Below are positions 1 through 64,000 of a DNA stretch of 64,000 nt, piece by piece. The position numbers were made by a program, and so were the translations under genes. Each line of letters starts with the position of its first letter. Position 1 is the stretch's first letter. The notes under the pieces are model-generated. The model saw only the letters and a program-made list of their open reading frames with translations. It was not told the DNA's origin and made no database searches. Source of the DNA: Diplocarpon mali (Eukaryota; Ascomycota; Leotiomycetes; Helotiales; Drepanopezizaceae); assembly GCA_024741835.1 (NCBI GenBank), contig JAENRP010000194.1, forward strand, positions 894 through 64,893, given 5' to 3'.

Positions 1-1873
1 GCGATGGCGAGCTTGAGGGGCAGGGAGGTGGGAAGAGGGGTTCGAAGTTGCAGGATTGAGTGTATGGGCTGTTTGAACGTTGATTGATATGGCTGATGCC
101 GACAAAAACACCAAGTCCAAGATCACGCTGCGACTCTTTAGAGGCTACTATCATCTAGCATGAAGGGAAAACCTCTGGGAAAAGGCAGCCAAAATGAGAG
201 AATCACGTACTCACACCGCTTCTGATATGCTGCGGGCACTACGCCAACACTCCACCAACATTACGAATGGGACGGAACTGGCATCGCGTAATCTCACGCC
301 TCCGGCCAGTGAGCGGCAGACAAAACCAAAATTGCAAACACAGTCTCACAAGGCTTTGATCCTTTGGCTTGAGGTTCCAAGTCCATGTCAGATATTTGCT
401 TCTCTACAAGACCAACTCGTTCGAGATTTTCCGAAGCCATGTAGCAGCTCACCCCCAACGAAAACCTGGTTGTCGTCTCGTCTCGTCGTTGTTTTCCTGG
501 TTCCTACGACTCTGATCATCCAAAGCATATGTATGTTCCGCACTAGTAGGATAACGTCATCTAGGATGGGCCTACTTGAACGATCTCGGTTCATAGGCTT
601 GTTGTCTTTCTGCTATTCTTGGGCATGTTGCCGTAGGTATTAATCTTGGTATGTCGCAGCAAGGGAGGGGGCGGAGGATTACGGACGGGCCGGCTATGGG
701 CAGATGTTCTGACAAGGTATTCTTACCCGAGCGGGGAGTTGAATAAGAATTGAATGGCTTGCGAGGCTTGAAAAGGCTTAAACTCCAGCTGCGTTTAAAA
801 TAAGTAAAAGGAAGCTCTCCTAGGTATTCCGCGTCGGCTTAAGCAATCAGAAGATGCAAGACGTCAAGACGTAATATTTATTCTTAAAAAGCTTCCTGAT
901 ACGGAGTCGCTCGTCGTCATACTTTGTTTCTGATGTGAGATGCTCTGATCAGTGGAATCGATCCCTGCAACTACCAAAGACTCCCAAGCAGGAGAATATG
1001 TGTTGCCATGCTGAGCTACCCCACCCGTACTGTATCCTGGCATGAGGAATAAAGGGCGTATTTTGTCGTTGGCCGTTCCAGGCTTGGAATGCAATGCTCA
1101 TTCTTGAGGCCCCTCGAATGACGGCGCTGGAGCAAGTGATCGCGGAGATGTGGGCCGTATCATAATCGTACACCGGCAACAGATCACTTTCCCACTGCCA
1201 TACGCTCGTTGAGTCGGATCCAAGAAGTTCTGGCGGTATTCTTTCTGACAAATCTCTGTTGAGGTAGGCTTGGGAAGAGAATTGAGTAGCAGCAGGATTG
1301 CGCAGCTTTGGTGGAGAAGATGAAGCAGCATCCGAAACCAAAAAACACACTCAACTCCCAAGGCTCATGAGAGTTCCCGGCGAGGGACGGCGTCGCGACT
1401 CTGCTCCAGAGTCTTCTGGTTGCTCCGTCGTCAATCAATAGAGTCGAGGGAACATGCCCAACACGAGAAGCTTCACACGGACATTTCACGTGCCTGGCCC
1501 GTGTCCAAAAATACCTTGACGAGCCGCCGTCTCGGGGGTAACCATCGATCCGCCAAGCCGTTGTTTGGATCACCACTTCCTTTATCACGGCCTCGCCTCG
1601 ACTCTCCTCCTCCCACCTCACATCACAACATTTGCTCACTTCCTCCTCGCCCCCCTTAAACGTCCTCTCAATCCGCGATTCACGGGCTCATTGTCCATTC
1701 GCCACATGCATCTTTATTCGGAACTTAGAGCATCAACTTAGCTGATCTAGGCCTCCGGGCTCCGCCACCCCCTCCTACAAACATCGAATCCCCACGTCGA
1801 TACGCAGCAGCAGTCATACGCATCTACATACTTTTGGGCGCAGAGAGGGAGGGATCGAAGCCGGATTGCAAAG
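1..1873. other. Left-edge intergenic region and CHS7 leader
   Basis: I see no gene I can support here. Open frames on both strands (for example 194-643 and 1184-1639) have no recognisable protein features and no consistent splice structure. The last 300 bases before the CHS7 start are pyrimidine-rich (runs of CTCC and CCTC around 1590-1660), as is common in promoters and 5' leaders of filamentous fungi, so the CHS7 promoter and 5' UTR probably lie here. A gene beyond the left edge may also begin near base 1. Confidence 0.4.
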
Positions 1874-3013
1874 ATGGGTTTCGGGGACTTCGACTCGCTG
1901 TGTGCACAGGCGGCGATACCACTGTGCGCCGTGGTGGGCAAGATCACACACATTGCTGGCCAGCATGGCTTGGAGGCTGACTGTTATGCGCGCAATATTG
2001 AGGTCGCCAACACGATCATCTTCCAGGGCGCTGCGTCGTTCATGCACATCGTTGCTCTGATCATGACGGTGATCATGATCCTGCACGTCCGCAGTAAATT
2101 TACTGCTGTTGGTACGTCTGACTGAGATCTCGAGTGTCTCCGAGCAAGAAATGCGAAGATGGAACGGGCGGAGTAGATGCTAATGCTATACTGGTACAGG
2201 CCGCAAGGAGATAGCATTTTTCTTCTACATCTATATCATGCTAACCTGCGCATCGCTCATCGTCGACTCCGGTGTCGTCCCACCCGGAACTGGCGCGTAT
2301 CCCTACTTCGTAGCGGTACAAAACGGCTTCACATCCGCTCTCTGCGCCTGCCTCGTCGTGAACGGCTTCATCGGCTTCCAGGTTTACGAAGACGGCACCG
2401 CACTCTCGGTGTGGCTAATGCGCTTTGTCAGTGCCACGTTCTTCGTCATTACATTCCTCATCTCGCTCGCGACTTTCAAGTCATGGGCTGGCTTGGGCCC
2501 GGCAAAAACGACCGGCTTGTTCGTCGTGTTGTATCTTGGTTCTGCGGTAGCACTGGTCATTTACGGAGTCAGTCAGGTTATCCTGGTGGTCAACACGCTG
2601 CAGGATCGGTGGCCGTTGATAGATTTGTCCTTCGGTGCTGGGTTCTTGATTACGGGTCAGGTCATTCTCTACGTATTCAGTACGAAGATCTGTGATGCCA
2701 TTGAGCACTATCTCGACGGGCTGTTCTTCGCTACGATCTGTAATTTGCTGGCAGTGATGATGGTTTACAAGGTTCGTTTCTTGTTCCTGGGTCGAATCGG
2801 GGAGAGGAGGCTAACTAGCGACAGTACTGGGATTCCATCACCCGCGAGGATCTCGAGTTCTCCGTTGGCACTAAGCAGAATAACTGGGAGGTGAAAGAGC
2901 TGCTACCCGAAGAAGACCGTAGAGCAACGGTCTACCAAGACGACTACTCGGGATCGATGTACAACCACTCTCAACATGCGCGCAACTCCAACTACGGGGG
3001 CTTCCACTACTAA
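1874..3013 (+). CDS. CHS7: Chitin synthase export chaperone Chs7
   Basis: Endoplasmic reticulum membrane chaperone needed for class IV chitin synthase (Chs3-type) to leave the ER. Three exons: 1874-2111, 2200-2771 and 2825-3013 (332 residues), with introns GTACGT..ACAG and GTTCGT..ACAG. Junctions restore the conserved stretches [19 protein letters not shown] and [20 protein letters not shown]. The protein starts [10 protein letters not shown], keeps the family hallmarks [35 protein letters not shown] and NTLQDRWPL, and has about seven hydrophobic segments between residues 45 and 272, followed by a short polar tail ending in NYGGFHY. Length and topology fit the family. The ATG at 1874 was chosen because it gives the usual N terminus. 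Recognition is from family knowledge; splice sites are read directly. Confidence 0.95.
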
Positions 3014-3683
3014 AGTCGGCAAGCCTGCAGTTTGAAAGTTGATCTGGATACGATATGAAACGAAGGAGAAGGGGATCGGAATTGGATAGCAATCGAAGTG
3101 GAGATAATTTTTGCATAGCGTTAGGTCTGGTCTGGATTGGATGAAGCCGTCTGCGCGTTGTCCCTTTCTGGCGTTTGACTTGAAATGACACCCGATACTC
3201 GTGTTTTCTCTAATGTAAATAGGATAGGACTGGATTGGCTAGGGGATGCTGGTTTGCTGGTTCTGGGACAGGCGTTTGCATCGCTGCTCATAGCCGGCCA
3301 GGCCGCAGACAGAGGTGCCGTAATCCGTACGAATGAGTTCATTCATCTCTCCACTGAACTGCGAGTCAAATGCCTTGGTGTGAAGTCTGAGCGTATCGTC
3401 AGCCCGAAGCAGGATCCGAACCGGCGCTGGAAGAAATCGAGGTGGAGTAGGGAGGCGTAAGCGAGATCCGATAATATAAGCGAGAAAAAGGGGGTAGCGG
3501 TGAGTAAACATGAGACAGAACGTCGCTGCATGACGTAGACACTGTGTCTCGATACGATGCCGGTGATGACCTGTTCAGAGATGACCGTTCTTGATGTCTA
3601 AAGGATGTCTCATCTTCACTTCCGTTCCGTTGATGCGCTTCAGAAAGTATTGACATCCCATTTCAACCCCACAACACAAGTAT
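3014..3683. other. Convergent intergenic region CHS7 / BADH
   Basis: About 670 bases between the 3' ends of two convergent genes. It should hold both 3' UTRs and polyadenylation signals. Short open frames on both strands show no recognisable features. Confidence 0.5.
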
Positions 3684-5180
3684 CTACAGCTTCGCAAACA
3701 CAGTCCCCACAATCCCGCTCCCCTCCACCAGGGTACTCTTCTCCCTGACCCACGCGCTCAAGCCCCTCCTCCCGTTCTCAACGCCCACCCCGCTACTCTT
3801 CCACCCCCCAACGCTCATCTCCGCCGGGCTCTCGCCCCACGTGTTGATCCAGGTAATGCCCGCCTCGATCCTGCTAATCACATCATGGCACGTATTCAGA
3901 TCCCTGCCGAAGACGCCGGCGGCGAGGCCCATCGGCGTGGCGTTCGCGCGGGCTACAACCTCGTCCACGCTGTCGTAGGGCAGGATGCACAGCACCGGCC
4001 CAAAGATCTCTTCGCGCGTGATCTTCATGCCGTCCGTGCAGTCCGTGAAGACAGTCGGCTGCACCCAGAAGCCGTTCTCGTAGCCCGCGGGGATGGAGCT
4101 TGGTTTCGCAGTCCCGCCGCAGAGCAGCGTTGCCTTGTCGTTCTCGATGCCGTGCTGGATGTAGCCGAGCACCTTCTTATAGTGTGTTTCGGATACTAGA
4201 GGCCCGAAGTTGCTGTTCGGATCCAGAGGCGCAAGGGAGCGGATGTATGGCACTTTTTCAAGCAGGCGCTTCTCGAACGCGGGTTTGAGGTTGCGGGGAA
4301 CAAAGACCCGCGTCCCGTTTGTGCAGACCTGGCCGGTGGAGTAGAAGTTGGCCATCATAGCTCCGTCGACAGCGGCCTCGATGTCAGCGTCAGGCAGGAT
4401 TATGCATGGGCTCTTGCCGCCGAGCTCCATGGTCACGTATTTCATGCCTGCGGCTGCTGAGGAGGCGACTTTCTGCCCCGTGGATACCTGCCCAGTGAAA
4501 CTAACTTTTGAGATCTCTGGGTGCGATGTCAGGTAGCCGCCGACGGCCCCGTCGCCGTGCACAATGTTGAAGACTCCCGGTGGTACGCCGGCTTCAGTGA
4601 AGACCTGGGCGAGAATTTGACCGTGGAGCGGAGTGACTTCTGATGGCTTGTACACCATGCAGTTTCCAGCTGCTAGACAGGGCGCGGACTTCCACAGCGC
4701 AATCTGTATTGGGTAATTCCAGGCGCCGATGCCAGCACAGACGCCCAGCGCCTCTTTCTTGGTGTATATCCACGCATCTGGCCTCAACTGTGTCGTCTCA
4801 CCATTGAGGCCTCCGCTTGCCACCAGGTTGGCGAAGTACTCCAACACATCGGCGCCCGTGATGACGTCAACTGTGCTTGTTTCCGAGAACGCCTTGCCCG
4901 TGTCGTAGGTTTCTACTTTGGCAATCTCATCGTTGCGCGAGCGCAGGAGCTTGACTGCTCTCAGGAGGATGCGGGAGCGGGCAATCGACGGTGTTTGGGA
5001 CCACGCAGGGAAGGCTTTGCGTGCTGAGGCTATGGCGGCGTCGATATCTGCTGGGGCGGCTGTTTGCACGTCTGCTATCGGTCTGGCCGTAGAGGGGTCG
5101 ATGCTTTGAAAGGTCTTCCCCGGCCTGGCATGCTGTGGCTTGCCGTCGTAGTAGAGCTGTTGGACGGCGTAGGAGACCAT
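3684..5180 (-). CDS. Betaine aldehyde dehydrogenase
   Basis: NAD(P)+-dependent oxidation of betaine aldehyde to glycine betaine, an osmoprotectant; second step of choline oxidation. One uninterrupted frame of 498 residues, the usual ALDH length. Visible motifs: Asn155 in GAWNYP (oxyanion hole), FTGQVSTGQK (cofactor loop, about 228-237), general base Glu252 in MELGGKSP, nucleophile Cys286 in STGQVCTNGTRVF, EEIFGPV, and WINTWGESPAEM near the C terminus. The STGQVCTNGTRVF and WINTWGESPAEM signatures separate betaine aldehyde dehydrogenases (BetB-like) from general ALDHs. No targeting peptide is obvious. No choline oxidase or dehydrogenase is adjacent in this window, so the pathway's first gene must lie elsewhere. 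A short GTATC tandem repeat sits 20-55 bases upstream of the start. A related amino-aldehyde substrate cannot be excluded. Confidence 0.93.
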   Translation of the reverse strand: MVSYAVQQLYYDGKPQHARPGKTFQSIDPSTARPIADVQTAAPADIDAAIASARKAFPAWSQTPSIARSRILLRAVKLLRSRNDEIAKVETYDTGKAFSETSTVDVITGADVLEYFANLVASGGLNGETTQLRPDAWIYTKKEALGVCAGIGAWNYPIQIALWKSAPCLAAGNCMVYKPSEVTPLHGQILAQVFTEAGVPPGVFNIVHGDGAVGGYLTSHPEISKVSFTGQVSTGQKVASSAAAGMKYVTMELGGKSPCIILPDADIEAAVDGAMMANFYSTGQVCTNGTRVFVPRNLKPAFEKRLLEKVPYIRSLAPLDPNSNFGPLVSETHYKKVLGYIQHGIENDKATLLCGGTAKPSSIPAGYENGFWVQPTVFTDCTDGMKITREEIFGPVLCILPYDSVDEVVARANATPMGLAAGVFGRDLNTCHDVISRIEAGITWINTWGESPAEMSVGGWKSSGVGVENGRRGLSAWVREKSTLVEGSGIVGTVFAKL

Positions 5181-5200
5181 GATGGTCTGATGCTAACTTT

Positions 5201-5234
5201 GTATCGTATCGTATGGTATCGTGTCGTATCGTAT
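5201..5234. repeat. GTATC pentanucleotide repeat in BADH leader
   Basis: Imperfect tandem copies of GTATC/GTGTC, just upstream of the BADH start codon. It probably lies in the 5' UTR or core promoter. Likely length-variable between strains (inference). Confidence 0.7.
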
Positions 5235-5900
5235 AATTCTGCGGGTAGGATAGATATCCTTAGGTGAGTGAGTACGAGTGTTAGTCTTGGAGCAATACGC
5301 AGGGGTTCAGCAACGAGTACAATGTAGAGTATGGGCCAAGACTTGTCTCGAGACTGAAGAGACTGAGATACTCTGAGTCTTGGGGAATAGGTCTGAGCAG
5401 CGTCACTGCGGACCGGGTCTGCTTCGGCGTTGCAGACAGTGGATTGAGAACAGTGGCGAAGACCAACGCATCCTTTTGATTTGGAGTTTTTTTATCGCAG
5501 GCCGCAGTGTGGCGTTGGTATTTCAGCCACACAACAACGATGATTGGGCAATTCCGCTACTTTCATAATAGCCGGGGGTGGAAAATACAATACTATTAAT
5601 CTTTGCAGGTCAGTAGCAATGACAGACAATCGCTGACAAATATTTGCAATTATCTTAGGTAAATGCAACGAGCATTATAGTTTTTTAATGAAGGTTTCTT
5701 AAGACTTACCCGGTATTGAAGCACGAGCCAAGAAATTACTATTGATATGTTCAGTACAAAGGGCTTGTACCTCGTCACAGGCGTTGAGTAATAAACACCA
5801 TATGAGAGTATGATGTATTTTTGACCTTTGCATACCTAATGCTATTAAACTTGACGCAAAACAAATAGATAAGAATAAAGCGAAATAGTAAGTTTCATCG
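5235..5900. other. BADH upstream region grading into AT-rich DNA
   Basis: The first 340 bases have normal composition and presumably hold the BADH promoter. From about 5575 the sequence becomes AT-rich. No gene recognised. Confidence 0.4.
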
Positions 5901-6033
5901 GGGAGACGACGACTCAATATCTGTTCGCGTTGTCTACTATAAACATGCAGATTCTTTGAAAGAGTCTGCGGAATCGAGACTGAGTCCTTCCGACTATGAA
6001 ATGACCAAACCTGGAGTTGAATAAAGCTAGAAC

Positions 6034-6333
6034 TGTAGTTGCAGTACCGGTATCGATATTACACAATGAAATAGAACAGGAAAAGGCAATTAAATTATGA
6101 TTATATTGTCAAGTCTACCCTTCTATAGAGGGCCGGTATCGTGCCTTTATGCCCCCGAATCGCCTCCCCTTTCTCTATTTAACCAAGCCTATGAATGCTA
6201 TACCCGCCGAAGCTATCGGCCAGGAACCGTCCGAGGTCTCTACGAAAAGTACCCGACTCCATGTAATATATTTATAGGATGATCCTAGGAACAAGGGGAC
6301 AGAGCGTCCGTTAGAGTAATCTACGTACCAATA
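6034..6333 (+). mobile_element. Solo LTR, family S1, copy 1
   Basis: A 300-base block running from TGTAG to ..CCAATA (decayed TG..CA termini), flanked on both sides by the direct repeat AGAAC (6029-6033 and 6334-6338), a 5-bp target-site duplication. It matches the blocks at 7284-7582 (inverted) and 56792-57090. Size, termini and 5-bp duplication are those of a solo LTR left after LTR-LTR recombination. The parent internal region is not in this window. Confidence 0.8.
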
Positions 6334-6917
6334 AGAACTTTTCGAAAGCTTCGAAATCAAAATTCATTTCATGACCTCTATTACAAATGCCTGCTACTTT
6401 CGACCTTCACTTGCGTACTCTAGAATTATTTAGATACTCACCTCTGATTAAATGAAGGGCTTGATAACAGATATAAAAGGGAATAAGGCGGGTTATATTA
6501 TACAAGGAAAATGAAGAGGGAAAAGGATTTATTTCGAGGCTTCGCAGCCTCGAAGACTATTTCGAAAGTCAGTGTCGATAAGAAAGGTTATGATTAGTAG
6601 CCGCTGCCACCTAGTAAGATGCTTGATATAATCAAATAAATAGTCGCATTAGCGAGGAACGCTTATCATAGGGCAGGGAACCTAAGGTAACTCTGTCTAT
6701 CTAGGCACCTCTTTAAGAATATACTCCTCTAAGACCCTAAAGCTATTTTTTTTCTTTTTATATGCCATATTAATTCTAAACTATAAAGCATAAGCGAAAA
6801 CCGCTATAGTCAGATTTATATGTAAGGAGAGACTAGCCTACAAACTCCTTATATATTTACTGACTAGCCTATTATACTTATGGTTCCTAATTCCTTAAAT
6901 AAGAGCCTTACCTATAC

Positions 6918-7179
6918 TGTCACGGCACATTATGACACGGACGGGGCCGGAACCGACTGATATAGGAGGTATGCCGCCTCTTGGCAAAACAACTTTCCTT
7001 TAGTAGATAGAACGCGAGTTGTTACTAGAGACCGACCTACGTAAGTCTTATATATATGAAGAACGCATAAGTAGGAAGATCTTCTGCCTTGTAATTATTC
7101 TTCAGCTTTGAATTCTATAAGATTTGGCAGTATTGATCTTATCGACTTTATAGACCTATGCCTTACTTCCGCCGTCATA
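6918..7179. mobile_element. Solo LTR, family S2
   Basis: A 262-base insertion in R1 copy 2, beginning TGTCACGGC and ending GCCGTCATA (imperfect terminal inverted repeat), flanked by TATAC on both sides (6913-6917 and 7180-7184). It is absent from the other R1 copies. It differs in sequence from family S1 and from the gypsy LTRs at 49.5 and 56.4 kb. Best read as a solo LTR of an unidentified retroelement. Confidence 0.65.
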
Positions 7180-7283
7180 TATACATTAGTAGATAGTTAT
7201 TCCTTTTAGGTCTTAGGCAAGTATATTCTTAAAAGGTGAATGGATAAATAGAGTCGTCTTAGGTTCTTGATTTTAGGATAACC

Positions 7284-7582
7284 TGTTGGTACGCAGATTC
7301 CTGTGCAAGAGGCAAGCTGCCCTCGTTCCTGGGGTCATCCCACACAGCTGTACCATATGCGATATGAGGGGTTTCGTATGTATTTCGGACGGCTGTTCAG
7401 CCGGAGGACTTCGGAAGGATATCCATATGCGGCTAGGAGGGACTACAGGAGGGAGGACATTCATAGGTATAAAGGTACCATCTCGGTCATGTAGAGATAG
7501 ACAGACATTACAATAGATTCTTTTTGAAAATAAGTACTCAACTATATTCACGTGAATATCGATTACCGGTATAGAACCTACA
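7284..7582 (-). mobile_element. Solo LTR, family S1, copy 2
   Basis: A 299-base inverted copy of the S1 block. On the minus strand it runs from TGTAGGTTCTATACCGG to GCGTACCAACA, giving clean TG..CA termini. It is flanked by TAACC (7279-7283 and 7583-7587), a perfect 5-bp target duplication. This is the least decayed S1 copy: it is GC-richer than its surroundings and still holds a chance open frame on each strand, which suggests the youngest insertion. Confidence 0.85.
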
Positions 7583-8220
7583 TAACCCTTTTACATAAGA
7601 AGCAGCTATTTATTTAATTATATTAAACGTCTTACTAGTTAGCGGCGGCTTTTAATTACAACCCTTCTAATTAACTTTACATAAAATTTCAGAATATATC
7701 CATTTCCTTCTTTTCCTCCTCCTCCTCCTTATATACTATAACCTGCCTTTTCCTCCTTTGTATCTTTTAATAACCTTTCTGTCTAGTTATAAGTATATAT
7801 TTAAATAATCCTAGAGTATGCAAGTGGATATCGAAAGTAAAAGGAACTATAAAAGAGGTAGTATGGTAAAAAGAAAAAAAAATCATTCTAACGTTTTCCA
7901 AAGTTCTGGCTTTATTTGATTAAGGATTTTATTATTTCATAATTAGAAGGACTTAATCACAGCTTTGCAGACTCTTAAAGAGCCTGCAGGTTCGTAGGGC
8001 ACACCGCGTACAGGTGTTGGGTCGTCGGTGTCTCCCTAGAACAGCGATTGACAAAGGTATAGGTAAGCCTCTTATTTAAAGAACTAGGGTCTACGGGTAG
8101 AAATGACCAAATACAGAATTGAAGAAGTGTTCATACAAGTTTTCCTTTTATTTAACCCGACCATATCGTTTTTCGCTCATGCTGTGTAATTTAAAACCAA
8201 TATAGTATTTATATAAAAAA

Positions 8221-9430
8221 GTAAGCCTCATTTATTTATTAATACACTTAAATATCTTAAATATGATAGATATCACGATGAGAACTACACTAATTAGATA
8301 GATATCTTACTTATTTATATGAATTGTTATACAAGTAATATTAATTTTTATAGTCACTATTATACAGAGTATGAATTTTCTCGATACATGTTTACTTCCG
8401 CTCCAGTTTTCTCGCTTGTCGTTTCGTTTTTCCTCTCCATCTCCCCACACCCTTAGGAGTCAGACTCGTCAAATCTAACCATAGTACCCAACAAAGAACA
8501 CCCTATGTATACGCAAGGATTTGACCGAGGAAGGACATCATGTGAGCAAGTATGCCGAATTCCGATTATGACATATTTAATATGGATATCTTGAGGCAAT
8601 GATCCGTCGCTTGATGATGGTCGAACGCGGGCCAAGTCTGCCGGTGGCTGACAGGGCGTAGCAATGGATACCGCGTCGCGGGTTGTGTGTGGTCAGCTAT
8701 TGTCTATGGGTTATGAGCCAACTGGTGAGTGTTTATCCAAGATCGAGAGCGACGTCTTGCTGGTTCGACCCATAGGCATCGAGGACAACACTTGAGAGGC
8801 CCGAACTCGTGCGGTTGAACAAGTGCATTTCATATCTGGTCTATGTAAAAATCAAGCAGTGCTTCTATACCCCAGAATTTTCTCTTCTCTCTTCATTCAG
8901 ACCTTCCTCCGATACAAGCAGTAGCAAACGTGTTTTCGGCAGCAACCCAATTTCCGGAGAGTAAATTGTAGGCTTGAGCCATGTTCTTCGTCAGGTCATT
9001 CCTTCCTCCGTACTAGCTCAACAAAAACAGTAGAATTGGGAAATGGAAATAGACAAGCAGACTGGACCGAACAGAGTAGAGTACTTCTCTTCAATCTTTT
9101 CTCCTCGCAGTCCAGCGGTAGCGGAATCTGCTAGCCATATAATTTGGTAAAAACAGGTTTTTGGGCCGACCGAAAGAGGACAGGACTGATGTTGATCCAG
9201 ACTTCTTCCAGCAAAGGCAGAAGCAGAAGTCGAGAGTCCGTCGCAGAACACTGTCTCCAAAATCAAAAATTTTCCTCGTGAGATAGATCACCATTAATCG
9301 TCTGGCCGACAGAAAAGAGAAAAAATGCCGAGACTGAAAACGAATGTAGCCGCAGCTGTGAACGGAAAATATCAGAATGGAGATATTCAACGTGCCAGAA
9401 GGTTAAACGTACCTTGAACCAAATCACAAA
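8221..9430. other. Intergenic, AT-rich to normal transition
   Basis: AT-rich until about 8390, then normal composition. No gene recognised. Bases 9000-9430 lie just downstream of the gene at 9431-11017 and probably contain its 3' UTR. Confidence 0.4.
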
Positions 9431-11017
9431 TCAAGCGAGCCATTTCTTGGGGAGGCGAAGAGAAGCATTCTCGAAGATCTGCTTCTTCCGAAGCTCCAAA
9501 CTGGTATCAAATCGAACCCTCAACACGGCAAGAAAATTGAACATATCTTCTCTAGACCCGAATACAATGATGATATCTGGATAGGCAGAGCGAGGAACAA
9601 CCCCAGATGTCTTTGTAACGCAAACCAGGGCATCTTTCGGATTGTATTGGACTCCGAGGATCTCATCTGCACCGAACACGAATTCAGGGTGAGTCTTGAT
9701 CTGACACTTGTGTCCGATGCGAGGAGCGAAGACATTACAATCAAAGTCACGCACAAGGTAAAAGGAACGCCGAGACTTCTCATCATTCCAAACTGAGACC
9801 TCGCCGTTCTCATCGCGGACGTGGATCACGTTCACTGAGAATCTGAGAAGCTTTCCTCCGGCGTATTGGCGGCGGGACCAGACCTCGTAGGTAACGCCGT
9901 GGCGTGAATAGGGTAAGGCCATTTTCGGCTTGTCAACCAGATCGCCCATCTTGAGCTTCGTGCTTGGAGAGATAGATGGTGCGACATCAGTGCTGCTGCG
10001 TCGCTTTCTCTTACTCACAGGTGCTTCGTATTCATCGCCTGAGGAGCTGGCGTAGGTGATGTACTCTTCTTCTGGTTCGGGCGACGTCTCTGCGGAAGAT
10101 ACTTCAAGGAGTTGGAGGCAAGGGCTTCGGGGGCTTGTGGGAGATGGAGCAAGGCTTCTGATGAAGAAACTCGAAGGCGGATCTTGAGCGACGAGATCAA
10201 AGGCGATTGGGTCGCCGAGTTTGGCTCGCTTGGGGGTGGGCTCATCATCTTCGGATGATGGTACGGACCAGATGCTCTTCTCTCCGAATGTGACACCAAG
10301 ACCGATGGCTTCCTTGGGAACCTTCAACCTCGTGGCGGTAGACTTTGAATTTCTAGGGGCAGGCGTGGGGGAGCTCGGTTGTAGATGTGTATATTTATCG
10401 TTATGCTTAGATGGTGGGGTGTTGTCAGGAGTTAGCAATCCTTGCGAGTTGACGGCTAATTGCTCCAAACCCTTAAGACCATTCATGATGAGCGAGGATT
10501 GCTCAGTTACCTTGTTTTCAAAGAAGAACTCGTTCATCGACTCTCCGAGACCATGAATCTGCGACTTTGAGAGCTTAGAAGCAGCAGCCTTGTTCTCTCG
10601 GACAAAGCTCCAGATCTTGATCTTCATCTTGACGTCCTCGAATTCTCTTGCAAGCTTTGACTCTACCTTCATGGCATGATAGTTTGAACATATTTCTGCT
10701 TCCTTTTCGTCCATCTCAAAGTCGACATTGTCAAGGTCGGCGTGATCTTTCGCAACCAGATCGGAAAGCCGAGTCAATTTATGCGCGGCTCCACTCATCT
10801 TTCTATTAGTATTAGAGAAAGCAGTAGTTGCCCGATCAAGCGTGGATTCTGCAAAGAGATAGGAGGCTTGTTCAACTTTCTCCTCTCGAAGCTGGCGCTT
10901 CTCAACTTCGACGGCCGACGAAAGCTCTTCGTCCTCGGCGATACGATTAGCCTTGGTTGCTTCAAGTTTACGGCTAAAATTATGCAGCATTTCAAGAAAT
11001 CCTGTACTTGAAGTCAT
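9431..11017 (-). CDS. Hypothetical coiled-coil protein, 528 aa
   Basis: Not recognised. One uninterrupted ATG-to-stop frame. Residues about 10-170 are charged and helical in character, with KLEATKANRIAEDEELSSAV and a following Glu/Lys-rich stretch typical of coiled coils. Residues about 195-375 are Pro/Ser/Thr-rich with acidic patches (PSSEDDEPTPKRAK, EPEEEYITYASSSGDEYE) and basic runs such as SKRKRRSS that could be nuclear localisation signals. The C-terminal 150 residues look folded: YEVWSRRQYAGGKLLRFSVN, DFDCNVFAPRIGHKC, YPDIIIVFGSREDMFNFLAV. The long intact frame argues for a real gene. The loci at 12.3-15.3 kb have similar charged N-terminal style but I could not align them convincingly. 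Function unknown. Confidence 0.75.
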   Translation of the reverse strand: MTSSTGFLEMLHNFSRKLEATKANRIAEDEELSSAVEVEKRQLREEKVEQASYLFAESTLDRATTAFSNTNRKMSGAAHKLTRLSDLVAKDHADLDNVDFEMDEKEAEICSNYHAMKVESKLAREFEDVKMKIKIWSFVRENKAAASKLSKSQIHGLGESMNEFFFENKVTEQSSLIMNGLKGLEQLAVNSQGLLTPDNTPPSKHNDKYTHLQPSSPTPAPRNSKSTATRLKVPKEAIGLGVTFGEKSIWSVPSSEDDEPTPKRAKLGDPIAFDLVAQDPPSSFFIRSLAPSPTSPRSPCLQLLEVSSAETSPEPEEEYITYASSSGDEYEAPVSKRKRRSSTDVAPSISPSTKLKMGDLVDKPKMALPYSRHGVTYEVWSRRQYAGGKLLRFSVNVIHVRDENGEVSVWNDEKSRRSFYLVRDFDCNVFAPRIGHKCQIKTHPEFVFGADEILGVQYNPKDALVCVTKTSGVVPRSAYPDIIIVFGSREDMFNFLAVLRVRFDTSLELRKKQIFENASLRLPKKWLA

Positions 11018-12329
11018 TACTGCTAGAGGTGGTTTTGGTACTGGTCAACCATAAACTGAACTCAATGTCAATCCTCAAGATCGATTCCCAGACAGCTATT
11101 GAGAGACTCACAAGTGGTCTCACAACAAGAGGAGTTCACTCTTACAGGCCGGGATACTGTATAGATAGATGCAAGAAGGCAGACGTCGATTTGAAAGTGT
11201 GTCGTGTGATGTGGAAGAAGAAACGAAGGTTGAGGGGGGCGACCAAGCGTCTTACGTAGCCAGCGGCGGCAGCGCCGTGATCAATGGCGAGCTGGGTGAG
11301 TAAAGTCAGAAATATTGAAGGTGAACGTAGAAAACGTGTTGCTGTAAAGGTGAATGGAGGTGAGAGACACTTTTATGCGGTTGTTGGTGGTTAGTAGATC
11401 GGAGTAAACAAATGGAGAGCATCAGCCGATCATGTATAAGTGAGAGGTTGAAAGGCGAGTTGAAAAGATTAATGCAAAAATCAAACGGGGAGTTACGATG
11501 CGTATTTCATATATTGAGAATACAATAGGGCTTAGTATTTGGTTATTATAGATAAGTGCTAGAGATGTGCTTATTACGAACCTATGAGGCTTCTTCTGTT
11601 ACTGGCACTTCATTTGGGCTTTCTGATATATCTCCTAATGATTTATGAGTGGAGGATATTTGTTCATGGCCACTACGCAGGTCTCAATCGAGGATACTCA
11701 TCTGTCGAAAAAGCATTCCCTCCCAACCGTGTTCTGAATCTTGACTCGGATATTGTACTTCACAGCTGTGAACATGTTCACTTGTAGTTCAGTCCGGTAC
11801 ATCATCAAAATACCCCTGTAGTGTGTTAGATAGCAACTATAGCTGTAGCAACTCCCCGAACTATCGATATCATACGATGCAGTAAAGCAACCAAACTGCA
11901 GTTAGATATCGGCTGCTACGAATATCCGACAAGACTCTGCATCATCTAGTTATACCTCAAAATGTTAGTCTCTACTAATAATAGGAGGAAATACATGATT
12001 GTCGCTAAAGGAAGGCCAAATTGTGTACAGCCTAGAGGTAGGAATCTTAAATAACCTACACTGCAAAATGATGTACTGGTGTTTAGTCAAATATCCCAAA
12101 TTACGTCGATTAAACTCTTCACTGCTTCAAGATTTTTGAACTTGATCCAGACAGAGCTATTACCCAAATTGACTCGTGCTGAATAGGATTCTTTGAAGTA
12201 TTTTAAACCCTTCGTAAATGTCATTCTACTACCTACAAGCGTGCCACATTTCGCAGATCATACTTTTTGTGTTCTAGGATAACCGGCTAACCCGCTGAAT
12301 TACAGGAATAGTGAGTTTTTTGTGACAAG
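11018..12329. other. Intergenic region
   Basis: About 1.3 kb. The first 250 bases upstream of the 528-aa gene should contain its promoter. The rest is moderately AT-rich with no recognisable gene or repeat. Confidence 0.4.
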
Positions 12330-13440
12330 TCAGACATCAAAATGGTCCCAGGTGCGTGCTGCATCTGTACAGTGAGAACAGGAATTGTCAGAAATCTTCG
12401 ATCTTTGAGATAAAAATTGGAGGCTTTCACTCAACTTACGAGCTTTGAAACTGATCAACGCCAATACGGTGAAGTTTGAATTCAACCTCGTCTTGTGGAC
12501 TGTTCTGGTGCGTTGCTGTGGTCGCTCATTGGAGACTCTCTCGGAGGGAGATAGACTTCCGTCTCTGACACATCTCTTGAGCCCTTGCTTGGCGTCAGGG
12601 CTGCCAGGAAAACTTACAGAGATCTTGTGGATCTTACTGACACCGGAGAGTGGCGTGTGCAACCCGGTTTCTTGAAGCGGTTGAGATATTTGGGAGGGCG
12701 TGCAGGGAGAGTTCAAAAAGAGCGGTGTCGTAGGACCATTTGCACTTGGTTGAATGCTATGCGCTCTAAACATCTCCCACCAAGCCTCCTTATACTCCAG
12801 ATCCTCGGGGGCCCGGGCTTTTTTGATGTCTACAGAAATATTCAGGAACTGATCTTCGAACGTCACACAGCTCAGACGGTATTTTGATTACCATGCCTAC
12901 ACCAGGCAGACCTTGCTAGTTCCAGCTAATACCACTTCTTGCCAGATATTTCTAAGGCAACTTAGATACCAAGAGGATAGGAAAGGACTTACCATCTAAC
13001 TCATGCTGAAACGTAAGCTCTAAGTCATCCTCTACATCCTGCCATATGCTTTCCATCTCTCTATGTTGTCGCTCGAAATTTGCTTCCCAGACTTCCATTT
13101 CGTTCTTGAGCTGCTTTTGCATCTCGATGCGCTAAGTATTTTGTCTCTCCCGTAATGTCATCCCATGAACTCTGAGCAAATCAAACCTTCCAAACCCATC
13201 AAGTCGCCGGGGAGACAGCGACATGTGCGGAGGGCCGCACTCACATGATTGGGAACTTTCACCTAGAGCTTTAATTATTGATTGTTTCTCAACATTCAAA
13301 GTCTCGTCCTCCACCATAGCTTCTTGTGACAGTGCGGCCAGTTTCTTCGCTTTCTCCTTGTGGAGAGACTCCCCTTTTCGCTCCACGCGTGCATTGACAG
13401 CCCGATCCTCATCCAGCTGCGCGTCCAAGCTGGGCTATAC
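12330..13440 (-). pseudogene. Fragments of a coiled-coil protein gene, probably decayed
   Basis: Minus-strand pieces look coding but do not join into one frame. Piece A (about 13436-13265) reads LDAQLDEDRAVNARVERKG and continues Lys/Glu-rich. Piece B (about 13128-12993) reads EMQKQLKNEMEVWEANFERQ and ends at a good donor, GTAAGTCC. Piece C (about 12866-12330) begins near TFEDQFLNISVDIKKARAPE, then turns Ser/Pro-rich. The obvious donor after piece A (GTGAAAG at about 13265) leaves the wrong phase for piece B under the acceptors I tried. Either it is a pseudogene or the exon structure is one I did not find. Family not recognised. Confidence 0.35.
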
Positions 13441-14011
13441 TTTAAGTTTGAATTTTCGAAATCCTGACATGATAGAAGTGACCGCATTTTCGGTGCTGCT
13501 GCTCGGAACGATGATGTTGGATGCGTGTGCCATTGAGGAAAGAGCGGGGCGACTGGACAGTCGCGGGTGTCGGATACAATTTCGTCAAAGCAGCAGATTA
13601 ATATTTTGTGATCGCAACCGAAGACAACGACAAACAAGACTTTTAGGGAGGCCAAAAGTGTGGTCATGAGATTTTGGATTAGGTCCACTCAGCATTTATG
13701 CCAAGCTAACAAGCGAAGTAAATAAAACTAGGCACTGTCCGAGGCAGTAAGGATATATTCTATGGTTCGCGCTCTCATCAATTTCCAGAAAAACTCACGA
13801 CTCTTGTAACATTTGACATATTGGTACGTCTTAGAAATAGTGTATTGTGTTTTCTCTACCGACTGTGCCTCCATACACTTTGTACATGGTTAGCGCTTTG
13901 TGAGTGCGGCGATCATTGGCTATCCAAAGACAACGTAAACCAGCAGCTAAGGTCTTGGGACTTCTTATTGACTCGGACGAGTAACGACCCACTCCTAAAC
14001 TCTACTAAAGT

Positions 14012-15331
14012 CTAGCCATCCACAAACAATTCCCAGTCTGGCCGATCCATAGCTGCCGAAACGCCGCTGACTATCGACAGCGGTTGAAACGCTCTATCAT
14101 CCCAGCAGATATGCCTCTCTTGACCAGGCCTCACAACATATGAATAAGGTTTCTTACCTATGCAACATGTCAGTCCGTATTGCAAAACATATGTGGTAGC
14201 CCTCAGACACATGCCTAGACAGAACGTGGAACCCGTAGGAAATCTGCTTACCTTTGATGTTATAGTGGAAGCGCAAAACTCGTAACAACATATTGTATTC
14301 CGTGTCTCTTGGATTTAGGGTCTGAGAACCCCCTGATATGTAAATCGTGGTTTCTGTGCCAAATCTACAATGAATATCTCGATGTACCGAGTCCTTTGAA
14401 GTCGAGACTTGTGTAGATCTTTGAAGTTTAGAATGGCTTTCCATAGATACTTGTGAAGGTGACAACTTATCAGACTCCGAGACCTCCGAAAGACTGCTGA
14501 AAGACCGCTTTTTCCAGCCGGGAACGACTGCGGCATAGGTGTTTTATTTGTTGATAAGCTCGGATTATTGGAAGAGACGGTGGCTTCGTGGGGTGCGATA
14601 CCGGGATGTACATACCTTTAAGGAACAGATGGAGAAAGAGCCGTATGAATTTTTGGTTGCATAGCTCAGCTTATGAAAAGGTTGTAAAGATCGTCTTCCA
14701 TATCTCTAATTTACATAATTTCTGGAAATTGTGTCAGCCCATAAACAATTGCCCGTCGACCAATGACTCCAGAAAAACAGCAAGGCATCTTGTGAGCCTG
14801 CAGCCGGCTTGCGTTTGGATACAACAGGGTTAAAAAAGAACTTTATAGAGCATAGATGCCATCGTTTTATGTCTCTTAGGATTTCCGAGCCTCGAGTGGC
14901 GAAAAAGGAAGACATACGTACCTTCTCGCTCTTTCTTCGATTCAATATCGAAATTCGCCAGGTTTTCCCCGAATGCATAAATGAGGCCATCCTGTTCTTT
15001 ACTCGTCCTTTCAGCAAGCGCATCCTGTGCTTTCCTATCTTCTTCTTCCATTTCCTTCCATTCGTTATCGCGTGCCTTCTGCAGTGCCTGTTTCTCAGCG
15101 AGCAGCTGTCCTTACATCATCCGAGTATTGTTTTCTTGTTCTCGAGCCAGCTTGGTCCTTGCCTCGGCATCTTCGCGCTCCTGCTCCTTCAACTTGGTGG
15201 CTTTATGCTTGAGGATATCGTCCCTCTTGCTCTGTGCTCTTTCAGTGAGGTGACGGTCCTCTTCAAGGCTTCGGGCTGCTACAGCTCGTGTTTGCTGCTC
15301 GAGTTGTTCGTATCAAGAAGAAGCCATACTC
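14012..15331 (-). pseudogene. Second coiled-coil locus with in-frame stops
   Basis: On the minus strand a helical, charged frame runs from about 15331 to 14925 (EQLEQQTRAVAARSLEEDRH ... SKEQDGLIYAFGENLANFD) and ends at a donor-like GTACGTATG. Two stops interrupt it: TGA near 15316 (where CGA would read Arg) and TAA near 15110 (where CAA would read Gln); both fit C-to-T change. Further 3', two exons join well through an intron at about 14252-14159 (GTAAGC..ATAG), giving YNIKGKKPYSYVVRPGQERH and a C terminus DRPDWELFVDG. Exons between the two parts could not be phased. Best reading: a decayed multi-exon gene, possibly related to the 12.3-13.4 kb fragments. Family not recognised. Confidence 0.4.
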
Positions 15332-17099
15332 TCGGATATATTCTGTGGTATCTTGGCCCGGGCACAGTGGCGCATAAGGCCAGCTTGTGGTATTTGTTGG
15401 TCAATGTGAGTTTGCTGGACGTTTTATGGCACAGAACAGCAGAGGAACTTGCTGAAGGAATCCTCAAAAAACGGCGAGCGCGACCCGTCAGGACGAGCGG
15501 GTACAACAAAAGCGCCATCTAGATAACAACGAGAATATTGGAAGCCGAAATCCCAAGCCAATGGCCCCTTGCTGAATCCACCGTACAAAACAAATGTTGG
15601 CCTCGACTTCTTGCAGGGCCGACTTTGTTAATTTAATGGCTTTCTTGAAGCATAAAGGACGTGTTGAACGGTGGCAGCTAGAAACAATGCAGCATGCAAA
15701 TTAACATATATGATAAAATCTGCTCGGGCTCAGTTTGCAGGACTGTTTCAGCGAAGAGATGTGAAGCCGGGAAGCTTTTCTCTTGCGCTCAAATAGCAGA
15801 GAGTAGATCGCCTAGATTCGCTGTTATGATTCAACCTCAGAAGCATATATTATATGTCGAGAGTCCCATGTGAGAGCTCATCGCGCTACTCAAGTCCAGA
15901 AGAGGTGCCGAGATATTGCAGAGCATGGACAAGATCATAGTACGCACGTCGAAGCTCGAAACTCAGAACAGATATTGCAAAGAATGACTAAAACTAAGTC
16001 AGACCGCATCGAAATTAAGAAGAGCCATTATCGATCTCAAGAAAGAAAATCCTATAGGCAGATAGGTATGTAACCAAAATAAATCTAGAGGAGAGGCAAA
16101 AATAAGAAGATTTTCAGATACCAGTCCACTCAGTTATTGAAGAGCAGAAGTCTGGTATGTCATCCGTTCCAACATATTTGCATTGTTGCATGATATCTTC
16201 CAGAGACACTACAGCACGAGTAATTTAATCTGAGCTAGCCTAGCAATGGGCTAGCTTCCATTGCATAGAGACAATCGGAAAGGCGTAGCAACACAACCCT
16301 GCAAAAGTTGTGACTGGCACTGCCATAAGAGAAATCTGTAAGAGACGCGGTCAGTATAGCTCGGTAATTTCAAATATTCAATAACTCCTCTCTCCCGAAA
16401 TCTGAAGTACTTCTGTACGTAAGGTCGAGGTGTGAGCCTGATGGGTGTGGAAATAGACACGTAGAGTGAGTGACACCACTTAGCCGATCAATAATAGCAT
16501 GCGAGGAATAAGAATACCAAAACCAGAGTATCAGACACTGTTCTCTCTCTGTAACAATAATCTGCAATCGAAATCGACTGCGCTAAAGTTCAAGATTACT
16601 CGCGCATGCTCTAATATCTTTTTCAGGACCTCCATCCTGCTGAGGCGGAGTATGGAAGCGCTTCGCTAGGGTGTATCATTAGTACAATGTTGAAGGTATT
16701 TCGAAGCACCATAACTTTAATTTCGTGCCTTTGATGGGCGTTTTTTGACGTAGTGTGCAAGTCTAAGCTGTTGATCAGTCAGTGACTTCAGCAGAAAGGA
16801 AAAACGAAGTATGACACTACCATCAGAATGCAGAAACTCGCATGCAGAAAGACTTAGTTGCATATTATGCGGACCTACATCTAAGCAGAAACCCCGCATA
16901 TGGTATCATATTTTCCCTTGCACGGCCAATCCCTAAACGCCTATATGTGCAAAATCTCAGGATCATACCATTACTTCTTTCCCACCTCAGTACTCCAGAC
17001 CCCATCCTGTGCAATGCAATGTAAAAACCCCCGAGTCCGCTATGCCTCTCTAGGTACAGCAAAAGTAGCGCAAAGACAGCGTTCACAAGGAAGCCATGG
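15332..17099. other. Intergenic region
   Basis: About 1.77 kb with no supported gene. A plus-strand frame at 15870-16073 and several minus-strand frames are short, unspliced and featureless. The last few hundred bases belong to the 3' side of the RING/SIM gene. Confidence 0.4.
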
Positions 17100-18223
17100 T
17101 CATAGAAACACGCCAACCCATTTTTCCTTGGCCTTGACATCGCAATTGCAGTCTTCGACGGCACATGCAAGAGCCTTGGTCTTCCTAGAATTGGTCGATT
17201 TGGCTTGCTCGGCAAAACCCTTCTTAGCACGATTCTGGAAGCAATTGTTGCAGTAAACCTGTCTTTGATTAGTTGCTGTATGGAAATGTCGCTGAATTGA
17301 ACACTTACGTGACCACACTCTCTGACGACCCAGAAAGGATGCTCCTCCCGTTCCTTCTTCGTTGGGGCTCTGCCAGATTTCTTCACTACAGGTTCTTCGA
17401 TCTCTTTGTTTTGAATGAGTTCCTCCTCGCAGCTGGGACATATGATTACTTCATCTTCGACAGGAGATCGTGTGTAACCAGGCCTGGCGGGTGGCGGGGC
17501 GACATGCTCTGGCTTTCTTTCTGCAAAAGCTGCATGTTGATAGTCCATGATATTGGGCATGACCTGTAGATGCTCATGGCGTGCGATGTGATGATCCATC
17601 ATGTTCTGCATTGCCCGAAGCTCTGCTCCAAGCCCACGCCCAGGTCCAGCCCTACCAAATCCTCCACCACTCAGCATAGCACCAATCCTAGTATGGGCGG
17701 CCGCAAGAACACTAGGGAGCGCAGGCCGGTGTTCATTATGGGCTGGCATGAAAAAAGATGGAGATTCTGCTCGAGAGCCAGCAGCAGGAGCCTGACGTGG
17801 ATGGGGGAGGGGAAGTTGCCGTTGTCTTTGTCCAGTTATGATGACATCCTGCTCAGAAGAATCAAGTGTGAGATCTATCAAGGCGCCCATATTTTCTGCA
17901 TCGCTCCGGCCAAGGTGAGGAGGTCGTGAAAATGTATTCCGGGTCTGTCCACTCCGTGACGGACCCAGCAATTCTTCGGCGTCGTCTGTGAGATCAATTA
18001 TTGTTTGGGAAGCGCGATGCTCCAGCCGTGGCCGATGTTGAGATTGTGATCTTTCTGCCATCTGTTCCGAGGCTCGCATGTACGGGTCGTTGTGAGGGTG
18101 GGAGATGCGTCGTGGTCGCTCGGGGCCGTCGTTTGAGGGAGCGGGGGGATATCGAGGCGAAAAGATGCTGGAGCCTCCTATTAAGCCCAAAGGTGATGGC
18201 GAGAGGGTTGCAGAAGGGGACAT
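17100..18223 (-). CDS. RING-finger protein with two SUMO-interaction motifs
   Basis: Two exons on the minus strand: 18223-17309 and 17258-17100 (357 residues), with a 50-base intron GTAAGT..ACAG that joins RECGH to VYCNNC. Residues 75-81 (IIDLTDD) and 115-121 (LIDLTLD) match the hydrophobic-core-plus-acid pattern of SUMO-interaction motifs. A cross-brace zinc site is visible near the C terminus: C262-x2-C265, C303-x-H305, C308-x2-C311, C337 and C342/C344. The C-terminal WVGVFL and the linker KKSGRAPTKKEREEHPFW look conserved among filamentous fungi (from memory). SIMs plus a RING suggest a SUMO-targeted ubiquitin ligase subunit of the Slx5/Rfp type acting in genome maintenance; that is inference from architecture. 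The middle is disordered, Pro/Arg/Gly-rich. Confidence 0.8.
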
Positions 18224-19019
18224 CTCAGTAAAGTTTCTCTGAAGTGATCAGATTAGTATCAATCGAAGTTCCGATCTTGGGTCGGTCTTGTTCCGGTGGC
18301 TTTGTACCTTATGGCGATGAGGCTCTGACTCCCATGGGTCCATCACTATCAAGACTCGCAAGGTATCTGCCGACCCTTGAACACTGTGTAGGAACTCCTT
18401 GAAAAAATGACTCCCAAGCTAACCGCGAGGTGGAAGGAAATAGGGCGCTTTGTGTATTATGCTGTGATGTTGCTACTAAATCATAGTCCGCGGTAGAAGT
18501 AGACCTAACTTAGCGGCCTATGCTTGCCTTTTGTCATGAAGTAATCCAATACAACAGCGCTCAGAAAGCTAGTGAATGCCAACGGCCTGTAACTGACAGC
18601 GCCGATTTTTTTGTGAATGACATGCCCACAGTGTTGTTTATTTCTGCCATAATTTATGGAGTGGCAATACCTACCATAGAAGTCCCACACAAGTACTTCA
18701 CCCCTGTAGCAGCTCTATGAGTAAATCAAGGCGGGCATTTCTGTTCCTGTCAGAGACAATCATAACATATAGGACTGCTTTGTTAATTGATATTCGTCCA
18801 TATGCATTATTCCCCGTCCTTCCTTTCTTGGCAAGCAAATAGAACAGAAAAGCCAAATCCATCTATGCAGACTGATCTGCTAATGGATAAATATATCCAT
18901 TTGTTTTAGTTCGGCGCCTGCCTTTGGCATGAGAGCTTTTAGAATTACATGCAAGAAAGACGTCCAGATCCTTTTGCCGCAGGCCATAAATCAAAGTCCG
19001 AACTCCGTAGCCCAGTCTC
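18224..19019. other. Intergenic region
   Basis: About 800 bases between the start of the RING/SIM gene and the 3' end of PRP19. It should hold the RING/SIM promoter and the PRP19 3' UTR. No gene recognised. Confidence 0.4.
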
Positions 19020-20654
19020 TTATCCAAGCACTGTTATGACCCCATCACCATTCACTGTGATCAAGGTCTTGGCATCTAGCCCCCATTGAAGAGCTGTTGC
19101 TGGAACAGCAATGCTCATGACATCTGACCACGACTTCGACGACTTGGTGTATTGCGAAATGGTGAGGCCTCCAGGTCCCGAGGCGGCCAGGAATTGACCA
19201 GTGTAATCCCATCTAATACTATCGACTTGCCCTGCAATCTCCAACGTCTTAGTCTTCGCAGCTTCGCCTTCTTTACGAAGATCAAAGATAACAACACTAT
19301 TAGATCCCTTCGCAACGGCCGCAAACCAGATCCCGTTCTCAGAGAAAACAAGGTCTTGAACGGGGCCTCCCAGCTCGAAGTTGGCAGCACTTTCACCAGT
19401 TTTCACATGGAACAGCTTGATCTGGCCATCAAAACCACCAGCCGCAAATAGGTGACCATCGGGGTGGAAGGAAGCAACAGTTAGACCTATTTTGATATTA
19501 GTATCGAGGTACTCAAATGCCGTTCAGAGTAGGCGCTCTTACCTGAATCTGTGTAGACTTGAGCCACAGCCTTGCCGGCAGGCAAGTCGTAGAAGACGAA
19601 GCTCTTATCAATACCAACGGAAGCTAGGATATCGCCACATGGGTGCAAAGCCAGTCCATTAGCAGTCCCTGCATGCGATGTGAAGGTTAATTCGTTCTCT
19701 CCAAATACCTTCACGGCTCCCGACGAGGTCGAGACAACGGGTTGGCTCCCGTACCAGACAGCATCCGTAACAGCACCCCCAGCCTTGAAGGATTGCTGGA
19801 CCCTTTTCTCTGAAGTAGAGTAGACACCAGCTATACCTTCAGATCCGCCAGTTATGACCAGTTGTCCAGCCTCATCCACTGCAAGAGAAGAAGCACCAGC
19901 GTAGAGAGGCTCTGAAGCAGTCGCGACACCGAATTTTTCGATGGTCTCCGCGTCCACCCATTCTTTTGGTACAGGACGCTTCCGACGGCTCTTGGAGAGT
20001 CTAATTCCAAATCAGTAAGATGCATTTGGGGAAACATGCGCAAGGTATACCTCTCTTGTGTAGCAGAAACCTTCGCCGCGAGCTCCTCTGGAAGCCCTTG
20101 CCTGTCTATCTGCATGGCATCTCCGCCCCCGGTACTTCCAGCTTCAACCGTGACCTTCGATAACGCATCACGCGCCTCGTCGCGCTCTCTGCTCAGGCGG
20201 GCAATAACTCGCACAGCAGCATCGTGCTGGTAAAGCGCCGTAGCCAACTCTTGTCTAGTCTGCTGAAGTTGCCTTCTCAAGGTAAAGGATTCAAGAGCCA
20301 GCGCATCCCATTCGTTTTGGAAGGTCGAGAGGAGAGAGGGAACTGAGGTCAAGGTGGGAGGCCGAGGGGTGACAATTTTGGCGGACTTGAGGTCGATGAG
20401 GTCCTCCACTTCCAAATCTTCTCCATTGATAGGGTCTTTATGGTTTTCTGAGATGTATGCCTCGATTAAGCGCTTCTCATAGACATTTCCTACAGCTGGT
20501 CAGTCGCGCATTCCCCTTATGCCTTGTCTAGCTGTCTTACCTGATTTCGCTGAAGCAACAGGGTGCTGAGGAGCTTCTCCAGAGACTAAAACTGTCAGTC
20601 GCGTCACACATAAACTGTGAGAGCTGCGCAAAGACACCTACTTGAGCACAACAT
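19020..20654 (-). CDS. PRP19: Pre-mRNA-processing factor 19 (U-box E3, NTC core)
   Basis: Scaffold E3 ubiquitin ligase of the NineTeen complex, needed for spliceosome activation; nuclear. Five minus-strand exons: 20654-20642, 20585-20541, 20489-20051, 20000-19543 and 19486-19020 (473 residues). The first exon is only 13 bases (MLCS + 1). Splicing rebuilds the U-box start MLCSISGEAPQHPVASAKSG and the linker ATQERLSKSRRKRPVPKEW. Order of parts: U-box about 1-60; Prp19 tetramerisation coiled coil in RPPTLTSVPSLLSTFQNEWD and LRRQLQQTRQELATALYQHD (about 65-135); WD40 propeller from about 200 to the end (HAGTANGLALHPCGDILASV, ASFHPDGHLFAAGGFDGQIK). Length and domain order are normal. It shares a 202-base intergenic region with the divergent OHCU decarboxylase gene. 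Confidence 0.95.
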
Positions 20655-20856
20655 TTTGAATCACTCCGTAAGTCAAGTTCTGGGCTTTGGCGCAACAGCA
20701 CCAGGCAAGCTGCGACTCTTGCTTCTGAAAATATATGAGCTAAGCTTATTCCGGCGTTAGCGTGATTGGGAGCCTTCTCTTATCAATTTCACATCCTCTC
20801 GGATAACATATGCCTCGACACGGATGTAAATATTCACCAAGCGGCCCTTTCTCAAC
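20655..20856. promoter_or_regulatory. Shared divergent promoter PRP19 / OHCU decarboxylase
   Basis: Only 202 bases separate the two start codons, so both promoters and 5' UTRs must overlap or abut here. No specific operator was identified. Confidence 0.6.
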
Positions 20857-21501
20857 ATGACTAGCTTCCAGCTTCCACCTATTGAAGATGTTCCCTCTCT
20901 GCCTGTAAGCGAGCGAGCGTCGATCCTTGATGCACTCTTTGAGCCTTGTGACGCTTTACATACACTTTCGCTTGACCTCCTCAATACCGAGACATTTGCA
21001 TCTTATAATGATCTCATTGCTAGCGTCGGAGTTCAGTTGTCAAATTTGGCAGAGAGCTCATGTATGAGTGACGCCAAATGGCTCGACAAGATCCTTGGAG
21101 CTCATCCCAGACTCGGAGCAAAAAAAGTTGATAGTGCGCAGTCACAGGCAGAGCAGGCCCAGCTGAACACTGGTGGCGAAAAGGAGGCGGAGAAACTTCA
21201 AGACCTGAACGAGGAATATGAGAAAGCCTTCCCCGGAATGACATATGTGTATGGGATGGATTCAATTGCCAGCACAGAGCAACACTAATGGTCCACAGTG
21301 TTTTCGTCAATGGGCGGTCACGTCCTGTTATTATGGAGAACATGAGATCAAGAATCGACAGAGGAGACATCAAACTCGAGAGAGACGAAGCCATCAGAGT
21401 AAAGGCTTGTAAATTACCTACTTTTTGCACCCATGCTAACACATTTCAAGGCAATGTGTGACATTGCAGCAGATCGTGCGGCCAAACTCCAGCAAGCATA
21501 A
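20857..21501 (+). CDS. OHCU decarboxylase (uric acid catabolism)
   Basis: Decarboxylates 2-oxo-4-hydroxy-4-carboxy-5-ureidoimidazoline to S-allantoin, the last step after urate oxidase. Three exons: 20857-21248, 21299-21398 and 21451-21501 (180 residues), introns GTATGG..ACAG and GTAAAG..CAAG. Splicing restores MTYVVFVNGRSRPVIMENM and DEAIRAMCDIAADRA. Family marks: GAHPRLG at 81-87 with the catalytic-type His83, the SQAEQ segment at 96-100, and FVNGRSR (about 133-139), which contacts substrate in known structures. Length is typical. No peroxisomal targeting tripeptide at the C terminus (ends LQQA). Neighbouring genes are unrelated to purine breakdown. Confidence 0.93.
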
Positions 21502-21748
21502 GATGTGCCACAGTTCGCCGCAAGAAAAGCCTCCGATCATGCCTGACTCGAAGAATGTTGTGGATGCCGATCCGAACCATGTCGTGCCCACCCCAATGCA
21601 GAACTACAAATACCCCAAGCAGATCCCAAGCTAGAGAGCTTTCGATTCCACGCTTTCTCTTGCTCTCCCCTTCTCCCCCCTTCTCCCTCAAGCTTTGGTC
21701 TGAACGATGAAGCCTTCTCCTTGCTGGTCCTCTCTCAATTTCAGATTC

Positions 21749-22465
21749 TCAACGATCTCCTCGGGTGGTGCCCGGTAGTGTTTCGGGCATGTCTTGTGGA
21801 CGAATCCCATCCAAGGCAGCGAGGTAATCGTCCATGTCCTCATTCCCTTCTCTGAAAGGATTCATGATGCGGAAGTCACTGTAGATTGCGCTGTCTCGAT
21901 CGACATCAACATTCCAGTCCTCTGAAGCCTCTTCGTCCTCCGAGTCGAAGGCTTCGTAAACCGACAGACCAAGTGGGGACGGCGGGAGTGGTACATCGAG
22001 ACATCGAGGCTTCTGGATGAGAACTTCCCGCAAGGGCAGCCTCTCTCTTATGTTCTCTTGCTCTTCCCGCAAGAACTCTTGTGCAGCATCCATCCGTCTT
22101 CGAGCTCGATTCATGATAGCAGCCTTCCTGATAAGATTTCTGCCCCGTGCTATATTCTTCGTTCCCCAGACGGGGATCTTGTTCACGCCACGATTGGCAA
22201 TATTGGAAGCTGGTTGCGAGAACGGACGACTGAAGCGCGAAGTAATGAGATGTAGACGCAAGCGTCGCTTCTTCCGCCCCTCGTTTCCTTCTCCGTCGAC
22301 ATCAGATAGAGCTCGACGACGTTTGTAAGGCCTGTTGCATGGAGCTGGAGCTGGAGCTGGAGCTGATGCTGGCCGGTCGCACGAGAACTGGAGAGGGGGA
22401 ATTGCGGAAAATCTAAAATCAAAAGTATCCCTATGGAACTCTCTGGCGAGGAAACGGCGTACCAT
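21749..22465 (-). CDS. Conserved-looking basic protein of unknown function
   Basis: Minus-strand frame of 238 residues from the ATG at 22465 (MVRRFLAREF). The frame stays open 180 bases further upstream but without an ATG, so a spliced upstream exon is possible. Visible parts: a tandem Ala-Pro run (SAPAPAPAPC), a basic cluster RPYKRRRALSD and RKKRRLRLHLITSRFSRPFS that resembles a nuclear localisation signal, a central ARGRNLIRKAAIMNRARRRM segment, and an acidic tail (DSEDEEASEDW, GNEDMDDYLAALDG). I have an impression of similar fungal hypothetical proteins but recognise no named family. Basic core plus acidic tail suggests a nuclear protein (inference). Confidence 0.6.
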   Translation of the reverse strand: MVRRFLAREFHRDTFDFRFSAIPPLQFSCDRPASAPAPAPAPCNRPYKRRRALSDVDGEGNEGRKKRRLRLHLITSRFSRPFSQPASNIANRGVNKIPVWGTKNIARGRNLIRKAAIMNRARRRMDAAQEFLREEQENIRERLPLREVLIQKPRCLDVPLPPSPLGLSVYEAFDSEDEEASEDWNVDVDRDSAIYSDFRIMNPFREGNEDMDDYLAALDGIRPQDMPETLPGTTRGDR

Positions 22466-23689
22466 GCTCACGCACCGGCGTGCCGAGTCTGTAGTCGAAT
22501 ATATATTCCTCCCTGTTACAAAGACGTTTTCACCCCCTCCACGAAGACCCAGACTTGGCTGCACTCGCCCATTGGGGAGGTTGGGGGTGAAAAGATGCAG
22601 CTCTGGCAGCAGTGTCTGTAGAAGTCCTACTATGCCACCAAACAAGACGAGAGTAAGGTAAGCATGACTAGGACGAGTGACGAGAGCCTATGGAGCGAGG
22701 AGTTGGACAAGACTTTACACCCAACGCCAACGGGACTGGCTCTGTGTTGCCCATCCGCAACCCGCGACCGGCTGCCGGCTACCCGCTGCTGTGGTGCGGG
22801 GCGGTGCTGCCACAGCTGTGAAAAGGATGTAAGAATTTGCGGGGAAACAGGGGCAAATTCTACACAGGACCGAGGTCTGCAGGTCCATCGTACGAACAGT
22901 ATTTTGAACATTTCCGCCCCGGGAGCTGCAGGCTCTGCTGGATCCGAAGAAACACATTTTCCGAGCAGGCTTTGACTGACTGTGTTTTGCACTCGTACGG
23001 CACCTGACCTGACGAGTCCCTTTCCGTGCGACTTGAGCCTGACGTGACACCCCCGCCCGATGAGCGATACGAAAATAGCTGGCTGGCTGGGTCGAGGAAG
23101 GATGCGCAAGAGATCCTTGGCTGCTACCATCCGAACGGGAGAGAAACCCGGCGTCCGGAGCCATGATCTGGGCATCTAATGCGTATTCGAGCAGCTGATC
23201 CTGGAGCTGGGGGAAAGCCCTTCTCGACCTCTAGAGTTTTCGGAGCCGACCTCCGCAGGGATTAGAAAACGCCGCGCGCAGGCCTTGGAGCATGCTATTG
23301 ATCGTTTGGCGGGTTTCGTTTTTCTCAATAGCCTCCCAACCGCGACAGAGTGTACGGTATCTTAGGCGCTCTCCGTTCCATGCGCTTAGCTTAGTAACAT
23401 GTCCGACGACTACCACATTCCATATAACCCAGGAAGTGCAAAGGACAGAAATAGCGACTGGCAGAGCATATTTCTGCTAGACGCACAAGCCAACCGATTC
23501 GACCAGGTATCACAAGCCAACCGATTCGACCAGGTATCAGACACCCATTGCCTGGGGGCTGTCAGCAACGCACTCTGGAATGCTAGAAACAACGCTCAAG
23601 GGCTACCGGCGACACGATCTTTTGTGGAATGAAGGAGCAAAACCAGAAGACAAGATCCTGAAGGTGGCATTGTCATTTGGTGGTCGAGT
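22466..23689. other. Intergenic region
   Basis: About 1.2 kb between the upstream side of the basic-protein gene and the 3' end of RRB1. It contains a perfect 27-bp tandem duplication (23485-23538). No gene supported. Confidence 0.4.
23485..23538. repeat. Perfect 27-bp tandem duplication
   Basis: Two identical adjacent 27-base units (23485-23511 and 23512-23538), each starting ACAAGCCAACCGATTCGACC. It lies in the 3' flank of RRB1. The lack of any mismatch implies a recent event. Confidence 0.9.
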
Positions 23690-25226
23690 CTATACACTTA
23701 TCGTCTTGAACACGTTGAAAGCCTCACCAGTACCTACTAAGCATCCGGGTATCTGCGGGTGGAAATGCAGCTCCTTGACCTTCTCCATGTAGTGGACGAA
23801 GAGCAATTGCGGAGGAACTTCACTCACACCGCCGGTGTCCTTGCTCTCTTCGTCATCTAGCTCCACCGCCAAGTCCCACAAGGTCAAGGTATCGTCGCCA
23901 GCAGCAACTGCTACGATACTGTCATCGGTAGGATGCCACTCCACACTGGTAATCTGCTCCTTGTGGAAGTTAAAACTCGCCACTGGCGTTGGCTTGGGGG
24001 ATGCAGAGAAGGTATTCGGCTTCCATTGACGCAGGTCCCAGACTCCCCAGACTCCGTCATCTGCGCCCGAAGCGAGTAGATGCGAAGTCTGATGAGACCA
24101 GGACATGACGTTGACATCCGTGTCACTGACTTGGACGCTTAAAGCTGCAGTCTTACTCTTGCTTCGGACATCCCATACTTTGATTGTGCCGTCACTTGAT
24201 GCGGAAGCAAAGACATTTCGCTCCGAGGGACTCCATTGCAGCTCCTCGACACTACCAGTATGGCCAGTAAAGGGGCGCGAATCCGTTTCCCAGCGCTCCC
24301 CATCTGTTCTTGTTGTGACATAGATCTTCCCATCGTTATCACCAGTAATGAGTTTTCCGGTCGAGAAAAGAGGAGACCAGTCGACACCGTAGCCTTCGGT
24401 CTTGTGCATTTTGAGAGTCGATAGGGGTTTATTTTGTTGCGGGGTAATAACGGTTCCAGGTGTATCGAAGGAGGCGAGATGTGGAGTCACATCATGGATC
24501 AGCACCTGGCCAGCCTCGGTCATAGAAGCCGTCATGGTCGTAGGAGGTTTTGAGGAATTTGCCGCAGGTACTTGGTGGGCTCGAATCCGGTTCGTGGCAG
24601 ATGTAAATGGTATCGAGGCAGACTCTAGAATTGGATCTGCATCCTCGTCTTCATCATCAGAGTCATCCTCTTCATCTTGGTTCCGATCCATTCTGCTGAG
24701 ACCACTGAACTTCATAACCATCAATTGATTCTCCTTCGATCTTTTGCCCTCAGCTTGTGTTCCTGCAACGGCATACATAGTGGCGGGGTATGTTTTTCGT
24801 TTGTCTCCCAGGTCGTCTTTGACAATATCGAAGGAAAGGCAGGGCCATGGCGTACTTAATGCATGTAGCATTTCGTAAGCTGAGAGATCCGGGGACAAAG
24901 TTTGCCCAGGTTCAAGCTTATTTCTGCCAACAATGAAGGTCTGTTGGTCCATATCCATAGCTTCTATGAGAATGTCAGCACAGGTTTGTTCATAGCTTCG
25001 CGCCCAGGATCAGCCAGGCCGCACCAGCTTTCTCTTCCGCTTCTCTCTCTTCGTCCGGTCTGCCATCGACTCCAGCTTCCAGGATCTCATCTTCGCTCTC
25101 GTATTCGTCCTCGAACTCATCCTCGAACTCTCCCACCTCATCCTCCAGACCCGACTTCTCTGGGCGTTCTCCTCCTTTCAAAGAGACGCCGCCGTTTTTG
25201 TTTTCTTCTGCTCGACGTTTTGACAT
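23690..25226 (-). CDS. RRB1: Ribosome assembly protein Rrb1 (WD40, Rpl3 chaperone)
   Basis: Dedicated chaperone of ribosomal protein L3 (uL3) in large-subunit assembly; homologue of human GRWD1. Two minus-strand exons, 25226-25025 and 24963-23690 (491 residues). The intron uses a weak donor GTGCGG and acceptor ATAG; joining gives EEKAEAMDMDQQTFIVGRNK in frame. The N terminus is very acidic (GEFEDEFEDEYESEDEILEA), as in yeast Rrb1. Next comes the histone-chaperone-like segment LHALSTPWPCLSFDIVKDD, a second acidic run QDEEDDSDDEDEDAD, and a WD40 propeller from about residue 215 (HTGSVEELQWSPSERNVFAS, SSDGTIKVWDVRS, ASGADDGVWGVWDLR). The C terminus FNVFKTISV matches the family. Nucleolar location is expected from family knowledge. 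Its start is 202 bases from the start of the divergent bS6m gene. Confidence 0.94.
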
Positions 25227-25427
25227 CTTCTAATTTAGTGAGTGGTCTGCTTGATGCGTGATGCGAAACTGTTTCGATATTTATTAGATAAATTCCTTAT
25301 CGGGGTCGCAATCGTGCGGCGTGCACAAAATATTCTCGGTCGGGAAAACGTTTATCCTCACACAAGTCATCCCTAATGCCTTGTCAGCACCGATGCTTGC
25401 CACAACAACACGAATGTTGCTGTCAAC

Positions 25428-25878
25428 ATGTTATACGAGCTCATAGCAGTTGTAAGCAATCTATTCCACAGCCCGAGATCCAAACTAATCATTGGCAGGT
25501 CCGGCCCAACAATCTGTTGGAAGTTAAAGAGTGCGCTAAACTTCCCGCCTCGACAATACATACTGACTTAATGTCAGAATTGCCCGCACAGCCGGTTCTC
25601 TCATCATAAAAAATGGCGGTACTATACGAGGCATTCGGAATTGGGGTGTTTGGAGTCTACCCAAGCGGACGCGGAAGCATCAAGCCCAATACATTGACGG
25701 CCATTACTTCATTATGAGATACGATGCTTCGAGCAAGATACAAGACGATGTGAGGAAGACGCTGGGCCTAGATCCGCGCATGATAAAGTTCAGTTCAGTG
25801 AAGCTGGGAGACGGAACGTTGGAGAAATCAAGCAGGATAGGAGGAGAGATTCCTTGGCAGGAAAGGGAAGAGTTTTGA
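25428..25878 (+). CDS. MRP17: Mitochondrial small-subunit ribosomal protein bS6m
   Basis: Structural protein of the mitochondrial ribosome small subunit. Found by splicing; the gene has three exons: 25428-25451 (24 bases), 25499-25530 (32 bases) and 25578-25878, total 118 residues. Introns are GTAAGC..GCAG and GTGCGC..TCAG. The protein starts MLYELIAVVRPNNLLEVKEI, continues with GGTIRGIRNWG and LPKRTRKHQAQYIDGHYFIM, and has LGLDPRMIKFSSVKLGDGTL near the C terminus. These are S6 features: the strand at the N terminus, the conserved R-x-I-x-x-W-G and the GHY-F strand. As in other fungal S6 proteins, the N terminus shows no separate presequence. The two short leading exons would be missed by frame-length-based gene finders. 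Gene symbol follows the yeast orthologue. Confidence 0.9.
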
Positions 25879-26125
25879 TCGCGAGCTTGGAGGAGGCTAT
25901 ACATTAGGGCATTGCATGGCGGAAGTGATATCTGGTATGATAGCTTATACTCGCAAAAAGCATGTCAGAATATGCCTTCGAATCCTATGAAGCCTTTCAT
26001 TGCCATCACTCGTAAATTTCTGGGTTGAGCCCCATAGGTTGTTCCATCCCAGAAGACGCCTTTGTGCAGCCCGCTGGAGCCATTATCAGAGGTCATGCCC
26101 ATGAAGGTAAACAGAATATGTACAC

Positions 26126-27860
26126 CTAGTCCATCTCCATATTATCAACTGTGCTGCCCCGCCCAGCCTTTACATACTCTACAAACTGGTCAATAACCCC
26201 TGGCCAGGCACCGTCTTCACTCCAAAAACTCAATGTTTCATCCTCCAATGTCTTCTCAAAGAAATGTGCTGTTTGGTTCCACATATCCTTGTTGACGCTC
26301 TTAGTCCACTTCGTATCGAGGAATTCAGTCCATAGCTGGATCCAGTTTGTAGAAGGGGTTGCCCATTTCATACCAGGAGGGCTAAAGAGCAGCTGCCAAT
26401 AGATGATTGCGTTTTCGAGTGGTAATGCCTTTTGTCCTTTTTCTTTAGCACAAATAAAGACATGCTTATAGACCTTCTTGAATAAAGCCTTGTCCGTTGA
26501 GAGCTGCTTAATTTGACCAGCCACATAGGACTTCTGCTTCAAAAGAGTGTCGGCCCTGTAATAAATATTAGTCAACAACGTTTAGCAAGGAAGCTCAGTA
26601 TTACCCTATCTTTCTCCATCCATCGACGAACCCATCCTTCGACATCTCGCCCATAGCAGGTGCTTGAATGATCTCTAATGGGACCAAGTGTTCCACATTG
26701 CCCAGATTGACACCCAAATCGTTAAGGTATCTCATAGTACCCTCAACACTTGCTTGGCCATCTTCGTCATTTGCTTCTATGCACGGAAGTTAGCCAATGA
26801 AAATAAATCCGCGCCCTAACATATACAACCTCTGTAACTCTCGAAGAGCTTCGAAAGCCCGTCGTCAGATCTAGAAGTTGGCGTTGCGCCGCTGGAGGCG
26901 AAGAAGCTATCGTTTGGTTAGCATTGCAGTTCATCAAAGCCAAGCAGTCTTCTTCTTGACGCGCTCCAAGCCTGGAGTAAAAGCTTTCAGAAAACAATAG
27001 AGAGAAAGGGATTTTCTCCCTCAAATGTGCTCTGCCGGGGCAAAACGTAGATAGTGAACTCGAAATATAGAAATGAATAAGCTCTGGAAGTGATTAAAGA
27101 CGATAAAAATGGATATGAACATGATGATATCGGGTAAAAGATAATTTCCAACTTTGAGAGGTGCAACAATCACTTTCAGTATCTCAGACTCCTAGTATTC
27201 GTACAGATGCCGCCATGTGCGCATTCCTTGTATCACAATCTCCTAGCACTCGCATCGAAAGTGTCCCAGGTCTCAGTGACTCAGCGACTCGGTGCATCTC
27301 TCCAATGTCTCTGTAAACTTGTGACGAGTCTACCTTGTAGGCCGGTCCGGTGCGTGGGCTTCTTAATCTGCCCATACTGCCACATAATATTAAAAATAGG
27401 CCGAATGAAAGCCACTTCATTCGTCATTTGTACACTAGATTCCATCCTCAACCAGTGCAGTATACACCAGCACTGGGCAGTCTACCATGGATCTAGCCGG
27501 TAGATATAGTTTCAACCACCCTGCAAATTTAGAATATAGATTCGAAGTGTCTCCATTCCTTCGAGTGAGTCATTGTTCGTAGGAGGGTTTCGAAGGGTGA
27601 TCTCGACTTTCTTCCTGTTTCATGAAGTGCCTGTTCGCGCTCTCGTGCAAGGAAACTAAACCATCCTTACCTGTCGCAAGCCTGATCCAACTTCCAGTTT
27701 GTAGCTTTTAGTGACTTTTAGGCAAACAAAAGTCAGCTCCATTATTCTTGCTTCTTAGGTGTTCTGCCAGCAAACTTACCCTCGAGGCTATCTTCTCACT
27801 TGCACCAGTGAACTGGATAAACTGGGCTATCAAGGTCCTCTGCGTGGTCTTTGATGTCAT
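26126..27860 (-). CDS. DCN1: Defective-in-cullin-neddylation protein 1 (NEDD8 E3)
   Basis: Scaffold-type NEDD8 E3 that promotes Ubc12-dependent neddylation of cullins. Five minus-strand exons: 27860-27780, 27714-27671, 26906-26830, 26776-26605 and 26555-26126 (267 residues). Junctions give the N-terminal UBA-like domain FTGASEKIASRSLKATNWKL + DQACDSFFASSG, then GLSKLFESYREANDEDGQAS, then the PONY domain (about 70-255): VEGTMRYLNDLGVNL, KIGADTLLKQKSYVAGQIKQ, YWQLLFSPPGMKWATPSTNW, FLDTKWTKSVNKDMWNQTAH, FEKTLEDETLSFWSEDGAWP. All phases agree. Odd feature: the second intron (27670-26907) is 764 bases, far longer than the others (47-65 bases), yet has a consensus branch site GCTAAC 13 bases before the acceptor ATAG. 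An extra small exon inside it cannot be excluded. Confidence 0.9.
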
Positions 27861-28485
27861 GCTGTAGACTTCCTCTTGCTGTATGTAGGACGGATGTAGA
27901 GGTGTGAAAGGGAGAAATTTGTTCGAATGTCTCTCATATGGAATGGTATTCGGGACCGATAGGACTTAAGGTGAGGTACCGCCTTCTCTTATCATTAGCG
28001 AGATCGGCTGCTTGGTTTGATAGGGGGCGGGGCATTACCGCCACCAGTCAATATTGACTTACCTCTAAATCAAGTTGCAAGCCATTATCGAATATAAATG
28101 TTCCTATTGAATTATATTTCCTTCTTGTCACTGGTAAGCGTGAGGATATAATGTTCTTGTAGGCTAACTGCTGCATTTTTTCGCATATTTCTTTTCGAAC
28201 CTATGTGGCAGCCAGCTGGAAAGGACCAAAAGTGCAGCAATTCTAGATTTTCTTAAGTTCCTCGGCAAATGATATGGTTTCGGATTCCAACAGTTCTTTG
28301 ATGGCCAAGGCCGCCAAACCAGAGCTGGCAGCAACCAGTGCAATATAATTACTTTCTCCTATGGATTTATACCGATACAAACGCTCATCAAATCAAGCAA
28401 GGTCAACTGACTGCCGCTACTATCACGCATTAAGAAGCTAGAACTGTGCCAGCAGAAAGTCCAACCCCAAGCATTTATTTTCAGA
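27861..28485. other. Intergenic region DCN1 / MVP1
   Basis: About 625 bases between the DCN1 start and the MVP1 stop codon; both genes lie on the minus strand. It should hold the DCN1 promoter and the MVP1 3' UTR. No gene recognised. Confidence 0.4.
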
Positions 28486-30972
28486 CTAATCTCCCAGAGG
28501 CATGCTCTCCAACTCCTCGTGCAATTGCTTCCAGTTATTAGCTTGCATCTCAGAGTATTTCACACGCTCTTGCGCCCAATCCTGACTCCATCGACTGACG
28601 TGATATTGCGACTGCTGGAAGAACATGAGCTCGTCACGTATACACTCCTTTATGAAAACTCCCCGGGCATGTTGGGCCACTATAGACTCCTTATCCTGTT
28701 GATAATTAGAAGCGGTCCTGCGAGTAATAGATGCCTGAGCTTACCCTAATTATGGCCTCCGTCACCTTCTCAATCTCTCCTGGCTTGACCAGTCCTTCTG
28801 GCTTTGACCGGATTGTAACCAGCTTAGTCTCATTGTTCTGAATTCGCCGCTCTAAGTATGGGATATTGTCCTTGTCATAACGGTCTCGACGATCGAACAT
28901 GTCTCTCATACTAACCAATGCATCCCGTTGTCTTTTCAAATCCTCTAGCACACCTTGATCCCAAGCTCTCGCCTCATCTTCTAGAAGAGTCTGGCTGTTC
29001 GAAAGGTGCTTCGCAGTAGCGTTCAAACCCTCGTTCAACAGAGGCACGTCATTTGTATCAGTTGAATAAGTATCGTCAGATGAGTCCATCAATGATTGTA
29101 ACGATAGAGATAATCTCAGATGATCTGCTGCGAGACCTTCGTTGCGCTTTGACAGGCGGTCCATGAGATTACACAACTTAATATATATCTCTGCCGATCT
29201 TCGTACACCGCTTCTCGTCCTTTCAAAAAGACCGTCCAATGTTGGTGGAAGAGAGTCTTCTAGTCCTGGGGGAAGATGCCTCCCAGTGAATTCCTCTTGA
29301 ACAGAGATTGTAGCTTGCTTACGCCATACAGTAAGCTCCTGGTACTAATTAGCTTGAACTTAGCTAGCGGATATTCGACCAGCGAGGACTAAGCTTACAG
29401 TTGGAACCGTCAAAAACATGATTACCAGCTGTTCCTGAGATAATACTGGATGTCTGACTAGAGCGTTCGTGAAGCGTGCAAGACCTCTTCTTCTCTTCTC
29501 GATGAAGGTATGATCAGCAGCCAAATGACTTCCATTGACTACTTTCTATTAGTATTGGCTCGGACCGAAAATTCAGCACGTTATCCTGGTTAATACATGC
29601 CCTACGTCAATGCCCGCGATCAGTATCCCGAGCTACTAAGCCTTCGGTGGCATTTGGGGGCATATAATACAGCACTACAATCTAAGAAAGGCGTATTGAC
29701 GTACCTCCTACCCTCTTTGGTGGTAGCAATGGTAATTGCCGGAAGGGGAACCGCTTTAGTAGGCAATCTAGAAGCCAAACAAAATCGCTATATCTTCTAA
29801 CAACTTGGCTGCCTCGACGAAGACTCGCAACCTTGTAATTGTGATGCTGGAACATAAACATCCCTTCTTTCTCGGGAAGCAAAGTTATGATCACGTTCTC
29901 TTCCACACCCCCGCCTGTTACACGGCCACCGCCAAAAGACCGTGTCGGGGCATTTGAGGGAGGATTATCTCTTCCACCACCAGATGGCTCGAAACCATCT
30001 CCACCAATTGTTGAATCGTTCGAAGCTCGGTGGGAATTTCGGGGAGGACCATCGTAGGAGCCCCAAATTCCAGCAGTAGGAGTAGTAGATACGTCTTCCG
30101 CAGGTGGATTGGAGACACCATTAGAAACATCTGTTGATGCGGTTGTAAAATTGCTTGTTGTTCGGACCGGCTGATAGCCTCCGTTGCTTGCCGCTCTCGA
30201 TATTTCGTTTCGTTGCAGATTCCCTTCATGATTGTGACCTTTGTGCATATCAGGACTGGCCCATGGATCTGCTTCTGGGAATCCGATCGAGTTTTTCCTC
30301 ATTATCCGCGGTGTAGGAGCCGGTAATGAGTTGGGCGCTGGAGGTGTAACAGGTCGCTGCGGAGGCTTCGCGGCAAGCTCTTCGACTCCAGGGACCGGAG
30401 TAGAGAAGCTGGGAATGTTGGGTTCTGGTAAGTCTGGTCCAAGATCAGCACGAATTTAGCGAATTCCAAGGATGAAAGCACCGACTTCTTCTTCTCTCAT
30501 CGACGCTGTCTAGCGTTATTTCTTCGTGTTCTTGCGCCAACCCGACCAATGCTAGTAAAACATTGAATTCGTTTCTAGTAATATCCGAGAGCTGCCCTCC
30601 AGACGTAATAGTGCTGACGATACGACTTTGCTCATCTGCCCCAATCTTGCCAGAACTCAAAACTCTTGTTATACCAGCCACAGTAAGCTTTCCCTCATAG
30701 CCATCCCCGCCTCTGATTAAGTTGTCGAACGTATCGATGTAACTGTCAGGAACTTCTCCGGCTGGGAGCAGGTGTTTCACCAGTTCGCCTCGCCCAGCCT
30801 TCTTTGGAGTCGCCACACCCCATGGCGATGCGCCAGAAGCACTGTCGTCGTCTGCAAATAGGGAGGACTTCGATCCGGGAGCCGGACTTGGCTCATCATC
30901 GAACAGAGAGAGTCGGGACTTAGAGGCTTGCGCTGGGTTAGATTCGTCTGGTGAAGTTCCGAAGAGCGACAT
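28486..30972 (-). CDS. MVP1: Sorting nexin Mvp1 (PX-BAR)
   Basis: Endosomal sorting nexin (SNX8 family) that binds phosphatidylinositol 3-phosphate and sorts vacuolar and recycling cargo. Five minus-strand exons: 30972-30486, 30433-29705, 29541-29399, 29338-28745 and 28695-28486 (720 residues); all phases agree. Junctions give VDERRRNLPEPNIPSFSTPV, LPPKRVGVVNGSHLAADHTF, FLTVPTELTVWRKQATISVQ and EAIIRDKESIVAQHARGVFI. Parts: disordered N terminus MSLFGTSPDESN with repeated SLFDDE/SLFADD; an EH-like helical segment (PDSYIDTFDNL .. NEFNVLLALVGLAQEHEEIT); PX domain about 340-460 with RRYSDFVWLLDCL (phosphoinositide-binding Arg-Arg-Tyr); a BAR-like helical C terminus (about 480-715) ending LESMPLGD. 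Exon 1 uses a weak donor, GTCGGT. Confidence 0.95.
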
Positions 30973-32879
30973 AATATCGGTATCGCAATCTTGACGGCAA
31001 TCTACCTGATTATTCGCAGATAAGATACAGGTAATGCGACAGTCGCGAAGATGTTTTCTAGTGTCTGTATTGTGGTCGAAATGGTGATGGTCAGCTTGGG
31101 AGGTCGAAGCTCTAGACTAGCGTGAAGCAGATCCCTGCACGCTAATTGAGCTTTGCCGAACGTCACCAACCAAATTCAAATTATAGCTATCTCCCAACTG
31201 AGATTCTCTGATAAGCGTATATTTATACTCACCGTATAGTTAAGTTCATATGTCGATATTTGCAGCTGAACAAATTCTGCCATCTTTTACGACCTAGCAA
31301 ATCGTCGTTGATGTCTCAAGAGGTCTTACCTGCATGTGTGACACATGGCCAGTTAATGTGTTTGCATTTGTACCTTTAATATAGAATTCCAGTTTGATCT
31401 GGGATCTGGCATACACATGTAATTGCTTTTTCTTAGCAGGAACATTTACAGGGAGCGAGATGCCTCCAATCAAGAGCAGAATTCTTTGCAAAATATGAAA
31501 ACGATATAAATATACATTCATGTCAATATCTATCTGCTCACAGAACAAATAACTTCCAACCCTTAGTTGAAATAGGTAGGCAGTATGAAACAAGTTGCCA
31601 GATACAACTTCGGTTTCTTTCTGATTGTGAGGCCAGATAATATGAACAGAAGTCTATCACAAGAGTCGACGCAACCACCTTTGCCAAAGAATGATACCAC
31701 ACTGGAACGCTTCTTTGCTTGATCATTGAAGCGGCAATGTCGGAGTATGGTGGTAATGATGATAATAATGGTGCGATATCTGTTCTTAGTCAAGGTAAGA
31801 CAAGGGTAGTAATCGTAACTCTTAAATCCGCGTGTACTCCGATAGGGCACTTAGACAAAGAATACTAGCAACCAACTGTTGAGTAGAACTGATAAGTTGG
31901 TCTGGAGATTGTGCCTGGAATCATGTGAAGTGACAGAAGGCCCGGCCTGTCAGTCAGAACAGATTGTATCTGGGCCGTGGTGATTGACAAAGAATCGAAG
32001 CAAATAATGAATTTTACAGACAATGTTGTATTAGGATTTTGATACCTAATTTCCACCTTCGAAGTTCCAGCTTACCATGAAAGTAAACAGAAAAGCACAG
32101 CAGAGCATGTTGTCCGATCGTATTGTCCATCGCATTATCCCAGGGCAGATGCGGCCTTATCTATTTATTTGGCAAGCCACTAAATCGCAGTCTTCGGCGA
32201 GGCAACCTTTCAAGGTCTATGCAGTGCATATCGGCTTCGAAGATGATGGATTGAGAACGGGAAAGCGCAGAGGGCGTGGGCTACCAATGAATCTTTAGGC
32301 CCCTTAAGCCAGAAATAGTAGAGATTGATAAATGTGTTCAATGTTCGAGGGCCTCTGAGCTTACTGAGAAGAACCAAAGCTGGTAGAGGTCGCCGGAATG
32401 TACACATCAACGAAGTTCAGAACTGACGCGAAGACCTATTTAAACCGGTAATTTGAGAGAATGATGAAGACTAATGTTTCCATGCTCATAATTGTGCCTA
32501 GTTCTCATTCCAACCAGTAACTTAAATATCTCGTTTCGTACACTGGAAACTATTTATCATGATATGGAGAGGGCGGGGCGCGGACGGAGAGTAGACTCAG
32601 TAATTGCGGATAATACTTTTACCGACTTCCGGGGAATACTAGCTCGTCTCGGCTCAGTAACCAATGATACCCTCGTGCTTTCTAGGCCGCACACATTACC
32701 ATAAATCATCTAACGACAAAACGAACCACAGCACAAAATCCGTAATCTTCGCCAACCAGACGACAAATTTCGCATTCCGAGCAGTAAGTACTCCATACTT
32801 TTTAACCCGTGATCCCGTGCGAAATGTGAGCCAGTTTCTCATCAAAACTCTCCCAGATCCCCAGGAAAAAGTCGACAAA
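30973..32879. other. Divergent intergenic region MVP1 / RPS29
   Basis: About 1.9 kb between divergent start codons. It should hold the MVP1 and RPS29 promoters at its two ends. The middle (about 31200-32300) is slightly AT-rich, with short featureless open frames. No gene or repeat recognised. Confidence 0.4.
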
Positions 32880-33247
32880 ATGTCCCACGAATCCGTCTGG
32901 AACTCGCGCCCCCGCACCTACGGTAAGGGAGCTCGTGCGTGGTACGTTATATGCCTTTCCCTTAGAATATACAGATGGTGGTGAGAAAGGAGATCGGCGA
33001 TTGGAGCTCGAGTCTGAGATGGATCGGAGGCATACAGCGAGAGAATGCGGTAGCTGACACCCTCGCAGCCGTGTCTGCACTCACAAGGCTGGTTTGATCA
33101 GAAAGTACGGACTCAACATCTGCAGACAATGCTTCCGTGAGAAGGCATACGATATCGGCTTTGTCAAGGTATGCGAATTAGAGCCCGTCTTAAGTGGCAG
33201 GAATTTATTCCAGTAAACAAAACTAATACTTTTGTAAGCACCGTTAA
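32880..33247 (+). CDS. RPS29: 40S ribosomal protein S29 (uS14)
   Basis: Small zinc-binding protein of the cytosolic small ribosomal subunit. Three exons: 32880-32941, 33069-33168 and 33239-33247, giving 56 residues, exactly the eukaryotic S29 length. It starts [20 protein letters not shown] and binds zinc through C21-x2-C24 and C39-x2-C42. The first intron (GTACGT..GCAG) splits the Cys21 codon. The last exon is only nine bases and encodes His-Arg-stop; its intron is GTATGC..TAAG with a branch-like ACTAAT. The [20 protein letters not shown] block is diagnostic. Readable only after splicing. Confidence 0.96.
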
Positions 33248-34751
33248 AGCACTACCATGGCAAGGAGCCCGTCGATCGATTTGCGCGAGTGGGCAGTAGC
33301 GCTTGTATTGGGGCTTTACTCATGGCACGGAGTTTGGGATGGATGATCAGACGTTTTGATGGTAGAGGGCATTTCGGATGGATGGGACGACTTCGAATGT
33401 CTTTTCGATGGATTACCGGACAATGGAATGCTTCTCGATTCAGAAGTCATTTTCTACAATTGATTTGGGCCACACCTCGCTCTTGATCTGGGGGTAAATT
33501 TCCGGTCGATATTCTCATCATTACCTCAATAAAAGCCCGTCCAAAAGCATCAGCTGCATATAGCAAAAGTAGAAGGTCAGTGGAAAATTTATAATTTGAG
33601 CCAGTGTTCCATTGGGCTAGAGCATGGCAGCGAAGGGTCTTCAGAAGTTCTTGGTTGATTTGACGTACTCCTCTGCCTATGTGCGGGGATGCCAGGCACT
33701 CTTCACAGTTTGTTTTTATTCCTTGAACTTCAGTAGTACGGAGAAACGCCATTGCCTAGATTTAAGGACGGCAAGTGCTTACCTCACGTATGCTTTGGCC
33801 ATCAGGCTGGAAATAGTGCTGGACTGTTAAGTAACTTCTGCTTTCTCCGATCCGCTTTCTGGACAGCGCATTCCAGTCTCTCAATTTTAGAGACGCAATG
33901 AATGCTGCAACTCAGTTTCGACTCCGATCTGGCACGTATCGAACATTTTCTTGAAAATTCTTCTTACTATGCCCCTTCATGCGGCTTTCACGTTGCTTCA
34001 GCGTACCGCACCCTTTTGTGCCAGATATCTCGGGGCCGATAAAACGCTAGGTCAGGCGTTGCACTTATGGGACTTGGTCTTCCTTGATAGATAGGCCTTC
34101 AGGCTGATAAGCTCAAGCGTATTTAAGGGGCTTTAGAAAGGTCAACAAATGCCGGTCACTAGAATAAGTCTGCACGATCATCTGCATTAACAATAACCAA
34201 AGGCCGGATTTTGCAGTTCTGACATCCCGTGTACCATTGCAGGTAGTATACCTCGAATTTCGAATAAAGTGCCATTAATGATATTATGTGAGATGTCGTA
34301 TCACGTGCAGTTCAGATTCCGAAGTCGTATTTCAGAAGGTGCTCGTCGTTACTAGTCAATTCTAGCTAGAACGCAATGTCCTGCAAAAACATCTCGCGGA
34401 ATTATATTCTTACACGTCTGCTTATTACAAGCAAATAAAAGCCACGGCAAGAATGCGCATCGGAGTAAGCGAACCTATTCTAGACGATCCCTCCATTCAA
34501 TCCGTGCCACATCTAGTGTCATATCCAAAATCGATAGCTCAAAGGGCACCCAATTGCCCCTATCTGTATACACCATGCAGCTGAAACCCGAAAAAACGAA
34601 TTTGGCATACATCATTAGCTGCCTGGTTCATTATGACGTTCAACCTTGCATAGCGAACTCGTCTTGTCTTTCTCCATTGCCTCGGTGCAAGCTGGGGCCA
34701 GCCTCGAAGTTGTCGTTGTTGTGGAAGCAGGAAGTTGGCTTGAGATATTCC
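33248..34751. other. Intergenic region with one weak candidate frame
   Basis: About 1.5 kb. The first few hundred bases are probably the RPS29 3' UTR. A minus-strand ATG frame at 33447-33752 (101 residues, MAFLRTTEVQGIKTNCEECL ... FIEVMMRISTGNLPPDQER) looks mildly protein-like but has no family I recognise and no flanking exons I could join. I do not call it as a gene. Confidence 0.35.
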
Positions 34752-36440
34752 TTATGTCTGGACATCAAATCCGCCAAAATTGAGAGGAGGACCAATACGT
34801 CGGCGCTGAGCATCTAGTCCCCATCTTACCACCATTGGTACCTCAGTCTCTCTTATGACTGGTAGCTCGGCTGAGACTGGAGGTGGAGGAGCGCGTCGTC
34901 GGCGCCGCTGAACGGCTATACCTGCCTGGATTGTTAATCCCACTGCAGCTGCGTGTGCCAATTCTAGGGACCGGGGGTCGCCTTGCTGGAAGTCAGCGGG
35001 AATAGGAGCATTGGTTTCTTCATTTGCAACACCTATGCTCTGCTGGATTTCGTCTCCACCAACCTCAATCTTCGAACCATCCGACTGGCTGCCGTTAGCA
35101 TCGTCGATTGGGGCCAGCAACTTTCTCGAGAACGATTCTGGGAGTTTGAATCTGCACATGGGGCAGGTAGGAACTCTTGCGGGTTGGGCATTGACAGCTT
35201 CGGCCACCCACGCTTTCAGACATATGAGTCCAAAAATCTGTCCACAGCAGATTGTCATCTGAACTGGCACCTCAGTGATACCCTCTGGATTAACGACTGC
35301 CAGCTCATCCTACTTTCCGAATTAGTATATGAGCAGACTGAAGGCTGCAAATTCTCTACATCATATGCGCCAACGATTGCGGAGCCTGTACTGACCTGGC
35401 AAATGGAGCAGCTCCTGCAGTCTTTCTCCAAATACTCGACAGGTAAGAACTGAAATCCAATATTTTCACTCAGTACTTTGCGCTTGATCTCGATGACTTG
35501 AACCCGATCAACCATCAATAGACCCGCCAGAATCTTTGTTCCATATCCAGTGCTTGTAATGTGAACAACAGTCCCAGTGGGATCGAGTCCTAGCCCAGGC
35601 TGAACTGTCTCCTCAATCAAACCGAACATCTCCTGCCACTCATTCATAAAGGTAGCCAAGAATTCCATTATCACGGTAGATTGGTCACTTTCATTAATTG
35701 GGCGGTATAGAGGTATGCGACTCATATCCTCTCGCATCTTGCGGGCCCAGAGCTTGAGAACACTCTTGACCAAATACTCGGCGGTGATGCCAAAGGCAGC
35801 GACGATGGGTCTTTCGACAGGCGTGAGGTGGTCAATAGATCTAGGGTTTGCGTTTTGTAGGAGGAATGATTTACTTCTCTCGCGAGCGTCGCGGTTATAG
35901 TCGAGACAGAGGGGAATATCTTCAAGGTCCTCGGCCTAGAAAATTCGTCAGGATATTTCTTGCAAACATTGCTGGTAAGGAGCATTCACATTAGGGTACC
36001 AGTTCTCGAGGAATGCGACAGTGACCTTTTTGTTTTTTCAATCAGCGACTCCTGGAAGAGTTAAGAAAACTCTGGAAGCTTACCGGCTGGATCGTTCTGC
36101 TCAAAGGTTTGCCTTCCTGGCCAACCTCAATATAAATGCCCACTTCTCTAAGCACGGATCGCATGATTTCTACCTCCTCATTTGAAATAGAGTATTGAGA
36201 TCGTGGCTCATGATTCAAAACCCATCTCCAGTAGAAGCCCCAAACATCTTCTGCTGAGGTGACACCATACCCTAGATTTGCAGTGCAGAGTGCCACTCGC
36301 TCTGCAGACCAACCGCTCATATGTGCAAGAGAGATGATAATAGCTGTTCCAAGTACGCTCAAGTGGTGGAGTACTTGGTTGAAGACCAAGCGCTCAACAG
36401 ACAGTGGAGAACAGTGATGATCTGGCACAACACTTGACAT
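34752..36440 (-). CDS. RING-like protein with Gln in place of the canonical His
   Basis: Four minus-strand exons: 36440-36084, 36025-35990 (36 bases), 35935-35396 and 35309-34752 (496 residues). Joining gives TIQPVTVAFLENWYPNAEDL and CRSCSICQDELAVVNPEGIT in frame. The RING-type region has C307-x2-C310, C332/C333, C341 and C360-x2-C363, but the usual C-x-H reads C333-G-Q335, followed by IFGLICLKAWV. The first C5-type cysteine is also replaced by Gly338 (IFG). So the second zinc site or first/second ligand set looks incomplete. N-terminal 300 residues hold hydrophobic stretches (HLSVLGTAIIISLAHMSG) and no known domain. C terminus is basic/proline-rich (QRRRRRAPPPPVSAEL). Could be a non-catalytic RING-like adaptor or a divergent E3. 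No gene name assigned. Confidence 0.82.
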
Positions 36441-39400
36441 CTTTGTTTTAAAGGAGAGACAGGAGTGATGTGAGATGACGTGATGATTTATTGTGAAGGC
36501 TTATTGACTGACAAAGCGTCTCGCAGATGTAGTGAAGCTGAAATAGTATCCAGAGGCTCAGTGAGTCAAGAGTCCAGGGAGCGTAGATTGCAGAACGCGC
36601 AACGAGCCGTCAGTCAAGTGCAGGTGTGAACAGAACAAGAGATACCTGGTAGCCCAAAGTATGAACAGGGAGATGACTCCCCCATATGTGGTTGGGCAAA
36701 AAGAGCTCTGCGGCAGAAGGGCAGTGTTGCGTTGAGGTAGGGAATAGCAAAAAGGCATATGAGGAAGCGATCTTGTAGCCTGCACTAAGCTAGTGAATAC
36801 AATATATTCGTTAGCCTTGGGGCACGACAGCCTTAAGAATAAAGAAGAAAGAGCTAAAAGATAATAGAAGGGTTTATTATACCATCTTGCAAGGTACTTT
36901 CTGATTAATTAGGATCTAGAATAGTAAAACAGTGGTTTGTTCATGATCTAGTTTCTAAGGGTTCGAAAGTAGAACTATAGCTACACTCCTGCGGTCCAAA
37001 TAGTCTAATGACCTACAATTCAACTACAAAGATACTAATGCAGAACCTCTAGGTCGATAGTACATAAGAATACTAGATAAGATAGAAGAAAGATTTCAAC
37101 AACTTAATGTAGGACTAGGAAATTCGAAACCATAGAGTTATCGACAAAGCAAGTACTTAGACTATTGCTACAACTAGATGAGCCAGTCGAAAGTTGTGAT
37201 AATCCTGGCCTTTCAAATGAACAAGGCTTTTCGCCTAATATTCCTATCTAAGCAGTTCAAGGTTGTTATGAAAACCTGTATAATGCAAAAGAGCAGGTGC
37301 TATTATAGTACTTAATTGATACTTTATGCATATCCAATTATTATAAAAGCTTCTAGCAAGTGTGCTTTCTTCAATATACTTATATATTTGTCTAGAAGAG
37401 AATATTTGCTTTTGGAAAGGACACAAGCTTTTTTCTATATAAGCATAAGTTTATCATAACAGATGAATGACCCGTTATTATAAGTATCTGATAGATATTC
37501 TGTACATAAATAACCATAAATCTATCAATAATACTTCAATAATATACTATAATTTTTGAAGATCCAGATCCAATCAAGAAGAATTTATACTTTGCCTGGT
37601 TCTATCTTATAGTCAATTCATTCATGAAAATTAAGAGCTTTATTTATGATCTGTCTCAGTAGGCTGTCTGAAGGATAAAATTCAAGAAACTATTATATTA
37701 GTTCTTTAAAACTAGAGTCGCTAGACTTAGTAATTTCCATGTGAGGGCAATAATACCAAAAATACTTCATCGTATAGGATTTCAAGATGTAAAGGACAAA
37801 AATAGATTATTATATTTCTTACTACATTCATCATATGTACTTGATAGGAAACTGCTAGGTAAATTTATCAGTCGAAATAGCATATCTAAATGATACAAAT
37901 GAAAATGTTCAAGGTTTTCAATCCATTGAGCTCTTTGACCATGGAATAAAGCAGCGTATAAGTTGGACAAAGAAGGATCAGGGTTGCTATTGTAATTGGA
38001 ATATTGATGTGGTATTTCTTTAAGTAGAATATCAGCATGAAACCGAGAGACCCTAGGTATGAAATGTCGCTTGACAAGCAGTACTGTGACCTAGAACATT
38101 ACTGCCACTATCACAAATTGGCCACCGCACTTCTCCTTGGCTACGAGTTGCAATGTAGGTGCAAAAGAGCTTTTCTATAGAGTATTCCAGGCAATTGAGA
38201 GGTATAATATACAGAGGATTTAATTTGTAGTAATAATAGTTGCAAGAGCGCTTGAATCGCTGCAGCCGATGGCTTACTTTCAATCAGTAAAACCTGTGTC
38301 GATAAAAGATTAAAATCAAATATTTATGTAATAAAGAGGCAAATCCCAGACATGTATCTTGCTATGACCTATAATGCAACATGGGAGCAAACTTAATTGT
38401 GAAGAACCAAATTTGATCCTGCAGAATATACTATGCAATGATAAAAAAATTCAATGAAAAAACAACAAGAAAGCGAAACCAAGGTGAGCTATTCTGAGTA
38501 GGAACCTATTGAAATTGTCGAGGTGAAGAACTATCCCCAAAGGAGGTGAGCCATATAAAATGTAGTAATTGTTAAGTCTGGAGGCAGTATAGTGAAAGTT
38601 TGACAACTAGCTAGCATCTCTTTTATCTTGCTGATAAATATGATATGACTCACTAATCAGTCACCTGAGATTTAACTCTGGGTTGCTAGCAGCCTGGGTT
38701 TAAAGAAAGGTGAATAGAAAATCAAAATGCAAGCAATGCAGTATTAACAAAACCGCAACAAAACTTTCAATATATTTGCTCAAGTCCAAGGAAAGCTATG
38801 GAGTATGAATTTACTAAGCTATCTGAAAGAAGAGCTCAAGCTAAGATGCAAAAGATAATAAATACGTATAACATGCGCTCTACTTGTATGTGTAAAGACA
38901 AAAACAGATGAGTAACTGTGTTGGGATAGCAGGATGGCATAGCGAAGAGAGTGAAACTCCTTCAGCCATATACGTCAGATCTTCCCGGCTCCATCTCAGT
39001 AACGACCCGCGCGTGGAGGCGTGAAGTATGACACGCGTTATTAGAACAACGTCTTTGGCTTTCAAGTTGGCTGCTTCTCATTATTCATAAAAATATATTA
39101 TATTTTAATCGCCTTGCGGGGAGAGGGAGCACTGCAGTTCCTTCCTTCTTTATATATGACGTTGCACGACTCTTAGATCACCTCCAGGGCTGATTTATAT
39201 AGGCTTGCATTTTCTCTCTCCACAGCCACAGCTGCCAAAAGCAGCGCAATAGCCAATTTTGCCGCCATAGGTATTGAGGATGAAGCGCAAATGCTTGAAG
39301 GCCATTGTAACTTAGCTGGTGCAAAGAAGAGTCACCTCAGAGCTCTCTGGATAAAGAGCCGTCTCCTGCGAGGAATGTATCCACGTTGGCCTTGTAAAGA

Positions 39401-39527
39401 ATGTGCTCAGGGATGTGTTCATCAAGACTAGTTAGTAATCTGGATAAGGCACTTGAGGTGCCTGAGGCTGCTAGTGCCAACCGCACTAGCATGTTACTTT
39501 GCTTGTTATTAAAGTTGGTAGGTTAAA
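36441..39527. other. AT-rich intergenic block, unassigned
   Basis: The first 350 bases are the upstream region of the RING-like gene. From about 36800 the sequence turns AT-rich and carries no frame longer than about 75 codons. It has the texture of RIP-degraded DNA, but I could not match it to either retroelement or to the R1/S1/S2 repeats. It may be an older or unique-element remnant. Confidence 0.45.
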
Positions 39528-40187
39528 AGAGTCTGCAAAGCCGAGATTAAGTCCCTTCGACTACGAAATAATCAAACTCTGAGTCGAATAAAGGAAGAAC
39601 TTTGGAAAACTTGGGGAAAAAAAACCCCCCTTTCTACCACACTACTTCATTTATAAGTAGCCTTTGCTTTCGACCTCGATTTGCGTACTCTAGATTTTTT
39701 TAAATATAAACTTATATGTAAAGGAAACGCTTAACGAAGGATACGAAGGGGGAAAAGGCAGGTTATAGTATATAAGCATTAGAAGGAGAAGAGGAAGGAA
39801 AAGAATATATTTCGAAAGTTTCATATAAGTTAATATGAAGGGTTATAATCGAGAGCTGCAGCCGACTAGTAAGACGCTTAATATAATCAAATAAATAGCC
39901 GCGATTAGCATTAAGGGTTTATCTTAGAATAAAGAACCTATAGCGACTCTACTTATCAAATCACCTTTTGAATACATACTCGCCTAAGACCTAGAAGTAA
40001 CAACTATCAACTAGGGTATAGTTTAGACCCTTATCTAGGGAATTGGGAATCATAGATGTAATAGGATAAATAGTCAAGATATAAAGAGTTTTTAACCTAG
40101 TTTCTCCTTATGTAAAAATCATCTATAGCGTTTTTCGCTTATATTATACAGTTTAGAACTAATATAGCATACTAAAATGGAAAGAAA
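39528..40187 (+). repeat. Family R1 repeat, copy 3 (5'-truncated)
   Basis: Forward copy starting at AGAGTCTGCAAAGCCGAGAT, so it lacks the leading hairpin block present in copies 1, 2 and 4. It then follows the same order of conserved blocks (CTTCGACTACGAAATAATCA; TTTGCGTACTCTAG; CGCCTAAGACC; TTCTCCTTATGTAAAAATCA; TTTTTCGCTTATATTATACA) to about 40187. No solo LTR inside. Confidence 0.75.
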
Positions 40188-40816
40188 GAGTCCGTAGGTA
40201 CCTATAGGAACTAGCCACAGGTTCGAGGACGGTTATACTAAAGACAACATTAGTAAAGTATAAGAGATGAAAGTTGACTCAGGGAAAGCCAGGGTCTGGA
40301 CAAAGAAACTTGCTCTGGACTACATGATATGCTCATACCTCAATGTACTTAAGCATACGTTTTACACTCCTCGCTTGTAGTTTTGGATCTCGATATATAT
40401 AATGCGTTAAATAATATGTTAAGCATTTGTCAAAACAGCGGCAGTTACCTATGTGAGGCAAGTGCTTGTGAGTAAATTACTACATACAAATGTACTAAAG
40501 AATAGGTTCTGCAAGGAAGCTCCAGTTATGACTGCGTCTGCTCCTAGGGTGTATCCCTGGACTACACAAATTGGGGCTGCTGGATTCGTAGCTAATTCAT
40601 CACATCTTCAAGTTTTGGGAAATTCTAGGCTAGAGAAAAGACACTTTGGAACATATACTATAGAACCTTGAGATATAAAAACAAGGAGAAACTATAGGGT
40701 AGGACAACCACCATAGAGACTGGACTGGCGAATTCAATAGCTAGGAACCTTTCTACTTGCGGGCATTCTTATACTAGTATATCCTATTTATATACAGCAG
40801 AAGACCGTCGCTATTT
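40188..40816. other. AT-rich intergenic, NAD kinase 3' flank
   Basis: About 630 bases between the R1 copy and the NAD kinase stop codon. No gene recognised. Confidence 0.4.
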
Positions 40817-42841
40817 CTATTTCGACCACTCCTTATAGCCTTTCTGCCTTTGTCTCGTATTCCAGCCGAGCTTACCGCTAATGCTCTTCACCCAGTCTTC
40901 GGACCTTCGCCCTTGTGGCATGACATTTGCAAACGGGTATCGACTAGCACTGATAGTCACATAATCCCCTGGTCTCAATTCGACTCTTTCCCTGCCGTCG
41001 AAGCTCGCCCAGCTGCTAGTCCGAGCGTCGTAAGGAACACCTACCCGGAGAACAATGGTGTCGGGGAGAATGATGGGACGAAATGAAAGTGTGTGCGCGC
41101 AGATCGCTGTTACGAGGATGACTGGGTTTTCAGGATGGCACAGAGAGCCACCAGCGGCGAGGTTGTAGGCTGTAGAGCCGGTTGGAGTAGCCACGCAGAC
41201 GCCATCTGCTTGTACGGAGGTAAAGTGCTCGTCATCACCGAAGATTTCTGTGGAAGACATTGCTGCAAAGGTTAGACTTGCTGCCAAGTCAATGCACAAG
41301 AGTACTTACTTGGATTTGGTCCACGGTCAACCACGATGTCGTTGAGGATCTCGTAGGTCCCATCGGGTCGATGTGTTCTCTCATCCTCTTTCTCTTCTCC
41401 TATCAACTCCTCCACGAGATCTCGAATCTGGTTCGAATCGTCCTCTTCCACCCCATCTTTCTTCTGACCATCTTTAAGACTTTCTCTACTCCTCTTTTGG
41501 CTCCTCATAACCGTCCCTTCAAACCTCAGCCGTAGGCTGATCGTAACGCCATCCCTGAAAGCTTTCGTCAAAGTTTCTGCAAACTCGTCGTAGTCAAACT
41601 TGGTCAAGAATCCCAAACTGCCCAGTGCAAAGCTCAAAACAGGCGGGACAATACGTTGGAAGAGCCAACTAGCATAGAGCACTGTGCCATCTCCGCCGAG
41701 AGTTACCACAAAGTCGAATGCATGTGGCCGCGTCCTACACATCTCATTTGACCAGTATTGTAAACGTTTCGCGATCTTTACTTGGTCTTCTTGATGCGAT
41801 TCATACTGCTCTTGCATCTCCTCTAGCAGACCTTTCGAGTTGAACTTTTTGTTGTCTCGTAGGTTATCTTCTACCCAGACAGTGTATCTGACTTCCCGCT
41901 CTGGACTCAATAGCCATTTGACTACTTCTCTTGTGTTCTCAATCAAAGTCTCGTCATGCGCTTTCGTGAGCAGGAATACCGTTCGAACCTTCAGCTTCAA
42001 TTTGATACTTCCAAGACGTTTAGAGAGTTCCCTTACTCCCCAAGCCATGTCTGACAGCTGCTTCTTCGTGAGAAGTCGACTATGCATAGCATTTGGCTCC
42101 TCCCCAGTCTGTACCTCCACTTGGTCCCATCGTGAATTTTTGCCTTCAATTTGTTTTTTCCAGGCTAGTTCATCTTGTTGGCCAGAGACGTTCGTATCTT
42201 CTCCGTTGCTACCGCCTTTCCTCTCCACAGGAGATTCGTCGTCAGGATTGACGTCATCCGCCGCGCTCCCTGTTCTCTTTTTGGCCAACGTCTCTGTGAT
42301 CCCATTAAGTACTCCGCCTTGGGAGCTGCTGTCTTTCCTCTGGCTCTCAAGTAGTCCATGTACGAAGCACTCTGTGTTCTGCCGCCTTTGGAAGATTTGC
42401 GCAGGGCTCTCAGAGGAGACCAGAGATGACTTTCGGCGGTGGTCATTTTGCTGTTGGAAGACTACCTTCGTCGCATGTTAGCTATTGTAACATGTGACAA
42501 AGAGTATATGAGCTGGAGATTATTACCTCGAGAGCACGATTATATTCGTCTGAAGCGCTGGAAAGAACCTGGCACTGAGGTTAATAGCCTTTCACAAGCA
42601 TGCGCCTTTCCCTCTTACCTACTTCTTCTTGCGGAGTAACGGGACCTGGACCATTGAACTGGTGGCGCTCTGGCAGCTCGATTTGAGGAAGAGTAGACTG
42701 CGGCATAAGTGGTGTCGTGGAAGCATTCTTGTTGCCTCCTTGTATTTGCTATTCAGATACTACGTGCACTGGCGGCATGATGACGTTGATTACCAGACTA
42801 TGGACTGGAGTACCACATTCCAGACACGCACTTTCGACCAT
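40817..42841 (-). CDS. UTR1: NAD+ kinase, Utr1 type
   Basis: ATP-dependent phosphorylation of NAD+ to NADP+, supplying cytosolic NADPH systems. Proposed minus-strand exons: 42841-42794, 42748-42623, 42450-41310 and 41262-40817 (586 residues). The last junction (GTAAGT..GCAG) gives GPNPTMSSTEIFGDDEHF and is certain; the first two exons were chosen because they keep frame and yield LPQIELPERHQFNGPGPVTP, so the start is less sure. Catalytic marks: FDFVVTLGGDGTVLYASWLF (GGDGT about 310-314), PVLSFALGSLGFLTKFDY, ILNDIVVDRG, and VCVATPTGSTAYNLAAGGSL. The disordered N terminus and 586-residue length fit fungal cytosolic enzymes rather than mitochondrial Pos5. The gene is intact although AT-rich repeat DNA lies on both sides. 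Confidence 0.9.
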
Positions 42842-43970
42842 TAATCCTTGGTGAGCCTGAGTTCAGACTCGTGCTACAGACATAACTACAATGGCTCTAC
42901 TGCAGGATCTAATCATCGTTTAATGATTCACCTCGCAGAACAGGGCAATATAATTAAAGGATATCTCAGTGCTGCTACTTCACTTATCGATAAACCTGCC
43001 TAATTTTCTCGATAGGAAAACTCGTATTCTAACCGAAGAATATTATGTAATAATTGGTTCAGAGCTCTTATTGAGGCATATTTATCTGAATCAATAGGAA
43101 TTAGTCAAACTCGTAATTCAAATTATTTTTATAGTATTATCAACTCGAGTTAGCAAGAGCCCATCGCTTGGGGCAATTGCTTTGGAAGATGTTAGGCATG
43201 AAGTGGAGTAAGCAAATGCACTGAAAGAGGAAAGCTTTAATACCACCTGCGATTATGTGTTGCATCGAATTAAGGGGATCTACAATTCATAGGAATTGCT
43301 TTAGTTTCTTCATAATTCTTGATCTTAAACATAGGATTTTTCTTCTTGATCTGTATTCAGTTCTCCCAACCCTCAACTTCATAGATACAGTCGTTTCACA
43401 CTTTCCCCCTTTAACTATTTTTAAATCAGTCAAGGTGGCAAAGACTTACGAATTACAATTTAAGCCGGAGGGTAACCTATGGTACTCGAATCTGCGAGAT
43501 AGAAAACAGTCAAGAGTACGATGTATGTAGTAGCAATATACTCATCTTTTATTTTACTTCAAAGACATTATTGGTGGAAAACCCACAGATTTACACTTTG
43601 CTACGAGCATACAAGGGAATCAACTATCCCACCTAAAAATCACGTTTATTCCTACCTGCCCTAGCGTGATGGCTATGAGAATTTCATTCGCGTTTGTTGA
43701 TGCCCAAATTTTAATATTAGGAGGAGGAGAAGGGGGAGGGTGGAGAGAAGGGTAATATTTAGAATTGAAGTTGTGTTCACAAAAGTACATTTTACTTAAT
43801 TGATATGTACTTTCGAGATCTTGAAAATAAATCTATTGTTAAAATAGCCTTAACAGCAGCTTAGCCTTTGTGTTGGCTAACCAGCGTTTGAGATTTTACT
43901 GTTGTTTTTTGTTTCCCACAGATAGTACACATCAAAACCTACTCATCAGTCTCTACTACCAAGGGTAGTA
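42842..43970. other. AT-rich intergenic, NAD kinase upstream side
   Basis: The first few hundred bases should contain the NAD kinase promoter. The rest is AT-rich with no recognisable gene. Confidence 0.4.
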
Positions 43971-44694
43971 GAGAGACGACAACTTAGCACCTATACGCCA
44001 TGTCTCCTACGAACCTACAGATTCTTTAGATTTTCTCTAAAGAGTCTGCAGAGCTGAGGTTAAGTCTTCTTGACTATGAAATAACTAACCCTAAAGTTGA
44101 ACTAAGCTAGAACTTTTCAAAAGCTTTAAAACGCTTTTATAAACGCCTTGCAAATTTGACCTTTACCTATGTACTCTAAGATAATATATAATATAAACTT
44201 ATAACTAGAGAAACAACTTGATAATAGTTATAAGGAAGAATAAGGCAGGTTATAGTATATAAAGAAAGAGTAAAGGAAAAGGGTGTATTATAGGACTGGT
44301 ATGAGTTGATGGGAAGGGCTAGGGTAAATTAGCTGCCAATAATTAAAAAGATGCCTAGTAAACAAAGGAGTAAATAGTCGCAATTATATAAGGAGGTGTT
44401 TATATCCTCGGATAGGAGAGCTATGTTAAACTTAAGGCGATTCCTTAAACCAGCTATTAATCTAAGGCACTCTTTCAAGACAAAGTTTAAGCTCAAGAGT
44501 TAGAGCCTCTTTTTCAATTTAGGTATAAAAGGGGACTTTTATCTAAGGAATCGAATAGGACTAGGGACCAGATAGTAAATCGTAAGGAGTTTTTCAAGCT
44601 AGCTTTCTCCTTATATATAAAATACAACTATATTATTTCTCGGCTATGCTATATAATTTAGAACTACTATAGTATATTAAAAGAGATAGAAAAA
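43971..44694 (+). repeat. Family R1 repeat, copy 4 (uninterrupted)
   Basis: The cleanest full copy, about 724 bases. It begins GAGAGACGACAACTTAGCAC and has a near-perfect hairpin GCAGATTCTTTAGA / loop TTTTC / TCTAAAGAGTCTGC at about 44016-44048 (approximate). It ends near TTTAGAACTACTATAGTAT. It defines the block order used to recognise copies 1-3. No terminal inverted repeat or coding frame was found. Confidence 0.75.
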
Positions 44695-45499
44695 CTACTG
44701 GCAGTAATGACTCGGCGTATAACTTAATATCCTAGGCTCTGAAATAGTTCATATTCTGAATGCTGAATAGCTTATACAAAAAGCTAGGCTTTTATATGAA
44801 AGATATCTTTGCTACATCTCTATTCTCAAGTGATCAGAACGCGGTTTATCTTATAGTTTTCAAGTACAGATTGAAGTTGATCTCTAGTAAAAATAATTTT
44901 CTTCTAAGCAGTTGAGCCCCCTTAGAGTAAAGTGTAGATCAGTCGGTTTGGCCCTCAGTATCTGCGAATACTTTATTACCAGTTAAACAAAAATTATATA
45001 AAACCGTATATAACCTTATAGATATATTATAAACTAAACTTGGCAATATGCTAGTATTGCAAGTATGCCCGTCACATATTTATCATATGATCTATTATAT
45101 GATATATTATATATATAATATATCATATGACTTGCCATATGACTTAGTGGCAGCCCTTGTTAAATAGCTCGTAGTTAGAGAGCTCTTATAAATCAAGATA
45201 TAAGACACCTAACATCATTGTTTGTACCTTATACTTCTTTGTACCCTCTCTTCTAGTTTACTATTAAGTTTACTATTAGAGAACCTCCTTGCTATAGGTT
45301 ATAAGCCCCGCATGCCTATAAATAGCATTCGACAAATTCCATCGATTAGAGTCTTCTTTACAAACGAAAAGGCTGATCGATATTTTGAGTTTTACTTAAT
45401 TAACAATATATAATAAGCGTTATTTCAATAATAAAATAGTAGCTACTCCCCTTTTAAAGCGCTACGTAATAATCTAAGCTTATATAAGATTCGTTACTA
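44695..45499. other. AT-rich region with clustered AT palindromes, upstream of copia A
   Basis: Around 45085-45145 several CATATGA/TCATATG words and a TATATATATAATATATCATA run form overlapping inverted repeats. From about 45160 the sequence resembles an LTR or leader of the following copia element (AAATAGCTCGTAGTTAGAGA, direct stutter of TTTACTATTA), but no matching second LTR was found, so I do not call LTR boundaries. Confidence 0.4.
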
Positions 45500-46740
45500 T
45501 AGCTGAATCATTAGGACTAATAGCTGAGATTACTAGCTTAATTGCTAAAAGTACTCTACTACTTAAATCACCTATTTTTAAAGGGACTAATATATAGTAC
45601 CTTAAACTCGAATTCAATAGTTTATCTCCTCCTCTTCCTCCTTCTCCTCCTTTCGATAACTCTATATATATATATACAAATAAGATATTATTATTATCTT
45701 TAGCTACCCTTAGCCTCCTTAAGTCTTAAAAGCTTAAAGGCGCAAAGGACTATAGCTAATAGAGGAATAAGGTTTTAAACCTTGCAAAGTCAAACGCCTT
45801 AACTATGCATTTCTATATAAAAGCTAGAATATATACTCCACCTAAGGTTGACTTATAGGACCGTTCTATTATACTTAAGGAAAGGGACAATTAGATTAAA
45901 TAAGAAGCTAAGGAATCTTAAATAAAGTTTGCTATTATACTTAATTATAAACCAGGCCTACTAGCTTATATAAAAGGCGATAAATCTACCTTAGATATAT
46001 AGAAAGCTCTTTAAAAATAGTACAAAGGATCTGGAATAGTGCTTAAATATAATGCTATCCAGACCTATATTACTATTAAATATAATAACTTTAATTCACT
46101 TAAAGCTTATATTATCGCCTTTAGACTTTCAATTACTAAATTAGAAGCTTTCGACTTTGCCCCTCCCTCTTACTAGCACCCTATTATATTTATTACTAGC
46201 TGTTCTAATAGATGGCCTATTTAGGCAGATTGATAACGTTCTAACCTTCGCTTAGCTATAGCAGCTAGACGAAAATCAAAGATTACGCTTAAAGCTCTTA
46301 TTAAAGATATTACTAATAAAGCTTAAGCCTTATAAAGTTTAAAAATAAATAGAACTATCTTATATAGTAATAAATCGGCTAGCAAGCCGTATTCCTTTAA
46401 CTATAAGAAGTTAGAAAATAAAGAAGGTTTCAAAGACTTAAAGAAGAGCACCTTTAGGAATACTATTACCTTTCCTAACTCCTCCTATCCTTATTGCAAG
46501 CAACCAGAGCTATATCATAAGGCAGAAGATTGCTTTGCAATTAATAAATCGAAAAGAGAGACTTAAAAGAAGGATTCAAGGAAGAAGTACGTATTCTATT
46601 ACCTTAAAGGTAAGGACGATAAGTCTTTGCTATTATTATTACCAAAAGGTAAGAAGCCTTTTAAGAAGATTCAAAAGGAAGACGAAGAGTCAGATAATGA
46701 TCTCTTTAGGCATACTATGCTATTACTAACCCTAGGGCCA

Positions 46741-46775
46741 ATTCTCACTCGCGAGCCAGGCCTAGGAGTCAATTC
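46741..46775 (-). repeat. Palindromic mini-repeat P, instance 1 (copia A gag)
   Basis: ATTCTCACTCGCGAGCC then AGGCCTAGGAGTCAATTC; inverted relative to instances 3-10. In the element frame it reads ILTREPGLGVNS. Confidence 0.75.
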
Positions 46776-46805
46776 CTTACTAAGAGGCGATTCTTCTTTA
46801 AGACC

Positions 46806-46841
46806 GATTTCCACTCGCAGGCCAGGACCAGGAGTCAGTTC
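46806..46841 (-). repeat. Palindromic mini-repeat P, instance 2 (copia A gag)
   Basis: GATTTCCACTCGCAGGCC then AGGACCAGGAGTCAGTTC; inverted orientation. Reads ISTRRPGPGVSS in the same frame as instance 1, 30 bases downstream of it. Confidence 0.75.
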
Positions 46842-48219
46842 TTTTACCTCTTGCTTCTTATTAAAATTAAGGAATCGTTAGCTATATAATATAAGTGCTA
46901 ATAAGCATATTTCCAATAATCTCTTTAAGTTCACTTCTTATACTACTTAAGACAATCTACCCTCTTTAAGTACAGTTAATAGATCTATTCAACCTCTTAG
47001 CGTTAGTACTTGCAAAGTTAATACACTTAAATCTAATAGAAAGGTATATATTCTTAAGTTAATTAATACTTTCTATATACCTTAATCATCTATCTGCCTA
47101 TACTTAAATAGTAAACTTAATAAAATCAAAGGTTTCTATCGAAATAGTAAGCTATTCCTATCTAATAAAAAGGAAATTTGCACTATCGATAATAATATAT
47201 ATATTAATAAGGAATAGCCTTTTACTAATTCCTTTAATTATATAAGTGGATATGCTCTCTTAGCTGCAATCGAGAATGGACCTCTTAATATTAAGCTCTA
47301 GTACTATCGATTAGGCTATGCTAGCTTATAAATAGTTAAAAAGACCCAATTTGCTATTACTAATATGCAAATCAAGGAAACGAAATTAAGGAAGATGCGA
47401 ATTTACGCTCCTTGCGAGAAAGGCAGACCTCTTTAATATATTAATAAACGTTTAGCTCGCCCTCGACCTACAAAGGCACTTAACGAATTATATATTAATA
47501 TAGTTCATCTAAAGCCAATTAGCCTTAACGGTTATAAATACGCTTCCATCTTTACTTGCGTAGCTATAATAGCTAAGTAGGGATAGACTTATATAAATAA
47601 ATCTAATACCTTTAAAGCAAATAAGAAGATAATCAGCCTCTTATAAACTTAGTATAATTGTATAATCAAGCGTTAGAGAACTAATAAAGGCAAGGAGTAC
47701 TCTCCTATATAAATGTAAATACTTATAGAAAACCTTAGCATAATTTTAAAGGAATCTACTCTATATACGCCAGAATAAGATAGCAGATCGGAATAATCAA
47801 TTTGCATACTAATAGAAAATTTACAAATAGCTATAATTAACTAAAATATCCCCTCCTTTCTTTAGCCTTACCTCTTTCTTTCGATAATATATATCACTAA
47901 TCTTACTGCCTTTAATATTCTTAATAGCAAGACTCCATATAAGGTCTTTTAGGATAATATCGAGCCTAATAAGCCTTATACTCCTTTAGTTAAGTATCTT
48001 CGAGTACTAGGCTATCGCGTCTATATATTAATTAAGAAAGAAAGGCAAACTAAAAGTAATAAACTCACTTTAAGAGCAAAGGTAGGTACTCTTATTAGAT
48101 TTAATAGTAGAAGTATCTATCAAATCTATATATTATTATAAATAAGTGAAAAGATTATTCGATTATCTTACGTTCGATTTGATAAAGACGGCCTAATTAT
48201 AGAGCCGCAATTAAAAGGT

Positions 48220-48254
48220 GATTTCACTCTTAGGCTAGGACCGCGAGTCAATTC
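48220..48254 (+). repeat. Palindromic mini-repeat P, instance 3 (copia A, IN-RT linker)
   Basis: GATTTCACTCTTAGGCT then AGGACCGCGAGTCAATTC. Reads DFTLRLGPRVNS. First of three copies in a row. Confidence 0.8.
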
Positions 48255-48264
48255 TGACTCTTAT

Positions 48265-48299
48265 GATTTCACTCCTAGGCCGGGACCGTAAGTCAATTC
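48265..48299 (+). repeat. Palindromic mini-repeat P, instance 4 (copia A, IN-RT linker)
   Basis: GATTTCACTCCTAGGCCG then GGACCGTAAGTCAATTC. Reads DFTPRPGP, a stop (TAA) and VNS. Ten bases after instance 3. Confidence 0.8.
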
Positions 48300-48318
48300 T
48301 GACTCTTATAATAATAAT

Positions 48319-48353
48319 AATTTTACTCCTAGGCTAGGACCGCGAGTCGATTC
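48319..48353 (+). repeat. Palindromic mini-repeat P, instance 5 (copia A, IN-RT linker)
   Basis: AATTTTACTCCTAGGCT then AGGACCGCGAGTCGATTC. Reads NFTPRPGPRVDS after a run of Asn codons (AAT repeat). Confidence 0.8.
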
Positions 48354-49523
48354 AAAAGAAGCTAATAAAGTTAAGCTTCTAACTCTAAGAAAGAGAGGAA
48401 GACCTCTTAGTTTAAAGAACAAGGCTTACCCTTAGCCTTTTAAGAAGAGAGCTACTCGCTTTACTGCTTTTAGATTCAAAGCTAATAACTCTAATAATAA
48501 GGAAGCCTATTTAAGCGCCTTCCATATAGTCTTACTTAACTCTCTATACCTAAATGACCTAAAAACAGTCGAATAAGCCCTCTCTTATACTAATGCTAAT
48601 AAATGGCAATCTATAATCAACTTTAAGTACAATTCCCTTGCTTATAAGAACATATAGGTAGTAGTAAAACGCTTAGAACTCTTTAAAGACGATAGAGTAC
48701 TTAGATCAAGGCTTATCTTTAAAATTAAAAGAGACTAAAATAGGGAAATCTCCTAATAGAAGGTCAGATTCGTTATATAAGGCTATATGCAATAATAAGG
48801 TCGAGATTATAACTAGACTTTTGCTAAAGTATGCAAATCTGCGGTTTAAAAGATCGCAATTGCGCTTGCAGCGCTATATAACTTTAAGCTAGATCAGTTC
48901 GATATTAAAATAGCTTTCCTTAATTCAAAAGCTGACTTTAATATCTATATCAAATTACCTCTTAAATACACTTAAGATAAGGTTGTTCTTTTACCTTAAG
49001 AATACTATCTTAAGCTTCTTAAGGCCTTATATAGCTTAAAGCAATCTTTATAACTATAGTAATAAAAGCTATAGTTTAAGTTGCAAAAGCTCGATTTTCA
49101 ACCTCTCGATACTAATAATTGCATATATATCAACTGCGCCTCTTAGATTCTTATTGTCACCTATATCGACAACTTCCTTATAGTAGCTAAGAAAGGTAAT
49201 ATATATAATAAGTTCAAAAGAGATCTTTGCAACCTCTTTAAGATTATAGGTAGCGAACCGGCTAACTACTTCTTAAGAGTACGTATAGTCAGAGATCGAT
49301 AAAATAGAACAATCTTACTTTATTAAGATGCTTATATTAATAAGGTTCTTAAACGTTTTCATATAACTAATTGCAAGAGCGTACTAACTCCTTTTACTAA
49401 TAGCTATAAAGTTCATATAATCAAATTTAAAGGCTAAGCCACTCTATAGGAAGTAAAGCTATATTAAAAGATCTATAGTTCTTTATAGTACCTTACGCAT
49501 TATACGCGTTAGGATATACTATA

Positions 49524-49528
49524 CTACT
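49524..49528 (+). other. Target-site duplication CTACT, left
   Basis: Five bases immediately left of the gypsy 5' LTR, identical to 56681-56685. Confidence 0.8.
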
Positions 49529-49782
49529 TATTACGGCCGCATTACGTACACGGTTATGTCACGTGTTAGTCAGGTGTACGAAGTCAGGTGCCCGCTAAGG
49601 TAGCAAGGTGGCTAGATCATATGCACGCTAGTAAAGCACCTGTACTTATTCTAAAAGAGCTCTACTAGAGACCTCTCTTCTTCTTTATCTTTTCTTCTTA
49701 ATTATATAGCGTACCTCTTAAGGTAATACAATTAGCATTATTCGATTCTCGCCTTTTATACGCTTAAGAGCGAGTTATAATA
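49529..49782 (+). repeat. Gypsy 5' LTR
   Basis: 254 bases from TATTACGGCCGCATTACG to GAGCGAGTTATAATA. The TG..CA termini are inferred to have decayed to TA..TA. It aligns along its whole length with 56427-56680; most differences are C/T or G/A. Confidence 0.88.
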
Positions 49783-50835
49783 TAAGAAAAGATCAATTCA
49801 ACCTTTATTAAGAAGCTTAATATCTACTACCTTTAGAATCATTATTTCAAACTACCTTAAGTAACTTGATCTTTCGATCTCAACTTCTATTACAAATTGC
49901 CTTAAGCAACTTATACGTAGCGCCTAGATCTTACTAATTTAGTTTTTAAAGAAAGCTGAAAAACGACCTTCAAATATAAGATCAGCTCATTTTTTCGACC
50001 TCTTACCTCTTCTATTTGGCAAATAGAGATTTACCTTTAATTTCAATTCGAAAAAATTTTATTTACTATACCTTTGCTTTGCTAGCGTAGGCTGCTACCT
50101 AAAGCGGTATAATAGCTTTTCTCTTCTTAACTTTCTCCCTCCCTTATAAATAACTCTATACCACTCTTTTTTTTTTATTAACCTTATACTTGTTGACAAC
50201 TCTCCTTATACTCTTCGAAGCTCCTTACTCCTTCTTTCGAAACCCTTGAATATAACTCGACTCTTTAAAGACACCTCCTTGCGAATATATTATCGACCTT
50301 CTCTATACTTCCCGTCGACTTATACTTGTCGACCTATACTTATCAACTCTTCCTTATACTCTTTGAAGCTCTTTACTCTTTCCTTCGAATACTTAGGTAC
50401 GAAACTAAAGGACCTATACCTATATATATATATAAAGACTTAGTTAGCCTTAGTAGGTTATACTATACTATTAGAGACTAGGTTAACTTTAGTAAAGTAA
50501 TAAGCTTTAGATTCCTAGACCTTACTTTCCCAGATTTGCACTATACCCTTAAGCAACCTTATTATAATTCCTAATTAGTAAAGAGAAGTGATCCTAAAGT
50601 AAAACCTTCTTTTTTAAGATCTATAAACCTACAATACTTTAATATATACTTTATTAAAAGGCTTTAAGAATATATATAGCTCTGCCTATACTAATCTTCC
50701 CCCTTTTAAATAAGTTACTATTTAGCATTAGGTCCTTTTAGATTAAACTAGATAATATAGAAAGAGTTAGTACTTATAACCTCTAATCTTATACTACTTA
50801 AGAGAAGTAAAAGGTTAACCGCACCTCTACTACTG

Positions 50836-50899
50836 GGCCTTACTGCCACCAGTTCTATAGGCCTTACTGCCACTAGTTCTATAGGCCTTACTGCCAACC
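50836..50899 (+). repeat. 24-bp tandem repeat in gypsy gag
   Basis: Two full units and one partial unit of GGCCTTACTGCCACCAGTTC plus TATA (50836-50859, 50860-50883, 50884-50899). In frame it reads GLTATSSI repeated. Confidence 0.85.
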
Positions 50900-50958
50900 C
50901 TAGTCCTAGAGATATTCCCTCTCCTAAGCCTACTTAGGAAGAAACCTCCCTTAGTACC

Positions 50959-50993
50959 GATTTCACTCCTAGGCCTAGACTATAAGTGGATTC
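50959..50993 (+). repeat. Palindromic mini-repeat P, instance 6 (gypsy gag)
   Basis: GATTTCACTCCTAGGCCTAG then ACTATAAGTGGATTC. Reads DFTPRPRL, TAA, VDS. Confidence 0.8.
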
Positions 50994-52732
50994 TTAAAAT
51001 ACTCCCCTTCTATCGATTAAAGTTAAGGAAGAATTGACATCTACTCTTACTATATCGGCCCCTCTCTTTTTAGCTACTTAATAGGCTAAAATCGCAAACC
51101 TCGTTAGCGCTGCTATAGCCGCTGCTCTTTAAAATAATACTACTGCCCCTTCTTCCTTAAGTGCTAGCCCTTAGAATACTCAGTCCTTTACCGCCGACTT
51201 ACTACCTTCCTTAGACTACTACCTCTTAATTATTAGACCTTTAGTCCTAGCTATCGACCCTTATTAAATCAAGTACCCTTAAACCCATTTTAATAACCAC
51301 TAGGGCAAAATTACCTATAATACTTAAAAGATAGCTATAAAGGTATTTATTTAAAAGTACTTAAGTAACTTCACTTTAAAAAAGGACTAAATCACTGCCT
51401 ACTTTAAGTATATAATAAGTAAAGCTTAGAACCTAATCTTATAATATATAGATCCTATCTTTACTAATAAGTTTATATACGCTACTAATATCCTTAAGGT
51501 CTTAGATTAAAGGTTCTTTAACTATAATTATATTTAATCCGCTAAGCTTAAATATAGCAGGCTAACTATAGGTTTATTATTATATAATAAGTTCTAATCC
51601 AAGTTCATTACCCTTGCTATAATTAGAAAGATCGATTAGTCTTACTAGTTTGATAACATTTATAAAAAGGTCTCCTTAGCCTTAAAGAACAACCTTTAAG
51701 TAGAAAAGTATAAAATGAATAATAATTATATTACTTTAAATAAGTTCTTAGCTATTACAGACCGCAAGGCCTATAATATTAAGTAAAAAGAGGCTTATAA
51801 TGCTTAACAAGTCGCTCCTACTATTATATTCTCTCCTTTAAAGGACCGCGTCCTTAGCATATTAAAAAGGGAGTTATAAAGACCTACTGCTATAGCTACC
51901 TCCTTAGCTTCTTATACTTATTCCCCCTTACCAGCGACTTATTAAGAAAGGTCTACTAGCCTAAAGCTGTTATCTAATCTCTGCTATAACTATAGAGCCC
52001 TTAGTCACTATACGATAAACTACCTAAAGCTAAAGAAGCAAGGCAAGTTTATAATAGCTAAAGTTAAGATAGAAAACAACCTACTATTAGGAAACTGCTA
52101 AGCTATAGCAAAGACTCCTATTATAGTATAAGTTATAATTTGTAAAAAGACTTAGATTTTGATTCCTACCTATTAATAGGCGGCTGCCAATTCTTAATTC
52201 CTATAGAACTAGCTTAAAATAGATCATTTATTAAAATAGTTACTTATATTAATAATAGAGCTAATATTTTCAATATTATTAAGACATCTTTAGCATACTA
52301 GCTCTCTTAAAGACTTAAGGTAAAGTTTATTAAACTACCTAAATTAATTACTCCTATTAGCTATAATAGCCTTAAAGGAGAAACTATTCGATTTGCTATC
52401 TTACTTACCCTTATAATCAATAGGCGATAAATAAACTTCCCTTTCTTAATCATAAGCTTAAGAGCAACCGACATTTTAATTAATAGGAAGTTCCTAAAGT
52501 ACTATAACCTTAAATAGTCCTATAAAAGGGGAAAAAACAGCATCTCTTAGCTTAAGGATATGCCTATTATCTTCTACTTTAATTAATACGTATTAATCGA
52601 TCTCTTATAACTAATAAAACCCTTAATAGCCTAGTAAGACATCGATTATTAAGCAGCTATAATAGACGCTAAGGACAAAGACCTTAGAATAGCCTAAGCC
52701 TAGCTCTTAGTGCTAGCAAGCACTAACGCCTC

Positions 52733-52768
52733 GAATTCCACTCCTAGTCCTGGCCTATAAGTGAAATC
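52733..52768 (+). repeat. Palindromic mini-repeat P, instance 7 (gypsy, protease-RT linker)
   Basis: GAATTCCACTCCTAGTCC then TGGCCTATAAGTGAAATC. Reads NSTPSPGL, TAA, VKS. Confidence 0.8.
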
Positions 52769-52777
52769 TGCGAACTC

Positions 52778-52813
52778 GAATTCTACTCCTAGTCCTAGCC
52801 CGCGAGTAAAATC
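52778..52813 (+). repeat. Palindromic mini-repeat P, instance 8 (gypsy, protease-RT linker)
   Basis: GAATTCTACTCCTAGTCC then TAGCCCGCGAGTAAAATC. Reads NSTPSPSPRVKS, nine bases after instance 7. Confidence 0.8.
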
Positions 52814-54695
52814 TACTAATTCGATTCCTACTCCTATAGCCTTTTATAAACCTAAGGATAGTAGTTTCTTTAAAGATTTAAAAAGAGATCTGAACTATAT
52901 AAAGAAGGCTTTGCTAAGAGTATTAGACCCCTTGCTCCCTCTCTTAATAAAGAAGAACGCTACTTTAAAGCTAGCTTACTAGATTAGCCTAATCTTAGCT
53001 TTAATAATCAGCGCCCTTTACTACCGCTTTATAACTAAGGTAAGATAAGCTATATAAACTTAAGAACTAGCGCTTAAAGAGTTTATATTCGTAAGCTCTA
53101 TTTATAATCTAGACTAAGAAATCAATTGCTAAGAATCGGTTAGATAAGCTAAAATTAGCTCTCTTAGCCTTAGTTCGGCGCTATAAGCTAAGTATAAAAG
53201 TAATAATAAGCTAATAGACTAAAAGCTCCTGCCTTAGTATACTAAGTTTAAGAATATCTTTAATCGCTAAGCCTTTAATCAATTGCTAGAACTTAAGCTA
53301 AGGGTAGATTATAAAATCGAGCTAATAAGCGAGAACAATTTAATAATCGAACCCTTTTGCCGCTTTACTAATAAATAGCTCTTAAAGGTCAAGAGCTATA
53401 TTCTTAAGAACCTATATAAAGGATTTATCGAAGCTTTAAGTTCCCCTTAGGTAGCCCTAATCCTCTTTATTAAAAAAGCTAATAGCTCCTTACGTCTATA
53501 TATTAACTACTAGAAACTAAACGCCTTAATAAAGAAAGACCCCTACCCGATTCCCCTTATTAATAAGATAATAGCATATATATTAAAAGCTTGTGTTTTT
53601 ATAAAAATCGATATATAATAAGCCTTCTACTATATCCGCATATTAGCTGATACTAAGGACCTAACTACCTTTTACACACGCTATAGGACCTATAAGTATA
53701 AGGTTTTACTATTTAAGCTGATAAATAAGCCTATTACCTTTTAAAGGTTTATTAATAATATTCTCCTTAAGCACCTTAACGATTTCTACTCTGCTTACTT
53801 AAATGATATTCTAATTTACTTAGAAAACTCCTTTAATTATAAGATTTATATTAAGAAGATCTTAGGAATTCTTTAATACTATAGCCTTTAAGTAGATATT
53901 AAGAAAAGCGAGTTTAAGGTTATTAAGACTAAGTTCTTAAGGTTTATTATTAGAGTTTATAGAATTAAAGTAGACCTTAATAAGGTCTTAGTCATTTAGG
54001 AGTAGAAATATACTAAGAATGTACACAGTATATAAAGCTTCTTAAGGTTCTGTAACTTCTATTAAAGGTTTATTTAAAGCTATAGTTATATCTGCCGACC
54101 CTTAATAGCTTTTATAAGAAATATTCCTTTTGATTTTAATAACGCTTATAAGGAAGCTTAAGAAGCTCTGCGCTTAAAGCTCTAAACGACCCTGATTTTA
54201 TACTACTATTACCCTTAGAAGTAGATAAGGCTTAAGACCAACGCCTCCGATAGCATAGTCGCTAGCGTACTCTCTTAACTCTAGGAAGACGAGAACTACC
54301 ACCTAATTAGGTACTTCTTAAAGATAATAAATAACACTAAGCTAAATTACCCTATTTATAATAAAGAGCTCTTAGCAATTTTTAAATCGTTCTACTAGTA
54401 TAAGGCAAAGCTACTTAAGGCCTAGAAAATAGTATATATATATATAGATCATAAGGCCCTTAAGTACTTTATAACAACTAAGGACTTAATAGCTTAGTAG
54501 GCTTGCTAGGCAGAGTTCTTTGCTAATTTCAACTTCCTTATTATATACTAAATAAGTATAATAAATACGCTAGCTAATACACTCTTACATCAAGACTAAG
54601 AGCTAACCCCTCTTAAGGCCAGGAAACAAGCTTTACGCCACTAGTAGCTCTTACCTAATAATAAGCTCTCTATAGAAGTACTCGCCACTAGAGGC

Positions 54696-54727
54696 GATTC
54701 TACTCCTAGGCCCGGCCTACGAGTAAC
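54696..54727 (+). repeat. Palindromic mini-repeat P, instance 9 (gypsy, RNase H-IN linker)
   Basis: GATTCTACTCCTAGGCCC then GGCCTACGAGTAAC. Reads DSTPRPGLRVT. Confidence 0.8.
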
Positions 54728-54740
54728 TTTAGCGCAGATC

Positions 54741-54772
54741 GATTCTACTCTTAGGCCTAGCCTACGAGTAAC
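54741..54772 (+). repeat. Palindromic mini-repeat P, instance 10 (gypsy, RNase H-IN linker)
   Basis: GATTCTACTCTTAGGCCT then AGCCTACGAGTAAC. Reads DSTLRPSLRVT, 13 bases after instance 9. Confidence 0.8.
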
Positions 54773-56426
54773 AACTGTACCAATCGCGCTAATAAAGGCA
54801 CTTGCCGACCTAACGTCTAAGGTCGAGTACGATATAGCAAGCTACTATATTATTAATAAGGTCATTTAAGCTAATAAGACCTCCTTTAAGCTATAGAAGT
54901 TCTAAGATAAGGCGCAGAGCTATAGCCTCGATTATAAACTCAGCTAAGGCAAACTTTTCTTTTAAAGTAGACTTATCGTACTATCTTAACCTCCCGAATT
55001 GCAAATAGCCTTAATTTATTATATATATAAGCAACCTTGCGTCGCATATACTAGAATCGGGAAAACAAGGCTTCTAATAGGAAGAAAATACTATTAGAAA
55101 AGTCTTAGTAGCAATATTAGCACTTATATTTAAAACTATTATTATTTGAAAATGAAAGCTTATTATAATAAGACCCTAGGTTTCTTATAACCCTTGCCAA
55201 TTCCTAAATAAGCTTACTAACACTTGATAATGGATTTTATAAAGCTTCTACTTAATAAACTCAGTTATAATTTTACCTTTATAATTATCGATAGGTTATT
55301 AAAGAAGGCAGTTTCGATTCTATACTATAATTCGATCGATGCAAAAGGCCTTATAAAGTTGTTTTTAGTTCATTAGATATACTATTTTAGCATACCCGAC
55401 TCGATTCTATTAGATAGAGGCGCCTAATTCGTCTCTTCCTTTTAAAAAGAATTCTATCAGATACTAAGTATAAAGGTCAAGCTAATTATAGCTTATAACC
55501 CTAATATCAATAGCTAAACTAAGATTATAAACCAATACTTAAAATAACGCCTTAGACTATTCTACTTATACTATTAAGACAATTGGAGTCGTCTCTTGCC
55601 TTTAATAGATATTGCCTAATTGACTTTACCTTATAAATCCCTAGGGCAAATTTCCCCTTTCTAAGTGCTAAACAGCTATAAAGCTCGCTCCTCTTAGAAT
55701 TTAATTAACCTAAAACCTTTATAAATAGCAAATAAAAGAGTAAATCGTAAAACAGCGCTTTATATAGCTATTAGAGCTTAAAAAGTAGTCTAATTCGCTT
55801 AATTGTCTCTTTAAGTATAATAAGCTAAAATGAAACGGCTTGCAGATCTTTACTACTAGCTAATTAATTAGACTATAAGAGATAATATGCTAATTAGTAT
55901 TAAAAATTAGAAACTGGACCGGCCGAGCCGAAAGCTCTCTAATAAGTAGTATAGCTTAATAAAAGTATTAGAAAAGCTAAGAGAAAGCTAAAAGCTATAA
56001 TTGCTTAATTTACTTTATTCGATCTACCCTATATTCTACTCCTACTTATTGCGAAAATACGTTCTTAACCCTTTGCTAGGCTAAGCTTAGGAACCTCCTA
56101 CTCTAATTAAAATATTACTAGAATAAGAGAAATAGGAGATAGAAGAAATAATTGGATCTTATATTTAAGTTAGGAAGCTCGAATATCAGATTAAGTGGAA
56201 AGGAGCTAATAAAGACCTCGAATAATACCTATACTCTAATGCTATAATAATGCCGCATGCTATTCGAGACTTCTATTTAAAAAACCCTTAAGCTAAGAGG
56301 CTACTAAGGGCGCTATTAAGCTGGCTTAGGTTATATAATAATAGAATTGACGATTATAGGGACCTAGAGGACAATACGCTTATAGATACAACTGCGCAGG
56401 CGTAGTTTTTTAAAGAGGAGGGGTAG

Positions 56427-56680
56427 TATTATAGCCGCATTATATATACGGTTATATTACGTATTAGTTAGGTATACGAAGTCAGGTGCCTGCTAAGGTA
56501 GCAAGGTGGCTGGATTATATATATACTAGTGAAGCACTTGTACTTATTCTAGAAGAGCTTTACTAAAGACCTCTCTTCTTCTTCATCTTTTCTTCTCAAT
56601 TACATAGCGTACCTCTTAAGGCAATATAGTCAGCGTCATTCGATTCTCGCCTTCTGTACGCTCGAGAGCGAGTCGTAACA
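56427..56680 (+). repeat. Gypsy 3' LTR
   Basis: 254 bases from TATTATAGCCGCATTA to GAGCGAGTCGTAACA, preceded by a polypurine tract. It keeps the CA terminus lost in the 5' LTR. Confidence 0.88.
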
Positions 56681-56685
56681 CTACT
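56681..56685 (+). other. Target-site duplication CTACT, right
   Basis: Matches 49524-49528. Deleting the gypsy element and one copy rejoins the copia A frame. Confidence 0.8.
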
Positions 56686-56791
56686 ACTCCATTCTTAGCA
56701 AATTCCTTACTAACCCTTTGCTATAATATATAGCAGCTTCAAAACGAGTTTTACAATACTTATAAGGAATGCGATTCTATTATACTACTTT
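56686..56791 (+). mobile_element. Ty1/copia retrotransposon A, 3' part
   Basis: Continuation of the copia RNase H region after the gypsy insertion: the bases read SILSKFLTNPL and then AASKRVLQYL, the copia order directly following the YLTHYTR-DILYY stretch that ends at 49523. Truncated at 56792 by the S1 solo LTR; I could not find copia sequence beyond it. Confidence 0.75.
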
Positions 56792-57090
56792 TATAGGTTC
56801 TATACCGGTAATTGATATTTATATGAATATAGTTAAGTACTTATTATTAAAAAGAATCTATTATAATGTCTATCTATCTTTATATAACTGAGATAGTACC
56901 TTTATACCTTTAAATGTCCTCCCTCTTATAGTCCCTCTTAGCTGCATATGAATATCCTTCTAAGGTCCTCCGGCTGAATAGCCGTTTGAAATGCATATAA
57001 AACCCCTTATATTATATATAGTATAACTATATAGGATGACCTTAGGAACAAGGGCAAGTTGCCTCTTATATAGGAATCTGCGTACTAATA
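56792..57090 (+). mobile_element. Solo LTR, family S1, copy 3
   Basis: 299 bases from TATAGGTTCTATACCGG to GCGTACTAATA, aligned by eye over its whole length with 6034-6333 and 7284-7582. The termini have decayed (TG to TA, CA to TA). No target duplication is recognisable (ACTTT left, CTAGT right), from decay or a rearrangement. Confidence 0.75.
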
Positions 57091-58869
57091 CTAGTAGTAC
57101 TCTCTTTTAAAAAGACCTTTTTAACTTATATAAGGAAGTACGTAGAATAGGTATATAAAGGAGGTAGATTGGTAGCAAATAATTAAATGGTAATAAAGAA
57201 TAAAATAGTAAAGATAAATAGCTTAATAGTAAAGGTAAATGTAATAGGTAGTAAGGATAGTATATAAAAAGTAGAATAGTAAAGATAAAGGCAAATAGTA
57301 AAGAGGGAAAGGAAAGGTATTTAAATAATAGAAGTAATCTAAAGTCTTTATTTAAGCCTTATAGTAGTGCGATTATAGTCCGGTTGCATTCTAATAGGTT
57401 CGAGACTCTTTATTAAAGAGTCATCTGGAGTTATAATCTACTATAGCTATAAATTATAATAATTTATAGAAGGGAAAAGAAGGGCCTTTAAGAAGGTATA
57501 TATATTGAGCTTTCCTCCTCCTTTGATCTTTTAACTCTAACTCCTACTTTTTATAAGTAGGTCGATTCCTCCTCTTGCTTTTAAGTTAATTAACCTTATA
57601 GTAGATCTTATCTCATATTATTCTATTAATACTATTATTATTATTAGTAAGTGTTTTAATTATTAGCTAACCCCTTCTAATATATATATCGCTAACTTAG
57701 ATAGTACTTAAATGCAATCTAGAAGACCTGCCTAAGGCGTTTTAGGTGCTTTGCGTATATTATACGCAAGTGATATTAAGAAAGGAGGCTAGTAAGAATA
57801 ATACTAGCTATATATATATATTTAATACTCTTACTTTTAAGAAGTATGACTATTGTATTACGTAGTAGGTAAAGTATATTTTAGTAAGTGCCTTTTAATA
57901 TCCTCTTACTTTAATAACCTCTAATAGATGTCTATTTTAGATACTTATCTAGGCTTAGGATAAGTATATTATTCTTTAGGATGCTCGGGTTAGTAGTAAT
58001 ATTAAAGTAATCTAAGAGGCGGCCCAAATCCTATTTAAAAAGACTTAGATATAAATCTCTATAGTTTTAAAGACTTAGGATGCCCTTTAGCTAGCTTAGC
58101 TAAACGAAGCTTATGCCCTCTATTATAGTATCAACCTTACGAATACCTAGTAGGCTATAAGTGCCCTTAAATCCATTTGATATTAATAATTAACTGTTTA
58201 TAAGATCTATTACGCGCTATTTAAGGCGGTAATACTACCCTTAGGCATCTTAAGACTTAAGGCGCTAAGGTACTTAGCGCCCTTTAATATATAAAGGGGT
58301 TATTTAGCTCAGCTAAAGGCTATTCTTAGGCTCCCTTTAATAATATCTGCTGCTAAAAATGTAAGGGCAGATAGGTGCCTTTTAAGGGCTCTTTAAAGGG
58401 TAAGGATCTGGATCTCAATAATTTAAATAAGCTAAATCTAAAGGAGATCGCGGCCGCTCTTGCTTAAGTGCAAGCTTAAGAGGAGCGGGCCAACTTAGCC
58501 GCTGCTTTAAGTAGTAAGGCTTCTAGGCCTTAGGGGTTTAGAGATCTACGCTTTAGAAATCCTAGTGCTTAAGATAGGTGCTTATTAAGGGTAGAATTAT
58601 TAGTAGATTATTATTTTTAATAATATAATAATTGCTGCTTTACTATAACCTCCTTCTTTAGTACTGCTTAAGTGATAAAAAAAATGCAAATATGCGCAGG
58701 TAAGTAAGAAAAGATAAAAAGAAGGTAGTAATAGCAAGTATAGGAATATAGTAAGAAAAGATAAAAAAGAAGGTAGTAATAGTAAGTGTAGGAATATATC
58801 TTATAGTAAAATAAAAAAATAAAAAAATTGCTAATAGCTTGCAATTAAAAATATCGGATATTATTAATC
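57091..58869. other. Degenerate AT-rich region, unassigned
   Basis: From 57180 to 57310 a degenerate AATAGTAAAGRTAAA-like stutter. From about 57900 to 58560 the plus strand has coding-like texture with stops at Gln positions (for example QEAAQILFKKTQ, SINLTNTQQAISALKSI, LNLKEIAAALAQVQAQEERA) and possibly a Cys cluster near 58350. I could not place it in a family or a single frame. It may belong to a third element, or include the 3' LTR of copia B. Confidence 0.4.
58704..58798. repeat. 47/48-bp tandem duplication
   Basis: Two adjacent units starting GTAAGAAAAGATAAAA (58704-58750 and 58751-58798). They differ by a few G/A, C/T changes and one A-run length change. Confidence 0.85.
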
Positions 58870-61800
58870 TAAGACCTTTTTAAGTCTAGTTATACCCTAA
58901 TAAGCCTTTGTACCTATCTCTCCTTTCTAATAGTTATCGAATTAGTATCTACTAGTTGCTAAAGGGCCTGATTTGGATTGGCTTTTGTTATAGCGTTAGT
59001 AGGGTTGCTAGCGCTATCGATTTAATATATCTTTATAAGCTTCTTATTCTTATATGATTATCGAATAGCCATTATATCGATTATCAATCGCTTCTCCTTT
59101 ATAGTACCTAATTTGATAATACACTTATATAAGGAGAGGGAATCTGTATATATAATAGTAGGGAGGTAGGGTAAACTTAGCTTAGCTGTTACTATATCGA
59201 TTGTTATAGCTATAGAAACCAGCATATTAATACCTGCTACTATAGTATACAATTCGGAGGCTAGTATAGCTCTTGTTACTCTCTTACACTTTGTTAAGCT
59301 ATAGTATAGAATATTGCCTTTTAAAGTAAATTGCGATTCTCTTTCCTCTTTAGTAGCTAGTACGATAATATAGCCGATCTGCGAGCTTAAATCCTTATTA
59401 TTAGTAAAAGATCCATCGATAAATATGAATAGTTTAGTATTTTACAAATTGATAGTAAGGTAGGTCAGGCCTCTTTCGAGGTTGTTTCAGATTCACTTAA
59501 GTCGCTTATTCAGATTCTTTGCATCTTAAACTATTAGATCCTAGTATTAGACTATAGCTAATAAATCGAAGGAAGCTTCTGGCTAGTAGATTGTAGCTAA
59601 ATAAGCTCCTTTTGCTCTTTGCTTTAGGTATTATTACTTATAGCCCTCTTAAGAAGTATCGACTAGTTCTAGCCTTTAGCCTTGGCCCTTTTATCGCATA
59701 TATACTATATCCCCTTCTTAGGAAATAATATACTTATTGAAAGCTAGTGATTTAGTGCTCGATAGGTATTATATTAGCTTTGTAAGGAATCCTACCCTTT
59801 TGATCTTATCCTCCTCCTTTTTTAAGAAGTCTACTTCTCCAAGTATTAAAGTGTTATCTATTTGTATTCCTATTATGCTAAAAAAGGGAGAAGTGCTTAA
59901 GGTTAATAATAGATAAGGGTCATAAGTTGAGTTGGCTATATTAAGATTGCTGCAATAGTGCTTATAGTAGGTATTAAACTAGTGATTTCCTAATTCGGGA
60001 ATACTATAGAGTAGTAGTACCACTTTAAAGATTATACTTATAGGGAATAGCTTAGCGATATCTTATAAGGGAAATATAAATATATCGCGTAATAGCTTTA
60101 AAGCTACTTAGGTATATACTTATATAATATCCTATAGGCTGAGAATGCCCTTCTTGCCTTATTCTTTAAAGTGTTCCTGGACTAATACTAAAAGGCATAC
60201 TAAAAGGCGTTGGCTTACTTATTAGATCATTAGAGATTAGGTGATTATACCTTCCTCCTTCTTACTAGTATTATTCTAGGCTTATATAATTAGGTGTGAT
60301 TTCTTAAATAGGTGATCTATCTCCTTTCCCTTTATCTTATCAACTATTCTTAATTTGAAGATCCTTTTGCCTTTTATAGTAAGGTTATTTTTATTTATTA
60401 ATATAAATACCCCTTTGTTTATTAGCCTTTAGTACTCCTTTAAGCGAGATTGTTAGAAAGGGCGCCTAGGAGTAGTGATCTTGCCTTTTGCCTATAGCTT
60501 TTGCGACAGTTCTTGGTCCTTATTCTCCTTCTCTATTAGGAATACCTCTGATTTAGCCATATATAACTTATCATCTGCTTTAAAGGATATCTATATCTTA
60601 GCATTATAATTGTTATTAATTATAAGAAGACTGGAAATAGGCTTAACAAAGGGAACCTCTACTCTTGGCGATTGCTTGTAGCTATTAAGTTGCAGCTTAA
60701 TTAAGTGAGAGGGCTCTACTTCTTTATTAATATTAGTTGCGTTCTACTCCCTTTTAGTAGTCGTTTGATCCTTAGGTTTAGTTCCTTTAGTTTCCTCTAA
60801 GTAGTTTTCTTTATTATCGATTTTAAATAGATGTACGCTTATCGATTTAAAGTACTTTATTCTGCCACCGATATTGACTATATAGGTTTCGTTCTCTAAG
60901 CCTAGGAACTCGAATAGGCCTATCTATCCTCCCTTCTCTTAATATACTAATATTAGGTCTTTTAGCCTTAAATCGTAGATATAAGTGGTTCTAGGGCCAT
61001 TCCTTATACTTAAAGCGTTATTAACCTTGCGAGTAGTATAGATCTTTCTAACTTCCTTTATAGCCTTTTTAATTATTACTATCCTTTATTCTACTAATGG
61101 ATTTAATAGATCTAGTTTAGTTAGCTTTAGATATACTTTGAAAATGAGTAAGGTAGGAATTATCTTATTAGGTCCTATTATATTATTGACTGCTTTAATA
61201 GCTATTTGTAGCCTTTTATTATCGCTTAATCGGGGGTGTTTAACTATTATTATTTTAAAGGTATATCTTAAAGGGTAATAATACTATTCGACCTTGCTAA
61301 TAGAGTGGTGCGCCTTTATAGGAATTAGCTTAAGGGTTATTCCTATAGATCTTAGAGAGCTTTTGAACTCTACTAAGTTGAAGTTAGTGCTATAGTTGTA
61401 TACTATAAAATTAGGAGGTCTAATATATATATTTAGCTAAGCTAATTTAAGGGCTTAAAATATTGCATTAGCCGAATATGCTCCTATTCCCTTCTATAAA
61501 AACCTTATAGCTTTAAATCCTATCGCTTTATCAACTATATAAAAGGCGTTCCTTCTACCGAATTAAGTAATATTGATATATATAGTATGATTGAAGTTAA
61601 TATTATCTTATAGCTTAAATCGGAATCTATAAGGGGCGTTGGCGTGGAGTTGGTAGTATTGGTATATTTTCCTTACTCTTGCTATAATACTGGAGTTTAT
61701 ATTATAACTAGCCTAGTTTAAGAGGTATTTAAGGTACTTTATCAAAAGATATCCGAATCTTTTATATAGCCTTTGGATCTCTATTTCTATTAAGTGGTAT

Positions 61801-64000
61801 ATATTAATTATACCTTTTAAAGTTATTAGAAGTTGCTCTATTATATTAAGTAAGAGCTATAGGTACTTGTGTTTTTTAATAATTAAGTATTTCTCCTTAC
61901 TAATGATAAGTAAATTATATAGATTGTCATATTTAGCTCCTATTTTATTAAGTTATTATAAGCAGACTAAAAATAGTATATCTGCCTTTATAATTAAGAA
62001 CTCTATAAGGCCTACTGGTATTCGAATAGTTGTTTTGCTGATTATATCTCACAAACCTACCCTAAAGGTAATTTTGTGCTTTTCAGCGCTAAGTGGAGTT
62101 AGAACTGCGTCTTATATATTTTGTAAGACTTTAAATTAGTTGATTTCTCTTATATTTTTATTTAAAGCGCTTATATTAATTAGGAATCCTTAAAAGAACT
62201 GATCCGTCTACTAGGTTATAAATACCTTAGGGTCTATTTATATAGGTTTATTAACCCTTATTATTAAAAGGTATTTAGCCTTTTGCTTTTCAAGCTGGTT
62301 AAGCATAGTTCTTAAGCCATACTCCTTCTTAAAAGCTAGGAATACTATAGTGAAGTTGATATTACTATCCTTAGGGTTGCTAATTGCTTAGTCCTCCTCT
62401 TTTAAAGACATTTCCTATTTATCCTTATTGGTTCTATTGCCTTTTGAATATACTCTATTATCTTCTTAAGCTAGGTATGCCTTATATGTTTTATCTATTA
62501 GCTTATACCCTTCAGCTTATCGGCTTGCTATATAGCGAGACTTCTAGGCAGCTCTTTCTTCTTCTAAGTGCTTACTACTATAGCAGTCCTTTTTCTAATA
62601 TATAATATACCTTATATAGCTTGGTTTCAGTTAGAAGGTTATTCCTCTCTTATTACCTTAGGTAAACTTTATCTTTCTATTTGAAAAGTGCGCTATAGAT
62701 TGCCCTTACTCTTTAGCTAAATGATATTAGGGTCTATTAGTAGCTAAACTAAGGTGCTAGGATCTAGATAGTCTATCCTAGGTAACTACTTTTGCGCAAG
62801 CTTATAAGCTATTCAATAGGGCTGGGAATATTGCTAATGGCTTAAAAAGTGCTATTTGGAAGAGCTGATTCTTAGAAATACCTTATATAAGTCTATCTTT
62901 AATCGATCGATCGTTCCTTATACTAGTATATAGGCCTAATTGCAAGTTCTATAGCTCTTTAGTATAGTTTTTAAGTTGGGTTAGGATTAGTTTCCCCTTC
63001 TAATAGTCTTCTTATTAGAATAGGTTAAATATTAGTTGAAACCACTTCCTTAAGAATTTGCTACTTCTCTCTTCGGTCTTGTAATTAGCCCGAATGGCCT
63101 CTACTAGCTTGGCAAACTTGAAGTTCTTATTTTATAAGTACTAATAATAGTATATTGAGGCCGAGTCTTATAGTATAAATAGAAAGGCTTTATATTATAT
63201 GCTTTAGTCTATTAAGGCTCTTTAGTATAAATTGGTAAATATATAAAGCTTTTCATTAAGGTGATCTTTCCTGCTTAAGTATTAAGTCTCCTTAGTATAT
63301 ATCTTATTTAGATTTATAAGGGTTTTGGCCTAATTTGAAGTTAAAGGTTCTATAATATACTAGGATAGTTAAGCGTCGCTTTAGTTAAGGTTTAGAAGCG
63401 CTCTTAAACCCCTCTTTATAGTAAAGGGTAGTAATGATTTGTCTCTTAATTAGATCGGTAGTATTAGTATTGGATTTAAGATCTCCAGGTATTACAAGAC
63501 TAAGGTTCGCCTTAATTAGGATTGATAAGGTATTCTTTTAAAGTTATACTATTTGGTTATTTGTCTTAAAGTGTCCGCTTTATATAGGTTATCTTATAAA
63601 GTATTATTATTATATCTAAGGTATCCTTGCTAAAGCGAGTCTTAGCGTACTATCTCTTATTTAGCTATAGTAACCCTTTAAGCGGGTGGCTTACTTATTC
63701 GTATAGATTTAGCAAATTCTAAGGTAGACCTTATTTTATATCTTAGAGATTGTACTATAACCGAGTTCGGTACTTCTTAGGTTTATGACTTTAGCTGGTC
63801 TTTTGGCCACTTATTTCCTTCTTAGTATACTATATTGAAAAGTGCTTAGCTAATTGAAACGCCCTTCTTATATTAAACGTATACTCTATAGTACTAAAGG
63901 TTGTCCTTTAGGTGTTATCGAATATCCTTATTTAGCGATTTAAAGTCGCTAACTATCCAATCTTAGAACTCCTCTTAAAAGTCTTTAGCGAGATATAACC
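58870..64000 (-). mobile_element. Ty1/copia retrotransposon B, partial (RIP-degraded)
   Basis: Minus-strand polyprotein remnant continuing past the window edge. Read from right to left: gag-like region about 64000-62350 (KDFQEEFQDWIVSDFKSLNK, QYYRVYVQYKKGVSISQALF); integrase about 61900-61000 (FRFKLQDNINFNHTIYINI, NAFYIVDKAIGFKA, RNGPRTTYIYDLRL); reverse transcriptase about 60560-59640 (FKLRIVDKIKGKEIDHLFKK, YSIPELGNHQFNTYYKHY, GIQIDNTLILGEVDF); RNase H about 59560-58890 (LPYLPTIIYTDSLSLYKCII, KLGTIKEKRLIIDIMAIR). IN before RT marks copia; the text belongs to a different lineage from copia A (no close match, and no P mini-repeats seen). Many Gln positions are TAA/TAG. No intact frame beyond 90 codons. 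Confidence 0.85.

Follow-up and report, generated by a model that had tools for sequence, protein, structure and literature searches.

A near-palindromic repeat of about 35 bp, translated mostly as an interdomain linker, in copia and gypsy retroelements of Diplocarpon mali

The window analyzed here, a stretch of 64,000 nucleotides of Diplocarpon mali (contig JAENRP010000194.1), contains two RIP-degraded retroelement coding regions on its forward strand. The first (46130..49535) is of the copia type, assigned via paralogs and an intact relative, a Pfam search of the region having given no match; the second (50901..56301) is of the gypsy type, with Pfam matches to RVT_1, RNase H, and, weakly, rve. 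The initial annotation had described ten copies of a near-palindromic sequence here, five in each element, and a matrix scan finds all ten where they were placed, units 1–5 in the copia and units 6–10 in the gypsy region. Units 1 and 2 (46741..46775 and 46807..46841, both minus strand) share the linker on the gag-protease side of the copia element and are read in frame as TREPGLGV (in the window and a paralog) and TRRPGPGV, respectively. The remaining eight are on the plus strand. Units 3 to 5 (48220..48254, 48265..48299, and 48319..48353) lie in the linker between integrase and reverse transcriptase (RT), unit 4 following 45 bp after unit 3 and unit 5 following 54 bp after unit 4. Unit 6 (50959..50993) lies on the gag side of the gypsy element, units 7 and 8 (52734..52768 and 52779..52813) in the linker between the gag/protease region and RT, and units 9 and 10 (54696..54730 and 54741..54775) in that between RNase H and integrase; the second member of each of these pairs follows 45 bp after the first.

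With the ten-copy matrix the copies, as 34-mers starting at 46742, 46808, 48221, 48266, 48320, 50960, 52735, 52780, 54697, and 54742, score 36.6 to 46.0, and the next-best site in the window scores 8.3. Because the copies are near-palindromic, their reverse strands also score high with the same matrix (22.8 to 33.7); those at 46742 and 46808 are oriented opposite to the other eight. With a symmetric matrix, the window gives these ten sites and no others, and 250,035 shuffled bases give none.

The unit is abundant beyond the window. In a whole-genome search (49,369,952 bases, 676 contigs), the 23-base core ACTCCTAGGCCNGGNCCNNGAGT, with up to two mismatches, gave 945 + 994 matches (1,939), versus 0 + 0 for the reversed pattern; a 14-mer pattern gave 3,396 + 3,434 versus 385 + 422, one near-palindromic copy possibly being counted on both strands in all of these figures. 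Seventeen flank classes among 165 site groups (a figure in which overlapping loci recur) and a further new class make at least 18 distinct contexts. Carriers include one copia element, the gypsy element of the window, a second gypsy pol, and a long open reading frame (ORF) for which a Pfam search gave no match. Both orientations are seen, also among coding sites. Noncoding copies make up classes 1 and 10, and those of class 3 lie beyond the end of a long ORF. The contexts sampled are retroelements or unassigned repeats, and copies in host genes, which the initial annotation had suggested looking for, did not appear among them, the sampling having been by pattern and not exhaustive. Early searches used the CCTAGG form, which is biased toward RIP-hit copies; 21 listed places matching the CCCGGG form, searched afterwards and picked by their letters as unlike the known classes, are also in repeats. 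A single IMG/VR match on a GC-rich contig, and GTDB matches on 14 contigs with one place each, ten of them from Streptomyces, were judged to be due to chance.

The near-palindrome is mostly translated as a flexible Pro/Gly linker between domains, in keeping with the interdomain position first noted for the window. All five copia units have their first core base in a single frame; upstream of 48210 no other frame has so few stops, and past that point it shares the lowest count. In the gypsy region, units 7 to 10 follow the pol frame, and around unit 6 (50960) the frame is locally ambiguous, two frames having 13 stops each over 173 codons. Of 14 coding sites whose frame is supported independently, 12 share a single phase (p = 8e-5 for a named phase, 2.5e-4 for any phase), in a test weakened by the nonindependence of sites inside one element. 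Another codon phase is read at one site, perhaps two, which argues against the peptide as the common cause. In the common phase the peptide is T-P-G-P-G-P-R-V or T-R-x-P-G-x-G-V, a Pro/Gly-rich stretch of 8–12 residues plus spacer.

The dominance of this phase, the location of units between domains, and the in-frame variation of their number would all be expected if several polyproteins had acquired a selected Pro/Gly-rich linker peptide. We nevertheless consider this improbable. The noncoding copies of classes 1 and 10, and those of class 3 past the long ORF, show that the unit is not only a peptide. Fourfold positions hardly vary; in the ACT codon, for example, the third position is 94% T in 25 representatives in both reading directions. 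Class 17, a phase-3 site, gives quite a different peptide, TRLAVLARES, when translated in the frame of RNase H and integrase, which argues that DNA rather than peptide was spread.

Tandem in-frame units are mostly 39–54 bp apart. Spacings are multiples of three in 117 of 117 cases in coding arrays, versus one of six in noncoding class 10. Units at one site have common spacers, as if each group had arisen by local tandem duplication, and at the copia site the number of units ranges from one to four among 30 loci (one unit at 1, two at 10, three at 16, and four at 3). Local minisatellite growth in each element accounts for this grouping; as a full explanation, joined to chance resemblance between elements, it is excluded because the same 23-base core recurs in the at least 18 contexts and its reversed pattern gives no match. 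The variant in which a single ancestral linker gave rise to every copy is untenable, since both copia and gypsy elements carry units while copia relatives lack the peptide; taken together, we regard these two accounts as scarcely credible. Descent from one ancestral polyprotein linker, the outcome that the initial annotation had set against its own reading, is therefore excluded overall, yet inheritance within each family is vertical.

The unit consists of two inverted half-sites (ACTC-SYRGKCC) flanking one free base, within the consensus RATTYN-ACTCSYRGKCC-N-GGMCYRSGAGT-NRAATY. Conservation spans about 35 bp, short of the roughly 100–150 bp of Rickettsia palindromic elements (RPEs). Half-sites are of two types; among 25 units, 20 combine them as A-B or B-A (unit 1 being B-A), five are B-B, and none is A-A. 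In its un-RIPed form the core is free of stops in all 384 frame readings, but six-frame openness is not special in GC-rich DNA, since 56.6% of random 23-mers at 74% GC share it. All seven units chosen for folding fold better than shuffles (z from -1.36 to -3.56), although the stem shows no base-pair covariation: at almost every one of the 18 symmetric pairs, paired cells are as frequent as shuffling predicts, and positions 5/19 are paired in five of 25 units, versus 8.7 expected. Hairpin conservation, as expected of a structural RNA element such as a dimer initiation hairpin, was rejected on this lack of compensatory changes.

Half-sites without pairing covariation are also what a cis-acting DNA site would present, at which a dimeric host or element protein would bind both inverted halves and selection would have placed and kept the units. 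The bias in half-site combination, the occurrence of units in noncoding parts, and their retention in subfamilies 70%–74% identical fit such putative binding. Transversions are likewise fewer in the core than in the flanks (9/184 versus 176/1,545 columns, p 0.005; third codon positions, 3/50 versus 80/445, p 0.028), which hints at function, though four of the sets compared were gathered by pattern, a procedure that favors conserved cores. The trend is reversed in class 17, whose core varies at 2/23 positions versus 2/156 in the flank, and in one comparison of class 4. As unit number and placement differ widely from element to element, and most units are read in a single phase that binding would not need, we consider the cis-acting site rather unlikely.

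The initial annotation had proposed a selfish mini-element moving between retroelements. A compact near-palindrome common to unrelated retroelements, in both orientations, agrees with this; current mobility is not supported. Of 177 site-copies traced through their flanks or their span, 176 keep the unit, even in subfamilies 70%–74% identical, and the sole exception has lost homology at the site. These 177 include no clean empty site within the genome, and neither insert length nor target duplication is definable from them. A MITE or other DNA transposon would combine terminal inverted repeats with a target-site duplication; the unit has inverted arms, and no empty site defines a duplication. 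A still-moving mini-transposon, autonomous or trans-mobilized, would account for the many contexts and both orientations; with nearly every site-copy occupied, no target duplication seen, and no sampled context an identified host gene, it appears very improbable.

An intact Diplocarpon copia protein has the peptide in two linkers. Its linker 1 is 45 residues long, versus 18 and 14 in two measured relatives (27 and 31 shorter); linker 2, at 73 residues versus 76–82 in four relatives, shows no net gain. A protein search with a stop-free piece of the copia linker gave no match at E 0.1, and a longer copia query returned 65 proteins; the unit peptide was absent from the 64 other copia relatives returned, bar one chance variant.

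The account we tentatively favor, with a confidence that stops a little short of even, is of an old, translatable mini-repeat, about 35 bp long and specific to the lineage, that passed between retroelement lineages before these amplified, was kept mainly as a Pro/Gly linker, and was multiplied locally as in-frame tandems. The unit, in most cases pairing one half-site of each type, would have been copied in the past between copia and gypsy LTR-retroelement lineages of one fungal genome, and also between sites within elements in either orientation. The preferred route, which is unproven, is exchange inside the retroelement pool through RT template switching between co-packaged RNAs or through gene conversion; confinement to that pool would explain why only retroelement carriage is seen in the sample. 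Linker copies in the Pro/Gly-rich phase may have been tolerated and then inherited as families amplified, and some would have grown locally into tandem in-frame units.

A bolder form of this account, doubtful but conceivable, treats the 35-bp palindrome as hyperparasitic on retrotransposons. With all six frames open until RIP-like decay set in, it would have hitched a ride with reverse transcription, spread among the LTR elements of a single fungal lineage, and settled in many linkers of several families, both copia and gypsy. Bacterial protein-coding palindromes would then have a counterpart in a eukaryotic nucleus. Their known examples come mostly from intracellular bacteria, and their spread is unexplained. 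The question is testable in a large family that, as sampled, dwells in retroelements, with RIP-like mutation marking old copies and published assemblies available for Diplocarpon coronariae and a sister species (PMC11527701, PMC5628827); once-empty sites, travel with reverse transcription, and protein binding are the points to be addressed.

A literature search, with most subscription journals and all preprints outside its scope, found no report of this repeat, which resembles selfish repeats described mainly in bacteria. RPEs and the Wolbachia protein-coding palindromes, which PMC6649704 and PMC2996958 cite, are likewise palindromic DNA translated in frame at tolerated sites of proteins, in many copies per genome; by comparison the fungal unit is nuclear, shorter, arranged in tandem arrays, and fixed in every family tested. 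RPEs insert into host genes of varied function, whereas the contexts sampled here by pattern showed no host-gene copy, the fungal carriers in the sample being retroelements. PARCEL repeats are also tandem palindromic coding repeats of variable number, in some taxa in mobile-element-associated ORFs, but they form a 25-residue amphipathic domain, unlike the 8–12 Pro/Gly-rich residues in retroelement polyprotein linkers. Coding palindromes of nematomorph mitochondria (PMC6649704) are inverted repeats within coding sequence too, but long, perfect, and in organelle genes, whereas the fungal copies are short, imperfect, and dispersed in nuclear retroelements. Finally, GalEa copia elements of fungi have a conserved palindromic hairpin site (PMC5445492); it differs from the present unit in being a 9-bp palindrome of other sequence, just after the 5' LTR and unrepeated in the ORF.

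The ten palindromic copies described in the initial annotation, units 1 to 5 in a copia element and units 6 to 10 in a gypsy element, are all present exactly where they were placed, with scores far above those of any other site in the window; a symmetric matrix applied to the whole 64-kb window found exactly these ten and no more. Among 25 representatives from different contexts, taken in both readings, conservation is strong over a 23-base core, ACTCSYRGKCCNGGMCYRSGAGT, with a free centre, and weaker palindromic conservation continues for about six bases on each side, giving a unit of approximately 35 bp. Its two inverted half-sites are arranged A-B or B-A in 20 representatives and B-B in five, never A-A, and no covariation between the arms was found in this set. 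All seven units chosen for folding beat the mean of their own shuffles. The variable YR pair in the core is CG or TA in most representatives, as expected if RIP-like mutation made CCTAGG from CCCGGG, and the reading T-P-G-P-G-P-R-V of the intact copia protein fits the CCCGGG form.

The genome searched (49,369,952 bases in 676 contigs, the window being positions 894–64893 of contig C194) contains 1,939 matches to the A-B core (two mismatches or fewer) and 1,156 to the CCCGGG form, versus none for either pattern reversed; the two sets overlap, and near-palindromic copies score on both strands. One window-encoded protein matches a Diplocarpon coronariae protein at 94% identity (72% of the query covered) and a D. 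rosae protein at 83%, so the host is D. coronariae or one of its nearest relatives. One strain of D. coronariae (Helotiales) is reported at about 51 Mb, with 20.7% copia and 5.7% Ty3 elements (PMC11527701). Loci L001–L130 hold 245 distinct units, and their 165 site groups (overlapping loci counted more than once) reduce to 17 classes by flanking sequence. Four classes (13, 14, 15, and 16) were singletons at first grouping; further copies were later matched to classes 14 and 16, class 15 lies within the window gypsy, and class 13 shares a locus with classes 8 and 12. Loci L005 and L110 contain the 14-mer and lack the unit. Twenty of 21 CCCGGG contexts belong to known classes and one to a new class, for which 40 relatives were scored among 256 candidates. 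The occurrence in host genes raised by the initial annotation is answered in part: none was seen in the contexts sampled by pattern.

Classes 0 and 2 occupy the linkers of one copia and class 1 its 3′ part, which is probably noncoding because A-run lengths there vary freely. This part usually lies about 2 kb downstream of the linker; for the window copia it is about 17 kb away (window position 48353 to C194 position 66332), and the copia therefore probably has the gypsy and other DNA nested inside it. The window gypsy holds classes 4, 15, and 16, and a 24-bp tandem repeat (GGCCTTACTGCCA...) at window positions 50836–50883 lies directly upstream of unit 6. A long frame in locus L039 (1,733 codons, 77 stops), in which no Pfam family was found, holds six units of classes 5, 6, 7 (two units), 11, and 14, all in one common phase. 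Class 17 lies between the RNase H and integrase zinc-binding domains of a gypsy pol other than that of the window, with another unit downstream in the same frame; in several contigs some 6.6 kb separates it from class 7 downstream, and this pol and the long frame may form one large element. In L039 (2–5200) and other contigs a copia RVT_2 domain comes after the Pfam-less frame, which may itself belong to one very large element. The open frame of class 12 looks gag-like. Class 9 is an array of seven to nine units in an open frame (L019, 2503–2902; L101, L127, L186), with a repeated peptide like STRSPGLGV at spacings alternating between 48 and 39 bp. Class 10 (L102, L021, L055) has three units about 64 bp apart, mostly not at multiples of three, in a repeat found near copia copies, and probably belongs to a noncoding stretch of an element.

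The frame bias suggested by the initial annotation was borne out. The A of the core falls at codon position 1 in 12 coding sites whose frame has independent support: an intact protein (classes 0 and 2), a Pfam frame (4 and 16), a long open reading frame (5, 6, 7a, 7b, 11, and 14), a gag-like one (12), and the unit downstream within the class 17 pol. It is at position 3 in class 17 (peptide T-R-L-A-V-L-A-R-E-S) and in class 8, if that is coding at all. Thus 12 of 14 sites share a phase (p = 8e-5 for the named phase, 2.5e-4 for any), values that overstate independence, since several sites share an element; classes 9 and 15 were excluded because their frame is either ambiguous or read from the unit itself. 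In coding arrays (classes 0, 2, 4, 9, and 16) all 117 spacings are multiples of three, versus one of six in noncoding class 10. No stop occurs in 384 frame readings of 64 un-RIPed core variants, and conversion to CTAGG gives 40 of the 64 a stop in two of three phases on each strand. Freedom from stops is permissive rather than distinctive, because 56.6% of random 23-mers at 74% GC share it in six frames.

Among 65 protein matches, the peptide motif was found five times in P0118 (PZA11_001233, a hypothetical protein and intact copia polyprotein of D. coronariae) and in none of the other 64, save one chance variant (Tanacetum). Linker 1, on the gag-protease side, could be measured by anchors in three proteins only and spans 45 residues in P0118 versus 18 in P0119 (Rhynchosporium graminicola) and 14 in P0120, lengths that would fit a gain. 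Linker 2, between integrase and reverse transcriptase, does not decide, its lengths being similar (73 versus 76, 82, 78, and 82 in relatives).

For empty sites, copies were found by flank and the unit then sought. Among the 40 matches listed for each class, class 0 carries one to four units in 30/30 loci, and the unit is present in 20/20 fetched loci of class 1, 13/13 of class 5, and 20/20 of class 17. Class 7, likewise drawn from 40 listed matches and including subfamilies 70–74% identical, has its first unit in 27/27 and its second in 26/27; for class 8, judged from alignment spans, 40/40 alignments cross the unit with no gap of that size. Overall, 176 of 177 site-copies are occupied, and the units are old within each family; present-day mobility is unsupported. 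The one candidate empty site (L148, second unit of class 7) was rejected, as homology ends at that point and the site is not clean. Homology between copies also breaks at or near the unit in L210, L159, L163, and L164, a pattern that would be expected if recombination took place at the units. An ancient spread within the pool of retroelements, resembling that of Rickettsia palindromic elements, fits the data: the unit would have spread anciently among retroelements, then been inherited vertically within families, with copies retained where the reading is a harmless Pro/Gly one. Our literature search found no prior report of this repeat.

The main rival is a selected protein-binding site, with a candidate cis role. 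Constraint was counted from transversions only, as RIP makes none: 9 of 184 core columns vary by transversion versus 176 of 1,545 in flanks (p = 0.005), and the figures for third codon positions are 3/50 versus 80/445 (p = 0.028). Pattern-based collection of sets c2, c4, c14, and c16 favours conserved cores (the c4 core is absent from the count); the sets located chiefly through their flanks (7a, 7b, 5, 17, and 1) give 7/115 versus 121/886. Much of the signal comes from class 7a. Class 17 runs in the opposite direction, as did class 4 in an earlier count, and the deficit is only suggestive of constraint.
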